The notes under the pieces are model-generated. The model had not been told where the DNA came from, searched no databases, and saw nothing but the letters and a program-made list of their open reading frames with translations. Both the position numbers and the translations under genes were made by a program. DNA of 64,000 nt from contig NZ_FRDJ01000002.1 of the NCBI RefSeq assembly GCF_900143265.1, positions 62,001-126,000 on the forward strand, read 5' to 3'. Positions 1 through 64,000 of the stretch are shown piece by piece (the first letter of the stretch is position 1; each line of letters starts with the position of its first letter). Source of the stretch: Fervidobacterium gondwanense DSM 13020. GTDB taxonomy: Bacteria > Thermotogota > Thermotogae > Thermotogales > Fervidobacteriaceae.

Positions 1-2
1 AC

Positions 3-371
3 GTTATAGGGCAGGCTAAAATTAGTGGGTACCGTAGCGTCAAATTTCCTTCAAATATCCGAGTTGAAGAGGGAAAAAATTTTCCAATCTACTTGTGTGA
101 ATATATACCCTCACAGTATGTAGAAAAAGCAAAAATCTTGGATGCGTTAAAAGCATTGAGTCAAAAACACGATATATCTCACCTAAAGTTTTACGCTTAT
201 TATAAAGAAATACCAATTACGAATGTTGAGTCAATAAAGATCCTACAAAATAGAAACATAAGGGTTTACTTTAACTCCAAGGTTGCTTTGAAAGGGTATA
301 ATAGGAACGTGACATTCAAAGATGTATTGGTTTTTAAATACGATGACAAGTATCTTTACCACCTTTTATAG
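3..371 (+). CDS. C-terminal part of an unknown protein (cut by window edge)
   Basis: Reading frame 3 is open from the first bases of the window to the TAA at 369-371, so the gene starts upstream. A TTG at 93 could be mistaken for a start, but no ribosome-binding site precedes it and the frame continues through it. The visible 122 residues are rich in Lys, Tyr and Ile, have no hydrophobic segment and end in a Tyr/Leu-rich tail (KYLYHLL). I do not recognise the family. The gene is followed by about 120 bases holding the rnf promoter, so it is probably the last gene of its own unit. Confidence 0.6.
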   Translation, partial: VIGQAKISGYRSVKFPSNIRVEEGKNFPIYLCEYIPSQYVEKAKILDALKALSQKHDISHLKFYAYYKEIPITNVESIKILQNRNIRVYFNSKVALKGYNRNVTFKDVLVFKYDDKYLYHLL

Positions 372-402
372 TTTTTTCACACAAAATTAGACAAATTTAA
401 TC

Positions 403-437
403 TTCATATATTAGGTAACTATGCTTATAATAGTTAC
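403..437 (+). promoter_or_regulatory. Putative rnf operon promoter with overlapping inverted repeat
   Basis: TTCATA (403-408) and TATAAT (426-431) are 17 bases apart. A perfect 8+7+8 inverted repeat (GTAACTAT at 415-422, ATAGTTAC at 430-437) covers the -10 box and much of the spacer, which is where a repressor operator would sit. The promoter is about 60 bases upstream of rnfC. The operator role is inferred. Confidence 0.5.
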
Positions 438-492
438 AGTAGCACTTTGACGATAGAGCTGAATTTTTCATTTTCTTTGGGAGGTGTGGTAA

Positions 493-1800
493 GTGAAGTT
501 GCTCACGTTTAAGGGAGGAGTGCATCCACCCGAGAGGAAATTAACAGAGCACGAAAAAATTCAGAAAGCCCCATTGCCGGAGAAGGTTGTAGTCATGATG
601 GCTCAGCACGCAGGTGCACCTGCAAAGCCAGTTGTTCAAACTGGGCAGCAAGTCAGGACCGGGCAAGTTATCGGTGAACCACAAGGTCCTATATCAGCCT
701 ATGTTCATTCGCCTGTGACTGGAACCGTTGTTAGTGTTACAAAAATTAACAGCGCTGTTCACGGCATGGCTGTCGAAGCTGTTACAATCGAGGTAACAGG
801 TGAAGACGAATGGGAACTGTTACCAAAGTTGGATTGGGCCAAAGCTTCTAAGGAAGAGCTTGTTGAAAGAATCAAACAGGCGGGGATAGTTGGTTTGGGT
901 GGTGCAATGTTCCCAACTCATGTAAAGTTGAATCCACCGAAACCCGTGGACACTCTGATAATCAATGGTGCAGAGTGTGAACCGTATCTCACGATAGACC
1001 ATCGAGTAATGCTTGAAATGAGTGAGGATATACTCTTAGGTATAGAAATTACAAAGAAGATACTCGGGGTAAAAGATGTTTATATTGGAATTGAAAGTAA
1101 TAAGAAAGATGCCATTGAAAAACTTGAAAGAGAATGGAATGGCAAGGTAAAAGTTGCACCACTCAAAACAAAATATCCTCAGGGTGCAGAAAAACAACTG
1201 ATAAAAGCTATCACGGGAAAGGAAGTTCCAAGCGGGGGACTACCATCCGATGTTGGGGTTGTTGTGCAAAACGTTAGTACAATGATAGCCATAAAAGAAG
1301 CTGTTATCGACGGGAAGCCACTGATAGAAAGAGGATTAACACTAACCGGTGAAGGTGTAAAGCAAAGAGGTAATTGGTGGGTAAGGATAGGTACACCAAT
1401 ATCTTGGATTATAGAAAAGCTTGGCGGTGGTTTAGTCGAAGGTTATGAACAAATAAAGGTATTGATGGGTGGACCCATGATGGGAATACCTGTTCCAAAT
1501 TTTGATACTCCGATTCTCAAAGGAAATAATGGTATCACCATTATACTTGAGCAAGAAAGAAGGAGCACTAATTGCATTAGATGTTCCTATTGTGTTCATG
1601 TCTGTCCGATGAATTTGCAACCATACCTTTTGGATTTGATGGCAAGAAAGAAAAAATATGACGAAGCCGCTGCTATAGGTCTTCTCGACTGTATCGAGTG
1701 TGGCTCATGCACTTACATCTGTCCAGCTAACGTAGAGCACGTTAAATCCATAAAATTGGCGAAGAAGGTATATCGCACACTGAGAGGTGGTAAAAAATGA
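493..1800 (+). CDS. rnfC: Rnf electron transport complex subunit C
   Basis: This is the peripheral Rnf subunit that handles NADH at the cytoplasmic face of the ferredoxin:NAD+ oxidoreductase, an ion-pumping membrane complex. The 435-residue protein has the RnfC N-terminal domain, a Gly-rich stretch (GLGGAMFP) with the GAECEPY motif of the nucleotide/flavin-binding fold, and two CxxCxxCxxxCP clusters, Cys361/364/367/371 and Cys400/403/406/410, which should each hold a [4Fe-4S] centre. The GTG start at 493 follows a GGGAGGTG box. It is the first gene of rnfCDGEA and its stop overlaps the rnfD start by 4 bases. Family assignment is secure. Confidence 0.95.
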   Translation: MKLLTFKGGVHPPERKLTEHEKIQKAPLPEKVVVMMAQHAGAPAKPVVQTGQQVRTGQVIGEPQGPISAYVHSPVTGTVVSVTKINSAVHGMAVEAVTIEVTGEDEWELLPKLDWAKASKEELVERIKQAGIVGLGGAMFPTHVKLNPPKPVDTLIINGAECEPYLTIDHRVMLEMSEDILLGIEITKKILGVKDVYIGIESNKKDAIEKLEREWNGKVKVAPLKTKYPQGAEKQLIKAITGKEVPSGGLPSDVGVVVQNVSTMIAIKEAVIDGKPLIERGLTLTGEGVKQRGNWWVRIGTPISWIIEKLGGGLVEGYEQIKVLMGGPMMGIPVPNFDTPILKGNNGITIILEQERRSTNCIRCSYCVHVCPMNLQPYLLDLMARKKKYDEAAAIGLLDCIECGSCTYICPANVEHVKSIKLAKKVYRTLRGGKK

Positions 1801-2771
1801 AACTATCCACGAGCTCAGCACCTCACGTCAGAACCAAAGACTCAACAAGCAAGATAATGTTGGACGTGATAGTAGCCTTGGTCCCGGCCGTTATAGCAGG
1901 TACTTACTTTTTCGGGCTTTACGCTTTGGTTCTTTCCATCATAGGAATGGTGAGCGCTGAATTAATTGAGTTATTTATTATGAGAGTATTGAGGAAAGAT
2001 AAGAGTTTTGTTCCGAATGGTAGCGCGGCAGTAACAGGTTTGCTTCTCGCACTAAACGTAAGTGCCGCGACTCCTTGGTGGGTACTGGTCATAGGAGTTG
2101 TCTTTGCTATTGCCATAGTCAAACACGCTTTCGGAGGATTGGGTCAAAATATATTCAATCCAGCGCTTGCCGCAAGGGTGTTCCTATTGGTTTCTTTCCC
2201 AACAGCAATGACCACATGGTATAAACCAATTAATTCGTTTGCTGGATGGTATACTGATGCTCAGACAACTGCTACACCACTCGCAATACTTAAACTTCAG
2301 GGATTTAGCAAGGTTATGGAGAACACGAATTATTTAGATCTTGCTTTCGGAAACATAGGCGGTTGTATTGGTGAGACAAGCGCAATACTGCTATTTATTG
2401 GCTTTTTGTATTTGCTTTTCAGAGGAAGGATAAAAGTGATAGTTCCAGCAACATATATAGGCACTGTTTTGCTGGTCGCCTCGATTTTCTATTCGATAAA
2501 TCCGGAAAGGTTCGGCTCACCCACTTTTCATCTCTTAGCTGGTGGTCTGATGCTTGGTGCTCTCTTTATGGCAACTGACATGGTAACATCTCCAATGACT
2601 TTGAAAGGGCAAGCCATATTTGGTGTTGGCTGTGGAGTACTAACGATGCTTATTAGATACTTAGGTGGTTATCCTGAAGGTGTGTCACTCTCCATACTGC
2701 TGATGAACAGTTTAGTCCCGATAATTGACAGGCACACCCAGCCAAAGATATTTGGGAGGGGAAAAGCATGA
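1797..2771 (+). CDS. rnfD: Rnf electron transport complex subunit D
   Basis: RnfD is an integral membrane subunit of the ion-translocating ferredoxin:NAD+ oxidoreductase, related to NqrB. The 324-residue sequence is mostly hydrophobic with about nine or ten membrane segments. The conserved ATDMVTSPMT motif is near the C-terminus. A TTATPL motif at about residues 157-162 matches the flavinylation site, where FMN is bound covalently to a Thr through phosphoester linkage. The ATG start overlaps the rnfC stop (ATGA), and the C-terminus overlaps rnfG by 4 bases, indicating translational coupling. Confidence 0.95.
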   Translation: MKLSTSSAPHVRTKDSTSKIMLDVIVALVPAVIAGTYFFGLYALVLSIIGMVSAELIELFIMRVLRKDKSFVPNGSAAVTGLLLALNVSAATPWWVLVIGVVFAIAIVKHAFGGLGQNIFNPALAARVFLLVSFPTAMTTWYKPINSFAGWYTDAQTTATPLAILKLQGFSKVMENTNYLDLAFGNIGGCIGETSAILLFIGFLYLLFRGRIKVIVPATYIGTVLLVASIFYSINPERFGSPTFHLLAGGLMLGALFMATDMVTSPMTLKGQAIFGVGCGVLTMLIRYLGGYPEGVSLSILLMNSLVPIIDRHTQPKIFGRGKA

Positions 2772-3475
2772 ATAACAAGAATAATGAAAGCAAGAAGGCA
2801 ATGTGGAAACTTAGCATTACTCTCATGATTTATACACTTATTGCTGGAATCGCTCTTGCGCTTGTTTACCAGTACACGCAGACAAGGATAGCTGAAGCTG
2901 AGTTAGCTAATGTTATAAAGTCGATGGAGTATTTACTTACAGACGAAACTGGTAATCCAATAGTAAGTCCAGAAGAGATTAAAAAGCTTGTGATTGAAAA
3001 GAGGAACGAAATGGGTAAGGTAATATATCAAGATGATATAGGTACAGTAATCTCTCCCGTGTACGAATTCGAAACTTCAGGTCAGAAATATTACATTCTC
3101 AGTGGTTACGCTGTTGGTTATGGTGGGAATGTCGTTACAATGGCAGCATTCAAATATGATAGGAACGAGCTATCACTAAGTTCGATAAAAGTCCTTGACT
3201 ATTCGCAAGAGACACCAGGACTTGGTGCTAAGATCTCCGAAGAGAGCATCCAAAAAAGATTTTTCCCAATTCCAGAAGAGGGACTGAAAGCTGGGTTAAA
3301 GGTGGATAAAGATGCAGGTAAACAATCTGTAGACCCTGATGAAGCAAAACTTGAAGGTGTAGTAAAAGTGTCAGATGTCATGACTGGTGCGACGATCACA
3401 CCGAGGGCTGTTGTGAATTCTCTGAATACAATGTATAAATTCTTGAGAGAAAAAGAATTAGGAGGTGAACAGTGA
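2768..3475 (+). CDS. rnfG: Rnf electron transport complex subunit G
   Basis: RnfG is anchored by a single N-terminal membrane segment (about residues 14-36) and carries a covalently bound FMN on its extracytoplasmic domain. The attachment motif is visible as TGAT at residues 206-209, within SDVMTGATITPRAV, where the Thr takes the flavin. At 235 residues the length is slightly above that of many RnfG/NqrC homologues. It overlaps rnfD by 4 bases, and its TGA overlaps the start of rnfE. Confidence 0.95.
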   Translation: MNNKNNESKKAMWKLSITLMIYTLIAGIALALVYQYTQTRIAEAELANVIKSMEYLLTDETGNPIVSPEEIKKLVIEKRNEMGKVIYQDDIGTVISPVYEFETSGQKYYILSGYAVGYGGNVVTMAAFKYDRNELSLSSIKVLDYSQETPGLGAKISEESIQKRFFPIPEEGLKAGLKVDKDAGKQSVDPDEAKLEGVVKVSDVMTGATITPRAVVNSLNTMYKFLREKELGGEQ

Positions 3476-4140
3476 TGGCCTCCAAGCTCTCAGAGTTCAC
3501 GAAAGGTATAATAAAAGATAACCCAACGTATGTTCAAGTTCTCGGCATGTGTCCTACGCTTGCTACGACTACAAGCGCCAAGAATGGTTTTGGTATGGGA
3601 ATTGCTGCGACGGTAGTTCTCGTGATGTCAAATGTTGTTATATCAGCCATACGGAAAACAGTTCCTGATAAGATACGAATCCCGATATTTATAACTGTAA
3701 TTGCTACATTCGTTACGATAGTAGACCTCTTGATGCATGCATTTACGTACGAGCTGTGGAAAACGCTTGGATTATTCATTCCGCTTATTGTTGTCAACTG
3801 TATAATAATGGGACGTGCGGAAGCTTACGCTTCAAAGCACGGTGTTGTAGATTCATTACTGGATGGTCTTGGCATGGGGGTTGGATTTACATTGAGTTTA
3901 ACATTGCTTGGAAGCATTAGAGAATTGCTCGGAAATGGTACAATTTTCGATGTAGAAATATGGGGAAAGGCGTTCAATATGTTTGTTATGATACTTCCAC
4001 CTGGGGCGTATCTCACACTCGGTTTGCTTGCAGCTCTCTTTGCGGCAATATCTATAAACAACCAAGAAAGGGCAAAGAAAAAAGCACAACAGGAAGCACA
4101 AAAAGCGCAACCCGCACAGAAGGCTGGTGAATCGAAATGA
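3475..4140 (+). CDS. rnfE: Rnf electron transport complex subunit E
   Basis: RnfE is one of two paralogous six-helix membrane subunits, RnfA and RnfE, which form the ion channel and Fe-S core of the complex (equivalents NqrE/NqrD). Six hydrophobic segments are visible, with the family motifs LGMCPTLA and GRAEAYA. The C-terminus is an Ala/Gln/Lys-rich cytoplasmic tail (about residues 195-221). I chose the ATG at 3475, 7-8 bases after GGAGGTG, rather than the GTG at 3472. The start overlaps the rnfG stop. Confidence 0.93.
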   Translation: MASKLSEFTKGIIKDNPTYVQVLGMCPTLATTTSAKNGFGMGIAATVVLVMSNVVISAIRKTVPDKIRIPIFITVIATFVTIVDLLMHAFTYELWKTLGLFIPLIVVNCIIMGRAEAYASKHGVVDSLLDGLGMGVGFTLSLTLLGSIRELLGNGTIFDVEIWGKAFNMFVMILPPGAYLTLGLLAALFAAISINNQERAKKKAQQEAQKAQPAQKAGESK

Positions 4141-4709
4141 AGTTGTTCCTTATATTATTGTCCGCAATGTTAGTTAACAATTATGTTTTTGTTAGATTCC
4201 TTGGTATATGTCCGTTCTTAGGTGTGTCACGAAAAACATCAACTGCGCTCGGTATGGGCTTTGCGGTGATTTTTGTTCTCGTAATGTCATCAGCAATTTC
4301 TTGGTCACTCGATTTGCTTCTAATAAGGCTTCACTTAGAATTTTTGAGAACAATAGTCTTCATATTAGTTATCGCGACTTTCGTACAATTTGTTGAGGCA
4401 TTCTTGAAAAAGAATAACCCAACGCTCTACGAAGCTCTCGGTATTTATCTTCCTCTGATTACAACGAACTGTATAATACTCGGAATTGCGATTGTAAATA
4501 GCTTATCGAAGTATAACTTGTTAGAAGCTGTATTCAACGCCCTTGGTGCTGGCATTGGATTCCTGATAGCGCTGTTGATTTTCGCTGGTATAAGGGAAAA
4601 GCTTGACTTGTACGATGTGCCAAGACCATTTCTTAACCTGCCGATATCTATGATAACAGCCTCTCTTCTTTCCTTAGCGTTCATGGGATTCCAGGGCATG
4701 ATTAAGTAA
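4137..4709 (+). CDS. rnfA: Rnf electron transport complex subunit A
   Basis: RnfA is the second six-helix membrane subunit and paralogue of RnfE. The 190 residues include the diagnostic NNYVFVRFLGICPFLG and LITTNCIILG motifs; the Cys residues in these two motifs are the ones that share a [2Fe-2S] centre with RnfE in the membrane. The start overlaps the rnfE stop by 4 bases. The operon ends here with a strong terminator. The ferredoxin-like subunit RnfB, which normally follows RnfA, is absent from this locus. Confidence 0.95.
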   Translation: MKLFLILLSAMLVNNYVFVRFLGICPFLGVSRKTSTALGMGFAVIFVLVMSSAISWSLDLLLIRLHLEFLRTIVFILVIATFVQFVEAFLKKNNPTLYEALGIYLPLITTNCIILGIAIVNSLSKYNLLEAVFNALGAGIGFLIALLIFAGIREKLDLYDVPRPFLNLPISMITASLLSLAFMGFQGMIK

Positions 4710-4735
4710 TTTCTTAGTAAATATATAGAATAGCG

Positions 4736-4764
4736 AAGTTCCGGGGTGACCCCGGAACTTTTTA
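4736..4764 (+). terminator. Rho-independent terminator of the rnf operon
   Basis: An 11-base-pair stem, AAGTTCCGGGG with CCCCGGAACTT around a TGA loop, is followed by a T-rich run. It closes rnfCDGEA 27 bases after the rnfA stop. Confidence 0.92.
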
Positions 4765-4802
4765 TGTATTTAACATTTTTTGGAAAGAAAGTTTTCTGAT
4801 CA

Positions 4803-4831
4803 TTCAAAAAGTATAGGATTTGTGGTAAAAT
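4803..4831 (+). promoter_or_regulatory. Putative pnp promoter
   Basis: TTCAAA (4803-4808) and TAAAAT (4826-4831) are 17 bases apart. TGG directly before the -10 hexamer makes an extended -10 element. Confidence 0.55.
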
Positions 4832-4873
4832 AATATGATGCAAATAAGGAGCGAATTAAATGGAGGTGCACAT

Positions 4874-6958
4874 ATGAGTGTGAAAGAATGGAAAAAGGTG
4901 CTTTTTGGTAAGGAATGGACATTCCAACACGGTAAAGTTGCTAAGCAGTCCGCTGGTTCTATTTGGGCGAGGTTTGGTGACAGTGTTGTTTTGGCAACCG
5001 TGAATGTTTCTGACAATATTGTTGAGGGTATCGACTTTGTTCCTTTAACCGTTGAGTTTATGGAGAAGTTCTATGCAGCAGGTAAGATACCTGGAGGTTT
5101 TGTTAAAAGAGAAGGGAAGCCTTCAGAAAGCGGAATCCTTTCTTCAAGGCTTATAGATAGACCTATTAGGCCACTCTTTCCAAAGAGACTAAGAAACGAA
5201 GTCCAAGTTATTGTAACTGTTCTATCGGTTGATCCTGATTGTCCAGCAGATGTACTTGGAATATCTGCCGCGTCTCTTACATTAAATATTTCAAAAATAC
5301 CATTTGACGGTATTGCCGCCGGTGTCCAAGTTGGTTATGTCGATGGTGAGTTCATAGTCTTTCCGACAGTCGAACAACTTGAAAGAAGTAAGATAGATAT
5401 CGTCGTTGCTGGAACTAAAGACGCTATCACAATGGTTGAAGGTGAAGCAAAAGAGGTAAGCGAGGACGAGATGCTCAAAGCACTAATGGTTGCGCATGAA
5501 GCAATCAAGGAAATTGTCGCGTTCCAAGAGGAAATTTTGAAAGAGTTCCAGATTGAGAAAATGCCTCTTCCAGAGCCCAAATACAACGTTGAGCTCGTTG
5601 AAAAATTCGCAGAATATGTAGATATGAACGAGCTTGAAAAGAGGATATTTATCCGTGGAAAACAGGAACGAGCTGAGATGGCTGATGACTACTATGAAAG
5701 TATAGTTCAAAAATTCTTTGGGGATAACAATATATGCGAAGAAGAGCAGGAAGAATATAAGATACCATTGAAAGAAAAGTATGATGAATTATCCAAGAAA
5801 CTCATGAGAAAGATAATTATTGAACGTGGAATGAGGGCAGACGGGAGAGGACCAAAAGACATTAGACCAATTACATGTGAAGTCGGCCTTTTACCAAGAA
5901 CCCACGGTTCTTCACTTTTCACACGAGGTGAAACACAGAGTCTCGGTATAGTAACGCTCGGTTCTCCTGCAGAAGAACAGATCATCGACACACTCGTTGA
6001 AGAAGGGACGAAAAGGTTCATACTTCACTATAACTTCCCGCCATTCTCGACAGGTGAAGTAAAACCGCTTAGAGGCACGAGCAGAAGAGAAATTGGACAT
6101 GGTCATCTTGCTGAACGGGCGGTAAAAGCTATTATACCGTCAGAAGATGAATTCCCATACGTTATAAGGGTTGTATCTGAGATACTTGAATCTAACGGTT
6201 CATCGTCGATGGCAACTGTATGTTCCGCTTCATTAGCACTAATGGATGCAGGAGTTCCCGTGAAGAAACATGTTGCAGGAGTTGCGATGGGGTTGGTACT
6301 TGAAGGTGATAAGTCAGTTGTGCTTACAGATATTCTCGGGCTTGAAGACCACTGGGGAGATATGGATTTTAAAGTCGCGGGAACAAACGATGGTATAACA
6401 GCATTTCAAATGGACTGTAAAGTCTCTGGGGTTAGCGAAGAGCTTCTCAGAACGGCACTTTACCAAGCAAAAGAAGCAAGGATGTTCATCCTTGGTAAAC
6501 TCTACGAAACAATATCTGAACCAAGGAAGGAGTTATCACCATATGCCCCAAGAATTAGTTGGTTCTATATTGACCCTTCAAGGTCTGGAGAATTGATCGG
6601 ACCGGGTGGTAGGATTATAAAATCGATAATTAAGATGTTTGATGTAGAGATAGCTCTTGATGACGAGAGTGGAAAAGTAACAGTTAGTGGTGTTAACGCA
6701 GAGAAAGTCAATGAGGCCGTCGAATACATTAAAAACATGTTTAGAGATGTGAATGTTGGTGATGTATACGATGGAAAAGTAACGCGCGTTGAAAACTACG
6801 GTATATTCGTGGAAATCGCACCGGGTAAAACAGGTTTGACTCATGCGAGCAAGCTTGGTAATATGAAACCGAACGCGTTCAAAGTTGGCGACAGAATCAA
6901 GGTAGAAGTTGTAAGCATAGATGAGACTGGTCGTTTTCAACTAAGGAGGGTTGAATGA
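4874..6958 (+). CDS. pnp: Polyribonucleotide nucleotidyltransferase (PNPase)
   Basis: PNPase degrades RNA 3'-to-5' with phosphate, releasing nucleoside diphosphates, and is a trimeric core enzyme of mRNA turnover. The protein has two RNase PH-type domains separated by a helical linker, then a KH domain ([14 protein letters not shown]) and a C-terminal S1 domain ([20 protein letters not shown]). The ATG at 4874 follows TGGAGGTG at the right distance, so the 13 in-frame codons upstream are excluded; the product is 694 residues, normal for the family. The stop lies just before the start of the M16 peptidase gene. Confidence 0.96.
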
Positions 6959-6965
6959 TCAATCT

Positions 6966-8189
6966 ATGATAAAAATAGCGGAGAACGTTTATTATTACGA
7001 AATCCCTGGTGTTCGTTCTGCAACAATAGCTTTCATTGTTGGCAGTGGTCCGGTTTATGAACCGGACCATTTACTCGGTATTTCTCACTTCATTGAACAC
7101 ACAGTTTTTAGAAAAACAAGAAAAAGAACACTGAAAGATATAAAATTTCCCATTGAGGAAGTTGGTGGAAGCTTAAATGCATGGACCGACAAAGAGGACA
7201 CCGTTTATTATGCCAAAGTCCCATCATCGTATTTCAAGACAGCGTTCGATATTTTACGAGAAATAGTTTTTGAGCCTTACTTTATCGAAAGGAACGTGGA
7301 ACTAGAAAGGAAGATCATCCTCCAAGAGTACTATTCAGATATGGAAATTCCTGAGCAGAGGTTGTTTAACAAATTCTTTGATGAACTGATAGACGGTCCA
7401 CATTCAAAATCTGTAATCGGCAATGAGAAAACTATAAAAAGCATAACGATAGATGATATCGTACAGTTCCATTCCGAAATGTACGCACCCTATAACGTTA
7501 AAGTCTTGATAGCTGGTCATATAGACAAGAAAGATCTCGAATACGTTAAGAAAAAACTAGATCTCTCAGAGGGTATTCGAACTACAAAACAAAACTCTAT
7601 GCTCAAGCCAGGAATTGTTTACGATAAATTTCAAGAGACACAACAGATGCATTTTCTTTTTTCTCATAACGGAATATCGCTTTCTGATGAAGAAAATATC
7701 TACGGAGCTATGGTTCTCAAAACACTGCTTGGAAGCGGTATGAGTTCTGTCCTTTTTGAACAGATAAGGGAAAGAAAAGGACTGGTTTACGATATAAGCG
7801 CTTCTCACTTACAAGGAAAAGAATGGGGAGTTTTCCTCATCTATGCGGCCACTTCAATTGAAAACTCAAATGCACTTGTTAGCGAGCTGTTCGGTTTGCT
7901 GAAAAACTTGGAAATTACTAAGAAGCTCTTTGACTATGGAAAGAAACGATTGCTTGGATATTTGGAGTTACTTACAGAAAGTACATCATCTCTCATTTCG
8001 CTTTACACACAATATTTAGCCAATGACTTAAGAGTTAAGACGTTAGATGAGATAATAGAAAATGTAAAAGCAGTAGATTTGGAAGCGGTAAAGAAAGCAT
8101 ATGAAAAAATGATATCTGGACAATGGTCAATGACGTGTGTTACGCCAAATGAAGAGCTGAGTATTGGACTGGAAGATATAAGAGTATGA
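6966..8189 (+). CDS. M16 family zinc metallopeptidase (processing-peptidase type)
   Basis: This is a single-unit M16 (insulinase/pitrilysin clan) protein of about 407 residues. The inverted zinc motif HxxEH is visible as HFIEH about 41 residues from the chosen start, and a third acidic ligand is likely in the ELERKIILQEY region. The C-terminal half resembles the inactive M16 domain that completes the clamshell. The start is uncertain: a TTG at 6951 sits directly on the AGGAGG box, so the ATG at 6966 is more likely. It follows pnp with almost no gap, as related peptidase genes often do. The substrate is unknown. Confidence 0.85.
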   Translation: MIKIAENVYYYEIPGVRSATIAFIVGSGPVYEPDHLLGISHFIEHTVFRKTRKRTLKDIKFPIEEVGGSLNAWTDKEDTVYYAKVPSSYFKTAFDILREIVFEPYFIERNVELERKIILQEYYSDMEIPEQRLFNKFFDELIDGPHSKSVIGNEKTIKSITIDDIVQFHSEMYAPYNVKVLIAGHIDKKDLEYVKKKLDLSEGIRTTKQNSMLKPGIVYDKFQETQQMHFLFSHNGISLSDEENIYGAMVLKTLLGSGMSSVLFEQIRERKGLVYDISASHLQGKEWGVFLIYAATSIENSNALVSELFGLLKNLEITKKLFDYGKKRLLGYLELLTESTSSLISLYTQYLANDLRVKTLDEIIENVKAVDLEAVKKAYEKMISGQWSMTCVTPNEELSIGLEDIRV

Positions 8190-8214
8190 AAGTAATAAAG
8201 TGGAGGTGTGAAAA

Positions 8215-9588
8215 ATGCACGATTTCGATACATTAACACCCCGTCAGATAGTAGAAGAGCTAAACAAATACATAATAGGGCAGAATGAAGCGAAAAAGGC
8301 TGTCGCTATCGCAATTCGTAATAGGATAAGAAGACAGAGGTTGCCAGAAGAATGGAGAAAAGAAGTAATACCTAAGAATATACTGTTAATAGGTCCAACA
8401 GGTGTTGGAAAGACCGAGATAGCAAGAAGATTGGCACAACTCTCAGGTTCTCCGTTTTTGAAAGTTGAAGCGACAAAGTTCACAGAAGTGGGCTACGTTG
8501 GAAAGAATGTAGAATCCATGATACGCGATCTTGTTGAAATCGCGGTCAATATGGTTAAGCAAGAGAAGATAAAAGAAGTAGAACCGAAGATTAAAGAACT
8601 CGTGGAGGAGAGAATTCTTGAGGCACTCGTCCCAAGTAAAAAACAGAGTGTACCATTTGCAAATATATTCGGTTTTCAACCGCAATCAGAGCAACCTGAT
8701 GAGCATGACATTAGAAGGCGAAGAGCAGAATTAAGAGAAAAACTCAAGAATGGTGAATTGGAAGACATGGAGATCGAAATAGATGTTGAGGCGTCTACAC
8801 CAGGCGTTGGATTTGTGGGAATTCCCGATATGGAAGATATGGGGATAGATTTTTCTCAGGTATTGGGAAATATTCTACCAAAGCAGAAGAAAAGAAGGAG
8901 GATGAAAATCTCCGAAGCTCGGAGGGTATTGGCACCTATTGAGTCAGAAAAGGTTATAGATATGGATGAAGTTGTGCAAAAAGCGTTGGTGCTCGCACAA
9001 GAGAGAGGAATCATATTTATTGACGAGCTTGATAAAGTAGCGGGTGGGGGGCAAACACATGGACCTGATGTTTCAAGACAAGGTGTGCAAAGAGACTTAC
9101 TGCCAATAGTTGAAGGAACTACAGTGACAACAAGGTATGGACCAGTGAGAACCGATTATATACTCTTCATCGGAGCCGGGGCGTTCCACATGACAAAACC
9201 GACAGATCTCATCCCAGAACTGCAAGGAAGATTTCCTATAAGAGTTGAGCTTGAACCTCTAAAAGAGGATGATTTTATAAGGATATTAACTGAACCTGAA
9301 AATGCTCTTGTAAAACAGTACAAAGCGCTGTTGTACACCGAGGGTGTCGAGCTTGATTTTACTCAAGACGCGATACGACAGATAGCGAAGATCGCATATC
9401 AACTTAATGAAAGACTTGAAAACATAGGCGCAAGAAGACTGTACACCGTTGTTGAAAAGCTCTTAGAAGACATCATGTTCCAAGCACCTGAAGTGGAAGA
9501 AAAGAAAGTAGTCATCGATGGAGAATTTGTTGTAAAAAAACTCGGAGAAATAGTAAAAGACGAGAATATTTCATCGTATATCTTGTAA
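8215..9588 (+). CDS. hslU: HslU ATPase (unfoldase of the HslUV protease)
   Basis: HslU forms hexameric rings that unfold proteins and feed them to the HslV peptidase. Walker A (GPTGVGKT) is at residues 60-67, Walker B (IIFIDELDK) at about 266, with the intermediate I-domain between them (about residues 110-240). The C-terminus SSYIL resembles the tail that inserts into HslV to activate it, which argues for an HslV partner. The start is ATG after TGGAGGTG. At 457 residues it is full length. hslV is normally the upstream neighbour, but here that place is taken by the M16 peptidase gene. Confidence 0.95.
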
Positions 9589-9638
9589 AACTATGTCAAA
9601 TATCTTAAATTGGCAAAATAGTGTACGGGGGTGGAAAC

Positions 9639-10958
9639 GTGTTAAAGACGAACATACGTAAGTTTAAGGAAGGGTTGCTTGCTTACATGTTCTTGCTGCC
9701 AGCTTTGCTGGTGCTGAGTGTATTTACATTCTGGCCAATTGGATTTTCCTTCGTTCTAAGTTTCTTTAAATGGGATTTTCGAAACATGAAAAACCCATTT
9801 TTCTACGGCTTAGGGAACTACAAAGAGATTCTTAAATTTGACTATCCTGTAAAATTTTCCTTTTACAAGGGATTAATCTACAGCTTACTCTATATTGCCA
9901 TTGCATTCTTGACGACAATGTTGGTATTTGCCATTGTCCAGTTTGTAATCAAAAGAAGCAGGACGAGAAGAGATGTTTTATTCATAGCAACTTATATAGC
10001 TGTTGTTCTAATTTATCTTGTTTTACGTCAATCCCTCTCGTTACTGGCGGCAATTTTGATGTTCATATTGTTCTCGGCAGCAATCGTATATTTTTGGAAA
10101 AAATCTACGTTCACCAGTCTAATTAAAGAACATGCGTGGATTAGTGCTATTATATTTATTATTTCATACCTTGTCTTTGAGTTCCAATTGTCAGCAAGTC
10201 TAAACAATCAGTCTTATGGTCTAATAGATTACCTACTCGATGCCTCTGAAAAAAATCTCTTTGCAAAAGCACTTCTCAACACGACGTATTACGTTATCCT
10301 CACCGTTCCTATTGGCTTGACTTTAGCGTTGTTAATAGCACTTTTATTAAACAATGATATAAGGTTTAAAGCATTTTTCAGAACATCTTTTTTCATACCA
10401 TTTGTTACATCAAGCGTTGCTGTTGGATTGATCTGGAAATGGATATACAACGATGATGTTGGATTGTTAAACTATATATTGACTTCAATGGGTTTGCAAC
10501 CTGTCAAGTGGTTGAAAGATGCAAAGTGGACCATACCAACTGTGAGCATTGTTTCAATTTGGAAGAGTGTTGGATACAACGCTATGATATTCTTAGCAGG
10601 CCTGCAGAACATCGACACATTTTACTATGAAGCAGCGGAAGTGGATGGTGCGAATAGTATGCAGAAGTTTTTCAAAATAACATGGCCACTACTTTCTCCA
10701 ACAACATTTTTCCTACTCATAGTATCTGTGATAGGTGCTTTCAAAGTCTTCCAGGAAGTATTCATACTCTACGATGGACTTCCAGGTCCTTACGGAAACA
10801 GCGGTATGACAATGGTTTACTACGTCTTTGATCTATTTTACCGACAACAGAGGATGGGTATAGCAAGTGCTGCAGCTTACCTACTATTCTTAGTAATTCT
10901 CGTCTTCACATTCATCCAGTACAAAGTTGGCGACAAAGTTGTAGAGTATGTCAGCTGA
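9639..10958 (+). CDS. Sugar ABC transporter permease, MalF type, with extra membrane segments
   Basis: This is one of two inner-membrane permeases of a carbohydrate ABC importer. The first helix and the GLGNYKEI motif are at residues about 14-64. The standard MalF core resumes at about residue 208 (AKALLNTTYYV) and carries the EAA cytoplasmic loop (AAEVDGANSMQKFFKITWPLL) that contacts the ATPase. Between these points lies an insertion of roughly 130 residues with about four hydrophobic segments, so the protein is 439 residues rather than about 300. The GTG at 9639 is preferred over 9621 because GGGGGTGG lies between them. No binding protein or ATPase gene adjoins it. Confidence 0.85.
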   Translation: MLKTNIRKFKEGLLAYMFLLPALLVLSVFTFWPIGFSFVLSFFKWDFRNMKNPFFYGLGNYKEILKFDYPVKFSFYKGLIYSLLYIAIAFLTTMLVFAIVQFVIKRSRTRRDVLFIATYIAVVLIYLVLRQSLSLLAAILMFILFSAAIVYFWKKSTFTSLIKEHAWISAIIFIISYLVFEFQLSASLNNQSYGLIDYLLDASEKNLFAKALLNTTYYVILTVPIGLTLALLIALLLNNDIRFKAFFRTSFFIPFVTSSVAVGLIWKWIYNDDVGLLNYILTSMGLQPVKWLKDAKWTIPTVSIVSIWKSVGYNAMIFLAGLQNIDTFYYEAAEVDGANSMQKFFKITWPLLSPTTFFLLIVSVIGAFKVFQEVFILYDGLPGPYGNSGMTMVYYVFDLFYRQQRMGIASAAAYLLFLVILVFTFIQYKVGDKVVEYVS

Positions 10959-10970
10959 GGGGGAAAATGT

Positions 10971-13130
10971 ATGAGAGAGCTTAAAAAGTTGTTCATATAT
11001 GTGTTGTTAATTATTGGAACTGTTGTCATGATAGCACCTTTTGCCTGGATGCTTGTAACTTCTTTCAAGCTTCCTTCTGAAGTAAATTCTTGGCCCCCAA
11101 GATGGACTACAAAATCATTTTTATCAAGTAGGATTGTAAAAGTAGTTCCCTCTACAGGTACTGTCTCGACAGCCAAAGGATTGAGTCTTAGAGAAGCGCT
11201 TACATTCGTTTCTAAAAAAAGCACTGGTTTGAACCTTGTCGTAAACGATGATCCGTTTTATAGAGGAACACTTCGGATACCATTGAAGAATGCGAAGTAC
11301 AGCTATGGTATAGACAAGCAAAAGCTTGACGAGTTTATTCAAAAACTCGAGTTACCTCAAGAATTTAGCAACGAGTATGGTACTCCAGAAGAGTTTTTTG
11401 AAAGTGTGTTTCTGTATTACAAGAGTGGAGCTAACCCATATTTCAAAAGGTCTGAATTTACAAACAACTTACTTATGACACTAGATTCTCTCTTTGATAC
11501 GATAGATACTATAATGACTTTTGGTATAGATAGAATAGTAGATGATGAAGAAAGAGGCAATTTTGAGAACTTCTTGAGAGCAAAACAGAAAGATATCGAA
11601 GAGCTGAAAACAAAACTTGAGAAATTTAAAGCAGGTACTGAGCTTGTTTTGAGTGATAAAGAGATACACGAAATTCTGAGTATCATTAATAATTACAACT
11701 TCGTTTACGATGGTTTTAATGAGATAAGCGATAATTATAATAACGTTTTCAGAGGTGGTTTGGGCACATATTTACAAAACATAAAATTCTACACAGAGGT
11801 TGCTACTTACTTTGGACAAATACAGTCTCTTGTTGTTGACAGCGATATTATCGCAGTACCAATGACGAAAAAAGAACGAATTGAGCTACTTATTAAGCGT
11901 TCAGAAGACTTGAAAGACAACAAATTGTTGCAGGAGATAGTTAGAAACGTTCCACTGAATAGTGTCGTTGAAGAGTTTGCAAAGAGATTGGATGATAGGA
12001 TTTTGAAAGAGTATGAACTGAGTTCCAGCGAATTGACAAGTATAAAGACATTGATAGGAAATCTTATTAATATAGCACTTGAGAATGGAATAGATGTAGA
12101 AAAAGAAGCATCAGTATCGTTTGAAAATCTAACAAAAAGAATAGAAGAGGTTGTAGGCTTCAATTTGTCGTACATGTCAACAAAATCTAAACTTGATGCT
12201 TTTGCTGAAGAGATAGATAATTCTGAAAATCTATTCAAGGACATTACATTGAACGTTCAAGAGATGCAAAATCTGAGAAATATATACGAGAGCACTATAT
12301 ATGCATGGAAAATAAAAACTGCGCCAGCTTTTGTAAAAGATATTCTTGTAAAAGAAGGAAAGAATGTTGAGATAGTCATGGAAGGTGTCCATCCTGTTTA
12401 TTTTGTCGATGACAATATTCAAACTGTTAGCCTGACCTTCATGTTTTCAGAAGTTGTCAAAAACATCTTTCAGAACTACGTTGATGCTTGGAATGCTGCG
12501 CCATTTGGACGGTATTACGCAAACACAATATTCGTTGCCGTTGTGACGACGATTCTCGAAGTCATTATTTCAGCAATGGCTGCTTATGCATTTTCATGGA
12601 TGAATTTCCCTGGGAAGAAGATTCTTTTCAGCATATTCTTAGCTACAATGATGGTACCGGGAGAGGTCTTGCTTGTGCCGAATTTTATAACAGTAACTAA
12701 GCTTGGATGGATTGACACGTATTACGCCCTTATCGTTCCATGGGTTGTCAGCGTATTTTCTATATTTCTGATGAGACAGCATTTCATGAGTATTCCAACA
12801 GAACTCTTTGATGCTGCAAAGATAGATGGCTCGTCGCACTGGAGATTTTTGTGGCAAATAGTTGTTCCTTTAAGTAAACCTGTTGTCATAACCAGTGCAT
12901 TGTTGAAATTTGTAGGAAGCTGGAATGCGTTCTTGTGGGTTCTGATAGTAACTAATAGTCCAAAATACAGAACACTAACTGTTGGACTTCAAGCATTTAG
13001 CTCAGAGGTTGGTACTCTCTACAACATGTTGATGGCTGCCGCAACGTTTAGTATACTGCCAGTTGTTGTTATATTCCTTTTCACACAGAAGTATTTCGTA
13101 AGAGGTATTGCAAGAACCGGATTAAAATAA
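10971..13130 (+). CDS. Sugar ABC transporter permease, MalG type, with a ~450-residue insertion
   Basis: This is the second permease of the importer. It has a first helix at residues 8-28, then SWPPRW, typical of the region after helix 1 of MalG. The normal core returns at about residue 500 (FQNYVDAWNAAPFGRYYANT) and includes the EAA loop (ELFDAAKIDGSSHWRFLWQI) and the C-terminal helices. The intervening ~450 residues are hydrophilic, helix-rich and full of Glu, Lys, Asp and Asn; by topology they lie outside the cytoplasmic membrane. Total length is 719 residues against about 280 usually. It starts 12 bases after the MalF-type gene, and a terminator follows. Confidence 0.85.
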   Translation: MRELKKLFIYVLLIIGTVVMIAPFAWMLVTSFKLPSEVNSWPPRWTTKSFLSSRIVKVVPSTGTVSTAKGLSLREALTFVSKKSTGLNLVVNDDPFYRGTLRIPLKNAKYSYGIDKQKLDEFIQKLELPQEFSNEYGTPEEFFESVFLYYKSGANPYFKRSEFTNNLLMTLDSLFDTIDTIMTFGIDRIVDDEERGNFENFLRAKQKDIEELKTKLEKFKAGTELVLSDKEIHEILSIINNYNFVYDGFNEISDNYNNVFRGGLGTYLQNIKFYTEVATYFGQIQSLVVDSDIIAVPMTKKERIELLIKRSEDLKDNKLLQEIVRNVPLNSVVEEFAKRLDDRILKEYELSSSELTSIKTLIGNLINIALENGIDVEKEASVSFENLTKRIEEVVGFNLSYMSTKSKLDAFAEEIDNSENLFKDITLNVQEMQNLRNIYESTIYAWKIKTAPAFVKDILVKEGKNVEIVMEGVHPVYFVDDNIQTVSLTFMFSEVVKNIFQNYVDAWNAAPFGRYYANTIFVAVVTTILEVIISAMAAYAFSWMNFPGKKILFSIFLATMMVPGEVLLVPNFITVTKLGWIDTYYALIVPWVVSVFSIFLMRQHFMSIPTELFDAAKIDGSSHWRFLWQIVVPLSKPVVITSALLKFVGSWNAFLWVLIVTNSPKYRTLTVGLQAFSSEVGTLYNMLMAAATFSILPVVVIFLFTQKYFVRGIARTGLK

Positions 13131-13164
13131 CTATTTTGGAATTATAAAAATCAGCGATCGTATA

Positions 13165-13199
13165 GGGGCACTCTGCAGAATTGATGAGTGCCCTTTTTT
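13165..13199 (+). terminator. Terminator after the sugar permease pair
   Basis: Stem GGGCACTC (13166-13173) with GAGTGCCC (13186-13193), 12-base loop, then seven T residues. Confidence 0.9.
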
Positions 13200-13305
13200 A
13201 ATACTTTTAACATAAATGCCAAATGAATGACTCTTAACAACTTAATCTACAGTGATAATATAAATATATGAAAGGAATATTGAAGATTAAGGAGCAGATC
13301 AACTA

Positions 13306-14568
13306 ATGTACAACAAGACGATGAAACTTTCTGTTTTGGAAGGAGCCCTTTACACACTTGCATTCAACGCCACACAGGGGTTTGTATATTCAACCCTTGC
13401 TCTTTACTATGACTTTGATCCGCTACTTGTTTCAGTTTTAGCGGTTTTACCAGCAACGTCACAATTGATACAGTTTCTAACTCCCATGATATACAAATTG
13501 ATACCGTCAAAACAAAAGGCTATATTTTGGCTTGCACTAATTGCACGAACAGGATTTATCGTTCTGCCTATCTCAATAATTGGAAGGATTAGGAACGATA
13601 TTATCGTTGCGGTTCCTTTTGTTCTTTTCAGTGTACTTAACAGCTTAGTTGGTAGTCTATGGACCTCCGCAATGAAAAATATAGTTCCTGAGGAGCAGAG
13701 GAACAGGTATTTCGGCATGAGGAATACTATTGCAACTTTTGCAGGTCTAATTGCGTGGGTTTTGTATTCTCTAATTCTTCAGTACTTTGAAAGAGAACTT
13801 GCATTGTTGCTGATCTATTCCGTTTCATCTGTGATATTTATAGTAACGGCATACCTTTTATATTTACACGATATACCAGAGACAAAAGTTGCAGAGTATA
13901 GTTTATTGATGCCACTTGGAACTTTGAGAAACAAGAAGTTTCGGAATTTCTTGTTGTTTGTATTTATATGGAATTTTGCAATTCAATTTGCTGGCCCGTT
14001 CTTTAGCTATTTCGAGGTTTCTCAATTGAAGGTTCCTTATTCATATCTTGGTGTACTCAATGTTGTGAATTCAGTCCTTGCTATGTTCTTTTACACTTTC
14101 TATGGAAAGGTAACGAGCAACATTGGTGAAAAGAATATGATAAGGTACGGTATTACACTTGCTCTCGGAATACCGTTTCTGTATTCAATTATGACTCCGA
14201 GCAACTATAAGTATTTGCTCTTGATTGATGTGACTGTTGCCGCGATGGCTTGGAGTGCTATAAACCTCGCATATTTTACTTTGCTTTTAAGAATAGTAGA
14301 TGAGCCGAGCGAGGTATACATATCCATGCATGCTTTTGTCGCAGGCGTTGCATCTCTGATAGCCTCACTTGCTGGTGGCTTTACCTTGAAAGCAATTAGA
14401 GATGTCACTATTGGAAATTTAACAGGTTACAACATCATGTTCATGTTGGCATTCATTCTGAGGCTTGCAGCTTTGATATATTTCATAAAGATGGATATCG
14501 GAGAAAGTCACAGACCTCTAAAGTTTTCTGAAATTAGTCAGATATTTCTAAGAAGACACAAGGAGTAA
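13306..14568 (+). CDS. MFS transporter
   Basis: The 420-residue protein has about twelve predicted membrane helices and the two-halves layout of the major facilitator superfamily. No classical signature identifies the substrate. A cytoplasmic loop (PEEQRNRYFGMRNT) resembles that of MFS proteins near sugar-utilisation genes, but this is weak evidence. The ATG at 13306 follows AAGGAG at 13289. It precedes ribF by 21 bases and probably shares its transcript. Confidence 0.75.
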   Translation: MYNKTMKLSVLEGALYTLAFNATQGFVYSTLALYYDFDPLLVSVLAVLPATSQLIQFLTPMIYKLIPSKQKAIFWLALIARTGFIVLPISIIGRIRNDIIVAVPFVLFSVLNSLVGSLWTSAMKNIVPEEQRNRYFGMRNTIATFAGLIAWVLYSLILQYFERELALLLIYSVSSVIFIVTAYLLYLHDIPETKVAEYSLLMPLGTLRNKKFRNFLLFVFIWNFAIQFAGPFFSYFEVSQLKVPYSYLGVLNVVNSVLAMFFYTFYGKVTSNIGEKNMIRYGITLALGIPFLYSIMTPSNYKYLLLIDVTVAAMAWSAINLAYFTLLLRIVDEPSEVYISMHAFVAGVASLIASLAGGFTLKAIRDVTIGNLTGYNIMFMLAFILRLAALIYFIKMDIGESHRPLKFSEISQIFLRRHKE

Positions 14569-14589
14569 ATCAGGAGGAGTGTTTGATAG

Positions 14590-15465
14590 ATGTACATAAC
14601 TATTGGTGTTTTTGATGGTGTTCATAAGGGACATGTAAAAATACTTTCAAGGCTTAAGGAGCTATGCGAATTTAATGATTGTGGTGCTCGTGTATACACA
14701 ATTGTGTACCCAATGGAATACTACACTGGAAATTTTGATGGGTTAATTACATCACTTGAAGATCGATTTGAACTGCTTTCCGTTTATGGTGACGTTGAAA
14801 TACTTGAACTGCCAAATATAAAGAATTTTGAGCCAGAAGAATTTTTTGAAAGGATTTCCTCTAACATAGATGGTATAGTTGTTGGTCATGATTTTCGATT
14901 TGGAAAAGGCGGAATTGGGGATACTGTTTTACTTTCTAAACTTTGCAATGAAAAGAGAATAAGACTTGAGGTTATACCGCCCGTAATTGTGGATGGTGTA
15001 AGGGTAAGCAGCAGTTATATAAGAAAACTCATAAAGAACGGACAGGTTTCAGAGGTCAGAAAATTTCTTGGTAGAAATTACTCAATACACGGAACTGTAT
15101 ATAGAGATAAGCAAATAGGAAGAAAGCTGGGATTTCCAACTGCAAATATAAAAAGACCAGACCATTATCTTGTTGAACCGATGCCAGGTGTCTACTTTGT
15201 AAAAGTCTATCTGCCTGTTCAAAAGTATGGCTTGATGAATGTTGGTTACAGGCCTACAATAGAGCATTCAAGGAAGTTAAAATATGAGGTATACATATTA
15301 GATTTTTCCTCAGACATCTACGGGCAAGAAATTCGAGTGGAATTCTTGGAATTTATGAGACCAGAGATAAAATTTTCTTCCATCGGCGAGCTAATAGATC
15401 AGATGAAAAACGATGAGGCAAACGCAAGGAGGCTTATTGAAGAGTATGAAAAGAAGAAGTCTTAA
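14590..15465 (+). CDS. ribF: Bifunctional riboflavin kinase / FAD synthetase
   Basis: RibF phosphorylates riboflavin to FMN and adenylates FMN to FAD. The N-terminal nucleotidyltransferase domain shows [10 protein letters not shown] (residues 5-14) and a conserved SSSYIRKLI element. The C-terminal flavokinase domain shows [11 protein letters not shown] (about 178-188) and PGVYFVKV. The 291 residues match the normal bifunctional length. ATG follows AGGAGGAG. Its 3' end overlaps the start of nth by 20 bases. It would supply flavin for enzymes such as Rnf. Confidence 0.93.
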
Positions 15466-16087
15466 TTGTAAAGACTTCAATATGTTGTCGAAGTTAATAA
15501 TAGAACATTTCCCACGACCTCATTCAGAAACGGATCCATACAAAGTTCTAATAACAACTATACTGAGTCAAAGAAGCAGGGACGAGAATACAAACGTTGC
15601 TGCAAAACAACTTTTTGAAGTGTATAACAATATAGAAATCTTAGCAAATTTGAACCCAACGCAACTTTACGATTTGATAAAACCAGCTGGTTTATATAAA
15701 GAGAAAGCAGAAAGAATAGTTCAAGTATCAAGGATAATCTTAGAAGAGTATAATGGGGTAGTACCTGACACGCTAGAAAAATTGCTGCGTCTTCCCGGTG
15801 TTGGTAGAAAAACGGCGAATATCGTCCTATATGTTGGTTTTGGAAGACCTGCACTTGCTGTTGATACACACGTTCACAGAATTTCCAACAGATTGGGTTG
15901 GGTTAATACAAAGAGACCAGAAGATACAGAAGAACAATTAACAAAAATATTGGACCCCGAACTTTGGGGTCCAATAAATGGTTCTATGGTTGAGTTTGGA
16001 AAGAATATTTGTAAACCTGTATCACCAAAATGCGAGATTTGTTTTTTGAAAGATTGCTGTCGATATTATTCAGAACTAAAGAGATAA
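15446..16087 (+). CDS. nth: Endonuclease III (DNA glycosylase/AP lyase)
   Basis: Nth removes oxidised pyrimidines and nicks AP sites in base-excision repair. The helix-hairpin-helix LPGVGRKTA contains the catalytic Lys (K122), and the catalytic Asp is D140 in AVDTHVHR. Cys189, 196, 199 and 205 form the C-x6-C-x2-C-x5-C [4Fe-4S] site. I chose the ATG at 15446, after AAGGAGG inside ribF, giving 213 residues, the usual length. An in-frame ATG at 15413 lies upstream of that box and is unlikely to be used. Confidence 0.93.
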
Positions 16088-16099
16088 ATATTAATTCTA

Positions 16100-17878
16100 T
16101 CACTTCTTTTGAGCAAACGCCTGAGCCATGAATCCACCTTGTGCTTGCAATTTTGCCAGTGCACTTTCAAGCGTTGAGTACTTTGCCCAGAGCTGTTGCT
16201 CTTTTTTCTGCAAGTACTCAAGCATTGTGGCCATACGCTTGGAAAGTATTCGTTTCTCTCTCTCGAGCCTTCCGTTCAAACCAGCAACTGTGTCTATTTC
16301 GCCGTTGAATTTTGTCAATGTCCAGCTGTAATCTTTTATTTGAAGCGCCAATCCTTTAGTTCCCTCAGTATTCCCAAAAAATTGCCAGACCGCTTCCGCA
16401 CCGTTGGCATCGATGAAACTTTTCAGCTTGTCTTCATTCAAGGTAATTTTACCTCTCATTGTGTTAGTGAAACCTTTTCCTGTATCACCAGATTCAATTC
16501 CAAGAGTATTCAAAGTTTTTCCATCAATGTTCATTGTTAAGAAGCTTCTGAATTTGTCAAATGTTCTTCTTATGAACGAATCGCTCTTAAGTAATCCTTG
16601 AATCTTCTCATCTTCAGTCATCTGGTCTTCTGTTTTACCTCTAACTTTATTCTCAGTGAGTTTTGTATAAAGAAAATCGGTCAACTCGTTCCACCTATTT
16701 ACGAACTCTTTCACACGCTCGACTATCTTATCCTTGTCTGTTGAAACTGTAACTGTTGTTGCTCCAGTTGCTGTTAAATTAAGCGTCAGCCCGTTGTATG
16801 TCAGACTGTTAGTTCTTGAGGTCAATTGTTCAGTGTATCCATTTAATGTTACGTTTACCTGTGCAACACTTCCAAGTGTAAAGGTACCAGTGTCCAGTCT
16901 TAGAATGGTTAGTAAATCGCTATCACCTGTCACATCAATAATATTGTCTCCTGTTGTTTTGCTTGTTATGACTAACCTTCCGTTTTTATCGTCATAAGTT
17001 GCGAGTACTGAAGAGACTGAACTATTTATTTTCTGAACTATGTTACTAATCGTATCTGTATCTTTTAAAGTTATATTTGTTCCATTAATCGTTAGAGTTC
17101 TGTCGCCAGTAATTCCGAGATTAGAAAGTGTCTTATATGTTGAGTACGCTCCGACATTTCCGCTACTTTCCAAGGTGAATGTTCCGGATTGTTGAGTCAT
17201 AACCGCGTCGTTTAATCTGAAAACAAAAGTGAAGTTACCAGACGTATTTGAAATCTGAAACGCCTTATCAGATGTTATTTTAAGTTTACCATCCGTAAAG
17301 GTAACGGTCGCGTTCGCACCGAGGCTTGAAAGTGCGTTTTGAAGATTGGCAACGACATCATTTATCGTATCTGTTGTCGCAACATTAATCGTTGTCTCAT
17401 TCGTACCTATCTTTATTTTCACAGTTGAATTCTGTGGAACGTATCTTGCATCTATGTCACCAACCATATCTGCCGATGTAATAGTCTTTCCAAAGTCCTC
17501 ACCTAAGAATATGCTGTTTGTAGCAAGTGACAATACTTCGACATTGTATGTACCGTCTTGAGCAGTTGGCGTGGCAACCGCACTGAGGATAGAATTTGAG
17601 GCTGTGGCACTTTTAGGTATAAGTGTTGCCTGGAGCGAGAAGTTTGACAGGTATGTATAGAAATCTCTAATCTTATCTGAGACCTTTTGATAGGCCTTTT
17701 GTAAATAAGTGTATTGCAAATATTTTTCATTGAGTCTCTGGAGGGGCATTGACTCAACTTCTAATAACTTTTCAATGATAGATTGTGTATCCAGACCACT
17801 AACCGCACCGCCGATTTGCAGCCGTGACGAACCCTGGTAGCGATAATTGATGTTATTTGCTATACTTGAAAGGTCCAT
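16100..17878 (-). CDS. fliD: Flagellar hook-associated protein 2 (filament cap)
   Basis: FliD caps the growing filament and helps flagellin fold into place. The N-terminal FliD domain is clear (GLDTQSIIEKLLEVESMPLQ), and both ends are coiled-coil-like, as expected of the D0/D1 regions. The central part is Thr/Asn-rich with repeated beta elements (NGTNITLKDTDTISNIVQKI and similar), typical of the outer domains. Length is 592 residues. It is the last gene of the minus-strand cluster, 4 bases after flaG, and converges on nth. No fliS chaperone gene is adjacent. Confidence 0.92.
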   Translation of the reverse strand: MDLSSIANNINYRYQGSSRLQIGGAVSGLDTQSIIEKLLEVESMPLQRLNEKYLQYTYLQKAYQKVSDKIRDFYTYLSNFSLQATLIPKSATASNSILSAVATPTAQDGTYNVEVLSLATNSIFLGEDFGKTITSADMVGDIDARYVPQNSTVKIKIGTNETTINVATTDTINDVVANLQNALSSLGANATVTFTDGKLKITSDKAFQISNTSGNFTFVFRLNDAVMTQQSGTFTLESSGNVGAYSTYKTLSNLGITGDRTLTINGTNITLKDTDTISNIVQKINSSVSSVLATYDDKNGRLVITSKTTGDNIIDVTGDSDLLTILRLDTGTFTLGSVAQVNVTLNGYTEQLTSRTNSLTYNGLTLNLTATGATTVTVSTDKDKIVERVKEFVNRWNELTDFLYTKLTENKVRGKTEDQMTEDEKIQGLLKSDSFIRRTFDKFRSFLTMNIDGKTLNTLGIESGDTGKGFTNTMRGKITLNEDKLKSFIDANGAEAVWQFFGNTEGTKGLALQIKDYSWTLTKFNGEIDTVAGLNGRLEREKRILSKRMATMLEYLQKKEQQLWAKYSTLESALAKLQAQGGFMAQAFAQKK

Positions 17879-17882
17879 TTAA

Positions 17883-18245
17883 TCACACCCTTTCGTCCAT
17901 CAAAACCCCCAACAATTCCTGTATATTCTTTGCGAGTTTCACTGCAAGTTCTGGAGGAATCTGGCGAATAATTTCCCCCGTTTCGGGATCTTTGATCTTT
18001 ATGACGACCATGTTTGTATCTCTATCTATTTTGAATTCAGCTTCTCCTCTAAAAATTTTCTTTAATTTTTCAAGGTTTTCCTTAAACAAGTCAATATTTT
18101 CAGATTGAGGAGTGACTACACCGATTTGCTCACTTTGATGATTAGAGTTATTTTCGGTTGTTTGTACATGTGTGTTCGGCATTGGAGATTTCTTTTGAAA
18201 TTCTTGGTCAACATTTGGTACTCCCAAACCTTTTATAACCTCCAT
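17883..18245 (-). CDS. flaG: FlaG family flagellar protein
   Basis: The 120 residues have a variable, polar N-terminal half and a conserved C-terminal FlaG domain (TNMVVIKIKDPETGEIIRQIPPE). FlaG proteins are associated with filament length control and usually sit beside fliD, as here. ATG at 18245 follows GGAGGGG. The gap to fliD is only 4 bases, so the two are probably translated together. Confidence 0.9.
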   Translation of the reverse strand: MEVIKGLGVPNVDQEFQKKSPMPNTHVQTTENNSNHQSEQIGVVTPQSENIDLFKENLEKLKKIFRGEAEFKIDRDTNMVVIKIKDPETGEIIRQIPPELAVKLAKNIQELLGVLMDERV

Positions 18246-18274
18246 ACGGACCCCTCCGTTTATTAGAATATCCC

Positions 18275-18652
18275 TTATTCGTTATCGCCTAGTTTTTTAT
18301 TTTCTTTAATTGAATCAAGCAGCTGACCTATTCTCACAGTTGCTTCAATGCCTTTATCTTCTTTAAACCTCAACTCGGGAGCTACATACATTCTTATATT
18401 CTTGGCTACGAAAGTTCTAAAATACCCCTTCTTAGATTCAATGTATTCCAAAATCTCTTTTCTTTTATTTTCGTCACCAAGGACACTAACATAAATATCA
18501 GCATATCTTTTGTCTTTTGATACTTCTACTCTTGAGATCGTTATGAGAGACCTTGATTTTTCTATGAATTCGTCCTTCATTTCCATCAGCGCCTCAGAAA
18601 TCACTTTTCGCAACTCTGATTCGAGCATTTTAAGCTTGTATTCCTGCTTCAT
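18275..18652 (-). CDS. rbfA: Ribosome-binding factor A
   Basis: RbfA binds the 30S subunit during late 16S rRNA maturation and is needed at low temperature in other bacteria. It is a small KH-fold protein; the recognisable parts are SELRKVISEALM, DKRYADIYVSVLG and the C-terminal PELRFKEDKG. The ATG at 18652 lies 8 bases after GGAGG, whereas the longer frame begins on a GTG at 18661 too close to it. The product is 125 residues. The start lies inside the end of the HDOD gene. Confidence 0.9.
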   Translation of the reverse strand: MKQEYKLKMLESELRKVISEALMEMKDEFIEKSRSLITISRVEVSKDKRYADIYVSVLGDENKRKEILEYIESKKGYFRTFVAKNIRMYVAPELRFKEDKGIEATVRIGQLLDSIKENKKLGDNE

Positions 18653-19499
18653 CTTCAACACCTCCGTATATTATATCTTTAGATTTATCAAACACTCTAT
18701 CAAGTTCATTGTATATTACTTTCAAGGCAGAAGGTTTCAACCCCAAAACACTTAAAGCAAACGGGTCAAGGTACGGTTCACCGTATGACAGTGAATAGCC
18801 AGGTAGGAATATGTTAGAATAAACGTTTGCTAAGTGGACTATACATATCATCTCTATATAACGAGAATCTGGGTTCAATGATGGTTTCTCGTGGTATTGC
18901 GCTACACTTATGTATTCATCTGGGAATTTCCACAATCTTAGGAGTTCACCACCTATCTCCATGTGATTTTCAACATTTCCCTTGTATTCCAAAAGAAAAA
19001 ACGGTACTTGAGATCTTTCACCAACTTTTGAAATTTCATAGGTATACTTGGGAAACATCAAATCAAGTACCAACTTCCCAATATCATGCATCATCCCAGC
19101 CAAGAAAACTTCTTCTCTGTTTATGAAACCTATGCTTTTTGCAATATGCTCTGAAAACACTGCTGTTAACATGAAATGAGACCATAATTTATCATGGTCG
19201 ATAAAGGTATGTTTCGAATGAAGTGCCGAATAAGTAAAGACGCTTAACGCAAGATTTCTGACCGTTTTGAAACCTACGATTACAATCGCTTCACTTAGCT
19301 TAGTTATCTTGCGTGGAAGACCATAATACGCGGAGTTAACTAACCTCAATATTTTGGTTGATAACCCGACATCCATAGATATAGCCTTTTCGAGGTCTTT
19401 TGCACTCGAATTTGGATTTGAAGCTGTTGAGATTATCTGTTGTACCACTATGTCAGGTGTAGGTATCTCAGTAACTGTGTTTAGTAGCTCTTTAATCAT
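18630..19499 (-). CDS. HDOD domain protein
   Basis: HDOD domains are relatives of HD phosphohydrolases, usually without full catalytic residues, and are found in bacterial signalling. Residues about 10-205 match the domain, including DVGLSTKILRLVNSAYYG and a remaining HD-like element MMHDIGKLVL. The C-terminal part is unassigned. The gene is 20 bases downstream of an orphan histidine kinase gene, so the two may act in one pathway; this is inference. It overlaps rbfA by 23 bases. Confidence 0.88.
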   Translation of the reverse strand: MIKELLNTVTEIPTPDIVVQQIISTASNPNSSAKDLEKAISMDVGLSTKILRLVNSAYYGLPRKITKLSEAIVIVGFKTVRNLALSVFTYSALHSKHTFIDHDKLWSHFMLTAVFSEHIAKSIGFINREEVFLAGMMHDIGKLVLDLMFPKYTYEISKVGERSQVPFFLLEYKGNVENHMEIGGELLRLWKFPDEYISVAQYHEKPSLNPDSRYIEMICIVHLANVYSNIFLPGYSLSYGEPYLDPFALSVLGLKPSALKVIYNELDRVFDKSKDIIYGGVEDEAGIQA

Positions 19500-19519
19500 T
19501 ATTATTCCCTCTTGGATTA

Positions 19520-20914
19520 TTATTTTGGTATAATTACAGTAAAGATACTGCCCTTACCTTCTTCAGATTCTACCTGGATTGTGCCTTTATGCAATTGAAC
19601 AATCTCTCTAACAATCGCAAGTCCAAGACCTGTTCCCGGTATTGAATATGTAAGATCATTATCGACCCTGTAAAACTTGTCGAAGATCTTGTCCAGCTTA
19701 TCACCAGGAATTCCTATTCCGTTGTCTGAGACCATTAATCTGATCTGATCATCTTCATCTATTGCCTCGATTTTCGCATATCTTTCTTCCTTGCTTTTGT
19801 CTGAGAATTTGATAGCATTCGTCACTAAATTTAGAAGAACTTGTTCCATACGCCCCGGGTCACAATTTACAGTCACGTTCTTGCAATCGACCATGATGTC
19901 AACGTTATAATCACTTGCCATTTGTTTTGCAGACTTCACAACATTTTCAACAATCTTGCATATGTCCGTGTTCTCCTTTACTATCTTCATAGTGTTAGAT
20001 TCAATTTGTGAAAAATCAAGTAAATCGTTCAACAAATTTTCAAGCCTTTCAGACTGAGTTTGAATAATGGTAAGGAATTCTTGGATTTCTTCCAATGTCA
20101 TTGGCATGTTAAGCATCGTTTCTGTGTAAGCCTTTATGGCAGCTAAAGGCGTCCTCAATTCGTGTGAAATGTTCGCTATAAAATTGGTCTTTATTTTGTC
20201 GACTTCTTTTAACTTTTGAATTTCCTTTTCAGTCGTTATGTTTCTCAAACTTACCAAGAAACGTTCTTCACCGAAAAATTCGACCTTCTTAATAGCTATA
20301 CTGAAAAATGTGCTCTCCTTTTCGAATTCGAAAAAACCTGACTCGTGCTCAACTTCTTCTCGAATTTTTTCGAGCAAAGACCCACTTTCCTCAAGAATTT
20401 GTTTGGCTTTAAGATTCATAAACTCGATTTCTGTGTCTTTAAATACCAGAATGCCATCGTTTGAAACGTTAAGCACTGTCTCAAAATACTTTCTCGAATC
20501 ATCCACCATCTTGAACAATCTAAGGTTCTCCAACGTAATTCCCGACAGATATGCAATTAACTGGAGGTAATCAATTATCTCTGGAGTTGGTTCACTTGTT
20601 GTTAAAAGTACAGCTATAGCAAGGCTCTTCTTTCCTTTAAATATTGGAACAAGACCTACATACAGGTCTTCAAATGGTAAAAACGTTGGATGTAACCTTT
20701 CCTCAACCCAACTGATATAATCGCTGTAATAGTTCTCACTTATCGATACGCCATTAGGTTCTAAATAAATTACATTTCCAGAGCTCAGAATGTTTAATAC
20801 CTGAAAGTCTAAAACGCGTTTTATAATCTCACTCAGTGCAGTATAGAGAGTCTTTTCGTCTTCCACCTTTGAGATTTCCAACATATACTTCGAAAGTAAC
20901 TGCTGAACGTCCAT
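19520..20914 (-). CDS. Sensor histidine kinase (GAF/PAS-like sensor, soluble)
   Basis: The protein has 464 residues and no membrane segment, so it is likely cytoplasmic. Residues about 1-130 resemble a GAF domain and about 135-225 a PAS domain. The HisKA domain holds the phospho-accepting His251 in FIANISHELRTPL, followed by an HATPase domain with N-box (NLVTNAIKF), DNGIGI and GTGLGLAI motifs. The ATG at 20914 follows AGAAGGTG; an upstream TTG at 20932 is less likely. No response regulator gene is adjacent. The signal sensed is unknown. Confidence 0.9.
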   Translation of the reverse strand: MDVQQLLSKYMLEISKVEDEKTLYTALSEIIKRVLDFQVLNILSSGNVIYLEPNGVSISENYYSDYISWVEERLHPTFLPFEDLYVGLVPIFKGKKSLAIAVLLTTSEPTPEIIDYLQLIAYLSGITLENLRLFKMVDDSRKYFETVLNVSNDGILVFKDTEIEFMNLKAKQILEESGSLLEKIREEVEHESGFFEFEKESTFFSIAIKKVEFFGEERFLVSLRNITTEKEIQKLKEVDKIKTNFIANISHELRTPLAAIKAYTETMLNMPMTLEEIQEFLTIIQTQSERLENLLNDLLDFSQIESNTMKIVKENTDICKIVENVVKSAKQMASDYNVDIMVDCKNVTVNCDPGRMEQVLLNLVTNAIKFSDKSKEERYAKIEAIDEDDQIRLMVSDNGIGIPGDKLDKIFDKFYRVDNDLTYSIPGTGLGLAIVREIVQLHKGTIQVESEEGKGSIFTVIIPK

Positions 20915-20960
20915 AATAAAGCACCTTCTCAATTAGCTTTAATATTTTACTATTCTTATC

Positions 20961-22589
20961 TTACATTTTTTCGGGCGCACTCACTCCGAGTAGTTTTAAG
21001 CCTTCTGAAAGTATGATCTTTACACCAAGAGCCAAATTTAACCTTGCATTTGTGAGTTCTGGATTGTCAGTGTCAACTATCTTGTACTCAGCATAATACT
21101 TGTGAAACGCGGAAGCAAGCGTCTCGAGGTAGTCAGTGAGATAGTGTGGTGAAAGTTTTTCTTTACATCTTTCTAATATATCATCGAAAGACGATATGTG
21201 TTTTATAATTTTCATTTCACTCTCGTTTTCGAGTAATTCAATGTTTTCTAACAGATTAAATTGAACACCTTTTTGTCTTGCATTTTCAAAGATACTTGAA
21301 ATTCTGGCATGAGCATATTGTACATAATAAACGGGGTTTTCATTCGTTTTCGATTTTGCCAGTTCCAAGTCAAAATTTAAATGAGTATTTACATCTACCA
21401 TAGCAAAGAAATATCTTGTAGCATCTTTGCCAACTTCCTCTATCAGCTCATCAAGTGTTACAAATTCTCCGGCTCTTGTACTCATTTTTACAATCTCTTC
21501 ACCACGTTTCAAAGTCACAAACTGGTGAAGTAAGAAAACGAGAAAATCTTCCGGTACATCCAAAGCTTTCATCGCTGCGTACATTCTTGGAAGATGACCA
21601 TGGTGATCACTTCCAAAGATATCGATTGCGATGTCATAGCCCCTCTTAAACTTCTTGTAGTGGTATGCAATATCGGTTAGGAAATATGTATAGCTGCCAT
21701 CATTCTTTATCAAAACTTTATCGTTATCATTCACAAAGCGTGACACTCTAAGCCAAAGTGCACCCTCATGTTCGTAGGTTAAATCTTTTTCTTTCAGTAT
21801 ATTTAGCACTTCATCTGCAGTTCCATCATCTATCAGGCTCTTCTCACTATAAACGTTATCAAACTTGGTGTCTAACATTTCCAAGGTCTTATCAAACATT
21901 TTCGTGATTTCGCGCAGTGCGTAATCCCTGAAAATATCTTCAATTTCGTTGTCCCATGTTCTGAAAAATCTATTACCGCAATCCTTTAATACGAGCCTTG
22001 CAATATCGATAACATAATCGCCTTTGTAACCGTCCTCGGGTATTGGTTCTTCGTATCCAAGGAGTTGATTGTACCTTGCCCAAACTGACTTTGAAAGGAG
22101 TTTTATCTGCCTTCCGGCATCATTTAAGTACATCTCTTTAGTTACATCGAAACCGATATACCTTAGGATATTACCCAGAACATCACCTATAACTACCTGC
22201 CTACCATGTCCAACTGTAAGAGGACCTGTTGGATTCGCACTACCATATTCCAACAATATTTTTCCTTTGTTCTTGAATCTCCAGATTCCTTCAGGACTTC
22301 TTAGGAAGTTGTCCAAGAAATCCCTGTAAAAAGTTTTTGATACTTTGAAGTTTATAAACCCAGGACCTGCGATTGAAATTTCGTCAAACATAGGATGTCC
22401 AGTTAATTTCTCCACAAAGTACTTGGCGACTTCACGTGGTGGTTTTTTAAAGAATTTCGCTCCAATTAATGCTATGTTAGTCGAAAAATCTCCAAATTTT
22501 TCTTCCGGAATCTCTACAACGAAATCATACTCCATTCCTGTTTCCATGAGATAACTCTTAAGTAGTGATTCTATCTCTCTTTTTATCAT
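20961..22589 (-). CDS. argS: Arginyl-tRNA synthetase
   Basis: ArgRS charges tRNA-Arg with arginine and is a class I synthetase. The HIGH-type motif appears in SANPTGPLTVGHGRQ, and the KMSKS-type motif as KMSTR. The C-terminal anticodon-binding DALR domain ends in GLKLLGVSAPEKM. Length is 542 residues, normal for the family. It lies between engB upstream and the histidine kinase downstream on the same strand. Confidence 0.96.
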   Translation of the reverse strand: MIKREIESLLKSYLMETGMEYDFVVEIPEEKFGDFSTNIALIGAKFFKKPPREVAKYFVEKLTGHPMFDEISIAGPGFINFKVSKTFYRDFLDNFLRSPEGIWRFKNKGKILLEYGSANPTGPLTVGHGRQVVIGDVLGNILRYIGFDVTKEMYLNDAGRQIKLLSKSVWARYNQLLGYEEPIPEDGYKGDYVIDIARLVLKDCGNRFFRTWDNEIEDIFRDYALREITKMFDKTLEMLDTKFDNVYSEKSLIDDGTADEVLNILKEKDLTYEHEGALWLRVSRFVNDNDKVLIKNDGSYTYFLTDIAYHYKKFKRGYDIAIDIFGSDHHGHLPRMYAAMKALDVPEDFLVFLLHQFVTLKRGEEIVKMSTRAGEFVTLDELIEEVGKDATRYFFAMVDVNTHLNFDLELAKSKTNENPVYYVQYAHARISSIFENARQKGVQFNLLENIELLENESEMKIIKHISSFDDILERCKEKLSPHYLTDYLETLASAFHKYYAEYKIVDTDNPELTNARLNLALGVKIILSEGLKLLGVSAPEKM

Positions 22590-22636
22590 CTACTAAAAAC
22601 CTCCTGTTTGTTGTGAATAATTTTAAATATTCAGAA

Positions 22637-23278
22637 TTACTCTTCCGAGTTTTGCAGGGCTTCAACTATAACTTTCCATACATCTTCTATGCCTTCCTTG
22701 CTCAAAGATGAACAAGGAATGATTTTTTCTACACCATATTCAGAAAGGACTCTTTTGAAATAAGAGATTTGCTTGTTTAGCTCATTAGAAGAGAGTTTAT
22801 CTGTTTTCGTCAGCAACACAACTGGACTAATTCCTAAGATCTGTAACCATTCGAGAAGCTGTTCATCGGATTCCATCAATTCGTGCCTCGAATCAATAAG
22901 TGAAAAGAGGAGCTTCATATTCCAACTTCTTTCTGAAAAGTATCTTTCTATAATCTTCCTCCACTCTTCTCTATCTTTTTTTGAAGTCCTTGCGTAACCA
23001 TATCCGGGAAGGTCTACAAAATAAAACTTTCCGTTAACCTTAAAATAATTTATTGTTTTCGTCTTTCCTGGATTTTTACTAACAAAAGCAACTTTTTTTC
23101 CTAAGAGCGCATTTAATAAGCTTGATTTTCCAACATTTGATCTTCCAACAAACGTGAATTCCCCAAGGAGGGGGTCAGGAAATCTATCGTTTGGAGTTGC
23201 TATCACCTTTGCGAGTTCTACGTTTTCCGCTATTCTTTTTTGTAATTGCATCGGATTTTTCTTGTTTAGATTTGTCAC
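22637..23278 (-). CDS. engB: Ribosome biogenesis GTPase EngB (YihA/YsxC)
   Basis: EngB is a small GTPase needed for 50S subunit assembly. G1 is visible as [10 protein letters not shown]3 as DLPGYG, G4 as TKTD and G5 as CSSLS. I place the start at GTG 23278, 6 bases after GGAGGTGG; the longer frame to 23302 lacks a site. This gives 213 residues. The first 95 bases overlap the 3' end of lon in another frame, an unusually long overlap that probably couples translation. Confidence 0.92.
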
Positions 23279-25652
23279 AGAGTGCCACCTCCAGTACCTC
23301 ATCTATAGTTTGGACGAACACAAACTTCATCTTTTCGCACACATCTTTTGGTATTTTTTCCAAATCAACTTCATTCTTCTTAGGCATAATGACTGTATTG
23401 ATTCCTTTTCTGTAAGCCGCCAATACCTTTTCCTTAATTCCGCCGACCGGTAATATACGACCTCTGAGCGTTATTTCGCCAGTCATTGCTATGTCGTTTC
23501 GAACGGGTATATCCTTGATTATAGAGACCAGAGCTGTTGTTATAGTAATTCCCGCGCTTGGACCATCTTTTGGTACTGCGCCTTCTGGCACGTGTATATG
23601 TATATCGTTTTTCGAAAACTTTTCAGCATATTCATCGCCGCACATCTTTTTGGCAAGACTTAAAGCAATTCTTACCGATTCTTTCATAACATCGCCCAAT
23701 TGTCCGGTTATTATCAGTCCGCCATTGCCTGGTAAAAGTGTGCTCTCTACATAGAGTGTAGTTCCACCGTTTGGTGTCCATGCAAGTCCTGTTGCAACAC
23801 CTACAAGTGGTTCATCTAATCTGTCTTCTTCTCTGACTTTGCTTGGTCCAAGATATTCTGATACTTTTTCGGGAGTAATTACAACTTTCTTTCCGACTTT
23901 TGTGTATTCCAATGTGGCTCTTCTAATGACGCTTCTAAGCTGTCTTTCAAGTTCCCTTACACCAGGTTCCATTGTATATTCATTTATAATTTTCCCTATC
24001 GATTCATCTTTGAATTCAAAAACCTTCTTATCTGTTTCTGTGAATTCTTCGTATATCTTTGGAATTATGTGCTTCTTCGCAATATGAAATTTTTCAACAT
24101 CCGTGTAACTTGAAATTTCAATAACTTCCATACGATCTCTCAGTGCTGGTGGTATTGAGTATATTACGTTAGCGGTTGTTACAAATAGTACTTCGGATAG
24201 GTCGTATGGTAACTCGATGTATAGGTCAACAAAGTCCTTATTCTGTTCGGGATCAAGCACTTCAAGGAGTGCAGATGCTGGATCTCCTTGGAAACTTATT
24301 CCCATTTTGTCTATTTCATCTAAAAGTATTATGGGATTCCTCACTCCAAGTTTCCTGATTAGCTGTATGATTCTTCCTGGTAATGCACCAACGTATGTTC
24401 TTCGATGTCCCCTGATTTCGGCTTCGTCTCGCAATCCGCCAAGGGACATTCTGCCGAACTTTCTGTTCATCGCCCGAGCTATCGATTTTGCGAGCGATGT
24501 CTTTCCAACTCCCGGAGGTCCAACGAAACATATTATAGGTGCCTTCGCCTTGTCAGACAGCTTTCTTGTCGCAAGGTATTCAAGGATTCTTCTTTTCGGT
24601 TCTTCGAGTCCGTAGTGGTCCTCTTCCAAAACCTTTTCAGCAAGGTTTATATCCAATGTGTCCTCAGTCTTCTCGTACCAAGGTAGATTGAGAATCCAGT
24701 CAAGATAAGTCCGTATGACGTTAGCTTCAGGAGCGTATGGTGACATCTTTTCAAGTCTTTGCAGTTCAGCTTGTGCTTTCTCTTTTACGTAATCTGGGTA
24801 TTTACCTTCCTCTATTTTTGCTTTTAATTCCTTTATTTCGACATCTTCTTCTCCGCCGAGCTCATCGCGAATAACTCTAAGTTTCTCGCGCAAGTAGTAT
24901 TCTCTTTGGGTTTTCTCAATTCTTTCCTTGACTTTCTGGTCTAACTGTTGTTCTATCTCAAGCAACTCGGTTTCTCTAACTAAAATATCGAGAATCTTCT
25001 CAAGCCTATTTGCGGGATGTACTATCTCAAGCAATTCTTGTTTTTCTTCTATAGTACCTGGACAAAGTGAAGCGGCTATATCTGCGAAAACATCCGGATT
25101 ATCAACGTCTTCTAACAGCATTAACGTCTCCGGCGGTATTTTTCTTGAATACTGAACATATTTGTGGAGCTCTTCTTTCACCATCCGCATAAGAGCTATA
25201 AGCCTTTTAGACTTACCATATCGAGTTCTTAGCAAATCGAGTTCGAATACGAAAAACTTTTCGCCAACATTCTTCGTCCATCTTGCCCTTGTGATACCTT
25301 CTACTAAAACCTTGAACGTGTCATCTGGAAGCTTACCAACTTGAATTACCCTTACAACTGTTCCAATCTTGTAGAGATCATTTTCAGTTGGATTCTCGAC
25401 GGTAGGATCTTTTTGATTTACAACAAAAACCAGATTATTTGTTTTCTCCATAGCCTCTTCAAGAGCCATGAGGGACATTTCTCTTCCAACATAAAATGGA
25501 ACCACCGTGTTTGGGAATATAACCATGTTACTCCTCATAGCTATTGCTGGGAGTGTATTTGGAATAGATATTCGCTCTTCGCGGGCCTTTTTCGCTTCTT
25601 TCTCCAATCTGCTGAACTTCCTTTTATTCTTATTGTTCTTTATATTCTCCAA
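23184..25652 (-). CDS. lon: ATP-dependent protease Lon
   Basis: Lon degrades misfolded and regulatory proteins. In order it has an N-terminal substrate-binding domain, a helical linker, an AAA+ module (Walker [10 protein letters not shown], Walker [10 protein letters not shown]) and the protease domain with catalytic Ser699 (KDGPSAGI) and Lys742 (GGIKEKV). The 822-residue length is slightly long, with basic tails at both ends ([10 protein letters not shown] at the start, a Lys/Arg/Ser-rich tail at the end). Start is TTG 25652 after AGGAGGTG. It overlaps tsaE upstream and engB downstream. Confidence 0.96.
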
Positions 25653-26127
25653 AGTTTAAGCACCTCCTGAACCTGCTAACCCTCTTTGATGGTACTCGCA
25701 GTCTTACCTTTCTGTGTTTTTCATCTTCATGTTCGAAGAATACAGTGATAACATCCTCTATGAAGTACGAATCTATCAGATTTCCCCATTCTATAACAAA
25801 CACACCATTTCTGTCTTCTATTTCACCTTCGAGTACATAGAAAACGTCTTCTATTCCGTTGAGTCTATAGGCGTCTAAGTGATATACCGTCTTCGAACAA
25901 GCATATACGTTCATCAAGGTAAAAGTTGGACTTGTAACGATCTCTTCACTGCATCCAAGACCTGTAACAAGTCCTCTTACAAATGTTGTCTTTCCTGAGC
26001 CTATTTCACCTGAAAGTATTATAACATCACCTTCGGCAAGACATTGGGAAAATGTTCGCGCAAATGATTTCAATTCTTTTTCTGTCAAGATTCCCAACTC
26101 AAAGCACGATTCACAGCCTGTTTCCAC
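25630..26127 (-). CDS. tsaE: tRNA threonylcarbamoyladenosine biosynthesis ATPase TsaE
   Basis: TsaE is the ATPase that works with TsaB-TsaD in making t6A37 on ANN-decoding tRNAs. The Walker A motif is GEIGSGKTT, followed by the family element [10 protein letters not shown] and the LDAYRL motif. The 165 residues match the usual size. Start is GTG 26127, preceded by GAGGAGGAG. It overlaps glpK upstream by 43 bases and lon downstream by 23 bases, so translation of the three is probably coupled. Confidence 0.93.
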
Positions 26128-27530
26128 TTACCGAACTCCTCCTCACGTGACTGTTTTGGTGTAAAGATTCTGTCTATTTTTCTTATCTCTTGAAGTTTCT
26201 TTTTGTCGACAATTCCAAGAGCCATAGCTGCCAATGTTGCCGCACCCAGGGCTGTTGTTTCCCTGTTCACTGGACGTTCAACAACTGAACCGACAACATC
26301 AGAGAGTATTTGCATTATAAGATTATTTTTCGACACACCGCCATCTACTTTGAGAGTATTAACCTTTATAGAACTCTCCTTCTCCATTAGCATGACGAGT
26401 TGTCCTACAGAGAATGCTATACCTTCAAATGCTGCGTATATTATATGCCTCTTATCGGTTCCTGGTGTTAAGCCAATTATCAAACCCCTTGCGTACGGGT
26501 CCCAGTACGGTGCGCCTATACCTGTAAGTGCTGGAACGAAATAGATACCTCCGTTATTTCCAACCTGTAAGGCTAATTCCGTTAATTCGGAACTATCTTT
26601 TGCAAATCCAAGATTTCTAATAAGATAGTTGACCAATGTGCCGGTTATGAAAACACTTCCTTCAAGTGCATATGTTAGCTCATCTTTTATTTTCCATCCA
26701 ATTGTAGTTAACAGGTTGTGTTCAGATGTTATTAGGTCACTACCAGTGTTCATCAATATGAAACTACCAGTGCCGAGCGTACATTTAATATCTCCCTTTT
26801 GAAAAGCAGTTTGCCCAAAAAGTGCTGCCTGCTGGTCACCAACTAACGAAGCTACTGGTATACCATCTTCTGTATAGCCTATTAACTGTGCAGTATCAAC
26901 TACCTGCGGCAAAAATTCTCTTCGTATATTAAATAGCGAAAGAAGTTCATCGTCCCAGTCTAAGGTTTTTATATTGAAAAGCATAGTTCTTGATGCATTT
27001 GAATAATCTGTTACATGTTTACCTGTAAGCTTCCAAGCAAGAAAAGTATCAATTGTTCCAAATCTTAAGGTTCCTTTATTGTACGCTTCTTTTACATCTG
27101 GCACATTTTCGATGAGCCACTCCATCTTCGTTGCTGAAAAATATGGATCAACAACTAAACCTGTTCTTCTTTTGATTTCGGTTCCGTATTCCTTTCTTAA
27201 ATAGCTTGAACGCTCTGCTGTTCTTCTGCACTGCCAAACTATCGCATTGTAAAGTGTTCTTTTACTTTCAGCATCCCATGCAACAACCGTTTCTCGCTGG
27301 TTTGTTATGCCAATGACTTCAATCTTTTCTCCTTTTGAATCTGCAACTCTTTTACACTCTTCAAGAACCTCCACAACTGTTTGCCAAATATCATCAGGGT
27401 TATGCTCAACCCATCCTTCTTTCGGATATATCTGTTTAAATTCTCTTCTCGCTTCGTGAATTATCCCAAAGTCTTTATCAAAAAGTATAGCTCTTGTGCT
27501 TGTAGTTCCCTGGTCGAGTCCAATGTACAT
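26085..27530 (-). CDS. glpK: Glycerol kinase
   Basis: GlpK phosphorylates glycerol to glycerol 3-phosphate. It belongs to the FGGY sugar kinase family; the N-terminal LDQGTTSTR phosphate-binding loop and the C-terminal ADP-binding region (VDGGVSKN, TALGAATLAA) are present. I prefer the ATG at 27530, giving 481 residues, because the alternative ATG at 27551 lacks a box while AGGGGG and AAAGGG lie between the two. No glycerol facilitator or dehydrogenase gene is nearby; the gene sits among housekeeping genes. Confidence 0.95.
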   Translation of the reverse strand: MYIGLDQGTTSTRAILFDKDFGIIHEARREFKQIYPKEGWVEHNPDDIWQTVVEVLEECKRVADSKGEKIEVIGITNQRETVVAWDAESKRTLYNAIVWQCRRTAERSSYLRKEYGTEIKRRTGLVVDPYFSATKMEWLIENVPDVKEAYNKGTLRFGTIDTFLAWKLTGKHVTDYSNASRTMLFNIKTLDWDDELLSLFNIRREFLPQVVDTAQLIGYTEDGIPVASLVGDQQAALFGQTAFQKGDIKCTLGTGSFILMNTGSDLITSEHNLLTTIGWKIKDELTYALEGSVFITGTLVNYLIRNLGFAKDSSELTELALQVGNNGGIYFVPALTGIGAPYWDPYARGLIIGLTPGTDKRHIIYAAFEGIAFSVGQLVMLMEKESSIKVNTLKVDGGVSKNNLIMQILSDVVGSVVERPVNRETTALGAATLAAMALGIVDKKKLQEIRKIDRIFTPKQSREEEFGKWKQAVNRALSWES

Positions 27531-27560
27531 TTCCCTTTCCCCCTCTACCATTCGGCATTC

Positions 27561-27782
27561 TTATTTAAAAAATTTGCTAATTATATTCAATATAATCGTT
27601 AAAGCTACGCTTAAAATGATCATCGTTGTGATTGGAAAGATAAACACAAAATTCTTTTTCCTAATAACAATATCTCCTGGCAACCATTTCAAATCACTCA
27701 TCTTCGATATCAGCAATATCATCAAGCCCATCGTAATAGTTACTACTCCTACCACTATCAATAACCTTCCAATTTCCCGCAT
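27561..27782 (-). CDS. DUF2905 family small membrane protein
   Basis: The 73-residue product has two hydrophobic segments (about residues 5-25 and 48-70) separated by the family signature LPGDIVIRKKNFVFIFPITT. The function of the family is unknown. ATG 27782 follows AAGGAGGG; the longer frame starting at 27830 reads through ricT and is rejected as start. The gene overlaps the 3' end of ricT by 89 bases in another frame. Confidence 0.85.
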   Translation of the reverse strand: MREIGRLLIVVGVVTITMGLMILLISKMSDLKWLPGDIVIRKKNFVFIFPITTMIILSVALTIILNIISKFFK

Positions 27783-28590
27783 TTTCTCCCTCCTTAAAGT
27801 ATGTAAATGGGAGTGCGACCATCTCGCCATCTTCTGTTTGTAATGTTACTTTTGAGAGGAAGACGTTTACAGTTATTACTTTAGCGATCTTACCGTCATA
27901 GTATATCGTTGAACCTTCATCTGGTATGTTTTTGAGCGCTTCTATGTAATATTCGTGTTCATAAGTAAGACAGCACAGCAATCTTCCGCACGGACCAGTT
28001 ATTTTTGAAGTATTAATCATCATCTGTTGTTGTTTTGCATGTTTTAGCGTAACACTGTCGAACTCTCTTAAGAAATAAGAGCAACAACTCTTTTTACCAC
28101 ATAATCCCAATCCTTTAATGAATTTCATCTCATCTCTTGCACCAACTTGCCTAAGTTCGATGCGTGTTTTGAATTCCTTTGCGATATCTTTTACTAATTC
28201 TCTAAAATCCACACGTGTTTTTGAACTAAAATATATTACCAACTTGCTCCTGTCGAATATATATTTTGATTGCAGAACTTTCATGGGCAATTCGTGCTTC
28301 TTCACAAGTTCAATAGTTACTTCACGTGCTCTTTTTGCAATTTCCTCATTTTCGCGAATTATATCTAAATCTTCTACCGTTGCTTTTCTTAAAACCGACT
28401 TCAGTTCGTAGTCTACATCATCTATGCTTATATCTTTCGGCCCCAAAAGAACTTTGCCGTAATCAGTTCCAAACTCACTGAGAACAATTGCGTAGTCTCC
28501 ATAGGTCATTTTCTCACCATTATCTAAGTAATAGATAATCTTACCCATTGGCATTAATTCAACACCATAGACTGTTGCTTGTAAACTCAC
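27694..28590 (-). CDS. ricT: PSP1 domain protein, RicT/YaaT type
   Basis: The PSP1 C-terminal domain and a Cys-rich centre (GLCGKKSCCSYF and GPCGRLLCC) match the RicT/YaaT family. In Bacillus, RicT with RicA and RicF binds [4Fe-4S] clusters and stimulates RNase Y-dependent RNA processing. Here the Cys residues are retained, so cluster binding is plausible. Start is GTG 28590, overlapping the stop of the delta-prime-like gene by 4 bases. The holB-ricT adjacency is also known from Firmicutes. Confidence 0.88.
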   Translation of the reverse strand: MSLQATVYGVELMPMGKIIYYLDNGEKMTYGDYAIVLSEFGTDYGKVLLGPKDISIDDVDYELKSVLRKATVEDLDIIRENEEIAKRAREVTIELVKKHELPMKVLQSKYIFDRSKLVIYFSSKTRVDFRELVKDIAKEFKTRIELRQVGARDEMKFIKGLGLCGKKSCCSYFLREFDSVTLKHAKQQQMMINTSKITGPCGRLLCCLTYEHEYYIEALKNIPDEGSTIYYDGKIAKVITVNVFLSKVTLQTEDGEMVALPFTYFKEGENAGNWKVIDSGRSSNYYDGLDDIADIEDE

Positions 28591-29429
28591 AGATTATCAC
28601 CTCTTAAGTTAAGTAATAAAGTATAGTACGTAAGCTGGTAATTAAAGTTAAAAACTTTTGCTTTAAGCACACTATCACAAACTTGTGCAAGTCTAATCTT
28701 TTCTTTCAGTGTTAATCTTTCATCTTTGAAGGCAGTCCACATAACCGCTTTTGCTGTTATTTTCAGAAATCGGACATCATTTTTCTTAGAAAGGCGTAAA
28801 AGAAATTTACTAAAGGTTCTTAAATCCGCTGAGATATTCTTTTTGAACATTTCTTTTAATGACATGAAGATCGTTAAATCTGACAGATCTTCTGTTTTAG
28901 ATTCAAATAGTTCATCTTCTGAAAGAACGTCGTAGTTTCCTCCCACCAATTCTCTGAGCATATCGTAGTTCCAGTAAGCTATAAATCTTTGAAAATCGTT
29001 TAATTCAGAGCTGATTTCTAATTTGACATACAATTTCTGCAATCTGCTCCTTATCGTTGGAAGTAGAGAGTTCCACCTTGTTGTTACAAGAATCAAGACA
29101 GCATAAGCTGGTGGTTCTTCCAATGTCTTTAAGAAAGCGTTTGCTGCTTCCTGCGTTAATTTGTCAGCATCATAAATAATGACAAATTTTGAATCACCCT
29201 GAGGAGTAAATTCTAAAAAATTTATGGCATTTCTTATTTCATCGATACCGATATTAGTTTCAGGCTCAATGATGAGTACGTCAGAAATCTTTGAAAAATC
29301 GATTATTGATCTCAACAAAGTCCTGGCGAATGATTTATTCACAACTACAAGACCATACGATTTACCATTCTCGATTCTTTTTCTCAGATTTTCAGCAGCA
29401 TTAGAAATTTCATTGAATGTGACATCCAA
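28587..29429 (-). CDS. holB: DNA polymerase III delta-prime-like subunit
   Basis: The sequence resembles clamp-loader delta-prime: IIYDADKLTQEAANAFLKTLEEPP is the conserved region around the degenerate Walker B, and the SRLQ motif replaces the usual SRC motif. No Walker A or zinc-binding Cys residues are visible, consistent with a non-ATPase, shortened subunit of about 280 residues. The TTG at 29429 is 9 bases from AGGAGGTG; the GTG at 29453 lies upstream of this box. It is the first gene of the long minus-strand cluster. Partner HolA is at 54421-55395. Confidence 0.8.
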   Translation of the reverse strand: MDVTFNEISNAAENLRKRIENGKSYGLVVVNKSFARTLLRSIIDFSKISDVLIIEPETNIGIDEIRNAINFLEFTPQGDSKFVIIYDADKLTQEAANAFLKTLEEPPAYAVLILVTTRWNSLLPTIRSRLQKLYVKLEISSELNDFQRFIAYWNYDMLRELVGGNYDVLSEDELFESKTEDLSDLTIFMSLKEMFKKNISADLRTFSKFLLRLSKKNDVRFLKITAKAVMWTAFKDERLTLKEKIRLAQVCDSVLKAKVFNFNYQLTYYTLLLNLRGDNL

Positions 29430-29472
29430 AAAATAATGCACCTCCTGATTCACTACTTTTCCAATATATTTT

Positions 29473-29523
29473 ATTATACCACATTTGCCAGTTTTAGACT
29501 ATTTCAAACAGGTGTGGTATAAT
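29473..29523. promoter_or_regulatory. Back-to-back promoters for holB-like and prenyl synthase genes
   Basis: The 11-mer TGTGGTATAAT occurs once on each strand: plus at 29513-29523 and minus at 29483-29473. Each is an extended -10 element facing away from the other, so together they form an 11-base inverted repeat. The -35 regions for both (about 29495-29501) would coincide in the centre, with TAGACT a partial match on the plus strand. Confidence 0.6.
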
Positions 29524-29562
29524 TTTATTTGCAAACTAACTGGTTAATGGAGGCAAAATAGA

Positions 29563-30633
29563 ATGCGAGAAGAAGCTCTTGAAATACAGAAGGCCGTAGA
29601 ACAGGAAATACAAAGAATCCTTAATGGGTTATTTGAAGATACACCAGGAGAACTGAAAGATGTGATCGTTGAGTTTTCACATTTTGTACTAAGGCCTGGA
29701 AAGAGGATCAGACCTTTTTTGCTTGTGTTAACATACAAGGGGTACTCGGATAACGATGCTGAAAATAATGCTCTGAAGTTAGCAGCAATAATTGAAATCA
29801 TGCATGCCTTTTTACTCGTGCATGATGACGTTATCGATGAATCACTTTTAAGAAGAGGGGAACTAACGTTACACAAGATATACGAATCCAAATTTGAGAA
29901 CGAAAAGCTCGGTAAAGACCTTGCAATAATTGTTGGAGATATAATATCGTTTTATCTTCTTGGCGTGTTATCTGAACTAAACATTGAAAGTCGAACCTTC
30001 AGAAAAGTATTGAGACTCTTCTCGGATTGTTATGTAAAAACAGGTTACGGTCAGCTGCTTGATATATTATACACTGGACGATTGGATGAGACAATATTAA
30101 CAGACGATATCCCGGCAAAGATCAGCTTGTTAAAAACCGCGTACTACACGTTTATACATCCAATGCTTTTCGGTTACTATCTTAGTGGCCAGAATGATGA
30201 AAAAGAAATAAAAACGCTCACAGAAATAGGCAAACTCGTTGGGATTGCTTTTCAGTATCGAGATGACATAATTGGTACATTTGGTGGGGACAAAAAGAGT
30301 GTTAACGATATTGTTGAGGGTAAGGCTACCATACTGATAAAGAAAACTTCCGAAAAGCTCTCAAGCGAGAAAAAAATGACTTTGTTTGATATCATTTCCA
30401 AAAAGGAAAAAACTCAGGAAGAGATCGAACTCATACAGAGTCTGATTTTGGAGAGCGGGGCGTTAACTGAAACTGTAAATGAAATAAACATTCTCGTATT
30501 GAAAGCATTAGACTTACTTGAGAAGTTATTTATGAAAGATAGGTCCAAAGAAGAGATCAAGAGAATATTGAACAAAATACTCGAAATTCCGCAGATTGGA
30601 GAAGTTAGGAACGGTGGTGAAATAAGTGGCTGA
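29563..30633 (+). CDS. Polyprenyl synthetase family protein
   Basis: This enzyme condenses isopentenyl diphosphate units into a linear prenyl diphosphate. The first Asp-rich motif is D88-D89-x-x-D92 (LVHDDVIDES) and the second is D234-D235-I-I-G in FQYRDDIIG, where the usual last Asp is Gly, as in some short-chain (geranylgeranyl-type) synthases. Length is 356 residues. Chain length cannot be fixed from the sequence alone. ATG follows GGAGG. It overlaps the debranching enzyme gene by 8 bases. Confidence 0.88.
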   Translation: MREEALEIQKAVEQEIQRILNGLFEDTPGELKDVIVEFSHFVLRPGKRIRPFLLVLTYKGYSDNDAENNALKLAAIIEIMHAFLLVHDDVIDESLLRRGELTLHKIYESKFENEKLGKDLAIIVGDIISFYLLGVLSELNIESRTFRKVLRLFSDCYVKTGYGQLLDILYTGRLDETILTDDIPAKISLLKTAYYTFIHPMLFGYYLSGQNDEKEIKTLTEIGKLVGIAFQYRDDIIGTFGGDKKSVNDIVEGKATILIKKTSEKLSSEKKMTLFDIISKKEKTQEEIELIQSLILESGALTETVNEINILVLKALDLLEKLFMKDRSKEEIKRILNKILEIPQIGEVRNGGEISG

Positions 30634-32782
30634 TTATCCACTTCAGTATAAGAACCCCGGACCTGACGTTGTACTAAAAACGAAGAGAGGTTATCCAAGA
30701 TTAGGTGCAACACCTGATGAAACAGGGGTTAACTTTGCAATATTTTCTAGAAATGCCACTCGAGTTATCTTGGAACTTTACCAAAATTACTATGATTCGA
30801 TACCATCGCATTCTTTTGAACTTGATCCCATAAAAAATAAAACCGGAGACATTTGGCACATATACGTCTACGGCATTGGACATGGCCAATATTATGGTTG
30901 GCGTGTAGATGGAACTTATGATCCACTAAATGGTAAGCGATTTAATGTTAACAAATTGCTCATAGATCCATACGCAAAGGCAGTAACAACATTTTTTGAC
31001 TGGAACGATGATGCTGTTTATGGGTACGAGAGAAATTCTCCGATGGGAGACTTATCATTCTCTACAATTGATTCTTCAAAAAGCATGATAAGGTCAATCG
31101 TAATTGATGATTCAAAGTATGACTGGGAAGACGACAGGCAACTACACATACCGTGGAACGAAACTATAATATACGAGATGCACGTTAGACTTTTCACTAT
31201 AAGCCCGACTTCAAACGTGAAATTTCCGGGCACATTCCTTGGAATAATTGAAAAGCTTGACCATTTAAAAGAGCTCGGCGTTACTACAATTGAACTTATG
31301 CCAATTTTTGAATTCAATCTTAACTCAAATCCCAATGTGAATCCAGTTACTGGAGAGCAGCTTAAAGACGTTTGGGGATACAACCCATTGAACTTCTTTG
31401 CAGTCACCGGAAATTACTCAGTTGGGCTGAAGCTCGGTGAACAGGTGTTTCTATTCAAAGACTTTGTAAAGATGCTTCACAAGAATGGCTTTGAAGTTAT
31501 TTTGGATGTTGTGTACAACCACACAGGAGAAGGTGGAGAAAAGGGACCTACGCTTTGCTTTAGAGGAATAGACAACGAGATATATTATATGCTTGATCCG
31601 AAGAATAAAAGGTACTACTTAAATTATTCAGGGTGTGGCAATACCTTGAATTGTAATCATCCTGTTGTCAAAGAGATGATAATTGACAGCCTGAGATACT
31701 GGGCGACCGAAATGCACGTTGATGGTTTCAGATTTGATTTGGCATCTGTGCTTGGTAGGACGCCAGACGGTAGGTGGATAGGTGATTTATCGCTTTTGAA
31801 AGACATAGCCGAAGACCCAATTGTTGGAAAATTGAAATTGATTGCTGAAGGTTGGGATGCTGCAGGTGGTTATCACTTAGGACTCTTTCCAGAAGGATGG
31901 GCTGAATGGAATGGAAAATATCGAGATTGCGTTAGAAAGTTTGTCAGAGGCGATAATGGAGTAATTGAAGAGTTGATGCTTAGAATATCTGGTAGTCCCG
32001 ACCTCTACGCAAATAGAAAACCGCATGCAAGCATAAATTTCATAACATGCCACGATGGATTCACCATGAGAGACCTGTTATCTTACAATAAGAAACATAA
32101 CGAAGCAAATGGCGAAGGAAATAGAGATGGTACAGATGAAAACTTTAGTTATAATTACGGAGTTGAAGGTGACACAGATAATGAAAAAATCGTGAAAATA
32201 CGAAAACAGCAGGTAAAGAACTTTTTTGCCATACTTATGCTTTCTCATGGAACTCCAATGATTTTGATGGGTGATGAATTTTTCAGAACACAAAATGGGA
32301 ATAACAATGCTTACTGTATTGATGATGAAACAACGTGGGTTGATTGGACATTGAAAGAGAAACACAAAGATTTGTTTGAGTTTGTTAAAAAGATGATTCG
32401 CTTTAGAAAGTCACATCCTGCCTTAAAGAGAGAGTGTTTTTACGAAAAATACGATAAATTTGGCAATCTCATAACGGATATAACTTGGCATGGCATTAAT
32501 CCTTTTGAACCAGACATGTGTTATCATTCTCATTCGATAGCTTTTATGATATCTGGATCAGATCCAGTTAAGGGTTTAAGGATAGATAACAATATATACG
32601 TTATCTTGAATCAATGGAAAGAACCTTTGAACTTTGTACTTCCGCCACTTCAAGGCGAAGATTGGTACTTAATCGTAGACACATCTAGAGATTATCCGGA
32701 TGATTTCTTGGAAACTCCATACTTAGTGAAGGGATATTATACAGCTCAACCGCATAGCACTGTCATATTTATATCTGATTAG
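30626..32782 (+). CDS. glgX: Glycogen debranching enzyme, GlgX/isoamylase type (GH13)
   Basis: The enzyme hydrolyses alpha-1,6 branches of glycogen or limit dextrins. An N-terminal CBM48/isoamylase domain (about residues 15-130) precedes the GH13 barrel with nucleophile Asp371 (GFRFDLASV), acid/base Glu408 (IAEGWDAAG) and transition-state stabiliser Asp477 (TCHDGF). The 718 residues are normal for GlgX-like enzymes. GTG at 30626 lies within the end of the prenyl synthase gene. An intracellular location is expected because no signal peptide is present. Confidence 0.92.
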   Translation: MADYPLQYKNPGPDVVLKTKRGYPRLGATPDETGVNFAIFSRNATRVILELYQNYYDSIPSHSFELDPIKNKTGDIWHIYVYGIGHGQYYGWRVDGTYDPLNGKRFNVNKLLIDPYAKAVTTFFDWNDDAVYGYERNSPMGDLSFSTIDSSKSMIRSIVIDDSKYDWEDDRQLHIPWNETIIYEMHVRLFTISPTSNVKFPGTFLGIIEKLDHLKELGVTTIELMPIFEFNLNSNPNVNPVTGEQLKDVWGYNPLNFFAVTGNYSVGLKLGEQVFLFKDFVKMLHKNGFEVILDVVYNHTGEGGEKGPTLCFRGIDNEIYYMLDPKNKRYYLNYSGCGNTLNCNHPVVKEMIIDSLRYWATEMHVDGFRFDLASVLGRTPDGRWIGDLSLLKDIAEDPIVGKLKLIAEGWDAAGGYHLGLFPEGWAEWNGKYRDCVRKFVRGDNGVIEELMLRISGSPDLYANRKPHASINFITCHDGFTMRDLLSYNKKHNEANGEGNRDGTDENFSYNYGVEGDTDNEKIVKIRKQQVKNFFAILMLSHGTPMILMGDEFFRTQNGNNNAYCIDDETTWVDWTLKEKHKDLFEFVKKMIRFRKSHPALKRECFYEKYDKFGNLITDITWHGINPFEPDMCYHSHSIAFMISGSDPVKGLRIDNNIYVILNQWKEPLNFVLPPLQGEDWYLIVDTSRDYPDDFLETPYLVKGYYTAQPHSTVIFISD

Positions 32783-32798
32783 GGGAGGAATGCGGAGC

Positions 32799-33365
32799 AT
32801 GGAAACTTTCTTTGGAACGATTGTCTTTTTGACAGGAATTCTTTTGAATAATTGGGTTTCAAGTTTACTTCTATCAAGACTAATCCTTATACTAACGATG
32901 GTAGGGATAGGTTTTCTTATAAAAAATCCATACGCAGTTGTTGTATTGACACTTCTTCTTTTACCATCGAGGTATATTTATACTCCTGTTGGAAAGGAGA
33001 TGCTTAAAGATTTACGCAGGTTCTTATTTAACAGAGCCATGATTCGTAACAAGACTTACCTCACATTAATCGGTACCGCGGGCGTATTTCTTGGATTTGC
33101 GCTCCCTGCAATTAAGAATTATCCAATTTCAATCTCTGTTGTGATTATCGTTGCAATAGCAGTGATATATATTGTTGAATATTCCAACGAAAAAGCTTTT
33201 TATGATAAAGTCAAAATAGCACTCGGAAATAAAAGTGACGAGATTGAATCGTTAAAGGTAGCTTACGAAAAAATGGTACTCTTTTCGAGTACCAATGTTG
33301 ATGATTTGATAAAAAATCGCATTGAACTATTCAAGAACGTAAAAGAAAAAAGAGAAACCAAATAA
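32799..33365 (+). CDS. Unknown four-helix membrane protein
   Basis: I do not recognise this family. The 188-residue product has four hydrophobic segments: two before residue 60, then after a basic loop (LKDLRRFLFNRAMIRNK) two more at about 87-130. The last ~60 residues are a charged cytoplasmic tail ending in KNVKEKRETK. I chose the ATG at 32799, 9 bases after GGGAGGA, rather than 32790. It is 16 bases downstream of glgX and probably co-transcribed; it converges on ridA with a gap of only 7 bases. Confidence 0.6.
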   Translation: METFFGTIVFLTGILLNNWVSSLLLSRLILILTMVGIGFLIKNPYAVVVLTLLLLPSRYIYTPVGKEMLKDLRRFLFNRAMIRNKTYLTLIGTAGVFLGFALPAIKNYPISISVVIIVAIAVIYIVEYSNEKAFYDKVKIALGNKSDEIESLKVAYEKMVLFSSTNVDDLIKNRIELFKNVKEKRETK

Positions 33366-33372
33366 AAATTTC

Positions 33373-33759
33373 TTAGACAATTTCAACAATGAATTCCATC
33401 TCAACCAGTGCGCCTTTCGGAAGGCTTGCAACACCGACAGTGCTTCTCGCTGGGAAAACTGAAGTTTGAGCTTCAAAGTATTTCTGATAGACTTCGTTGA
33501 TTTTCGAAAACTCGTCCAAGCGAGTTGTAAATATGGTTGTCTTGACGACGTTTTTCAACGTAAGACCAATTTCGGAAAGCATGGCTGATAGATTCTTCAA
33601 AATCTGCTCAGCTGCTTTTTCTATGCTTTCATTAACTAATTCGCCGTTTTCTGGATTGATCGGCAATATGCCCGAAAAGAAGATCAAATTTCCAACTCTA
33701 ACAGCTGATGAATAAGGACCGACAGCTTTGGGACCTTTTGAAAAAGTCAGAACTTCCAT
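33373..33759 (-). CDS. ridA: RidA family enamine/imine deaminase
   Basis: RidA hydrolyses reactive enamine/imine intermediates released by PLP enzymes. The 128-residue protein shows AVGPYSSAVRVGN at the start, FFSGILPINPENGEL, and the C-terminal FPARSTVGVASLPKGALVEMEFIV signature, where the Arg binds the substrate carboxylate. ATG at 33759 follows GGGGAGGTG; the frame to 33777 is excluded. It is the last gene after the EcfA-type ATPase gene on this strand. Confidence 0.92.
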   Translation of the reverse strand: MEVLTFSKGPKAVGPYSSAVRVGNLIFFSGILPINPENGELVNESIEKAAEQILKNLSAMLSEIGLTLKNVVKTTIFTTRLDEFSKINEVYQKYFEAQTSVFPARSTVGVASLPKGALVEMEFIVEIV

Positions 33760-33786
33760 GAAAGTGCACCTCCCCAACTGTATTGA

Positions 33787-34485
33787 TTAAACTTGCATTT
33801 TCTTAAACTTTTCTGTGGCTGCTTTTCTGTAAAGCTCCGCACCATCGTGCGGATTACCGTCAAAGGCTATCTTTCCATCCTCTATATAAATACATCTATC
33901 TACGTAAGGTAGAAACAAATTAATTTCATGAGTTGCAACGAGCACGCCTTTATTTGTCTCCTTCAACTTAAGCACGGCGTTCAAAACCTCTCTTTTACCG
34001 TTTTTGTCGAGCATGGCGGTTACCTCATCGAGCAATAAAAACTCAGGATTGAGTGCTAAGACTGAGGCAATAGCGAGTCTTTGTTTTTGTCCACCTGAAA
34101 GGTAATATGGATCAAAGAATTTAAGCTCTGAAAGCTCAAGTAAATCTAAGACATACTTCGCTCGAGTTTCCATTTCTGTTTTACTGAGCCCGATATTCTC
34201 CAGACCAAAAATAACATCTTCAAATACCGTGCTACCTACAATTTGAGTTTCCGGATTCTGAAAAACGTACCCTGTCAATTCAGATATATCTGAATATTTT
34301 CCCGGAATAATTATCTGTCCTGCAAAATCAATTAACCCGGCGAGAACTTTCAAAAGGGTCGATTTCCCGGAGCCGTTTCTACCTATTATCATGACTATAT
34401 TACCTGTTTCGAATGTCGTCGTTATACCTTTCAAAACCTTCTTGCCTGAGTAATTAACAGAAACATCCTGTAACTTGATATGCAC
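33787..34485 (-). CDS. ABC ATPase of energy-coupling-factor (EcfA) type
   Basis: The 232-residue ATPase shows Walker A GRNGSGKST, Q-loop VFQNPETQIVGSTVFEDVIFG (the wording typical of EcfA), signature LSGGQKQR, Walker B LLLDEV and switch His in ATHEI. The start is taken as GTG 34485, after AGGGG; the longer frame starting at 34545 would span the promoter. ECF transporters take up vitamins and metals using EcfA-A'-T plus an S component. None of the partner genes is adjacent, so its substrate is not known. Confidence 0.85.
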   Translation of the reverse strand: MHIKLQDVSVNYSGKKVLKGITTTFETGNIVMIIGRNGSGKSTLLKVLAGLIDFAGQIIIPGKYSDISELTGYVFQNPETQIVGSTVFEDVIFGLENIGLSKTEMETRAKYVLDLLELSELKFFDPYYLSGGQKQRLAIASVLALNPEFLLLDEVTAMLDKNGKREVLNAVLKLKETNKGVLVATHEINLFLPYVDRCIYIEDGKIAFDGNPHDGAELYRKAATEKFKKMQV

Positions 34486-34536
34486 ATACTTCACCCCTTC
34501 TGGTATAATGATACCATGCGGATGAATTTTATGCAA
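34481..34536. promoter_or_regulatory. Overlapping divergent promoters (EcfA-type ATPase / YitT)
   Basis: Plus strand: TGCACA (34481-34486), 17 bases, TATAAT (34504-34509) with TGG before it. Minus strand: TTGCAT (34536-34531), 17 bases, TATCAT (34513-34508). The two -10 boxes share two bases, so both promoters cannot be occupied at once. Confidence 0.55.
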
Positions 34537-34586
34537 AGAATACAATAGAGAGAATTTTTAAGAAAAGAAAGGAGGTTTCTAAAATT

Positions 34587-35450
34587 ATGGATCTAAAAGA
34601 ACAGATTAAAGAATACGTTTTATCGACGATTGGAGTCTTACTTACAGCACTCGGGCTTGTGATATTCTTTATTCCGAACAACATAGCAGCTGGTGGGGCA
34701 AGTGGTATGGCTATGATACTCCATCGTTTGTTAAGTGCTATACCTATTGGTGTTTGGATGTATATTATTAACATCGTCTTGTTCATTCTTGGATTTACAC
34801 TTGTAGGAAAGGACTTCAGTTTCAAAACAATATATTCAACATTCGCACTGAATTTCTTTATAGACTTATTTGATAGAATACTCAAAATACCTCGCTATAC
34901 AGGAGACGACCTGATGCTTGCCGTATTTTTTGGCAATGTATTAGCCTCAGTAGGTATGGCCATCGCATTTGCAAACAACTCATCGACCGGCGGAACAGAC
35001 ATTGTAGCCAAAATATTGTCAAAGTATTTTCATACCCCGATAGGAACGACACTACTCATGATTGACTTCTCAATCGGTATCTTAGCAGGCTTCGCATTTA
35101 ACCCGCGTATAGCGATGTATGCACTACTTGCTATCATAATAAACGGCATAACGATAGACTTCATATTAAAAGGTTTAGAACTTGCAGTAACTATGACTAT
35201 CATTTCAGGCAAAGTCGACTCAATAAAGGACTATATATTGAATAAGATGGAACGAGGGGCAACTATACTGAAAGCCCGAGGCGCTTATTCAGGAAGGGAT
35301 TTGGATGTTCTATATGTTGCATTAAGGCGTAGAGAGCTTGGAGAAGTTCTGCATGCTATCAAGCAGATTGACCCTGATGCGTTTGTTATAGTAAACGAAG
35401 CAAGATACGTACTTGGAGAAGGTTTCAGAAGCATAGATAAAATAGTTTAA
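34587..35450 (+). CDS. YitT family membrane protein (DUF161/DUF2179)
   Basis: The N-terminal part has about five or six membrane segments and the YitT_membrane pattern (FFIPNNIAAGGASGMAMIL and NNSSTGGTDIVAKIL). The C-terminal ~80 residues form the soluble DUF2179 domain (GATILKARGAYSGRDLDVLYVALRRREL). The family is widespread, of unknown function, and possibly a transporter. The 287 residues are full length, with ATG after AAGGAGG. A strong bidirectional terminator follows. Confidence 0.9.
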   Translation: MDLKEQIKEYVLSTIGVLLTALGLVIFFIPNNIAAGGASGMAMILHRLLSAIPIGVWMYIINIVLFILGFTLVGKDFSFKTIYSTFALNFFIDLFDRILKIPRYTGDDLMLAVFFGNVLASVGMAIAFANNSSTGGTDIVAKILSKYFHTPIGTTLLMIDFSIGILAGFAFNPRIAMYALLAIIINGITIDFILKGLELAVTMTIISGKVDSIKDYILNKMERGATILKARGAYSGRDLDVLYVALRRRELGEVLHAIKQIDPDAFVIVNEARYVLGEGFRSIDKIV

Positions 35451-35457
35451 TTTTATA

Positions 35458-35486
35458 AAGAAAGCCCCCATTTCAGGGGCTTTCTT
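35458..35486. terminator. Bidirectional terminator between yitT and the chemoreceptor gene
   Basis: An 11-base-pair stem (AAGAAAGCCCC with GGGGCTTTCTT) with a 7-base loop separates two convergent genes. A-rich sequence to the left and T-rich sequence to the right make it usable from both strands. Confidence 0.9.
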
Positions 35487-35500
35487 ATAACAAATACTTG

Positions 35501-37486
35501 CTAAATCTTGAATTTCCTTATTGTTTCTACCAACTTTTCTGCAATATCGTCCAAGTTTTCTGCTGTTTTTGCAACGTTAGCTATTGCATCAGATTGCTGT
35601 TTAATAGCCGTTGTTACTTCGTTCATTTGCTCAACAACACTTACCATGGACTTACTTGCGCTGTCCATCGCACTGCTCATTTCTTCAGCTGCTGCACTCT
35701 GCTGTTGCGCGCTCGCTGCTAAGTTCTCCGTCATTTGCGACATTTTGACGATGCTCTGCAATATCTGTTCAAATTGCGTTTTAATTAATGTAGATTGCGC
35801 TGCTGCCTGGTTTACGATCTCAACAGTTTCTTTTGTTGCGTCACTTGCTTTCATGCTTTCATCGACTATTCCCCTCAGAATGTTCGCAATATTCTGTGTC
35901 GCTTGTTTACTCTCTTCTGCAAGTTTCCTAATTTCATCCGCAACAACAGCAAAGCCTCTACCAGCTTCTCCTGCCCTTGCTGCTTCTATTGCAGCATTTA
36001 GTGCCAACAAGTTTGTCTGTTCGGCGATAGAGTTTATCGTATCTACTATCTCGCCTATGTTCTTCGCACTTTCGCTGAGTTTTTCAACTGTTTCAAACGT
36101 CGTATTTGCTTTTTGTTTTGTTTGTTCAATAACGTTTGTTATGGACAATATTGCCTTTTGACCTTCTGTTGAAAGTGTGGACACTCTCTGAGCCTCTTCA
36201 CTGAGTTTTTGTGAAGCGTTTGCAACATTTTAAGCACTTGCTGCAACTTCTTGTATACCGCTTGTCATCTCTTCAATTGCAGCCGATGCGTTGTTCACAT
36301 TCGTGTTTACACTGTCAACTTGTGCTGTGAGTTCTTCTATCGTGGCGCTTGTTTCTTCGGATACTGCTGCCACTTGAGATGCTTCTTGCTTTATAACATT
36401 TCCTTCCTGCTGGATTTGTGAAACAATACCTCTAAGAGCATTAATTGTGCTCGAAAGTCCGGTTGCAATCTTTCCAATCTCATCTTTTGATTTGGTTTCG
36501 ATGTTCACAGTCAAATCACCTTGCGCTACTTTCTCAGCGGCAGCAACAATTTCGTTGATTGGTTTGACGATGAATGTTCTTGTAAACCACAATGCTAAGA
36601 GAATGCTCAAGATGATTGCTATCACAGTAATACCAATCATTACGATTGTGGCAATGTTAGCTTCCTTCATCAAGTCTTTCTCTATTACAAGAGTTGCAAA
36701 AATCCATCCATTTGGCAGTCTCTTGTATCCTGTGATACGTTTGACATTGTTGAATGTGTATCCAAAAACACCACTCTCAGGTCCTGAAAGCCATTTTTTG
36801 AAGAATTCCTGATCCGACACGTTCTTTCCTATCAGTGTTGTATCTGTGTGCAACAGTATATTGCCGCTCTCTGACACAACTGCATTTAGGTATCCAAGTC
36901 CCTTGCCCTTTACCATGAGTTTTTCCGAAAGTTTTGAAATATCAAAGTCAAGTGCAACAACGCCGACAATTCCTTCATCCGTTTGAATAGTCTTAGCAAT
37001 AGTAACAACAAGTTGCCCAGTTGAAGCGTCAGCATAAGGTTCTGTAATGATAATCTGCCCTGGTTTTGCTACTGCGTCTTTGTACCACGGTCTTGATGTT
37101 GGGTCATATCCTTCAGGGAGTTCCGTCTCAGGTATCAAATACATTCTTCTGTCCTTTAATCCAACATAAACATACATAACATCTGGATAACTCTTCATAA
37201 CGGTGTTGAAAAGTTTCTTCATCCAAACATCTTCCTGGAATTCGTTTTTGTAGACACCCAATACGTTTGCATCCTTTGATAGCAGTTCGATGAGCTTTAC
37301 GTGCCCGTCAATGAAACTCATCAAGTTGTCTCCGCTGTTTTCCGCAAGTGCTTGGAGGTTCTGTTCTGTCTTTTCTACAATCATGGATCTCATGGTAAAC
37401 AAAGAATAAATTCCTATAGCCACCATGAAGAGAATCAAGATCGCAACAGCCACCATGATCTTCTGGAACATCGTAAGGTTTCTCAT
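35501..37486 (-). pseudogene. Methyl-accepting chemotaxis protein interrupted by an in-frame stop
   Basis: Two same-frame segments, 37486-36230 and 36229-35501, together make a complete chemoreceptor of about 661 codons, separated only by a TAA at 36232-36230. The first part has a membrane helix (about residues 9-30), a periplasmic dCache-type sensor domain (including YDPTSRPWYKDA), a second helix and a HAMP domain. The second carries the conserved signalling hairpin ([35 protein letters not shown] split around the tip). The stop falls in EVAASA-stop-NVANAS, where a Gln codon CAA is likely in relatives, so a single C-to-T change explains it. Either the receptor is inactivated, or there is readthrough or a sequencing error. 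Confidence 0.85.
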
Positions 37487-37848
37487 GAAAAGCCCTCCTT
37501 TCAGATTTTGTGATACTAAGCGATACTCTCACATCCTCAAAATTATTACCGTATGTTAAATTCACAAATTACAATAATTATTATACTACAAATTATGCTT
37601 GAATCTACAGCTTAGTCTATAAAACTAATATAGATTCGGATATATATAGAAATCCTGAAAAATTTTGAGCAATATGAATGAAAAGATTGCAAAAGTTAGA
37701 AAGATGCAATTAATAAATTATTTTTATCGTCCAGTTATTTTGACAGTAGAATCTTGAAAATGGTTTAATAAAACTGATAATATAAATGGTGATTCATCTT
37801 TTTTATTATTCAGTTTCTCATTAATTGGAGAAGGTGGAGGTGGTTTTG
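37487..37848. other. Intergenic region between chemoreceptor and thiolase genes
   Basis: About 360 very AT-rich bases without a credible gene. It holds a minus-strand TATAAT (37585-37580) that could serve the chemoreceptor, and on the plus strand TTGACA (37740-37745), 18 bases, TTTAAT (37764-37769) preceded by TGG, a good extended -10 promoter for the thiolase gene. Nothing else was recognised. Confidence 0.6.
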
Positions 37849-39051
37849 ATGGTATATATACTCGGGGCAAAGAGAACGGCTATAGGCACATTCGCGGGTT
37901 CTTTGAAAGATATTCCGGCACCACAACTCGGAGCAATTGCAGCAAAAGCAGCCATTGCGCAATCCGGTGTTTCTGTAGAAGATTTTGACGAAACGATCGT
38001 TGGATGTATACTTACCGCAGGTCAGGGGATGGGACCGGGCAGGCAGGTTGGTATATACGCAGGTATTTCCGTTGAGAAACCTGGTTATACAGTCAATATG
38101 CTCTGCGGTAGTGGAATGAAGGCAGTCATGATCGGTGCTACCGATATCGAGCTTGGAGAGGCAGATGTAGTGCTTGCAGGTGGTATAGAGAGCATGTCTC
38201 AAGCACCATTTTTGCTTTCTTATCGCGCACGTTTTGGTTTGAAGTTTGGAAATCAGGAAATTCAAGACCACATGATACTCGACGGATTAACCGATGTATT
38301 CAATAAAGTGCACATGGGGATGACCGCTGAGAAACTTGTAGAAGAGTTTGACATATCTCGTCAAGAGCAGGATGAATTTGCGTACAACAGCCAGATGAAA
38401 GCAAAGGCAGCAATTGAGAACGGAAAATTTAAAGACGAAATCGTTCCTGTTGAAATACCAGACAAAAAGGGTGTCAAACTCTTCGACACGGACGAACATC
38501 CAAGATTTGACGTGACTCTGGAAAGTTTGGCAAAACTTAAACCAGCTTTTAAACCAGATGGAACTATAACTGCAGGTAATGCAAGTGGTATAAACGATGG
38601 AGGAAGTGCAATTGTCCTTGCAAGTGATAGGTATGTTGAAAAGAAAGGATTGAAACCTCTTGGAAGAATAGTTGCATGGGCACAAGCGGGTGTTGACCCA
38701 ATGAGGATGGGGATAGGTCCAGTTCCTGCGACAGAAAAGGTTCTTAAGAAAGCCGGTATGTCGTTCCAAGATATCGAATTGATAGAGCTGAACGAAGCGT
38801 TTGCAGGTCAGAGCCTAGCCGTTATTAAAGGCTGGGAACGAGCATTTGGAGTTACGAAGGAATGGATACTGGAGCGCACAAACGTAAACGGTGGTGGCAT
38901 TGCGCTTGGACATCCAATCGGTGCAAGTGGAAATAGGATAATCGTTACGCTCCTGTATGAAATGAAAAAGAGACATATAAAATACGGACTTGCGACGCTT
39001 TGCATCGGTGGTGGAATGGGTACTGCGGTTATCGTTGAGAATATTGAATGA
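37849..39051 (+). CDS. Acetyl-CoA acetyltransferase (thiolase)
   Basis: The enzyme interconverts two acetyl-CoA and acetoacetyl-CoA plus CoA, or cleaves longer 3-ketoacyl-CoA. Nucleophile Cys86 lies in NMLCGSGMKAV, His355 in IALGHPIGASG and Cys385 in CIGGGMG, the full catalytic set. The ATG at 37849 follows GGAGGTGG; the upstream ATG at 37825 precedes the box. The product is 400 residues, normal. The next gene, 26 bases on, encodes an acetoacetyl-CoA-reductase-like SDR, favouring the biosynthetic direction. Confidence 0.92.
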   Translation: MVYILGAKRTAIGTFAGSLKDIPAPQLGAIAAKAAIAQSGVSVEDFDETIVGCILTAGQGMGPGRQVGIYAGISVEKPGYTVNMLCGSGMKAVMIGATDIELGEADVVLAGGIESMSQAPFLLSYRARFGLKFGNQEIQDHMILDGLTDVFNKVHMGMTAEKLVEEFDISRQEQDEFAYNSQMKAKAAIENGKFKDEIVPVEIPDKKGVKLFDTDEHPRFDVTLESLAKLKPAFKPDGTITAGNASGINDGGSAIVLASDRYVEKKGLKPLGRIVAWAQAGVDPMRMGIGPVPATEKVLKKAGMSFQDIELIELNEAFAGQSLAVIKGWERAFGVTKEWILERTNVNGGGIALGHPIGASGNRIIVTLLYEMKKRHIKYGLATLCIGGGMGTAVIVENIE

Positions 39052-39077
39052 TTCTTATATAAAAGGGGGTAAACAAC

Positions 39078-39797
39078 ATGAGATTGGAAGGTAAAGTTTG
39101 CATAATCACAGGCGCAGGAAGCGGTATTGGAAGAACGGCGGCTGAACTCTTTGCAAAAGAAGGTGCTATCGTAATTGCATGTGATGTTGGAGAAGCATCT
39201 TACGAACATCCGAACATACATTTTTACAAACTTGATGTGACTGATAGAAACAGGATAGCAGAAGTTGTGAAGGATGTAATCGAAAAGTTCGGAAAAATAG
39301 ACGTGCTTATTAATAATGCAGGTATCACACGCGATGCGCTCATTCAAAATATGACCGAAGAGGATTGGGATAGAGTAATAAATGTAAACCTGAAAGGCGT
39401 TTTCAATATGACTCAGGCAGTTGTCCCTTATATGCTCGAAGCTGGAAAAGGTAGTATAATTAATACATCGTCTGTGGTAGGTGTCTACGGAAACATTGGG
39501 CAAACGAATTACTCAGCGACAAAGGCTGGGGTTATAGGTATGACAAAAACCTGGGCGAAAGAATTTGCAAGAAAAGGCGCACAAATTAGAGTTAACGCAG
39601 TTGCTCCGGGCTTTATAAAAACCCCAATGACAGAGAAAGTGCCAGAAAAGATTTTAACGGCAATGGCTGAGAAAGCAGCATTAAAGAGGCTTGGAGAACC
39701 TATAGAAGTTGCTTATCTTTACCTGTTCTTGGCATCCGACGAATCAGCATTCATTACAGGTCAAGTCATAGGTGTCGATGGAGGACTTGTACTATAG
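39078..39797 (+). CDS. Short-chain dehydrogenase, FabG/acetoacetyl-CoA reductase type
   Basis: A classical SDR of 239 residues with the NADP(H) motif TGAGSGIGR, NNAG, and catalytic Tyr145-x3-Lys149 (YSATKAG). The sequence resembles both 3-oxoacyl-ACP reductase FabG and acetoacetyl-CoA reductase PhaB. Its position behind a thiolase, and the absence of other fatty-acid genes, favours reduction of acetoacetyl-CoA to 3-hydroxybutyryl-CoA; this is inference. A terminator follows. Confidence 0.88.
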   Translation: MRLEGKVCIITGAGSGIGRTAAELFAKEGAIVIACDVGEASYEHPNIHFYKLDVTDRNRIAEVVKDVIEKFGKIDVLINNAGITRDALIQNMTEEDWDRVINVNLKGVFNMTQAVVPYMLEAGKGSIINTSSVVGVYGNIGQTNYSATKAGVIGMTKTWAKEFARKGAQIRVNAVAPGFIKTPMTEKVPEKILTAMAEKAALKRLGEPIEVAYLYLFLASDESAFITGQVIGVDGGLVL

Positions 39798-39820
39798 TGT
39801 AGTTGATAATAATAAAATTG

Positions 39821-39849
39821 AAGCGCTCCTTTTAAGGAGCGCTTTCTTT
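39821..39849 (+). terminator. Terminator after the thiolase-SDR pair
   Basis: Stem AAGCGCTCC with GGAGCGCTT around TTTTAA, followed by TCTTTC. It abuts the stop of the convergent gene. Confidence 0.88.
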
Positions 39850-40571
39850 CAATAATTTCCTACATAGGAAGCTATTATCTGCCTTATCTTATTTTCCTGA
39901 ATTAACTTCTGAACCGCTTTATCAATTCGACTCTTGAGCTCTTTATTCAATGATATATAGCCTATCTTGGTCGTATAAATGAGTTGCTTTTGGACTGTAA
40001 GTCCGTACATTTTAGCAAGGTATAGTGCGTTGATGTAATCAAAAAATGCGCCATCGATTTTCTTTATCAAGAGATGTGTTATTATCTCTTCGTTAGAAAC
40101 GTAAGATATGTACTTAACTTTCCTCCCGCTTTGATTCCATTGCTGAACGATGGTTTCTCCTGTTGCCCCTTTTTTGACTCCAAAAGTAATGCTTTCCGGT
40201 CTTCCATCCCACTTTAGATCACTTCTTGTCACAATAGCTAAACCTGAATCCATATAGGGTGTTCCGAAATCGTAGAGTTTCTTTCTCTCATCTGTCATAT
40301 GTATGCCGCCTACGACTACGTCCATCGATAATTTTGTTAAAATCTCAGGGGAAATTGCGGAAAAAGGTAATACGTACACTTCAAGCTGATAACCTATCTC
40401 TTGAGAAACCGCCTTCCATATATCACATTCTATGCCTTTGAATGTGTTCCCACTCCAAAATGCATATGGAGAACCTAACAGGAACCCAACTTTAAGATAC
40501 TGAGAGAAGATAAACGATGTAGGCAATATAAGAACAAGAGATAATAGTAGCAGAAGAATTCTTCTTATCAA
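39849..40571 (-). CDS. Extracellular solute-binding protein, amino-acid type
   Basis: The 240-residue product begins with a signal peptide (RRILLLLLSLVLILP) and follows the family 3 (amino-acid/polar) periplasmic binding fold, with DVVVGGIHMTDERKKLYDFGTPY as the diagnostic segment. The TTG at 40571, 7 bases after GAGGTG, gives a cleaner signal peptide than the GTG at 40586. No permease or ATPase is adjacent, so it either serves a distant ABC transporter or has another sensory role. The ligand is not predictable here. Confidence 0.82.
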   Translation of the reverse strand: MIRRILLLLLSLVLILPTSFIFSQYLKVGFLLGSPYAFWSGNTFKGIECDIWKAVSQEIGYQLEVYVLPFSAISPEILTKLSMDVVVGGIHMTDERKKLYDFGTPYMDSGLAIVTRSDLKWDGRPESITFGVKKGATGETIVQQWNQSGRKVKYISYVSNEEIITHLLIKKIDGAFFDYINALYLAKMYGLTVQKQLIYTTKIGYISLNKELKSRIDKAVQKLIQENKIRQIIASYVGNY

Positions 40572-40670
40572 ACCGAAGCACCTCACTTCTTGGAATTTGA
40601 TAAAACTTGTCTCTCATCTACTCTTTTAGACTATGCGAAGCTTTGGATCGTTGAAAGCTATATAAATTAT

Positions 40671-40698
40671 TAAAAAAAGTACAGGGAAGGAATCCCTG
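40671..40698 (-). terminator. Terminator of the thiB-like gene
   Basis: On the minus strand, CAGGGA-TTCCT-TCCCTG is followed by a T-rich tract (A-run at 40672-40678 on the plus strand). Confidence 0.8.
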
Positions 40699-40720
40699 CC
40701 CTTCTCTTTTCGAATTAGAA

Positions 40721-41695
40721 CTATCCTATAACAGCTTTCTCCCACTTCTTCAATATTTCATCCAATCGTTCGTTAATCTTTGGGTCTACTCTCAAAATCT
40801 TCTTTGTTTCAGGAACGTATTTAAATACTTCAGGTAGTTCGATGTTTATAACAGGAAGCATCCACTGGTTCAGAGGAACTTCTTTTTGAAATTCAGGTGT
40901 CAAAATAAATTCTATAAACGCTCTTGCAAGTGCCCTGTTTTTGGCATTCTTAATTATACCTGCGTATTCTTCAAGAACGTATGCGCCTTCTTCAAAGATT
41001 ACAGGTACATACTTTATTGAGCCGTATTTATACATGCTGTAAGCTCCGTCTGTTGCAAAACTAACTATTATGTCAGCCTCACCTGTTTCAATCATCTTGA
41101 ATGCTGCACTCCAACCACTTGTGAATGTAAGTACGTTCTTCTTGAGCTCTTTCCAGTACTCCATAGCTCCATCTTCACCAAAAGCCGCTATTGTCCACAT
41201 GAGGAATGTCAATCCTGTACTTGAAGTTCTTGGGTCTATTAAAACGATTTTGCCTTTGTATTCCGATTTCAGCAAATCTTTGAATGATCTTGGAGGATTT
41301 TTTATCTTCTCCGCGTTGTAAAGCATAGCTATAGCGCCATAATCGTACACGGTCCCGTAGTCGTTTACAAAACCTTTGTACATCAAATTTTTAGAATTCG
41401 TTGCTCTGTATTTTTCCAAGATACCTTCGCTGATAGCCTTGTTCAGTTGCTGGAGGTTCAATCCTATGACTATGTCAGCTCTTGGCGAATTTTTCTCAGC
41501 TATTAGCCTTGCAAGCACATCGCCCATCGAACCAAAGCTGACAACTTTTACTTTGCAGTTGTACTGTTTTTCAAATTTTGGTATAACAACCTTTGCTATG
41601 CCCCCTGCAAAACTGTCGGATGTGTATATGACAAGTTCAGCAGAGAAAGATACCGCTGTGATGAGCACAAGAGTTAAAAAAAACAGCTTTTTCAT
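40721..41695 (-). CDS. thiB: Thiamine-type ABC transporter substrate-binding protein
   Basis: The 324-residue secreted protein has a signal peptide (KKLFFLTLVLITAVSFSA) and the TbpA/ThiB-related type 2 periplasmic fold: VIYTSDSF near the N-terminus, ADIVIGLNLQQL, and LIDPRTSSTGLTFLMW. A TPP riboswitch directly upstream supports thiamine or a thiamine derivative as ligand. Only the binding protein is encoded here; ThiP/ThiQ-type partners must lie elsewhere, or another importer is used. ATG follows AAGGAGGGA. Confidence 0.88.
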   Translation of the reverse strand: MKKLFFLTLVLITAVSFSAELVIYTSDSFAGGIAKVVIPKFEKQYNCKVKVVSFGSMGDVLARLIAEKNSPRADIVIGLNLQQLNKAISEGILEKYRATNSKNLMYKGFVNDYGTVYDYGAIAMLYNAEKIKNPPRSFKDLLKSEYKGKIVLIDPRTSSTGLTFLMWTIAAFGEDGAMEYWKELKKNVLTFTSGWSAAFKMIETGEADIIVSFATDGAYSMYKYGSIKYVPVIFEEGAYVLEEYAGIIKNAKNRALARAFIEFILTPEFQKEVPLNQWMLPVINIELPEVFKYVPETKKILRVDPKINERLDEILKKWEKAVIG

Positions 41696-41742
41696 AAAAA
41701 TCCCTCCTTTTCACGATATTCATACGTTATGCGCATTTAAAA

Positions 41743-41771
41743 GAAAAAATCCCTCCAATTTTACGGAGGGA
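41743..41771 (-). terminator. Riboswitch expression-platform terminator
   Basis: Minus-strand TCCCTCC-GTAAAATT-GGAGGGA followed by a T6 tract lies between the aptamer and thiB. Its 5' arm TCCCTCCG is also exactly complementary to CGGAGGGA at the 3' end of the aptamer, giving a mutually exclusive antiterminator. Confidence 0.88.
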
Positions 41772-41817
41772 ACATCGTTTTATTATTAATTTTTCCAGAT
41801 TCACACTTATTGTGTGC

Positions 41818-41911
41818 CCTGGTCCCTCCGCCGGTATTAACCGGATCAGGTTCGAAGGGTCGGGAACTTGCGTTCCCCTCTCAGCCCCGCATTTAGGAGC
41901 TCCCCTCCAGG
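41818..41911 (-). ncRNA. TPP riboswitch (THI element)
   Basis: The minus strand contains the conserved TPP aptamer cores GGGGCTGAGAGG, GACCCTTCGAACCTGATC and GGTTAATACCGGCGGAGGGA, enclosed by a P1 helix CCTGG/CCAGG. Thiamine pyrophosphate binding should favour the terminator at 41771-41743 and switch off the thiB-like gene. Confidence 0.97.
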
Positions 41912-41929
41912 TATAGTATTTCACAATGA

Positions 41930-41958
41930 ATTTTACAATAGCTGTTACTAACAGTCAA
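41930..41958 (-). promoter_or_regulatory. Promoter of the TPP riboswitch-thiB transcript
   Basis: TTGACT (41958-41953), 17 bases, TAAAAT (41935-41930) on the minus strand; transcription would start just before the aptamer. A 13-base palindrome, CTGTTA-C-TAACAG (41942-41954), sits between the two boxes and may be an operator. Confidence 0.65.
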
Positions 41959-41993
41959 GTCGTTGAGTTTTCGGAAAGTTTAATCGTCGATTA

Positions 41994-42021
41994 TTGCGCA
42001 TAACTTTCATTGTGATAAAAT
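41994..42021 (+). promoter_or_regulatory. Putative promoter of the secreted metallopeptidase gene
   Basis: TTGCGC (41994-41999), 16 bases, TAAAAT (42016-42021), with TGA directly before the -10 hexamer. It faces away from the thiB promoter 36 bases to the left. Confidence 0.5.
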
Positions 42022-42072
42022 TAACTTAAAGGTTATCTCTAAAACCACTTACTTCTAAGAAGGGGTGAAACT

Positions 42073-44679
42073 ATGAGAAAGCACATTCTTATCTTGCTAA
42101 GTGTTTTTGTACTTACTATTTCGTTTGGTGGTGTCTTGCATTTTGAACATGCGGACATTGTTTTTCCGGAAGGTTATGAAGAAAACGCCAAACTTGTTGG
42201 GAAGATATTCGAAAACGTTCGGCAACAGGTTATCGATTTAATTGGAAACGACCCGGGTAGAGTTACTTTCATACTTCAAGATAAGGGAGCCATAAGTAAC
42301 GGATATACAAATCCTTTACTTCACAAAACAATAGTTCTTTACCTCTGGCCACCGGAAAGTTGGTTCCAATTCTCATTGCCGCTCGAGGATTGGTATACAT
42401 ATCTTATCATTCACGAATTTACGCACATGGTGCATTTAACCTACCAAGATTTATTCTCAAAGATAATAAGTATCTTAACAGGCATTCCGTATTTGCCTCA
42501 AATGTATGGACCATTTGTCGAAGGCACAACGGTCTTTGCTGAAAGCTCTTTTTCGAAATCCTCAGGTAGACTGAATAATCCGTTCTATTCTGATGGTATG
42601 TATTATTATTCTATTCCAAATTTTCCGTCATTCACCTATAAAGAATTGATGCCTGTTGATGACTTCAGAGGAGGTTTGCTGTACTACAATTTCACAGCTG
42701 GCTTTTATAAATATCTTGTAGATACGTACGGTCTGGATAAGATGAAAAAATATCTTGAATTAACTTCTGCATTTTTACCTGACCCAGAGATTGGGAGCAA
42801 GTATAAAGATATCTTTGAAAAAGTCTTTGGAAAAACTTTTGACGAGCTTTATACTGATTGGATTAGAAGTGTAATGAAGATAAAATACCATGAAGGTGAG
42901 CTTATATACAAACTTCCAAATACTCAGATCTACAAAATCGACAAAACAGATAAAGGCATTCGAATACTAACTGATAAATTTGGTCCCTCAACTTCTTACA
43001 TTGGTACCACTAATTCAGAATTGATAGAATTGGATCAAAGCGGAAAGGAAATTTCAAAACAAGTTCTTTTTGCAATGGATTTGAAAATTGATTCTGATAC
43101 AAAGTATGGTCTTATCAAAAGCGAGACTATGGGAACATACGAGAATCAGGTTTGGGATTTGAGTGCAAACCGGATTATTGCTAAAGGAAACATATCGGCA
43201 TTTGCGGTAGCAGATAAGAAGGTATACTTAGCAAATTATGACAATAGAACTATGAAGACCAGAATTGTAGGAGAGAACTTTGAATTAACAATAGACAAGT
43301 ATGTTTCTTATATGGACGGTAGAGATACGAAATTGGCTCTTCTGCTGTCGGATTATTCGATTCTTATAGTAGATACCAAAACCAAAGAAACGTTTGAGAT
43401 AACTGACGATGCAATGAAGGGCCCGTATGTAAGATTTTGGAAAGATGGCATTCTCTTTACAAGAGTTGATGGAAAATACGTGAATCCATATTATTATGAC
43501 CTATCTAAGAAAAAACTTTATCAACTTGGAGAAAATTTGTTGGTTTATGATTTTTGCGTAGCAGATGATTTCATCTATTATGTAAGCTATATTCCCTACA
43601 CGGTGAATACCGGTATGGGAATTTACAAAATCAAGTATAGTCAATCTGAAGCAGAATTGAAATCATATAAATACGATTTCAGTTTTACTGACGTGAAATT
43701 TGAGTACGGCTCTGAGCTCGCGTTTAGAATGAATAAATTCATGCAACCGCTTACTTGGATTCCGATGTACGAGTACAACGAAACTGACGACATTCATCGT
43801 GGGTATATGATATTTACTTTTGGAAACATAGAGAACGATACGTTTGTAGTCTTAACACCAATCTTTGACCTCAAAATAACAGATTCAAGCTTCAACCTTT
43901 CTTATTCACAGTACATCGGTGCTATCCAATCTAAGGATACTTACGAGCTTTTCGCCAGTTATTATTATCCAACAAACGACTACAACTTGACCGGTGCGTT
44001 TAGATTTGGGACTCTTAAACTAACGCCTAATACTAACATGTATGGTTACTTGACTTTCAGTTTTAGAAGTGAATATAGCAATATACTCGACGCTTACTTC
44101 AACCTATTTGCTACCTTTAATGTACCTGCTGTTTATTCAAAAAACATAGGCTTTGGGTTACTTGTTACATCGAATTTGTTTGGTTACCCTTATAAATCCC
44201 AAGCTTTCTTATTGCTCAGCAGTGAAACGTACGAAGAACTATTCTCGTATGAAAAGCTGTTGTCAAACTTGTACGCTTTCGGCTATTTTGGCATTGCTTT
44301 GAATTTAGACACAACATTTGAAAGCCAAGCTGCTGTAAGACTCGAGGATATTCAGACAGTTTCGTACGATGTTTCATTAGCATACACGTTGTTCAAAGAC
44401 AGTTCATTTATATTCGGAAATCTTATTTACGTACGAAATAGCGGTATTACCCTCGGAATTTCCAATCCAGTAGCTTTATCAAATGAATCCATCTATGGAC
44501 TTTACACTCATTTCTTTATTGAAACGTATGTCTCAGGTTTAAAGCTCTATCCTGTTGCAGGTATTTTTTCACCATTTACTGAAATCCTAAGCGAGGAGCC
44601 ATTGTATCTGATTTATTTTGGACTCAATTCATCGCCACATGGTTTACCACTGTCGCCATGGGTGATACCAAGTAGATAA
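42073..44679 (+). CDS. Secreted zinc metallopeptidase with propeller-like and beta-rich regions
   Basis: The 868-residue protein has a signal peptide (residues 1-20) and a gluzincin-type site: H114-E-F-T-H118 (IIHEFTHMVHL) with a probable third ligand Glu150 in PFVEGTTVFAES. This resembles peptidase-MA-like proteins. Residues about 280-560 contain repeated short beta segments with Asp/Lys turns, like a WD40/TolB-type propeller. The last ~300 residues are rich in alternating aromatic/polar strands and might form an outer-membrane beta-barrel. No transmembrane helix follows the signal. It stands alone behind its own promoter. Substrate and location are unknown. Confidence 0.75.
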   Translation: MRKHILILLSVFVLTISFGGVLHFEHADIVFPEGYEENAKLVGKIFENVRQQVIDLIGNDPGRVTFILQDKGAISNGYTNPLLHKTIVLYLWPPESWFQFSLPLEDWYTYLIIHEFTHMVHLTYQDLFSKIISILTGIPYLPQMYGPFVEGTTVFAESSFSKSSGRLNNPFYSDGMYYYSIPNFPSFTYKELMPVDDFRGGLLYYNFTAGFYKYLVDTYGLDKMKKYLELTSAFLPDPEIGSKYKDIFEKVFGKTFDELYTDWIRSVMKIKYHEGELIYKLPNTQIYKIDKTDKGIRILTDKFGPSTSYIGTTNSELIELDQSGKEISKQVLFAMDLKIDSDTKYGLIKSETMGTYENQVWDLSANRIIAKGNISAFAVADKKVYLANYDNRTMKTRIVGENFELTIDKYVSYMDGRDTKLALLLSDYSILIVDTKTKETFEITDDAMKGPYVRFWKDGILFTRVDGKYVNPYYYDLSKKKLYQLGENLLVYDFCVADDFIYYVSYIPYTVNTGMGIYKIKYSQSEAELKSYKYDFSFTDVKFEYGSELAFRMNKFMQPLTWIPMYEYNETDDIHRGYMIFTFGNIENDTFVVLTPIFDLKITDSSFNLSYSQYIGAIQSKDTYELFASYYYPTNDYNLTGAFRFGTLKLTPNTNMYGYLTFSFRSEYSNILDAYFNLFATFNVPAVYSKNIGFGLLVTSNLFGYPYKSQAFLLLSSETYEELFSYEKLLSNLYAFGYFGIALNLDTTFESQAAVRLEDIQTVSYDVSLAYTLFKDSSFIFGNLIYVRNSGITLGISNPVALSNESIYGLYTHFFIETYVSGLKLYPVAGIFSPFTEILSEEPLYLIYFGLNSSPHGLPLSPWVIPSR

Positions 44680-44750
44680 CAGTCTAGTAATATGGAGAAT
44701 GTTTTGTTATAGTTTGTAAGAAAACTACATTTTAGGGGGCTAACATTGTT

Positions 44751-45941
44751 ATGGGAAGGTTTTTTCATAAATATCACTTGCTATCGTTTTCTGTTTCAAT
44801 TCAAGCGTATCTTTTCAGTACTTTTATAAATTCAACCGCAGCAAAACTGAATTTTACATTTACTCAAATTGGACTTATCAATCTTGTTGCATCCTTTGTC
44901 TACGCTTTAGCGAGTATTACGATAGGTCATAGCGGATACAAGTATGGTTATAAGAAAACCATGTCATTGCTTTTCGCGTACCTCCTGTTTGTTTCATTCT
45001 ATGGACTTGCGGTTCGAACACCATATGCATTAACGCTCTTTGCAATATTACAAGGAGCGTTCTTCGGTTCATTTTTCCCTCAAGTTGAAGGGCTTATTGC
45101 AAAGTCAGAAAGTACTCTCGGAATAGATCCACCATCAATTACCGGCAGGTTCACGTTATCATGGAGCACGGGAAATATAATTGGAGTGACGTTTGGTCCA
45201 TACTTAACCGTTCGCTTGTCATACATTATATTCATGATAGGTCTTATCCTTTCATCATGTAGCGCTATTTTGATTACAAAGGACGGCAGGAAAAGCGGTG
45301 ATGTTATTGTATTTAAGCCTGCACATAAGTTAACGGAACATACGTACAATTCTTCTATAGTTAACGATTCAAAGCTCATGAGAAAGCTCAGATTAGAATA
45401 CAGGATAATCCTGTTCTTGGGCGGGCTTGTTTACACATCTGTGATGGCTGATTTTCCGAAACTGATTTTACTTGCAGGTTTAAATTTGGATAAAGCCGGA
45501 TTTTTAATAGTGGGGGCCAACATAGGTGTTTTCCTGACGTTTGTTCTTCTTCAATCCTGGAAAGGTTGGGTAGGCAACGAGAAAATCTGTGCTTTGCTTC
45601 TTAGTGTCGTCCCGGCAACTGGTATCTTGGCAATTTTTGCAAAATCACCTTTGCCGTTTTTTATAACAGCGCTTTTTGCAGGTTTCAGTTATGCTGTTCC
45701 CTATACTTTTGCGATATTCTACGGTCTGCTTTCTGAGACCGAAGCACACGGCAAGCAGGGAGCATTGCATGAGATGGTCATAGGTATGCTCTTTGGGGTT
45801 GGTCCATTCTTGGGAGGGTTGTTACTTGATAGATTCAATGGAAATACAGGATTGGTTGTTTATGCATTAGCTATATCACTTGCTATTTATTCCATACAGC
45901 TATTCTTCAACAAGTTCTATGTACTAAAATCACAGAACTAA
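44751..45941 (+). CDS. MFS transporter
   Basis: The 396-residue protein has about twelve hydrophobic helices of the major facilitator type. A basic loop between helices 2 and 3 (GHSGYKYGYKKT) occupies the place of the MFS motif A. The middle loop (residues about 175-215) is hydrophilic. ATG follows AGGGGG. It converges with the MATE gene, overlapping its stop by 4 bases. The substrate cannot be predicted. Confidence 0.78.
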   Translation: MGRFFHKYHLLSFSVSIQAYLFSTFINSTAAKLNFTFTQIGLINLVASFVYALASITIGHSGYKYGYKKTMSLLFAYLLFVSFYGLAVRTPYALTLFAILQGAFFGSFFPQVEGLIAKSESTLGIDPPSITGRFTLSWSTGNIIGVTFGPYLTVRLSYIIFMIGLILSSCSAILITKDGRKSGDVIVFKPAHKLTEHTYNSSIVNDSKLMRKLRLEYRIILFLGGLVYTSVMADFPKLILLAGLNLDKAGFLIVGANIGVFLTFVLLQSWKGWVGNEKICALLLSVVPATGILAIFAKSPLPFFITALFAGFSYAVPYTFAIFYGLLSETEAHGKQGALHEMVIGMLFGVGPFLGGLLLDRFNGNTGLVVYALAISLAIYSIQLFFNKFYVLKSQN

Positions 45942-47305
45942 ATCACTCGTTTTTTTGTCCAGTTAGATTTTACAAACGCATAAAGCATCACACTTGCTTC
46001 TGCAAATTCAGAAACAGGAAACGCAAGCCACAATCCGTTTATACCTAATTTGAAAGTCAAAATACTCAAAAGAACAAACGGGACCATAACACCCCATCGA
46101 CTTATAATGCTTGAAATGAACGGAATAGAGGTCTTTCCGGATCCAAAGAACGCACTTGAAATACCAGCAGTAACCGAAATAAAGAACATTGCAGTCAAGA
46201 CAAATTTGAGACTCTTAGCACCAATTTCGATAACTATTTGGTTTGTCGTGAATATTCTAAAAATGTCGTCTTTAAAACTCGCAATCAAGGTCAGGATAAC
46301 CATGTTGATAATGACACTATACAAGGTTGCCATGAAGGCAACCTTTTTTGCCAACCTTTCATCGTTCTTTCCAAGCGCAAATCCAACTAATGTACTTGAA
46401 CCTATTGAAAGACCGAATATCGGAATAACGGAAAAACCCATAACTCGTTCTATTATGCCGAAAACAGTGACGATTTCCGAACCAAATAGCGATGACAATT
46501 TTATGAGTACGGTATACGAAAGATTTCGAAGGAGCATCTCTATACCTGAAGGTAAACCAATGGTAATTAGTTTTCTATCTATTAGCCTGTCCAATTTCAG
46601 CAATCCTTTAAACGAGACCTTCACCCCATCTATACCTCTTGAAAGTAACGTTAATCCCCAAATCAGAGGAAAGAAAGAAGATAAAACTGTTGCCCAAGCA
46701 GCTCCCTCTATTCCCAAACCAAGACCGCGGACACCTATGTAAGGTATTTTTTCAAAAATGAATACCGGATCAAGGATAATATTTAAAAAAGCCCCAAGAG
46801 CCATTGTAGTCATTGCTAAAGTGGCTCGTCCAATGTTGCGCAGTGCGGTAAAGGTAGAGTAAGTCATGAAAAATATCGGCATAAAAAATATGCGGATGTA
46901 ACCATATTTAATTGCAGATTCGACAACTTCTCTATCCTTTGAAAAGAACCACACAAGCGGTTTGAAAAATACAATTAAAATTGTCGAAGCAATTACCGCA
47001 ACTAATGCCTTAAAAATAAGGGTTTGTTCTATTATTCTTGAAGTTAAGCGTTTGTCACCCGAACCATAAGATTGTGATATCAACGATACCGAAGATGTGC
47101 CTATTATCTCGTTAAGAATCTCAACGAGCCAAAAGATTGTAGAAAAGATAACAATGCCTGCAATCGCTTTGTATGATATCTTGCCTATCCAGAACATATC
47201 TACCAAGTCGTATAGCGATTGTATTGAAAACCCAATCATCGTCGGGACAGAAAGTTTAAATAGATTCTTGGAAATGTTTCGAAAATCACTTTCTAAATTT
47301 ATCAT
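45938..47305 (-). CDS. MATE family efflux transporter
   Basis: The 455-residue protein has twelve predicted helices in two homologous halves, with the MATE pattern around helix 1 (LSVPTMIGFSIQSLYDLVDMFWIG). MATE carriers export cationic compounds using Na+ or H+. ATG at 47305 follows GGAGGG; the GTG at 47311 is too close to the box. It lies 50 bases downstream of an MFS gene on the same strand, and the gap holds two GTGCAC palindromes. Confidence 0.9.
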   Translation of the reverse strand: MINLESDFRNISKNLFKLSVPTMIGFSIQSLYDLVDMFWIGKISYKAIAGIVIFSTIFWLVEILNEIIGTSSVSLISQSYGSGDKRLTSRIIEQTLIFKALVAVIASTILIVFFKPLVWFFSKDREVVESAIKYGYIRIFFMPIFFMTYSTFTALRNIGRATLAMTTMALGAFLNIILDPVFIFEKIPYIGVRGLGLGIEGAAWATVLSSFFPLIWGLTLLSRGIDGVKVSFKGLLKLDRLIDRKLITIGLPSGIEMLLRNLSYTVLIKLSSLFGSEIVTVFGIIERVMGFSVIPIFGLSIGSSTLVGFALGKNDERLAKKVAFMATLYSVIINMVILTLIASFKDDIFRIFTTNQIVIEIGAKSLKFVLTAMFFISVTAGISSAFFGSGKTSIPFISSIISRWGVMVPFVLLSILTFKLGINGLWLAFPVSEFAEASVMLYAFVKSNWTKKRVI

Positions 47306-47355
47306 TCTCACCCTCCACTCGTCTGTGTACCTTGTCTGTGCACATAGTGCACCAG

Positions 47356-48528
47356 TTAACTTTCCCTTATATGTTTGTACATTCTTATCATAACATAAGC
47401 GTTTACAAAATAAAAAACGGAGCTAACTGCAAAGATTAACGTGTAACCAGAATTAAAGCGCGTGAAATAAGCGAAGAGCTCTGCAGAAAAAGCTCGAGAG
47501 ACGTTGTTGAAAAAGACGTTCATGCCGTTTATCGATGATAAATACACTACATCGATACTCGAGAAAACCGTAGCAGTTAACAAAGGACTGACCATGTTCA
47601 TAACCGCAAAGCGGAGTATGTACACCGAAGTGAACGTGATAGGTTCTCTTACAAAACTCAGCATAACTATCAAGATAGGCACGACAACGTATGAGAAGAT
47701 CAGTACATTCATATCGCCAAATTTCTTGCCAAGCTTGTGTGAAAACATCGCTCCTAAGCTCGTTGCCAACTGCGCACTTGCGAGGATAGAACCGATTATC
47801 GCAGGTTTCATGTGGAATATATCATAGAAGATAACGTTTCCAAAGCTAACGAACAATCCTGCACCGAAACCAACGCTTATAGTTGACAGGAAATAATAAA
47901 CTACTATCTTTCTCATTCTGTAATCCATGTTTCTTACAATGGAGAAAAATCTTAAGATACCCTCATTTGATTCTCTCTTTACCATCAATTCAGAAGCTTT
48001 CATTTTGAGAATTGGATATATCGCTATGAGCCTTGATAGACTCGAAACTATCAGAACAGGTCTCAAGCCAAACAGGTCGCCAAACACACCACCAAAAACA
48101 TTTCCAAGAACACCGGTGAACATCCCAATACCGAAATTCATTCCAAGGTGCTTTGAACGATTACGCGCGTCTGTTTTAAGTATCAGCAAAGTTGAGAGTA
48201 TTACACTTGTTGCAGACGAAAAGCCACCGAAGAGCAATGACATAATCGCGAGTTGGTGGACAGAAGTAACGAGTATTCTATATGTTCCAAAAAATACACT
48301 GAGCAAATGAGTGAACACCATTAGTTGCTTCTTATCAAATCTATCTGCAAGCAAGCCAAATATCAATCCAAAAAAAGCGATTCCCCACAGTGAAAACGAA
48401 GTTATCCTACCAACAGCACTTGTGGAAAGTCCAGATGAGCGCAGTAAAAGATTGAATATTGTTCCATATATACCCTGGGCAAGTCCATCGATGAATGTAA
48501 AAAGTGTTACGAGATAGGGAATTGGCAT
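47356..48528 (-). CDS. MFS transporter
   Basis: The 390-residue MFS carrier has about twelve helices and a recognisable motif A in loop 2-3 (GLLADRFDKKQLM). The first of two transporter genes on the minus strand, it precedes the MATE gene and probably shares its transcript. ATG at 48528 follows GGAGGG; the TTG at 48531 is an alternative. Efflux is plausible given the MATE neighbour, but the substrate is unknown. Confidence 0.82.
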   Translation of the reverse strand: MPIPYLVTLFTFIDGLAQGIYGTIFNLLLRSSGLSTSAVGRITSFSLWGIAFFGLIFGLLADRFDKKQLMVFTHLLSVFFGTYRILVTSVHQLAIMSLLFGGFSSATSVILSTLLILKTDARNRSKHLGMNFGIGMFTGVLGNVFGGVFGDLFGLRPVLIVSSLSRLIAIYPILKMKASELMVKRESNEGILRFFSIVRNMDYRMRKIVVYYFLSTISVGFGAGLFVSFGNVIFYDIFHMKPAIIGSILASAQLATSLGAMFSHKLGKKFGDMNVLIFSYVVVPILIVMLSFVREPITFTSVYILRFAVMNMVSPLLTATVFSSIDVVYLSSINGMNVFFNNVSRAFSAELFAYFTRFNSGYTLIFAVSSVFYFVNAYVMIRMYKHIRES

Positions 48529-48570
48529 CAATTAACCCTCCAATAAGGTGCTTGACCTGTTTCGAAAACT

Positions 48571-48593
48571 GTTAGCATGACGAAGTGTTTCAA
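48571..48593 (+). repeat. Left copy of repeat flanking the clp gene
   Basis: GTTAG (48571-48575) and CGAAGTGTTTCAA (48581-48593) recur in the same order downstream of clp at 51083-51106. The 13-base part is identical in both copies. Confidence 0.45.
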
Positions 48594-48693
48594 GTATATT
48601 CTACCATCCGGCAGCAGACAATTCAACTTCAATATAAGAATCCACCATTGTTTTATTTGTGTATTCTTCGAGAAGAAATGTGCGGAGATTTAA

Positions 48694-48731
48694 TTAGCAC
48701 TCTTGACATATGAGTGCTAATCTGGTAAAAT
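48694..48731 (+). promoter_or_regulatory. CIRCE operator within a strong promoter (HrcA site)
   Basis: A perfect CIRCE element, TTAGCACTC (48694-48702), 9 bases, GAGTGCTAA (48712-48720), surrounds the -35 box TTGACA (48703-48708), which lies in its spacer. The -10 box TAAAAT (48726-48731) follows at 17 bases with TGG before it. HrcA bound here would block RNA polymerase, so the clp gene should be heat-shock controlled. Confidence 0.95.
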
Positions 48732-48776
48732 TGTCCCGGAATGGAAATAAGAAAAAGGATTAAGAAAGGGGTGGTC

Positions 48777-50996
48777 ATGATGATGTTTAACACGGAAGAC
48801 TTCACCGAAAACGCTCAGGAGATTTTGCAGTCCGTTTCCGATGTTTTAAACAGATACAGGCAAAATCAGATGGCGCCCGAGCACATATTGTTGACTATGT
48901 TAGAAAACACAAAAAATGCAGCTTATGATATTCTAAGCCATCTGAATGTAGATATTGATGCACTCCGCAGTGATGTCGAACGCGCTATTAGTTCAAAAGG
49001 CTCATACTACTATTCTTCAGGTGGAACAGGTCAGGTTTTCATAGCACCAGACACTACGAAGGTAATCAACGAAGCTAAACGTGAAGCGAAACGCATGGGT
49101 GACGAAAAGGTAGGTACGGATCACCTGTTGCTGGCGATGACGATTGTTCCAGAAACTACAACTTACAGGTTACTTACAAGATATGGCGTAACTCAAGACA
49201 AGCTTTACAGCGCCATCAAAGAGTTGAGGATGAAGAGAACGTATTCTGAAGAGGAAAATATAGACGTACTTGCAAAATTTACAGAAAACCTTACAGAGAT
49301 GGCAAGGAACGGTCAATTGATGCCGGTTGTCGGTCGAGAGAACGAAGTTAATAGGATGATAGAGATTCTTGGCAGGAAGATCAAAAACAATCCAGTACTC
49401 ATTGGTGATCCTGGTGTTGGGAAGACTGCGATTGTTGAAGGGCTCGCACAGAGAATTGTAAAGAATGAAGTTCCTGATTTCCTTAAGAACAAGACAGTCT
49501 TAAAACTTGACCTCGCAAGACTCGTTGCAGGAACGAAATTCAGGGGTGAGTTTGAAGAAAGGTTGAAGAAGCTGATAGATGTTCTCAAGAAACGAACAGA
49601 TATAATACTGTTCATAGATGAGCTACATACTGTCGTTGGCGCAGGTGCTGCGGAAGGTGCACTTGACGCGGGAAATATTTTGAAGCCGGAATTGGCGAGA
49701 GGAACTCTAAGAGTTATTGGTGCTACAACCGTTGAGGAATACCGAAAACATGTAGAGAAAGACAAGGCCCTTGCAAGAAGGTTCCAAGTTATATTCGTAC
49801 CAGAGCCAAGCGTTGAAGAGACAATTGAAATTTTGAAAGGATTGAAGCCGAAGTTTGAAGAATTCCACGGTGTTAAAATAACTGATAAGTCTATTGAGGC
49901 AGCTGCGAAGTTGTCTTCAAAGTACATTACTGATAGATTTCTGCCTGACAAGGCGGTTGACTTGGTTGATGAAGCTGCTGCAAGAGCGAAGATTGACGGT
50001 AAGGCAGAAATATTGGAAGAAGATATTGCAAGGATTGTGGAACGTTGGACAGGCATACCTGTTGGCAAGCTAATGGGTGATGAAAAGGAGAAGATTAAAA
50101 ACTTAGAAAAGTTTATACACGAGAAATTTGTTGACCAGAAAGAAGCAGTTAGGCTTGTTTCTAACGCAATTAAGATGGCAAGAGCAGGTATAAGGAATCC
50201 TAAGCGTCCACTTGGCGTGTTCCTCTTCTTAGGTCCGACTGGTGTTGGGAAAACTGAACTTGCAAAGCGATTGGCTGATGTAATCTTCGGAAGTGAAAAG
50301 GCACTCATAAGGATAGATATGAGCGAGTACATGGAGAAGCATTCAGTTGCAAGGTTGATAGGTGCGCCTCCGGGATACGTTGGTTACGAAGAAGGTGGGC
50401 AACTTACCGAACAGGTTAGGAGAAGACCGTACAGCGTTGTACTATTCGATGAAATAGAAAAGGCTCATCATGAAGTTTTCAACGTCTTATTGCAACTTTT
50501 CGATGATGGAAGGCTTACAGATGGAAAGGGTACAACTGTGGACTTTAGAAACACGATAATAATCATGACGAGCAACATCGGTTCAGACGTAATTATCCAG
50601 GATATCGAAGATGGCTTGGAAGATGCTATTCCAAGGCATATGGAAGAAGAGATGCGCAGGTACTTCAGACCCGAACTCATCAACAGAATAGACGCAGCGG
50701 TTGTATTTAAACCTTTGAAGAAGGAACATATAAAACAAATAATCTCCATCTACTTGAAGGAACTAAACGAAAGACTTGCTGATAGAAAGATTACAGTTGA
50801 ACTTGATCAAAACGTAATGGAATATTTAGCAACAGAAGGATACGTTCCTACGATGGGTGCAAGACCATTGAGAAGGTTGTTTGAAAACACTATAGAATTC
50901 AAATTAGCAGAACTTATCATAGATGAAAAGGTCAAAGAAGGAAACAAGGTGCTCTTCTCGATGAAAGATGAAGGGTTAAGCTGGGAAATACTCTAA
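48777..50996 (+). CDS. Clp/Hsp100 AAA+ ATPase, ClpB-like but lacking the middle domain
   Basis: The protein has about 739 residues: a Clp N-domain (residues ~1-145), NBD1 (Walker A GDPGVGKT at about 210, Walker B ILFIDELH) and NBD2 (Walker A GPTGVGKT at 486-493, Walker B VLFDEIEK). Only ~20 residues separate AARAKID (about 401) from the WTGIPV motif (424), where ClpB has a coiled-coil M-domain of about 120 residues and ClpC a shorter one. The ClpP-docking loop [LIV]-G-[FL] was not found in NBD2. So it is neither a standard ClpB nor a clear ClpA/ClpC. ATG 48777 or 48780 follows GGGG; the ATG at 48741 would be leaderless. It is controlled by CIRCE. Confidence 0.85.
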
Positions 50997-51022
50997 AGCA
51001 GAATACATGTATCAGTTTTGGC

Positions 51023-51044
51023 ATCTGCAAGTACTCTTGCAGAT
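51023..51044 (+). terminator. Hairpin after the clp gene
   Basis: A 9-base-pair stem, ATCTGCAAG-TACT-CTTGCAGAT, 27 bases after the stop. The T-tract after it is poor (CCCGTGATTTCTT), so it may be a weak terminator or an RNA-stabilising hairpin. Confidence 0.6.
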
Positions 51045-51082
51045 CCCGTGATTTCTTAATAGTATTCGTAGTTCCATTCATA

Positions 51083-51106
51083 GTTAGTGTTGGCGAAGTG
51101 TTTCAA
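51083..51106 (+). repeat. Right copy of repeat flanking the clp gene
   Basis: Contains GTTAG (51083-51087) and CGAAGTGTTTCAA (51094-51106), matching 48571-48593 with a one-base difference in spacing. Confidence 0.45.
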
Positions 51107-51161
51107 AAAAAGACAAGATAGGCACTCTTGGATTTTGCCAGTTGAATTTTGCTTGAAGCTG

Positions 51162-51190
51162 TTGACAGAACAACGGTTATATGATAGAAT
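51162..51190 (+). promoter_or_regulatory. tRNA operon promoter
   Basis: TTGACA (51162-51167), 17 bases, TAGAAT (51185-51190) with TGA directly upstream. It is the closest match to the sigma-70-type consensus in the window, 14 bases before tRNA-Cys. Confidence 0.85.
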
Positions 51191-51204
51191 GTATCTCGCA
51201 ACGG

Positions 51205-51281
51205 GGCGACGTAGCCAAGGGGTCTAAGGCGGAGGTCTGCAAAATCTCTATTCGAGGGTTCAAATCCCTCCGTCGCCTCCA
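51205..51281 (+). tRNA. tRNA-Cys (GCA)
   Basis: A complete cloverleaf: acceptor GGCGACG/CGTCGCC, anticodon stem GAGGT/ATCTC with loop CTGCAAA (anticodon GCA at 51239-51241), T-arm GAGGG-TTCAAAT-CCCTC, and encoded CCA. Confidence 0.96.
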
Positions 51282-51288
51282 AGAGAGT

Positions 51289-51364
51289 GGGCTCGTAGCT
51301 CAGTTGGTAGAGCATCCGGCTCATAACCGGACGGTCGGGGGTTCGATCCCTCCCGAGCCCACCA
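51289..51364 (+). tRNA. tRNA with CAT anticodon (probably elongator Met)
   Basis: Acceptor GGGCTCG/CGAGCCC, anticodon stem TCCGG/CCGGA with loop CTCATAA (anticodon at 51322-51324), T-arm with TTCGATC, and encoded CCA. The paired first acceptor position and lack of GGG/CCC in the anticodon stem exclude the initiator. Elongator Met is favoured, but tRNA-Ile2, whose CAT is modified to lysidine, cannot be excluded. Confidence 0.92.
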
Positions 51365-51375
51365 GAAAGATACCG

Positions 51376-51400
51376 CGGGCGTTATGCCCGTATTTGTTTT
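51376..51400 (+). terminator. Terminator after the tRNA pair
   Basis: Stem CGGGC-GTTAT-GCCCG followed by TATTTGTTTT. It precedes the rpsF leader. Confidence 0.8.
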
Positions 51401-51465
51401 ATGCTCAATAATCCCGCTCTGCTAAAAGAAGGCAGGGCCGCATAGACCGAGGGAGGAGGTGCTTT

Positions 51466-51849
51466 ATGAGGATTTACGAAACGATGTTCATCATCAAACC
51501 AGATTTGTCAGAGGAAGAAAGAAACAGCTTGGTTGAGAACGTGAAGAAGTTTTTGGAAGAGAGAGTAGGAGCACATGTGGAAAACGTAGACAGGTGGGGT
51601 ATAAGGAAACTTGCCTACAGAATCGGCAAATACTCAGAAGGAGATTACACAGTTCTCTACTTCAGGTCAACAGGTCAAGGTCTTGAACAGTTCGAAAACT
51701 ATTTCAGAGTTCACCCAGAGTTCATTAGATGGCAGACATTTAGAAGAGAAGACCTTGAAAAGAAAGAAAGAAGAGCAGCAAGAGCAAAAAAGACAGAAGA
51801 AGTTTCATCGGAATCCCAGGAGGGAACAACAGAAGAGAAGGGTGAATAA
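51466..51849 (+). CDS. rpsF: 30S ribosomal protein S6
   Basis: S6 binds the central domain of 16S rRNA together with S18. The protein starts MRIYETMFIIKPDL and contains the conserved RWGIRKLAYRI and YFRVHPEFIRW segments. At 127 residues it has an extended charged C-terminal tail (EKKERRAARAKKTEEV and beyond). It heads the rpsF-ssb-rpsR operon, with ATG after GGGAGGAGGTG. ssb begins 2 bases after its stop. Confidence 0.97.
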   Translation: MRIYETMFIIKPDLSEEERNSLVENVKKFLEERVGAHVENVDRWGIRKLAYRIGKYSEGDYTVLYFRSTGQGLEQFENYFRVHPEFIRWQTFRREDLEKKERRAARAKKTEEVSSESQEGTTEEKGE

Positions 51850-51851
51850 TT

Positions 51852-52265
51852 ATGTCTTACAATAAGGTTGTTCTTGTTGGAAGGCTAACAAGAGATCCTG
51901 AAACAAGACAAACACTCGATGGAAATCTTATAACAACGTTCACGCTTGCTGTTAATAGAGGTAACAACGGTGATGATGTGGATTTCATTCGTATCGTTGC
52001 ATTTAGAAAACTCGCTGAGCTTGCACACAATTATCTTCAGAAAGGGCGCATGGTCCTCGTCGATGGTAAGCTCAGGATAAATAAATGGAAGACAAACGAT
52101 GGACAACCGCGTTCAACTGTCGAAATATGGGCAGACAATATAGTTTTTGTTGATTCTAAGAAAGGCGATAGAGAAATACCTGATGAGATTCCGTACGAAG
52201 AAGTCTTTGGTCAAGATGTTGAAACAGATGAAGACATACCAAATGATGATGAACCACCGTTTTGA
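51852..52265 (+). CDS. ssb: Single-stranded DNA-binding protein
   Basis: SSB coats single-stranded DNA and recruits repair and replication proteins. The OB-fold (VVLVGRLTRDPETRQT, FIRIVAFRKLAELAHNYL, KGRMVLVDGKL) is followed by an acidic linker and the protein-interaction tip DDEPPF. The 137 residues are typical for a short bacterial SSB. The operon order rpsF-ssb-rpsR is conserved across bacteria. Confidence 0.97.
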   Translation: MSYNKVVLVGRLTRDPETRQTLDGNLITTFTLAVNRGNNGDDVDFIRIVAFRKLAELAHNYLQKGRMVLVDGKLRINKWKTNDGQPRSTVEIWADNIVFVDSKKGDREIPDEIPYEEVFGQDVETDEDIPNDDEPPF

Positions 52266-52296
52266 TGTTTTAAACATATAAAAAGGAGGGAATAAT

Positions 52297-52527
52297 ATGC
52301 CAAAAGTAAGGCAGAGAAGAAGAAAAGTTAAAGCATGCAAAATGTGCGAAATGAAAGTAGAATACGTTGATTATAAAGATATAAGAGTACTCAAGGACTT
52401 CCTCAATGAAAAGGGTAAGATCCTTCCAAGAAGATTAACAGGTAACTGTGCAAAGCACCAAAGAATGGTCAAGGATGCAATAAAGAGAGCAAGACAGATG
52501 GCATTGATCCCTTACATAAAGTACTAA
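52297..52527 (+). CDS. rpsR: 30S ribosomal protein S18 (zinc-binding form)
   Basis: S18 pairs with S6 on the 30S platform. The 76-residue protein carries a CxxC...CxxH set (Cys14, Cys17, Cys51, His54), the zinc-binding C+ type of S18 rather than the Cys-free type made under zinc limitation. [18 protein letters not shown] is the conserved rRNA-binding part. ATG follows AAAAGGAGGG. A terminator follows closely. Confidence 0.97.
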
Positions 52528-52531
52528 GAAT

Positions 52532-52560
52532 AAAAGCCGCCTAAACGGCGGCTTTTCTTT
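52532..52560 (+). terminator. Terminator of the rpsF-ssb-rpsR operon
   Basis: Stem GCCGCC-TAAAC-GGCGGC with an A-run before and TTTTCTTTT after; 5 bases after the rpsR stop. Confidence 0.93.
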
Positions 52561-52574
52561 TGGGAGGATTCATT

Positions 52575-53483
52575 GTGGACAGTTCTTTTGCGTTTAAGCT
52601 GTCGATTCTGATAACATTAGTAATTTCTGTTTTGTTAATTACCATAAACCTATATGCTGTGGAAATAAAACAAGGTTGGATACTTTTCACCAATGGACCT
52701 GATATTAATTCGATAATCAATTATCCAGCCAAAATTGTAGTTATCGATTACTCAGCAGATGGTACAGACAAGAAGGCATTCAGTAGTGCTGAGATTAATT
52801 TGCTTAAGTCTACAGGAAAAAAGGTTTTTTCATACATAAATTTTGCGATTGCAGAAGACTGGAGATTCTATTGGAACAAACTTCCAAAGAGTATCATCTT
52901 AGGTAATCTCGAAGGTTGGACCGGTGAATACTACGTAAAATATTGGTACGCAGAATGGTATTCGATAATAAAAGAATATATGACAAAAATCTCTAACGCT
53001 AACTTCGATGGAGTAGTGCTTGATTGGATAAATGTTTATACGCACGAAAATCTTCAAAAGCTAAGTGGTAAGACACAAGAAAATCTTAAACTTGCGATAG
53101 TGGAAAATATTAGGAAAATTGTCTCAGAATTTCCGAAAATGGAGTATGTATTAATCAACGGTGAAGATATCTTAATTGAGTTTCCTGATTTGAAAAAGAG
53201 TATCAAGTATGTTTTAGTGGAGAGTCTGTTTTTCACAAATACCAAATTAAAACTCAGTACAAAATATTATACCGAGCGATTAAGTAAGCTCTTAAAGCTT
53301 AGAAACGATGGAGTCGAAATTCTTTCAGTTGAGTATATAGATAACGGGAATCCTTTAGATAAGACTAACTCTGAAAGGATAAAAACTTATGTCGAATTAG
53401 CAACAAAATACGGCTTTATTTATTACGTAGCACGCACGGATATGAAGTTGAATATTCTAAATATTCCAAGAGTTATCAACTGA
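52575..53483 (+). CDS. TM1410/GH114-type putative glycoside hydrolase
   Basis: The 302-residue protein has an N-terminal signal/anchor segment (about residues 6-28) and a single TIM-barrel domain like Thermotoga TM1410 and the endo-alpha-1,4-polygalactosaminidase (GH114) superfamily. Recognisable parts are GWILFTNGPDINSI, KVFSYINFAIAEDWR, and the acidic positions in FDGVVLDWINVY and YVLINGEDI. The substrate is not known; GH114 enzymes act on galactosaminogalactan-type polymers. GTG at 52575 follows GGGAGGATT, directly after the rpsR terminator. It converges with era. Confidence 0.82.
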   Translation: MDSSFAFKLSILITLVISVLLITINLYAVEIKQGWILFTNGPDINSIINYPAKIVVIDYSADGTDKKAFSSAEINLLKSTGKKVFSYINFAIAEDWRFYWNKLPKSIILGNLEGWTGEYYVKYWYAEWYSIIKEYMTKISNANFDGVVLDWINVYTHENLQKLSGKTQENLKLAIVENIRKIVSEFPKMEYVLINGEDILIEFPDLKKSIKYVLVESLFFTNTKLKLSTKYYTERLSKLLKLRNDGVEILSVEYIDNGNPLDKTNSERIKTYVELATKYGFIYYVARTDMKLNILNIPRVIN

Positions 53484-53487
53484 TTTT

Positions 53488-54384
53488 TTATTCAAGGTCG
53501 TCTCTCATTCCTATTTCATTGAGTATTATAAAATCTTTGTTCCGCCAGTCCTTCTTAACTTTGACATGGAGATCCAAATATACCTTCGATTCGACGAAAT
53601 ACTCAATGTCTTTTCTCGCACTTTCACCTATCTTTTTTATCATCTGACCTTTTTGGCCTATGATAATTCCTTTTTGGCTATCTCTCTCAACATATATATT
53701 AGCTCTTATGTAAACAATGCCGTTGTCACGCTGTTTTACTTCTTCAACTATAACAGCGACGGAATGTGGCACCTCTTCGTATGTGAAGTGGAATATCTTC
53801 TCGCGTATGAGTTCCGCAGCTATGAATGAAAGCGGTCTATCAACGAGAATGTCATCAGGATAGAACTGTGGTCCTTCCGGGATATTATCCTTAATAACTT
53901 TAAGTAAATCGTCTAATCCTGAACCTGTTAAAGCGGACGTACGTACTACTGTAATCAAATCGTTTACAGATTTCCTAATTTTGTTTTCAATTTCAACGAT
54001 TGTATCCTCTTTCACCAAGTCTATTTTGTTTATAATACCTATTGTAGGTGTCCCGGATTGGTTGATGTAATCCGATATAAATTCTTCTGGCGTCTCAAAA
54101 CCTTCCTTTGCATCTATCGTAAACAACAGTATATCAACGTTTTTCAAAGCCTGAACAGCTGCTTTGACCATGTATTCTCCAAGTCTGTGTAATGGTTTGT
54201 GTATTCCAGGAGTATCTACAAATATAATCTGCGCTTCGTTGTCTGTGTATATTACGTTTATCCTATTTCGAGTTGTCTGTGGCTTCTCAGAGACGATGAC
54301 TACTTTCTTTTTCATGATTGCGTTAATGATTGATGATTTTCCAACATTAGGTTTTCCCACAAATGAAGCAAATCCACTTCTCAT
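53488..54384 (-). CDS. era: GTPase Era
   Basis: Era binds the 3' end of 16S rRNA and assists 30S assembly. G1 (GKPNVGKSS), G3 (DTPGIH) and G4 (NKIDLV) are in the N-terminal GTPase domain. The C-terminal KH domain shows [22 protein letters not shown]. The ATG at 54384 follows AGAGGTG, giving 298 residues. It is the last gene of the minus-strand cluster from 62707, 36 bases after holA. Confidence 0.95.
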
Positions 54385-54420
54385 ATTCCACACCTCTTGT
54401 TATCTTATCATTGTCTTCAG

Positions 54421-55395
54421 CTATTCTGATTGTTCGCTCTTTTCTTGCTTTAATTCAGATATTAATTCGCTCAGCAAAACCTTAATATCATCGCCGAGCT
54501 TAACTCTTCTGTCAAGTAAATAAATACGGTTTATGAGGTTTGATAAAGACTTAGGTGTATAGTACAAAACGTGATTGAATGGTGGGTTTTTAGAATTCTT
54601 AAATCTAAATCCAAGGAATCTTGCAACTTTTGGCGATGCAATTTCTGTTTCTTTTGCTAATTTACTTATCTCGGACCATGAATATTCACCTTGTTTTCTA
54701 TGTAAATTGGCGATTATGTTGAACAGATCTATAAAGTGTTTTGAGAGTGCGTAAGAGATTACGACTGCATCGTACTCGGAAACGATGTCATTCAAAAGCT
54801 CTAAGGCTTTTGAGTATTTTCTCTCACTGATGGCAAATAAAAACTCATCTAATCTACTTATTGTACGCTTGTAGACAATCTCATCAACATCTTCGATAGA
54901 GACTTCGTCATTAGAGTAGGTCTTTAATTTTTCAAGTTCTGTTAGTATTCCAAACTCGTCACTACCAACAAGATTGTATATTTCTTGGGCGACTTCTTTA
55001 TTGCAAATTATGTTCAATTCCTTGGCTGTTTGTAGTATTAACTCGATCCACTTTTCTTCTTCCCAGTCCTTTGGTTTTTCAAGAACAACAACTTGCCCGC
55101 CCTCTATGTCTTTAGAAACTTTTTGAGTTCTTACAAAAACTGTTACTTGCTCATTTGAAAATGAGATATTCATGAACTCGTTCTTTTCACTTTTCGACCA
55201 CTCATCGAAATCAACAAGGTCATATACCTTCGAATTAGAGAATAAACCAACACTTTGGGATGCATATTTCAGTTCCGATATTTTATCTGTGTCATCTGCA
55301 TATATTCTTCTGTAGTGTATATCCTTTCCAGATATGTAATTTTTTACGTAAAATTCCTTTTTGAGCTCAGAATCGCCAGTAAGATATATAACCAT
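54421..55395 (-). CDS. holA: DNA polymerase III delta subunit
   Basis: HolA is the clamp-opening subunit of the replication clamp loader. The protein has the N-terminal AAA-like fold (VIYLTGDSELKKEFYVKNYI) without a Walker A motif and the typical VVVLEKPKDWEEEKW and ISRLDEFLFAISERKYSKAL segments. The 324 residues match the family. It is 9 bases downstream of the LolD-like gene. Delta-prime is encoded at 28587-29429. Confidence 0.88.
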   Translation of the reverse strand: MVIYLTGDSELKKEFYVKNYISGKDIHYRRIYADDTDKISELKYASQSVGLFSNSKVYDLVDFDEWSKSEKNEFMNISFSNEQVTVFVRTQKVSKDIEGGQVVVLEKPKDWEEEKWIELILQTAKELNIICNKEVAQEIYNLVGSDEFGILTELEKLKTYSNDEVSIEDVDEIVYKRTISRLDEFLFAISERKYSKALELLNDIVSEYDAVVISYALSKHFIDLFNIIANLHRKQGEYSWSEISKLAKETEIASPKVARFLGFRFKNSKNPPFNHVLYYTPKSLSNLINRIYLLDRRVKLGDDIKVLLSELISELKQEKSEQSE

Positions 55396-55404
55396 AAGAT
55401 GTTA

Positions 55405-56112
55405 TCATTTGTCCTCCCTGTTGTTTATTACTTCGACTATTTTTCCACTTTCCATTCTGAATATTCTATGGGCAATCTGTGCAACGGTATGGTCATGCGT
55501 GACTATGACGAAGATAGTCCCAAATTCTCTGTTAAGGTCTATAATCAGTTGTTTTATCTGTTCCCCATTCTTCGCGTCAAGAGCTCCGGTAGGTTCATCT
55601 GCCCATATTATCTTTGGGTTTGTCGATAGAGCTCTTGCAACGGCAACCCTTTGTTGCTCACCGCCTGAAAGTTGTGAAGGATAGGCATCTTTTCTGTGTA
55701 TGATTCCCATTTTGTTTAATAATTCTAATGCACGATCTCTTGCTTGTGTTATGGGGGTTTTATTTAGTAACATTGGCAGTTCGACATTTTCGACAGCTGT
55801 TAGTACGGGTATCAAGTTGAAGAACTGGAATATAAATCCCATATACTTTGCCCTGAATTTTGCCTTTTCTTCTTCGCTCATTTTTGTTATTTCTTTCTCT
55901 TCAATAATTATCCTTCCAGTTGTTGGAATATCTAAACCTGCAAGCAAGTTGAGCAGTGTTGTTTTACCAGATCCAGAAGGTCCCAATATTGCAACGATTT
56001 CCCTGTCATAGATTTCCAAATTCACACTGTCGAGTGCAACGACCTTAGAATTACCACTTCCATAAACCTTTGATAGGTTTTCAGCTAATATCACAGGATT
56101 TTTTGATTCCAT
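55405..56112 (-). CDS. ABC transporter ATPase, LolD/MacB type
   Basis: The 235-residue ATPase shows Walker A GPSGSGKTT, signature LSGGEQQRVAVARAL, Walker B IIWADEPT and the long ALDAKNGEQIKQLI segment typical of the LolD/MacB/FtsE-like group. These ATPases drive lipoprotein release or MacB-type mechanotransmission with FtsX-like permeases. No permease gene is adjacent. The ATG at 56112 is 5 bases from GAGGTG, and the start overlaps the coaD stop. Confidence 0.85.
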   Translation of the reverse strand: MESKNPVILAENLSKVYGSGNSKVVALDSVNLEIYDREIVAILGPSGSGKTTLLNLLAGLDIPTTGRIIIEEKEITKMSEEEKAKFRAKYMGFIFQFFNLIPVLTAVENVELPMLLNKTPITQARDRALELLNKMGIIHRKDAYPSQLSGGEQQRVAVARALSTNPKIIWADEPTGALDAKNGEQIKQLIIDLNREFGTIFVIVTHDHTVAQIAHRIFRMESGKIVEVINNREDK

Positions 56113-56606
56113 CATTTCACCTCAGTTTGAATTTTGAATTTCTCTCGAAGTTTCTTTTCAACAATTTCTGGTACCCACTGAGAGATTGTGCCTCCGAACG
56201 ACGCAACTTCTTTGACAAGACTTGAGGAAAGAAACGAAAAATTCTTATCGGTCATAAGGAATACGGTTTCCACACCGTCGCAAATTTCTTTGTTTGCAAG
56301 CGCCATTTGCAATTCATATTCAAAATCTGTAACTGCCCTGAGACCCCTTATTACTACATTGATCTTCTTCGCTGAAGTGTATTCCACAAGCAGACCAGAA
56401 AATGTTTCAACATGTACATTTGGTATGTTTTTCAAGCATTCTTGAACCATTTCTATCCTCTCATCAACGCTGAATGTGTAATTCTTCTTTTTGTTTTCCA
56501 TTATAACCACATAAAGCTCGTCGAATAGCAACGCTGCCCGCTTTGCAATATCTATATGACCGTAAGTTATTGGGTCAAATGACCCGGGATACACAGCTTT
56601 TACCAT
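56112..56606 (-). CDS. coaD: Phosphopantetheine adenylyltransferase
   Basis: CoaD makes dephospho-CoA from phosphopantetheine and ATP, the fourth step of CoA synthesis. Motifs: [19 protein letters not shown] (the T/HxGH nucleotidyl-transfer site), [18 protein letters not shown] and the terminal [12 protein letters not shown]. The ATG at 56606 follows AAGGGGTG, giving 164 residues, normal for the family. It overlaps the ABC ATPase gene by a few bases. Confidence 0.95.
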
Positions 56607-56620
56607 ATCGTACACCCCTT

Positions 56621-57967
56621 CTATTGCTCAGAGTGGAAAACATCTGGCTCGAAGAAATTTGTAGAGGATGGATTGAACATCAACGTTACTGTCCCTATTG
56701 GACCGTTTCTTTGCTTTCCAATGATTATCTCAGTTTCATGTGGCAAATCTACGTGCTGTTTTTTGTAGTACTCATCTCTGTACAGGAATATAACTACGTC
56801 GGCATCTTGTTCGATTGCCCCTGATTCTCTCAAATCGCTAAGACGTGGGCGTTTGTCTTCCCTTTGCTCAACTGCACGTGATAATTGCGAAAGTGCTATG
56901 ATTGATACATCAAGCTCTCTTGCAAGCAGTTTTAAAGATCTAGAAATTTCTGAGATTTCTTGTTGTCTGCTGTCTCTCCTTCCATCTCCTATATCCATAA
57001 GTTGCAGGTAATCAATAAATATCGCATCTATGTTATACTCCTTTTTCATTCTTCGCGCTTTAGCCCTCAAAACTCTCGGTTCGAGGTTAGACTCATCATC
57101 GACTATGATGTTTGCTTTCATTATTCTTGAAGCTCCTTGTACAAGCCTCTTCCATTCATCATCGCTCAACCATCCGCGCCTAACTTTCTGTAAGTCCACG
57201 AGAGATTCCATACAAAGGAGCCTTTGTATAAGTTGTTCTTTGCTCATTTCGAGACTGAAGATACCCACAGAAGCTTCTCCAATCATTGCCATGTTCTTAG
57301 CAAGGTTTAGCGCAAAAGCTGTTTTACCAACACTTGGCCTCGCTGCGATGATAATCAAATCAGACTTGTGGAACCCAGAGGTCATTTCGTCCAACTTTTT
57401 GAAACCTGTTGGAATTCCCGTAACTAATCCTGTCATTCCTTTTAAATGTTTGTTTCTCAGATCTTCGAGATGTTCAAAAACCTCGGTAAGTGCGCTTCTT
57501 ATATCAATGTATGTCTTTGTTGCTCTTGATTCAGCGATTCTAAACACAAGTCTTTCTGCCTCATCCAAAACCTCTTCTACGTCAAGCGCTTCGTTGTATG
57601 CTTTTTCGACAATCATGCTACCTGCTGTGATAAGCTCTCTAAGAACTGCTTTATCACGAATGATCTGTGCATACATCTCAGAGTGTGCGGCAGTTGGCAC
57701 GTTATCAGCAAGCTGAGCAACGTAAAGTTCACCGCCTATTTTTTCAAGCAGCCCCTTTGATTTTAGCCTGTCGCAGACAGATATTATATCTATAGGTTGG
57801 CCATCATCATGAAGCTCTTCTATGGCGCTGAAGATAGCTTTGTGTTTTTGGTCGTAAAAATCTGCTGAGCTTACAATTGAAACAATGTTATCCAATCTCT
57901 CTGGCTCAATTAATATGCTTCCAATTAGGGCTTGTTCTGCTTCTATGCTGGCAGGTATATTCTTCAC
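56621..57967 (-). CDS. dnaB: Replicative DNA helicase DnaB
   Basis: DnaB is the hexameric 5'-3' replication fork helicase. The N-terminal domain starts with [19 protein letters not shown]; the RecA-like motor has Walker [11 protein letters not shown], Walker [11 protein letters not shown] and the arginine-finger region ([33 protein letters not shown]). Length is 448 residues with no intein. Start is GTG 57967 after GAGGAGG. It lies between lnt upstream and coaD downstream. Confidence 0.96.
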
Positions 57968-57991
57968 TTATGCTACCTCCTCAAACTGCTA

Positions 57992-59461
57992 TTAGTCGAA
58001 AATGGTATTTTTCTTCTTCAATGTTAAGCCGCTAAGAATTATTATAAATAAGGAGACGAGAACAATATATTCTCCAAACTTTATATAAAACGTTTCTTGT
58101 GTATTTATGCTGATATACATTGTTCTTGAAATTGTTCCATAAGGAAGTTGTGTATAGTTTCCAAAGATGTCTACAACACCACTTATGCCGGTGTTCGAAA
58201 CTTGAATGACATATCTTCTTGTTTCTATAGCTCTGAAAATCGATTGGACAAAATGCTGTTGGAGCGGAATGCGTGAGTTATACCATCCATCATTAGTTAT
58301 AACCACTATTGCCCCAACATCGCGAGCCAATTTTCTTGACAAGTTTGGAAAGAAAGACTCAAAACATATTTCAAAGCCGATTTTTCCATACCCTGGAATA
58401 TCGATATCCTTTAGCGTCCCAGGCGAGAAATAATACATTCCCTTCAAAAAGCTCAGAGAGCCAAATATGCTCCCATACGGTAGCATTTCGACAAATGGAA
58501 AGAGCTTTACTTTATCATATTTATCTAAGAAGCTTCCATTACTATAAATAACAGCGCTGTTAAAAGCTTTGTCTTCATCAAGAGTTGGGAACCCAACAAC
58601 TATTATTCTTTTAGAGAATATTTCAAGAAGCTCTTTTTCAACATCAGAATTTCTTATATCTGTTCCAGGAAAAACAGCTTCGGGAAATATTGTCATATAT
58701 TCTGGCGTATCTGAAAATTGCTTTTCTATATAGTCGACGATTTCTGAGGAACTGTAAGAATACTTGACTTTTTGCGGTACATTTGTTTGGGCAAGAACAA
58801 CAGGTTTGTCCCCAATTATCTTAGGTATGAATCGCTCGATAATACCATCACCAGAAATTATTATGACAAATATTGATAACATTACAAGCAGATTTGCTTT
58901 GCTTTTTTTGAGCAATCTGTAAGATTCATAGTTTATTACAACGATTACAAAGACCAATCCAAGGGTGCCAGTAATAGAAAGTAGTTGTAATATCCCTGTG
59001 AAGTTGTACAGTGCATCACTCAATCTTCCACCTGTGAATCCCAGGTCGCCGATTCCCCTAAGATATTCTGACAGTGTGTACGCAGAAGCAACGAACAGTG
59101 GTTGCAGAAACCTGTATTTTATCCTTTCAGCCCAGAGACCGTATAAGAAGCCGAATAACAAAAATGGCAGGGCTTCAAGTACGCAAAAAAGCAAATATAC
59201 GAAAAAACCCGCGGTTGGTCCAAATCTTCCGAAAAGCTCTGGTAAACCTGTGGTGAGTGTGTTAATTAAGTAGTGAAAATTAACAAAAGAGAAAATGAAG
59301 AAGTATAAAAATGAGCTAAGAGCTGTGAGAATGGGTCCCTTTCTCTCTAACGAAAAGAACAGCGGTATTAACGCAAAAAACACTAATCCCCCGTAGAGAT
59401 AACCTGGCATGGAAAGAGTCGTGAGAAGCGATGCGATTAAGATATTTAATATCTCACCCAC
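57992..59461 (-). CDS. lnt: Apolipoprotein N-acyltransferase
   Basis: Lnt adds the third acyl chain to bacterial lipoproteins on the periplasmic side of the membrane. The 489 residues have several N-terminal membrane helices, then a nitrilase-type catalytic domain with Glu261 (FPEAVFPG), Lys317 (YDKVKLFPF) and Cys366 (GFEICFESF), the full triad, and a C-terminal helix. Start is GTG 59461. It indicates a triacylated lipoprotein pathway, fitting an organism with an outer envelope. It is 24 bases upstream of dnaB. Confidence 0.92.
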   Translation of the reverse strand: MGEILNILIASLLTTLSMPGYLYGGLVFFALIPLFFSLERKGPILTALSSFLYFFIFSFVNFHYLINTLTTGLPELFGRFGPTAGFFVYLLFCVLEALPFLLFGFLYGLWAERIKYRFLQPLFVASAYTLSEYLRGIGDLGFTGGRLSDALYNFTGILQLLSITGTLGLVFVIVVINYESYRLLKKSKANLLVMLSIFVIIISGDGIIERFIPKIIGDKPVVLAQTNVPQKVKYSYSSSEIVDYIEKQFSDTPEYMTIFPEAVFPGTDIRNSDVEKELLEIFSKRIIVVGFPTLDEDKAFNSAVIYSNGSFLDKYDKVKLFPFVEMLPYGSIFGSLSFLKGMYYFSPGTLKDIDIPGYGKIGFEICFESFFPNLSRKLARDVGAIVVITNDGWYNSRIPLQQHFVQSIFRAIETRRYVIQVSNTGISGVVDIFGNYTQLPYGTISRTMYISINTQETFYIKFGEYIVLVSLFIIILSGLTLKKKNTIFD

Positions 59462-59509
59462 AAAATTCCCCCCGTTTTCTCATTAATTTATACACATAAA
59501 GAAGTTTAA

Positions 59510-60664
59510 TTATTTTATGAATATCTCAACCGCTTTTCTCAGATGGTTGGCAACGTATTCTTGGTCTTCTTTTTCAAGGTCAGTGTAGAACGGTATCGCT
59601 ATTGTTCTTCCTGAAATATCTTCCGTAACAGACAAGGTTCCCTCGCTCCATCCAAGTTCTCTATATGGTCTTTGTAGGTGCACAGGAGAGAAATAATTTC
59701 TACATTGTATGCCATTCTCTTCCAAATACTTCATAACGTTATCCCTAATAGACTTGTTTGCAGGCTTTGGCAGTCTTACCACATACACAAACCATGACAT
59801 CTTTGTCACGTAATCCATAACCTTTGGAGTTTCAATGCCAGAGTCTTTTAACAGTTCCTCGTATCTCTTCGCTACGGTATTTCTCTTATCAATAATCGTA
59901 TCTATTCGCTTCATCTGAGACCATCCAAGCGCTGCTGACATTTCATCTATTCTGTAATTGTATCCTATATAATCGTGCGAAAGCCATCCTTGACCTTCTC
60001 CTCTTCCTTGGTTTCTCATCGCAGCAGACAGTTTGAATATTTCGTCACTATCTGTAACTATTATGCCACCTTCGCCTGTGGTTATCTGTTTATTGGGATA
60101 AAACGCAAATGCGCCAGCTAATCCAAATGTTCCAACTTTCTTTCCTTTATATTCACTTCCGAGGGCTTCACAAGAATCTTCAATTATCTTCACGTCATAT
60201 TTCTCGCATACGTTAACTACGCTATCCCAATCCAATGGATGCCCAAATACGTCAACCGCCATTAGAAACATACTTCTGTATTTTCCAGCGTTTTTTTCAA
60301 CGACTTGCTCAAAATGTTCCATATCCATATTCATAGTCTCAGGTTCTATGTCAACGAACTCAACATTCCCACCTTCATAAAGTGCAACGTTTGCAGAAGC
60401 AACGAATGTAAATGACGGAACTATGAGTAAATCATCCTTTCCAAACCCCAAAGCTTTGATGATTAAGTGCAGAGCACTTGTACCGCTTGAAACTGCGACT
60501 GCATATTTTGTCCCAACATAGCTCGCAATACTCTCCTCAAACATTCTTGTGTATTTTCCTATGCTCAACCTGCCTGATTTCAAGACTTCTACAACAACTT
60601 CTATATCACCTTCTGATATCTGCGGATTTGAAAGTGGAACTGTCTTTTTACCTTTTTCTTCCAT
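59510..60664 (-). CDS. DegT/DnrJ/EryC1/StrS family aminotransferase
   Basis: A PLP-dependent sugar aminotransferase-like protein of 384 residues. The PLP-binding Lys is K192 (FYPNKQITTGEGG); other family marks are SSGTSALHLIIKALG, EDSCEALGSEYKGKKVG and IGYNYRIDEMSAALG. Such enzymes act on nucleotide-linked keto sugars in surface polysaccharide synthesis. No sugar nucleotide genes are nearby, so the substrate is uncertain. It has its own likely promoter (TATAAT at 60713-60708) and precedes lnt. Confidence 0.9.
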   Translation of the reverse strand: MEEKGKKTVPLSNPQISEGDIEVVVEVLKSGRLSIGKYTRMFEESIASYVGTKYAVAVSSGTSALHLIIKALGFGKDDLLIVPSFTFVASANVALYEGGNVEFVDIEPETMNMDMEHFEQVVEKNAGKYRSMFLMAVDVFGHPLDWDSVVNVCEKYDVKIIEDSCEALGSEYKGKKVGTFGLAGAFAFYPNKQITTGEGGIIVTDSDEIFKLSAAMRNQGRGEGQGWLSHDYIGYNYRIDEMSAALGWSQMKRIDTIIDKRNTVAKRYEELLKDSGIETPKVMDYVTKMSWFVYVVRLPKPANKSIRDNVMKYLEENGIQCRNYFSPVHLQRPYRELGWSEGTLSVTEDISGRTIAIPFYTDLEKEDQEYVANHLRKAVEIFIK

Positions 60665-60707
60665 CTCATCAGCTCCTTATATTGTAATAATTCTGCACTC
60701 CAGAGAG

Positions 60708-60716
60708 ATTATATCA
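60708..60716 (-). promoter_or_regulatory. Putative extended -10 promoter of the aminotransferase gene
   Basis: Minus-strand TGA-TATAAT (60716-60708) about 45 bases upstream of the start. No clear -35 box, since that position is inside the upstream terminator. Confidence 0.4.
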
Positions 60717-60724
60717 TAAAACGA

Positions 60725-60748
60725 CAAAAAATGTCCCTAATTGGGACA
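60725..60748 (-). terminator. Terminator of the TPR protein gene
   Basis: Minus-strand TGTCCC-AATTA-GGGACA followed by TTTTTT. It separates the TPR-CDF genes from the aminotransferase gene. Confidence 0.85.
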
Positions 60749-60774
60749 CTTTTATACCTGCATTTGTTTACCAA

Positions 60775-61830
60775 CTATTCGATTTTTATTCTTTTCAGAA
60801 AATTATATTCATTGAAGGCTTCTTCATACATACCAGCTTCTTCAAAAAGTTGTGCAAGTTTGAGGCGCTTGTCAGGATTAAAAGGATCTTTTTCAACAAT
60901 CTTCTTGTAAATATTTGCCGCACGTTTTTTCAAACCAAAAGTCCTAAATAGAACATACCGTGGATAGCGAAACGCGAAGACAATTGTAATTGGGAGAATT
61001 ATAAGAACGGTGATAATAAGCTTTTGAACATATGAAGACAATTTTATACTTCCTAACTTTTTAAGATGCTCAGCAAACCATATAGAAATCCTTTTATGCC
61101 AAGATATCTTATTCTTTTCTTCCTCCTTTAGAAAAAGTTCTTCCATTTCTTGGAGTTTGTAGCCATCATTGCTAAAGTACCTATAAAGTTCGAGCAATTT
61201 GACTCTTTGATTTTCGTCCGACTCGGAATACTGCTTATACAAATGTTTGAGAAGCTTACTGCCAGCATCTGCAATATCCAATTTCTTAAGGATGTTTTTA
61301 ACAAAGTATTCGCGTGCTTTTTGGTCTTCTAACAAAATTTGTATTATTTCACGTGTGAATTTTTCAAAAAAATGCTCTGTCTCTGGTAGAAACTTTAATA
61401 AAATAATTACTGATAAATCTTTAGATATATTTTCACTGATGTAATTTACTATTCGCTCAGTCCCAAAAATCTCTACGATGTAATATTGCGAGCTTTTAAG
61501 AATCTCAAAATTCTTAGAAAACTCAACAAGCTGTGACAAATCTTCTTTCACTGCAAATTCGTAATCTTTGAGTTTGCGTTTTGCGTTTACAAGCCTTCCA
61601 ATTCTTTCGATTTTTTCTTCCTCATCTTTAGATATGCTACTACCGAGCCTTGAAACATAAACAAGATACATATCCCAGGCAAACTCTGGGTCAGTTTTTG
61701 ACTTCTCAGCGATTTCATCTAATGTCAGTGGAAAGACAAGAGAAGAGAGTAGAATTATAGCAACAAATAAAGACTTGAGAAATATGTCAACTTTAGTGCT
61801 TTTCTGACAATCCGAAAGGTTCTGTTTCAT
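60775..61830 (-). CDS. Unknown membrane protein with C-terminal TPR repeat
   Basis: I do not recognise this family. The 351-residue protein has a probable signal peptide or anchor at its start (about residues 20-38), a long Lys/Glu-rich helical region, one clear membrane helix near residue 265-285 (VLIILPITIVFAF) and a C-terminal TPR-like pair (RAANIYKKIVEKDPFNPDKRLKLAQLFEEAGMYEEAFNEY). The TPR part would be cytoplasmic if the first segment is a cleaved signal peptide. ATG at 61830 follows GGAGG. It overlaps the end of the CDF gene by 38 bases. Confidence 0.6.
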   Translation of the reverse strand: MKQNLSDCQKSTKVDIFLKSLFVAIILLSSLVFPLTLDEIAEKSKTDPEFAWDMYLVYVSRLGSSISKDEEEKIERIGRLVNAKRKLKDYEFAVKEDLSQLVEFSKNFEILKSSQYYIVEIFGTERIVNYISENISKDLSVIILLKFLPETEHFFEKFTREIIQILLEDQKAREYFVKNILKKLDIADAGSKLLKHLYKQYSESDENQRVKLLELYRYFSNDGYKLQEMEELFLKEEEKNKISWHKRISIWFAEHLKKLGSIKLSSYVQKLIITVLIILPITIVFAFRYPRYVLFRTFGLKKRAANIYKKIVEKDPFNPDKRLKLAQLFEEAGMYEEAFNEYNFLKRIKIE

Positions 61831-62707
61831 CGTTTTCCTCCGGTTCGACATGAATTACGACATCATATATTTCCTTTGTATCGCTGAGTTTTCTTTTGAT
61901 ACACTTTGTTATATCGTGTGCTTCTTTTACACTCATAGTGCCAGTGACTTCTATATCCATATCTATATCGAATTTCCCACCGACCTTGCGTACCCTGACT
62001 TTGTGTGGGTTTAGAGCACCACACTCTTTACACACTTTGAATATATTTTCGTAAATCCACATCTCTTCTTCCTTGAGACCATCCATTAACTCGTGAGCGT
62101 TCTCTTCAAATACTTCCCATGCCACTTTTATAATTATACCAGACATCACGACACCAATCAAAGGGTCCATCCATGCTAATCCAATTTTGTTTAATCCAAC
62201 CCCAAGGAACACAAGTCCTGAAAGCAGTATATCATTTCTCATATTCTTTGCTTCCGCAATCATTGAATTACTCTTGTATTTCTTACCTGTAGAGTACTCA
62301 ATCGTAAACAAGAATGTCTTTCCAGCGACCGACAATACCGCGACTAAAAGGGGTAAGAAACCTTCCAAAACTTGATAACGCCCTGTTATAAGTCTATGCA
62401 AACTTTCAATAAGTAGGCTCACGCCAGCATAGAATACGACGAAAGAGATTATCTTAGCACCTATGTTCTCAGCCTTTTGGTGTCCGTAAGGGTGTTCCTT
62501 ATCTGGTGGTCTTCGAGAAATTATCGTTGCAAGTAACATTGTAGAAGATGTCAGGATATCGGTAGATGTGTCTATACCGTCCGCTAAAACCGCCATGCTC
62601 TTGAAAATCAGCCCAACGGTCACTTTTAGTACTGCGAGCAGTAAATTCGTTGCCACAGCTATTATTGCAACTTGGCGAAGTTTCTTATCAATTGTGGAGT
62701 TCTGCAA
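61793..62707 (-). CDS. Cation diffusion facilitator (probable Mn/Fe-type metal exporter)
   Basis: The 304-residue CDF has six membrane segments and a C-terminal ferredoxin-like metal-binding domain. The transport site is read as Asp46 and Asp50 (DTSTD, helix 2) plus Asn155 and Asp159 (NMRND, helix 5). Zinc CDFs have His at the first helix-5 position; Asn there is characteristic of manganese-type carriers, so Mn(II) export is inferred. The acidic C-terminus ends in FGLSEKH. TTG at 62707 follows AAGGAGG. It is co-directional with the TPR protein gene, which it overlaps. Confidence 0.85.
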   Translation of the reverse strand: MQNSTIDKKLRQVAIIAVATNLLLAVLKVTVGLIFKSMAVLADGIDTSTDILTSSTMLLATIISRRPPDKEHPYGHQKAENIGAKIISFVVFYAGVSLLIESLHRLITGRYQVLEGFLPLLVAVLSVAGKTFLFTIEYSTGKKYKSNSMIAEAKNMRNDILLSGLVFLGVGLNKIGLAWMDPLIGVVMSGIIIKVAWEVFEENAHELMDGLKEEEMWIYENIFKVCKECGALNPHKVRVRKVGGKFDIDMDIEVTGTMSVKEAHDITKCIKRKLSDTKEIYDVVIHVEPEENDETEPFGLSEKH

Positions 62708-62730
62708 TTTAATTCCTCCTTATTGTAGAT

Positions 62731-62764
62731 TTTTATAAAAACAAGGGGCTTATTCAAGCCCCTT
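62731..62764 (-). terminator. Terminator of the infC-rpmI-rplT operon
   Basis: Minus-strand AAGGGGCTT-GAAT-AAGCCCCTT followed by GTTTTTATAAAAA; 22 bases after the rplT stop. Confidence 0.92.
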
Positions 62765-62785
62765 GATGCTGAGAATCATTATCAA

Positions 62786-63142
62786 TTATTTTCCAAGAGC
62801 CGTTTTCGCAATCGCTACGTATTCCTTGAAACTCACTGGATCGTTGACTGCAAGCTCAGCAAGCATCTTTCTATTTATGGTTACGTTTGCTAACTTTAAT
62901 CCGTGGATGAGTTCGTTGTATTTCAAGCCTTCATTTCTCGCTGCTATATTGATTCTTGTTATCCAGAGCTTTCTGAAATTCCCTTTCTTGTTTCTTCTTC
63001 CGTCGAAAGCGAATTTAAGAGCTCTATAATAGGATTGTTTTGCAAGGGTATATCTTCTGCCGAGTGCACCTCTGAATCCTTTGGCGAATTTCAGAACCTT
63101 TTTTCTTTTCTTCTTAGCATTTACAGCATTCTTTACTCGCAT
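62786..63142 (-). CDS. rplT: 50S ribosomal protein L20
   Basis: L20 is an early-assembling 23S rRNA-binding protein and, in other bacteria, the autorepressor of its operon. The 118 residues have the long basic N-terminal helix (RVKNAVNAKKKRKKVLKFAKG) and the globular C-terminal part (RDEGLKYNELIHGL-like). It is the last gene of infC-rpmI-rplT, 18 bases after rpmI. Confidence 0.97.
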   Translation of the reverse strand: MRVKNAVNAKKKRKKVLKFAKGFRGALGRRYTLAKQSYYRALKFAFDGRRNKKGNFRKLWITRINIAARNEGLKYNELIHGLKLANVTINRKMLAELAVNDPVSFKEYVAIAKTALGK

Positions 63143-63160
63143 GTCTATTCCTCCCTATGA

Positions 63161-63364
63161 TTATTTTTTTCCAAGAAGTCTAAGGATTCTTGAGCTATCA
63201 GAACTTGCAACTACATCTTCGAGTCTTAAAGCGCGGAGCGTTGATCTTCTCTTCTTTCCAGTTTTGTGCCACGCATTTGCATGCCTTCTCATTATTTTTC
63301 CATTCTTTGTTACTTTAAACCTCTTTGCTGCGGTTTTGCTTGTCTTCATCTTTTGCTTAGCCAT
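63161..63364 (-). CDS. rpmI: 50S ribosomal protein L35
   Basis: L35 is a small, highly basic 67-residue protein of the large subunit. MAKQKMKTSKTAAKRFKVT and RHANAWHKTGKKRRSTLR match the family. ATG follows AGGAGGG. It lies between infC and rplT, the conserved operon order. Confidence 0.97.
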   Translation of the reverse strand: MAKQKMKTSKTAAKRFKVTKNGKIMRRHANAWHKTGKKRRSTLRALRLEDVVASSDSSRILRLLGKK

Positions 63365-63397
63365 GACTCATCCCTCCTGTAAAAGTTTATTCTATTC

Positions 63398-63919
63398 TTA
63401 CAAATTCTTGGGTTTAAGAACCATCCACATATCTCTGCCTTCAACCTTCGCTTCTTTTTCGACATTACCGATATCAGCTATATCTTTCGCAATTCTATCT
63501 AATATCTCCTTCCCTTTGTCCATGAATGCCATTTCTCTGCCTCTGAACATCACGGTAACCTTAACCTTGTTACCTTCTTCCAAGAACCGTTTAATGTGCT
63601 TAAGTTTTGTCTGATAGTCATGTTCATTTATCGCGGTTCTAAATTTCATTTCTTTAACTTCTATTATCCTTTGGTTCTTCTTTGCCTTCTGCTCTCTCTT
63701 TGCAAGTTCGTACTTATATTTACCGTAGTCCAAAATTCTTGCCACTGGTGGTTGAGCATTTGGTGCAACCAAAATCAAATCTAACCCTCTTGATTTTGCC
63801 AAGTCAATTGCTGTGCTCTTAGACATTACACCAACAGCTTTTCCTTCCTCATCAACAACCCTCAGTTCAGAGAATGGAATCTCTTCGTTCTTTATAATCT
63901 TTTCCTTCTCGTTTTTAAT
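63398..63919 (-). CDS. infC: Translation initiation factor IF-3 with AUU start
   Basis: IF-3 binds the 30S subunit, checks start codons and prevents premature 50S joining. The N-terminal domain (RVVDEEGKAVGVMSKSTAIDLAKSRGLDLILVAPNAQPPVARI) and C-terminal domain (KEMKFRTAINEHDYQTKLKH) are intact. The AAGGAGG box (63935-63929) leaves only a GTG directly against it, while an in-frame ATT at 63919-63917 is 9 bases away. AUU/AUC starts are the hallmark of infC, which IF-3 itself represses, so I take ATT 63919, giving 173 residues. Its leader carries a terminator-like hairpin. Confidence 0.92.
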   Translation of the reverse strand: MKNEKEKIIKNEEIPFSELRVVDEEGKAVGVMSKSTAIDLAKSRGLDLILVAPNAQPPVARILDYGKYKYELAKREQKAKKNQRIIEVKEMKFRTAINEHDYQTKLKHIKRFLEEGNKVKVTVMFRGREMAFMDKGKEILDRIAKDIADIGNVEKEAKVEGRDMWMVLKPKNL

Positions 63920-63943
63920 AAGTTTCACCCTCCTTAGTAGGAT

Positions 63944-63973
63944 TAAAAAAATAAAGCGAGCATGCGCCCGCTT
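63944..63973 (-). terminator. Terminator-like hairpin in the infC leader
   Basis: Minus-strand AAGCGGGC-GCAT-GCTCGCTT (one G-T pair) followed by TATTTTTTTA, ending 9 bases before the infC ribosome-binding site. It is either the end of an upstream gene outside the window or a transcription attenuator of the infC-rpmI-rplT operon. Confidence 0.8.
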
Positions 63974-64000
63974 GATTCATTCTTTATAGAATTTAAGTTT

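Follow-up and report, generated by a model that had tools for sequence, protein, structure and literature searches.

The described enzymes that come nearest to the protein reported here are the M1 and M61 aminopeptidases, with which it shares an HExxH zinc motif, a downstream Glu in an 'EG' turn and a further downstream Tyr. M1 aminopeptidases have a gap of 18 residues between the HExxH and the Glu, an N-terminal domain of their own, and a GxMEN motif. Fusions of a peptidase-MA domain with PD40 repeats and a barrel, longer barrel-bearing forms among them, probably exist in other phyla too. Our own searches outside the Thermotogota returned only a two-part form without a barrel, in Salinibacter ruber. 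To judge from this sequence (WP_118831798.1, 'basic secretory protein-like protein'), the pairing of a gluzincin-type peptidase with a TolB propeller already exists outside the phylum: a gluzincin-like domain (HELVH, WLIEGMAEY) is followed by a TolB propeller that matches TIGR02800 at 7.7e-39. It was found by tblastn with a distant member of the family described below (1e-4, 25% identity over query positions 28-270) and, unlike the protein studied here, it stops at 633 amino acids. A looser likeness, by analogy, is to BepA of E. coli, which belongs to a different peptidase family (M48) and whose partner domain is a TPR domain. BepA is described as a periplasmic zinc peptidase in outer-membrane quality control (PMC8423444, PMC7950410). 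For the sheath (toga) of the Thermotogota, the accessible part of one paper names OmpA1, OmpA2, OmpB, an amylase and a xylanase (PMC3387000). A protein of the present kind is named neither there nor among the Fervidobacterium peptidases in the accessible parts of two further papers (PMC13157175, PMC12042847), and the titles and abstract openings listed from the open-licence full-text literature mention none.

The window analysed is a stretch of 64,000 nucleotides from Fervidobacterium gondwanense DSM 13020. Within it, an open reading frame at 42073-44679 on the plus strand encodes a protein of 868 amino acids (TAA stop included in the coordinates), most of whose length is conserved in close relatives. 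A Shine-Dalgarno-like AAGGGGTGA (42060-42068, plus strand) ends 4 bases ahead of the ATG. The first 19 residues (42073-42129), with the leader sequence MRKHILILLSVFVLTISFG, look by eye like the signal peptide that the earlier note had proposed, and a hydrophobic N-terminus is retained in relatives. The leader has no lipobox cysteine, which rules out a lipoprotein anchor. The same note had held the neighbours to be without known role, and this was wrong. The divergent upstream gene (40721-41695, minus strand) matches TIGR01254 above the cut-off (E 3.5e-73), which makes its product the binding protein of a thiamine ABC transporter. It lies behind a TPP riboswitch at 41806-41916 on the minus strand (RF00059, 82.3 bits), and a terminator-like hairpin (41750-41771) separates the two. 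An MFS-family gene lies downstream of the 868-aa protein's gene, and further along the window Rfam finds two adjacent tRNA genes (51205-51361, plus strand).

A single-sequence search with the window protein found relatives in 32 of 41 genomes. Most of its loci (26 of 30) went into a full-length alignment (A1), in which the window protein stands for L001 and from which L014 and L016 (near-identical to L015), the fragment L019 and the open-ended L030 were omitted; the profile made from it matched 83 of the 103 genomes of the phylum, in 31 of 38 genera. A further 25 distant loci (5 + 20) were picked from these 83 positive genomes. They were initially filtered by an HExxH pattern that dropped three of the 25 (L094, L100 and L105); because the picking relied on this pattern, the three were read separately, and they carry the motif too. 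They are included in the alignment of 49 members used below (51 entries minus two duplicates, 10 family groups). A profile of N-terminal domains (A5; 43 of the 49 sequences, six close relatives being skipped) matched 98 of 103 genomes and 36 of 38 genera, including 79 of 82 genomes of good quality; it was built from members of some of the same genomes that were later searched. The five genomes that lack a match have an estimated completeness of 60-91%. Among the 98 positive genomes, 81 have one match each; in one group (f9), 10 of 17 genomes have at least two, some of which are perhaps pieces of one gene. Phylogenetic distribution had been put forward as a check on the earlier reading; a spread this wide goes beyond chance and rules out a pseudogene or a chance open reading frame.

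Other collections were searched as well. An exact-pattern scan of genome contigs, which is silent on relatives diverged from the patterns, gave 102 stretches and 6 loci, all with titles from Thermotogota, Fervidobacterium or Thermosipho. Viral contigs gave 600 pattern stretches with no relative among them. In the plasmid collection neither the window protein nor one of two distant members found a match, and the other distant member found a single one, from Salinibacter. Some loci have histories of their own. In a single FastTree topology of the 49 members (aa 21-530, midpoint-rooted), sequences of genus g7 of family f3 nest within g1, the genus of the window, and g2, both of family f1 (loci concerned: L007, L008, L011-L017; local support 0.996-0.997). 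Since the other f3 genera are placed elsewhere, the tree suggests that the gene moved horizontally between the two families. L019 (G032:C9:85204-85809) is a 62%-identical fragment that covers aa 27-228 only and has an internal TAG; the same genome also holds a divergent copy with an open frame of 810 amino acids, and from its sequence the fragment looks like a decayed foreign copy. At L068 (G004:C1, about 1228246-1236058) the gene occurs as a tandem pair, 79.6% identical, separated by a 477-aa gene that is lipoprotein-like by eye; the pair adjoins genes that resemble nusG, rplK and rplA, again by eye.

Gene order around the peptidase is variable. We compared 27 neighbourhoods, namely the window and 26 loci (L033 and L071 denote a single place). 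The peptidase gene aside, even the commonest gene cluster, of ABC-ATPase type by reading, is limited to 10 of the 27, which rules out an operon partner. The MFS gene recurs in L032 and L033/L071 only, the thiamine gene in L033/L071 only, and six loci from groups g3 and g5 have a common gene context of their own.

The N-terminal domain (aa ~21-275, 42133-42897) contains the HEFTH site that had been picked out from the letters, at aa 114-118 (42412-42426). Only six columns are invariant in the 49 members: N76 (42298-42300), H114, E115, H118, E150 (42520-42522, within VEGTTVFAES) and Y205 (42685-42687). Five of them fit the M1-type catalytic set, with E150 as candidate third zinc ligand and Y205 as candidate catalytic tyrosine; N76, ahead of the zinc motif, falls outside it and has perhaps a role in substrate binding. 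Although the HExxH pattern was used in picking distant members, E150 and Y205 are not part of that pattern. A further acidic residue, E157 (42541-42543), is present in 46 of 49 members and replaced by Ser in three; its candidate role in the second shell is one we take from the M1 enzymes. Since identity to the window's N-terminal domain falls to about 18-20% in divergent members and the catalytic positions and N76 alone stay invariant, the pattern is what selection on catalysis would leave. The gap between H118 and E150 is 31 residues in the window protein, against the 18 of M1 enzymes, and neither the M1 N-terminal domain nor GxMEN is seen in it by eye, N76 being invariant instead.

Profile searches point the same way. 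Against PDB sequences, the best match of the N-domain profile is a cold-active M1 aminopeptidase (3cia, 7.4e-5), followed by M1 factor F3 (0.0076 and 0.008; 3q7j) and an M61 enzyme (8j9c, 0.011). An unrelated retron reverse transcriptase also scores 0.011, so single matches near 0.01 mean little. Among the 47 sequences listed at E<=10, 16 bear M1 or M61 names, and viral capsid proteins, which begin at 0.32, account for 27. The 3cia alignment starts past the HExxH and spans the Glu-to-Tyr part, while the 8j9c alignment spans the part from HExxH to Glu. In the former, the family's 'lvEGlavfsE' lies on 'LNEGFTSYVE', which places E150 on the Glu of LNEG, and 'lyYnygasflkylvekYG' lies on 'VPYVKGQLFLMYLEEKFG'; Y205 is thereby aligned with the Tyr of 'PYVKG', presumably the catalytic one, and in 3q7j with that of 'SYGKG'. 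Peptidase_MA_2 (PF13485) matches 20 of 43 N-domains at E<=0.1 (best 7.3e-6), all the while giving the window domain 17.0 bits and four of ten full-length members 18.5-22.2 bits, below its cut-off of 32.4. Across the whole F. gondwanense genome its one match, also sub-threshold (12.7 bits), is in the 868-aa gene itself. Peptidase_M1 (PF01433) matches one of 43 N-domains (E 0.093) and not the window domain, so the domain is M1-like rather than to be filed as M1. Flagellinolysin, another HExxH family, matches four of 23 members (best 6e-7, far below the cut-off). Look-ups with the window protein alone came back empty (Pfam E<=1, NCBIfam E<=5, PHROGs E<=1, PDB sequences E<=10), as did the 26-row full-length profile against PDB sequences. 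By its signature, then, the earlier assignment to the gluzincins is supported, for a domain that would stand outside the curated families.

The middle region (aa ~276-527, 42898-43653) had been described as repeated beta segments forming a propeller, and this is supported. In an AlphaFold2 model from a 7-row alignment, 24 of the 26 ten-residue blocks of aa 271-530 have pLDDT values of 65-89, the others 32 and 58. VIA-align of this region gives Z 14.9-16.3 to solved propellers among the best 50 matches listed; three matches to TolB (one of them an integrative model) have Z 15.2-15.7 at 3.3-3.5 A over 211-220 aligned residues, and NHL, paraoxonase and WD40 propellers tie with TolB in Z. A profile of distant members matches TolB 7mx5 among PDB sequences at 2.4e-12, TIGR02800 matches 11 of 23 members at E<=0.1 (best 1.3e-11), and PD40 exceeds its bit cut-off in three. 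A TolB-like beta-propeller fold is thus well supported as a prediction. TolB proper is ruled out by scores far below the equivalog cut-off (21.6-44.1 bits among the members listed, against 343), and the equivalog model does not match the window protein in NCBIfam at E<=5. Unlike TolB, the propeller sits in one chain with a peptidase and a probable barrel, and the flanking genes scanned are neither tol nor pal. The confident part of the model ends here: pLDDT is below 50 for 553 of 868 residues, with about 27-53 per block in the N-terminal domain. Structure prediction for the three regions, which had been suggested as a check, is therefore confident for the propeller and of low pLDDT for the N-terminal domain and the C-terminal third.

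The C-terminal third (aa ~557-852, 43741-44628) has 19% F/Y/W and is rich in beta strands both in the full model and when modelled separately, in keeping with its earlier description as aromatic and beta-rich. Both models have long strands at low confidence; the separate one (pLDDT 46.8, pTM 0.31) has 13 strands with at least 8 residues, the last being YLIYFGLN. With short strands omitted, the scored strands average 12.8 residues (13 of 17), against 7.3 in the propeller (18 of 25). Foldseek gives this model no match at E <0.001, with TM-scores of only about 0.1-0.2; the best match (2.6e-3, TM 0.17) is chain F of a substrate-engaged Bam complex. Of the best 50 matches listed, 29 are described as outer-membrane barrel proteins or as Bam/Tam complexes; BamA and TamA recur many times among these, and another two descriptions are ambiguous. 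VIA-align finds nothing at Z >=8, with a top Z of 7.3 and an unrelated methyltransferase second at 6.9. Weak matches to a porin model in Pfam (one member at 0.067, one N-domain at 0.013) were discarded as chance. As for the aromatic beta-signal at the C-terminus of outer-membrane barrels, the last residue is F or Y in 23 of 49 members, and the window protein ends in WVIPSR, with no aromatic residue in final position.

A clearer signal comes from counting decamers with strict in-out alternation and comparing the count with that in shuffles. The C-terminal regions of the 49 members contain 281 such decamers against 125 expected, with an excess in 48 of the 49; as the members are related, these are not 49 independent tests. 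In the same proteins the peptidase domain has a deficit (71 against 115) and so has the propeller (58 against 114). As a positive control, the barrel region of the Omp85 protein from the same genome gives 7 against 2.9 expected (z 2.44), and the remainder of that protein 4 against 3.7 (z 0.19). Two M48 proteins (the F. gondwanense genome has two M48 matches of its own) have no excess (z -0.95 and 0.01), and nor has the 493-aa protein encoded after WP_118831798.1 (5 against 4.15). Across 40 arbitrary stop-to-stop frames of the window the mean z is -0.32, with four frames at 1.6-1.9, so only the family-wide excess counts; the window protein alone has 6 decamers against 2.9 expected (z about 1.9, reached by 28 of 500 shuffles), and its strand-wise alternation falls short of significance (equalled or exceeded in 148 of 2000 shuffles). 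The Omp85 match itself (50.4 bits, cut-off 24) indicates that the machinery for barrel insertion is present. The barrel that the earlier note had called possible is in this way supported as a prediction, by the alternation across the family with its Omp85 control rather than by a confident structure model.

On balance, these parts probably make up an outer-membrane-anchored zinc peptidase of the toga, which faces the periplasm and serves the upkeep of the envelope. The protein would be exported by Sec, and its C-terminal ~300 residues would insert into the outer membrane as a beta-barrel through the Omp85 machinery. The catalytic domain and propeller would remain on the toga's inner side, which is periplasm-like, since a soluble domain that precedes a barrel usually stays on the periplasmic side. 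From the invariance and the M1/M61 alignment, zinc would be bound by H114, H118 and E150, with E115 as the general base and Y205 stabilising the transition state. The propeller may dock a partner or screen substrates above the active site, and the task may be the maturing or clearing of toga proteins as envelope housekeeping. Location, activity and substrate are what we infer from these features. As gluzincin, propeller and barrel are each supported, the earlier reading of an outer-sheath-anchored protease is a reasonable hypothesis. In a more specific version, the barrel would be a conduit and the propeller its cap, with the gluzincin cleaving proteins or peptides that enter or leave the toga; a toga-specific protease seated on such a pore is an improbable form of the idea. 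If true, the gene would be a core gene inherited in the phylum, and its product the protease central to maturation or quality control in the sheath.

The main rival to the toga-tethered peptidase has the same anatomy, with peptidase and propeller passed to the outside as in an autotransporter, so that the protein would be a surface digestive protease feeding on peptides. Autotransporters indeed have an N-terminal passenger followed by a C-terminal barrel, which is the order found here, and the accessible parts of two papers report that Fervidobacterium breaks down keratin with membrane-associated proteases (PMC13157175, PMC12042847). The family, however, extends beyond Fervidobacterium to nearly all Thermotogota genomes searched, no transporter gene recurs overall (even the ABC-ATPase-type cluster stops at 10 of 27 neighbourhoods), and a propeller with a folded gluzincin domain would be a large cargo for such a barrel; we leave this reading a small chance. 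The near-universal, mostly single-copy spread without a fixed neighbourhood fits envelope housekeeping better than a dietary role. A second rival is a soluble secreted protease whose C-terminal third would be a soluble beta domain, for instance a beta-sandwich, in place of a barrel. The low confidence of the barrel models, the weak alternation in the window protein alone and the Salinibacter relative, with its peptidase and propeller and no barrel, all agree with a soluble protein. They are set against an excess of alternating decamers in 48 of the 49 members, with controls in the same proteins and in Omp85, C-terminal strands that are longer on average than the propeller's, and the 29 barrel-type descriptions among the best 50 Foldseek matches listed, and we consider a soluble protease unlikely. 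Finally, all tested enzymes are distant from the domain and E157 is lost to Ser in three of the 49 members, as might be expected of a zinc-binding or inactive gluzincin scaffold that serves envelope architecture. With the catalytic positions and N76 as the only invariant ones in so divergent a domain, a protein that is no peptidase at all is very improbable.

Given relatives in nearly all Thermotogota genomes searched, the 868-aa protein looks like a core, unstudied component of the toga. A peptidase so widely kept, with catalytic residues as almost its sole invariants, would give a handle on how the sheath is built and maintained, and the family would be a source of thermostable membrane-bound peptidases.

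Follow-up and report, generated by a model that had tools for sequence, protein, structure and literature searches.

Bacterial Hsp100 disaggregases thread their substrates through both AAA+ rings (PMC8129007, PMC11006417). In ClpB, DnaK binds to the M-domain and thereby targets and activates the machine; ClpG and ClpL act alone by way of special N-terminal domains (PMC8129007, PMC11006417). A coiled-coil M-domain is found in each of the bacterial disaggregases that have been characterised, namely ClpB, ClpG and ClpL (PMC8129007, PMC11006417). A literature search on M-less Hsp100s and on the absence of ClpB in Thermotogota, which reached few subscription papers, returned nothing on point.

The window analyzed here, a stretch of 64,000 nucleotides from Fervidobacterium gondwanense DSM 13020, encodes an Hsp100 of 739 amino acids. 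An earlier note on this DNA described it as an Hsp100 ATPase with two intact AAA+ modules and a ClpB-like motor, placed under heat-shock control and lacking both the M-domain and the ClpP loop.

Gene, promoter and domain architecture

The reading frame starts with an ATG at position 48777 of the forward strand and ends with a stop codon at 50996. Genes for MFS and MATE transporters, rpsF and ssb adjoin it. The features of the locus are the following:

48694..48720, +: CIRCE operator TTAGCACTC-N9-GAGTGCTAA (HrcA site), perfect, kept upstream of the gene in the genus Fervidobacterium
48703..48731, +: promoter TTGACA-N17-TAAAAT whose -35 box falls within the CIRCE spacer, from sequence reading
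48765..48774, +: ribosome-binding site AAAGGGGTGG, from sequence reading
48777..50996, +: Hsp100 coding sequence, 739 amino acids, without M-domain and ClpP loop (reading frame, NCBIfam and Pfam profiles, AlphaFold2)
48777..49229, +: N-terminal double Clp_N repeat (Pfam PF02861, two stretches)
49266..50012, +: NBD1 (first AAA+ module) with Walker A and B, pore loop TKFRGE and Arg-finger motif (Pfam, motif reading)
49947..50063, +: direct joint DKAVDL..WTGIPV, residues 391-429, where ClpB has about 120 extra M-domain residues (alignment, AlphaFold2)
50079..50711, +: NBD2 (second AAA+ module) with Walker A and B and intact pore loop GYVGY (Pfam, motif reading)
50577..50681, +: place of the ClpP-binding loop, occupied by a helix-turn-helix with a degenerate DGL turn (alignment, AlphaFold2, motif reading)
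50715..50951, +: ClpB_D2-small C-terminal domain (Pfam PF10431)

The Pfam domains are, in order, a double Clp_N, AAA, AAA_lid_9, AAA_2 and ClpB_D2-small. In NBD1, Walker A1 (residues 210-217), Walker B1 (277-282) and the Arg-finger motif (331-336) are intact, as are Walker A2 (486-493), Walker B2 (554-559) and the sensor motif GARPLRR (694-700) in NBD2. Pore loop 1 reads TKFRGE (253-258), with a phenylalanine where other Hsp100s commonly have a tyrosine, and pore loop 2, GYVGY (533-537), is intact. Both AAA+ modules are thus intact, as the earlier note had claimed. Another reading frame in the window (8215-9588, 457 amino acids) matched the Hsp100 query weakly as an AAA+ protein and could encode HslU or ClpX.

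Neither M-domain nor ClpP loop is present

The joint between NBD1 and NBD2, aligned from DKA to WTGIP, measures 38 residues, compared with 158-164 residues in ClpB (E. coli, Azospirillum, Rhodococcus and further ClpBs); ClpC has 99 residues here, and ClpA of E. coli has 42. The Fervidobacterium protein therefore has neither the ∼120-residue M-domain that ClpB carries in its NBD1 lid nor the half M-domain of ClpC type. An AlphaFold2 model (mean pLDDT 85.8, pTM 0.56, built on a 38-sequence alignment) shows two helices at the joint, residues 391-406 and 414-425, connected through a short turn, and no coiled coil or displaced M-domain was found elsewhere in it. Alignment and model therefore bear out the absence of the M-domain. 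Two other explanations were rejected. A split or displaced M-domain is seen neither in the model nor in the neighboring transporter, rpsF and ssb genes, and an annotation error or truncation of ClpB is at odds with the architecture shared by all complete orthologues aligned from families f1 and f2 of the clade described below.

At the position of the ClpP loop in NBD2, some 10 residues of the ClpC segment are missing, and what is left is modeled as a helix (603-611), a three-residue turn DGL (612-614) and a second helix (615-629). It is neither an IGL-type loop as in ClpA nor an [LV]GF loop as in ClpC and corresponds to the loop-less state of ClpB. Alignment and model again agree with the earlier note, with the qualification that a degenerate DGL turn is present. 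In Fervidobacterium orthologues, this turn reads [D/E]-G-[L/F/I] (E-G-F, E-G-I or D-G-L outside the present genome), in the register of the xGF triplet of ClpC and with an acidic first residue. Several sister genera no longer have it; orthologues of Thermosipho type have EQN, EEN or EEK instead.

One could therefore read the protein as a ClpA-like partner of ClpP that docks through the degenerate DGL/EGF at residues 612-614. ClpA likewise combines an N-D1-D2 layout of two AAA+ rings with the lack of an M-domain and has a joint of similar length (42 vs 38 residues), the triplet lies in the ClpC register and ClpP is encoded in the genome. However, the first residue of the triplet is acidic rather than hydrophobic, the shortened segment is modeled as a tight turn between helices, and the Thermosipho-type orthologues do not keep the triplet; these features together predict that docking to ClpP is unlikely. 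Moreover, the ClpC of the same genome retains a normal LGF loop and, with ClpP present as well, the proteolytic slot is already filled. The Fervidobacterium protein also differs from ClpA in having WTGIP instead of IARIP and a heat-shock operator, and E. coli ClpA is placed far away in the tree, albeit on a long branch. We consider such a ClpA-like role very improbable.

A Thermotogota-specific clade with graded loss

Trees were built on the columns of NBD1 and NBD2, from which joint and loop had been removed. They place the Fervidobacterium protein in a Thermotogota-specific Hsp100 clade together with orthologues that have a half M-domain (support 100/100; 100/99 for the f1-f3 part), outside ClpB and ClpC as sampled here. 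ClpB forms a clade of its own (99/92 and 100/97 in two trees), and Thermotogota ClpC is separate. The score of the protein with the NCBIfam ClpB model TIGR03346 is 977.4 bits, below the cut-off of 1232.1 bits. The term “ClpB-like motor” in the earlier note is not supported as it stands, even though a sister position of the Thermotogota clade to ClpB is compatible with the data (AU p 0.145). Clustering with an already characterised M-less family is not seen either, the distance to ClpA being subject to its long branch.

Within the clade, the joint measures 38-39 residues and the ClpP triplet is missing in every complete orthologue aligned from f1 (Fervidobacterium, Thermosipho and relatives) and from f2. 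The orthologue in f3, which we infer to be Thermotogaceae, has a joint of 95 residues, corresponding to a half M-domain, and no ClpP loop; half M-domains without a clear ClpP loop are also found in f5 and f6. A second paralogue with a half M-domain and no loop occurs in f3, in part of f1 and in one f2 genome (G028). Members of f4 have half M-domains together with [LV]GF loops. The clade thus shows a graded loss, from half M-domain plus ClpP loop (f4) through half M-domain only (f3, f5, f6) to neither (f1, f2). The half-M state is likely the older one within the clade, so that the Fervidobacterium protein would descend from a half-M Hsp100 in which the ClpP loop was presumably lost first and the half M-domain later. 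One or two M-domain losses in f1 and f2 fit the data (AU p about 0.43). Six f4 loci encode an additional Hsp100, distinct from ClpC, that has both the half M-domain and the [LV]GF loop and lies inside the clade. The conversion appears to have started from this form, the other clade members having lost the loop.

Hsp100 inventory and gene order

Canonical ClpB was found in none of the 101 Thermotogota genomes searched, whereas 8 of 14 control genomes were positive. A second, full-length ClpB and ClpP were the two proteins that the earlier note proposed to look for. In the genome of the Fervidobacterium protein (99% complete), no match reaches the ClpB cut-off, while both ClpP and DnaK are encoded. 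The one other Hsp100 found there is ClpC, with a 99-residue joint.

Since this ClpC is ∼53-56% identical to the M-less protein over the main matched stretches, the latter might join ClpC rings or other Hsp100 assemblies as an accessory subunit and modulate them. Its two intact ATP sites, its own heat-shock operator and the linkage of hsp100 to dnaK and hsp20 rather than to clpC make this the least probable of the explanations weighed.

This linkage is seen as a dnaK-hsp20-hsp100 order on one strand at four f2 loci with M-less genes and at three f5/f6 loci with half-M genes and no clear ClpP loop. The gaps measure roughly 30-140 bases, and the predicted dnaK and hsp20 reading frames overlap at one f5 locus. 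In f1 genomes, the three genes are dispersed, and hsp100 does not adjoin dnaK in Fervidobacterium.

Probable heat-shock control by a CIRCE operator

The operator upstream of the Fervidobacterium gene has no mismatches, where 0.02 sites are expected by chance with up to three mismatches allowed, and it overlaps the promoter across the -35 box. A perfect CIRCE on the promoter bears out the placement under heat-shock control claimed before, with HrcA as the probable repressor of the gene. Only three sites with at most one mismatch occur in the whole genome: before this Hsp100, before an hsp20 gene and before dnaK. A three-mismatch site precedes groES-groEL; a control pattern also matches at up to three mismatches, so that this site rests on its position.

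In Fervidobacterium, a CIRCE with 0-4 mismatches lies upstream of the M-less gene. In the sister genus g2, a one-mismatch site is located ∼1.7 kb upstream of it (L275), with two other reading frames in between. In Thermosipho-type genomes and in f3, the operator precedes the half-M paralogue instead; the M-less protein is therefore not necessarily the principal heat-shock form in all lineages. No half-M paralogue was found in Fervidobacterium, where CIRCE sits on the M-less gene, which suggests that the M-less protein has taken over the heat-shock role from the paralogue. In one f1 genome (G019, 99% complete), no M-less copy was found, and there are only the half-M paralogue, with a three-mismatch CIRCE, and ClpC.

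M-less Hsp100s outside Thermotogota

A scan of GTDB species genomes for the joint-length pattern, which misses f2-type sequences, gave at least 119 stretches. Among the matches listed, a simple motif test found a ClpP-loop-like triplet in all 52 readable stretches of Bacillota; it was absent from all 14 of Bipolaricaulota and also from Microgenomates-type Patescibacteria and Thermotogota. The Bipolaricaulota and Microgenomates-type proteins resemble the Fervidobacterium protein in their joint of 39-44 residues and the lack of a recognizable ClpP triplet, and neither is described in the papers searched. In the Bipolaricaulota, the similarity extends to the genome: no canonical ClpB was detected in the five genomes searched, and a CIRCE-like TTAGCAGTC-N9-GACTGCTAA precedes most M-less Hsp100 genes and, in two genomes, also hsp20. 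Their origin differs, as a single origin of the Bipolaricaulota and Thermotogota M-less proteins was rejected (AU p 2e-10). The Patescibacteria proteins differ in that many carry long insertions where the loop would be.

Several further observations were made. The CIRCE-like element, apparently a shifted CIRCE, was seen upstream of Hsp100 at nine Bipolaricaulota loci, and this compensated operator variant suggests co-evolution with the HrcA of these organisms. At six Microgenomates-type loci, long inserts of low complexity occupy precisely the place of the ClpP loop. Many Oscillospiraceae (L105, L112, L115, L149 and other loci) encode M-less Hsp100s that combine WTGIP with an LGF-type loop, a layout within Bacillota that resembles ClpA. 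Two proteins, one from Verrucomicrobiota and one from an uncultured organism, lack both M-domain and ClpP loop, are nested inside ClpB and occur alongside a normal ClpB. One Bipolaricaulota protein (L233), which has a half M-domain and lacks a clear ClpP loop, clusters with plasmid-borne ClpG/ClpK (100/99) and is possibly a chromosomal relative of ClpG.

A candidate replacement for ClpB

By the features tested, the Fervidobacterium protein is not ClpB, ClpA or ClpC and probably works like ClpB. It shares with ClpB/Hsp104 the double Clp_N, the two AAA+ rings, the WTGIPV joint motif, the lack of a ClpP loop, heat-shock control and, as judged here from gene linkage and operator, a pathway link to DnaK and a small Hsp. 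It differs in lacking the ∼120-residue DnaK-binding M-domain and in its place outside the sampled ClpB clade and below the cut-off. ClpC is close in fold, as ClpC chains head the Foldseek list, and clade relatives have a half M-domain of ClpC size, in f4 also a ClpP loop; the Fervidobacterium protein has neither, and Thermotogota ClpC is a separate clade.

From motifs, gene order and the structural model, we lean towards a candidate ClpP-uncoupled heat-shock threading chaperone that fills the place of ClpB in Fervidobacterium, within the Hsp20/DnaK pathway. The intact ATPase and pore motifs, the lack of ClpB in the Thermotogota genomes searched, the dnaK-hsp20 linkage and the common CIRCE argue for this reading, as does the independent pairing, in Bipolaricaulota without ClpB, of an M-less Hsp100 that also lacks the ClpP loop with a CIRCE-like operator that hsp20 has too. 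Against it counts that M-less disaggregation is unprecedented among the characterised bacterial disaggregases, as do the separation of hsp100 from dnaK in Fervidobacterium itself, the CIRCE on the half-M paralogue in Thermosipho-type genomes and Thermotogaceae, and the G019 genome with no M-less copy found. The protein would form a hexameric two-ring machine driven by ATP, which would pull heat-damaged proteins from aggregates and then release them instead of feeding them to ClpP. It would act in one pathway with Hsp20 and DnaK, whose genes have an operon or the CIRCE in common with its own. With the M-domain gone, substrate recruitment must run via the double Clp_N domain or a candidate DnaK contact on another surface.

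The earlier note had left the choice between a stand-alone remodeller and an unknown partner. The latter is now narrowed: orthologues in dnaK-hsp20-hsp100 clusters and the CIRCE shared with dnaK and hsp20 indicate that the pathway partner is probably known, the contact itself apart. A fully stand-alone disaggregase or remodeller that works without DnaK as ClpG and ClpL do, its Clp_N binding aggregates and the M-domain loss leaving a constitutively active ring, we regard as rather unlikely. It would agree with the absence, in the AlphaFold2 model, of the M-domain on which DnaK docks. In ClpL, point mutants of the M-domain that assemble into single rings only still disaggregate with partial to full activity, and derepressed ClpB needs no more than an N-terminal domain that binds aggregates to become independent of DnaK (PMC11006417). 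The same single-ring mutants are, however, toxic in cells (PMC11006417), and the kept dnaK-hsp20-hsp100 order and common CIRCE point to a joint pathway. ClpG/ClpK and ClpL resemble the Fervidobacterium protein in their link to heat resistance and in not interacting with ClpP, as is predicted here, but ClpG and ClpL have coiled-coil M-domains (joint ∼99 residues in ClpG, ∼90 in ClpL) and special N-terminal domains, where the Fervidobacterium protein has an ordinary double Clp_N.

Returning to the candidate replacement for ClpB, we put forward, tentatively and with some doubt, that an Hsp70-linked disaggregase may do without the M-domain: stripped versions, to which DnaK/Hsp20 deliver substrate via Clp_N or another AAA1 surface, would have evolved independently in Thermotogota and Bipolaricaulota.

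A review of bacterial disaggregases asks which machine serves bacteria that lack ClpB (PMC8129007, section 9). For a phylum of thermophiles without ClpB in 101 genomes, a candidate replacement linked by its genes to dnaK and hsp20 can now be named. The Thermotogota clade represents a natural deletion series, with half M-domain and ClpP loop, half M-domain only, or neither, through which the separate functions of M-domain and ClpP loop can be studied. The same stripped form of Hsp100 has been reached independently in at least two phyla.
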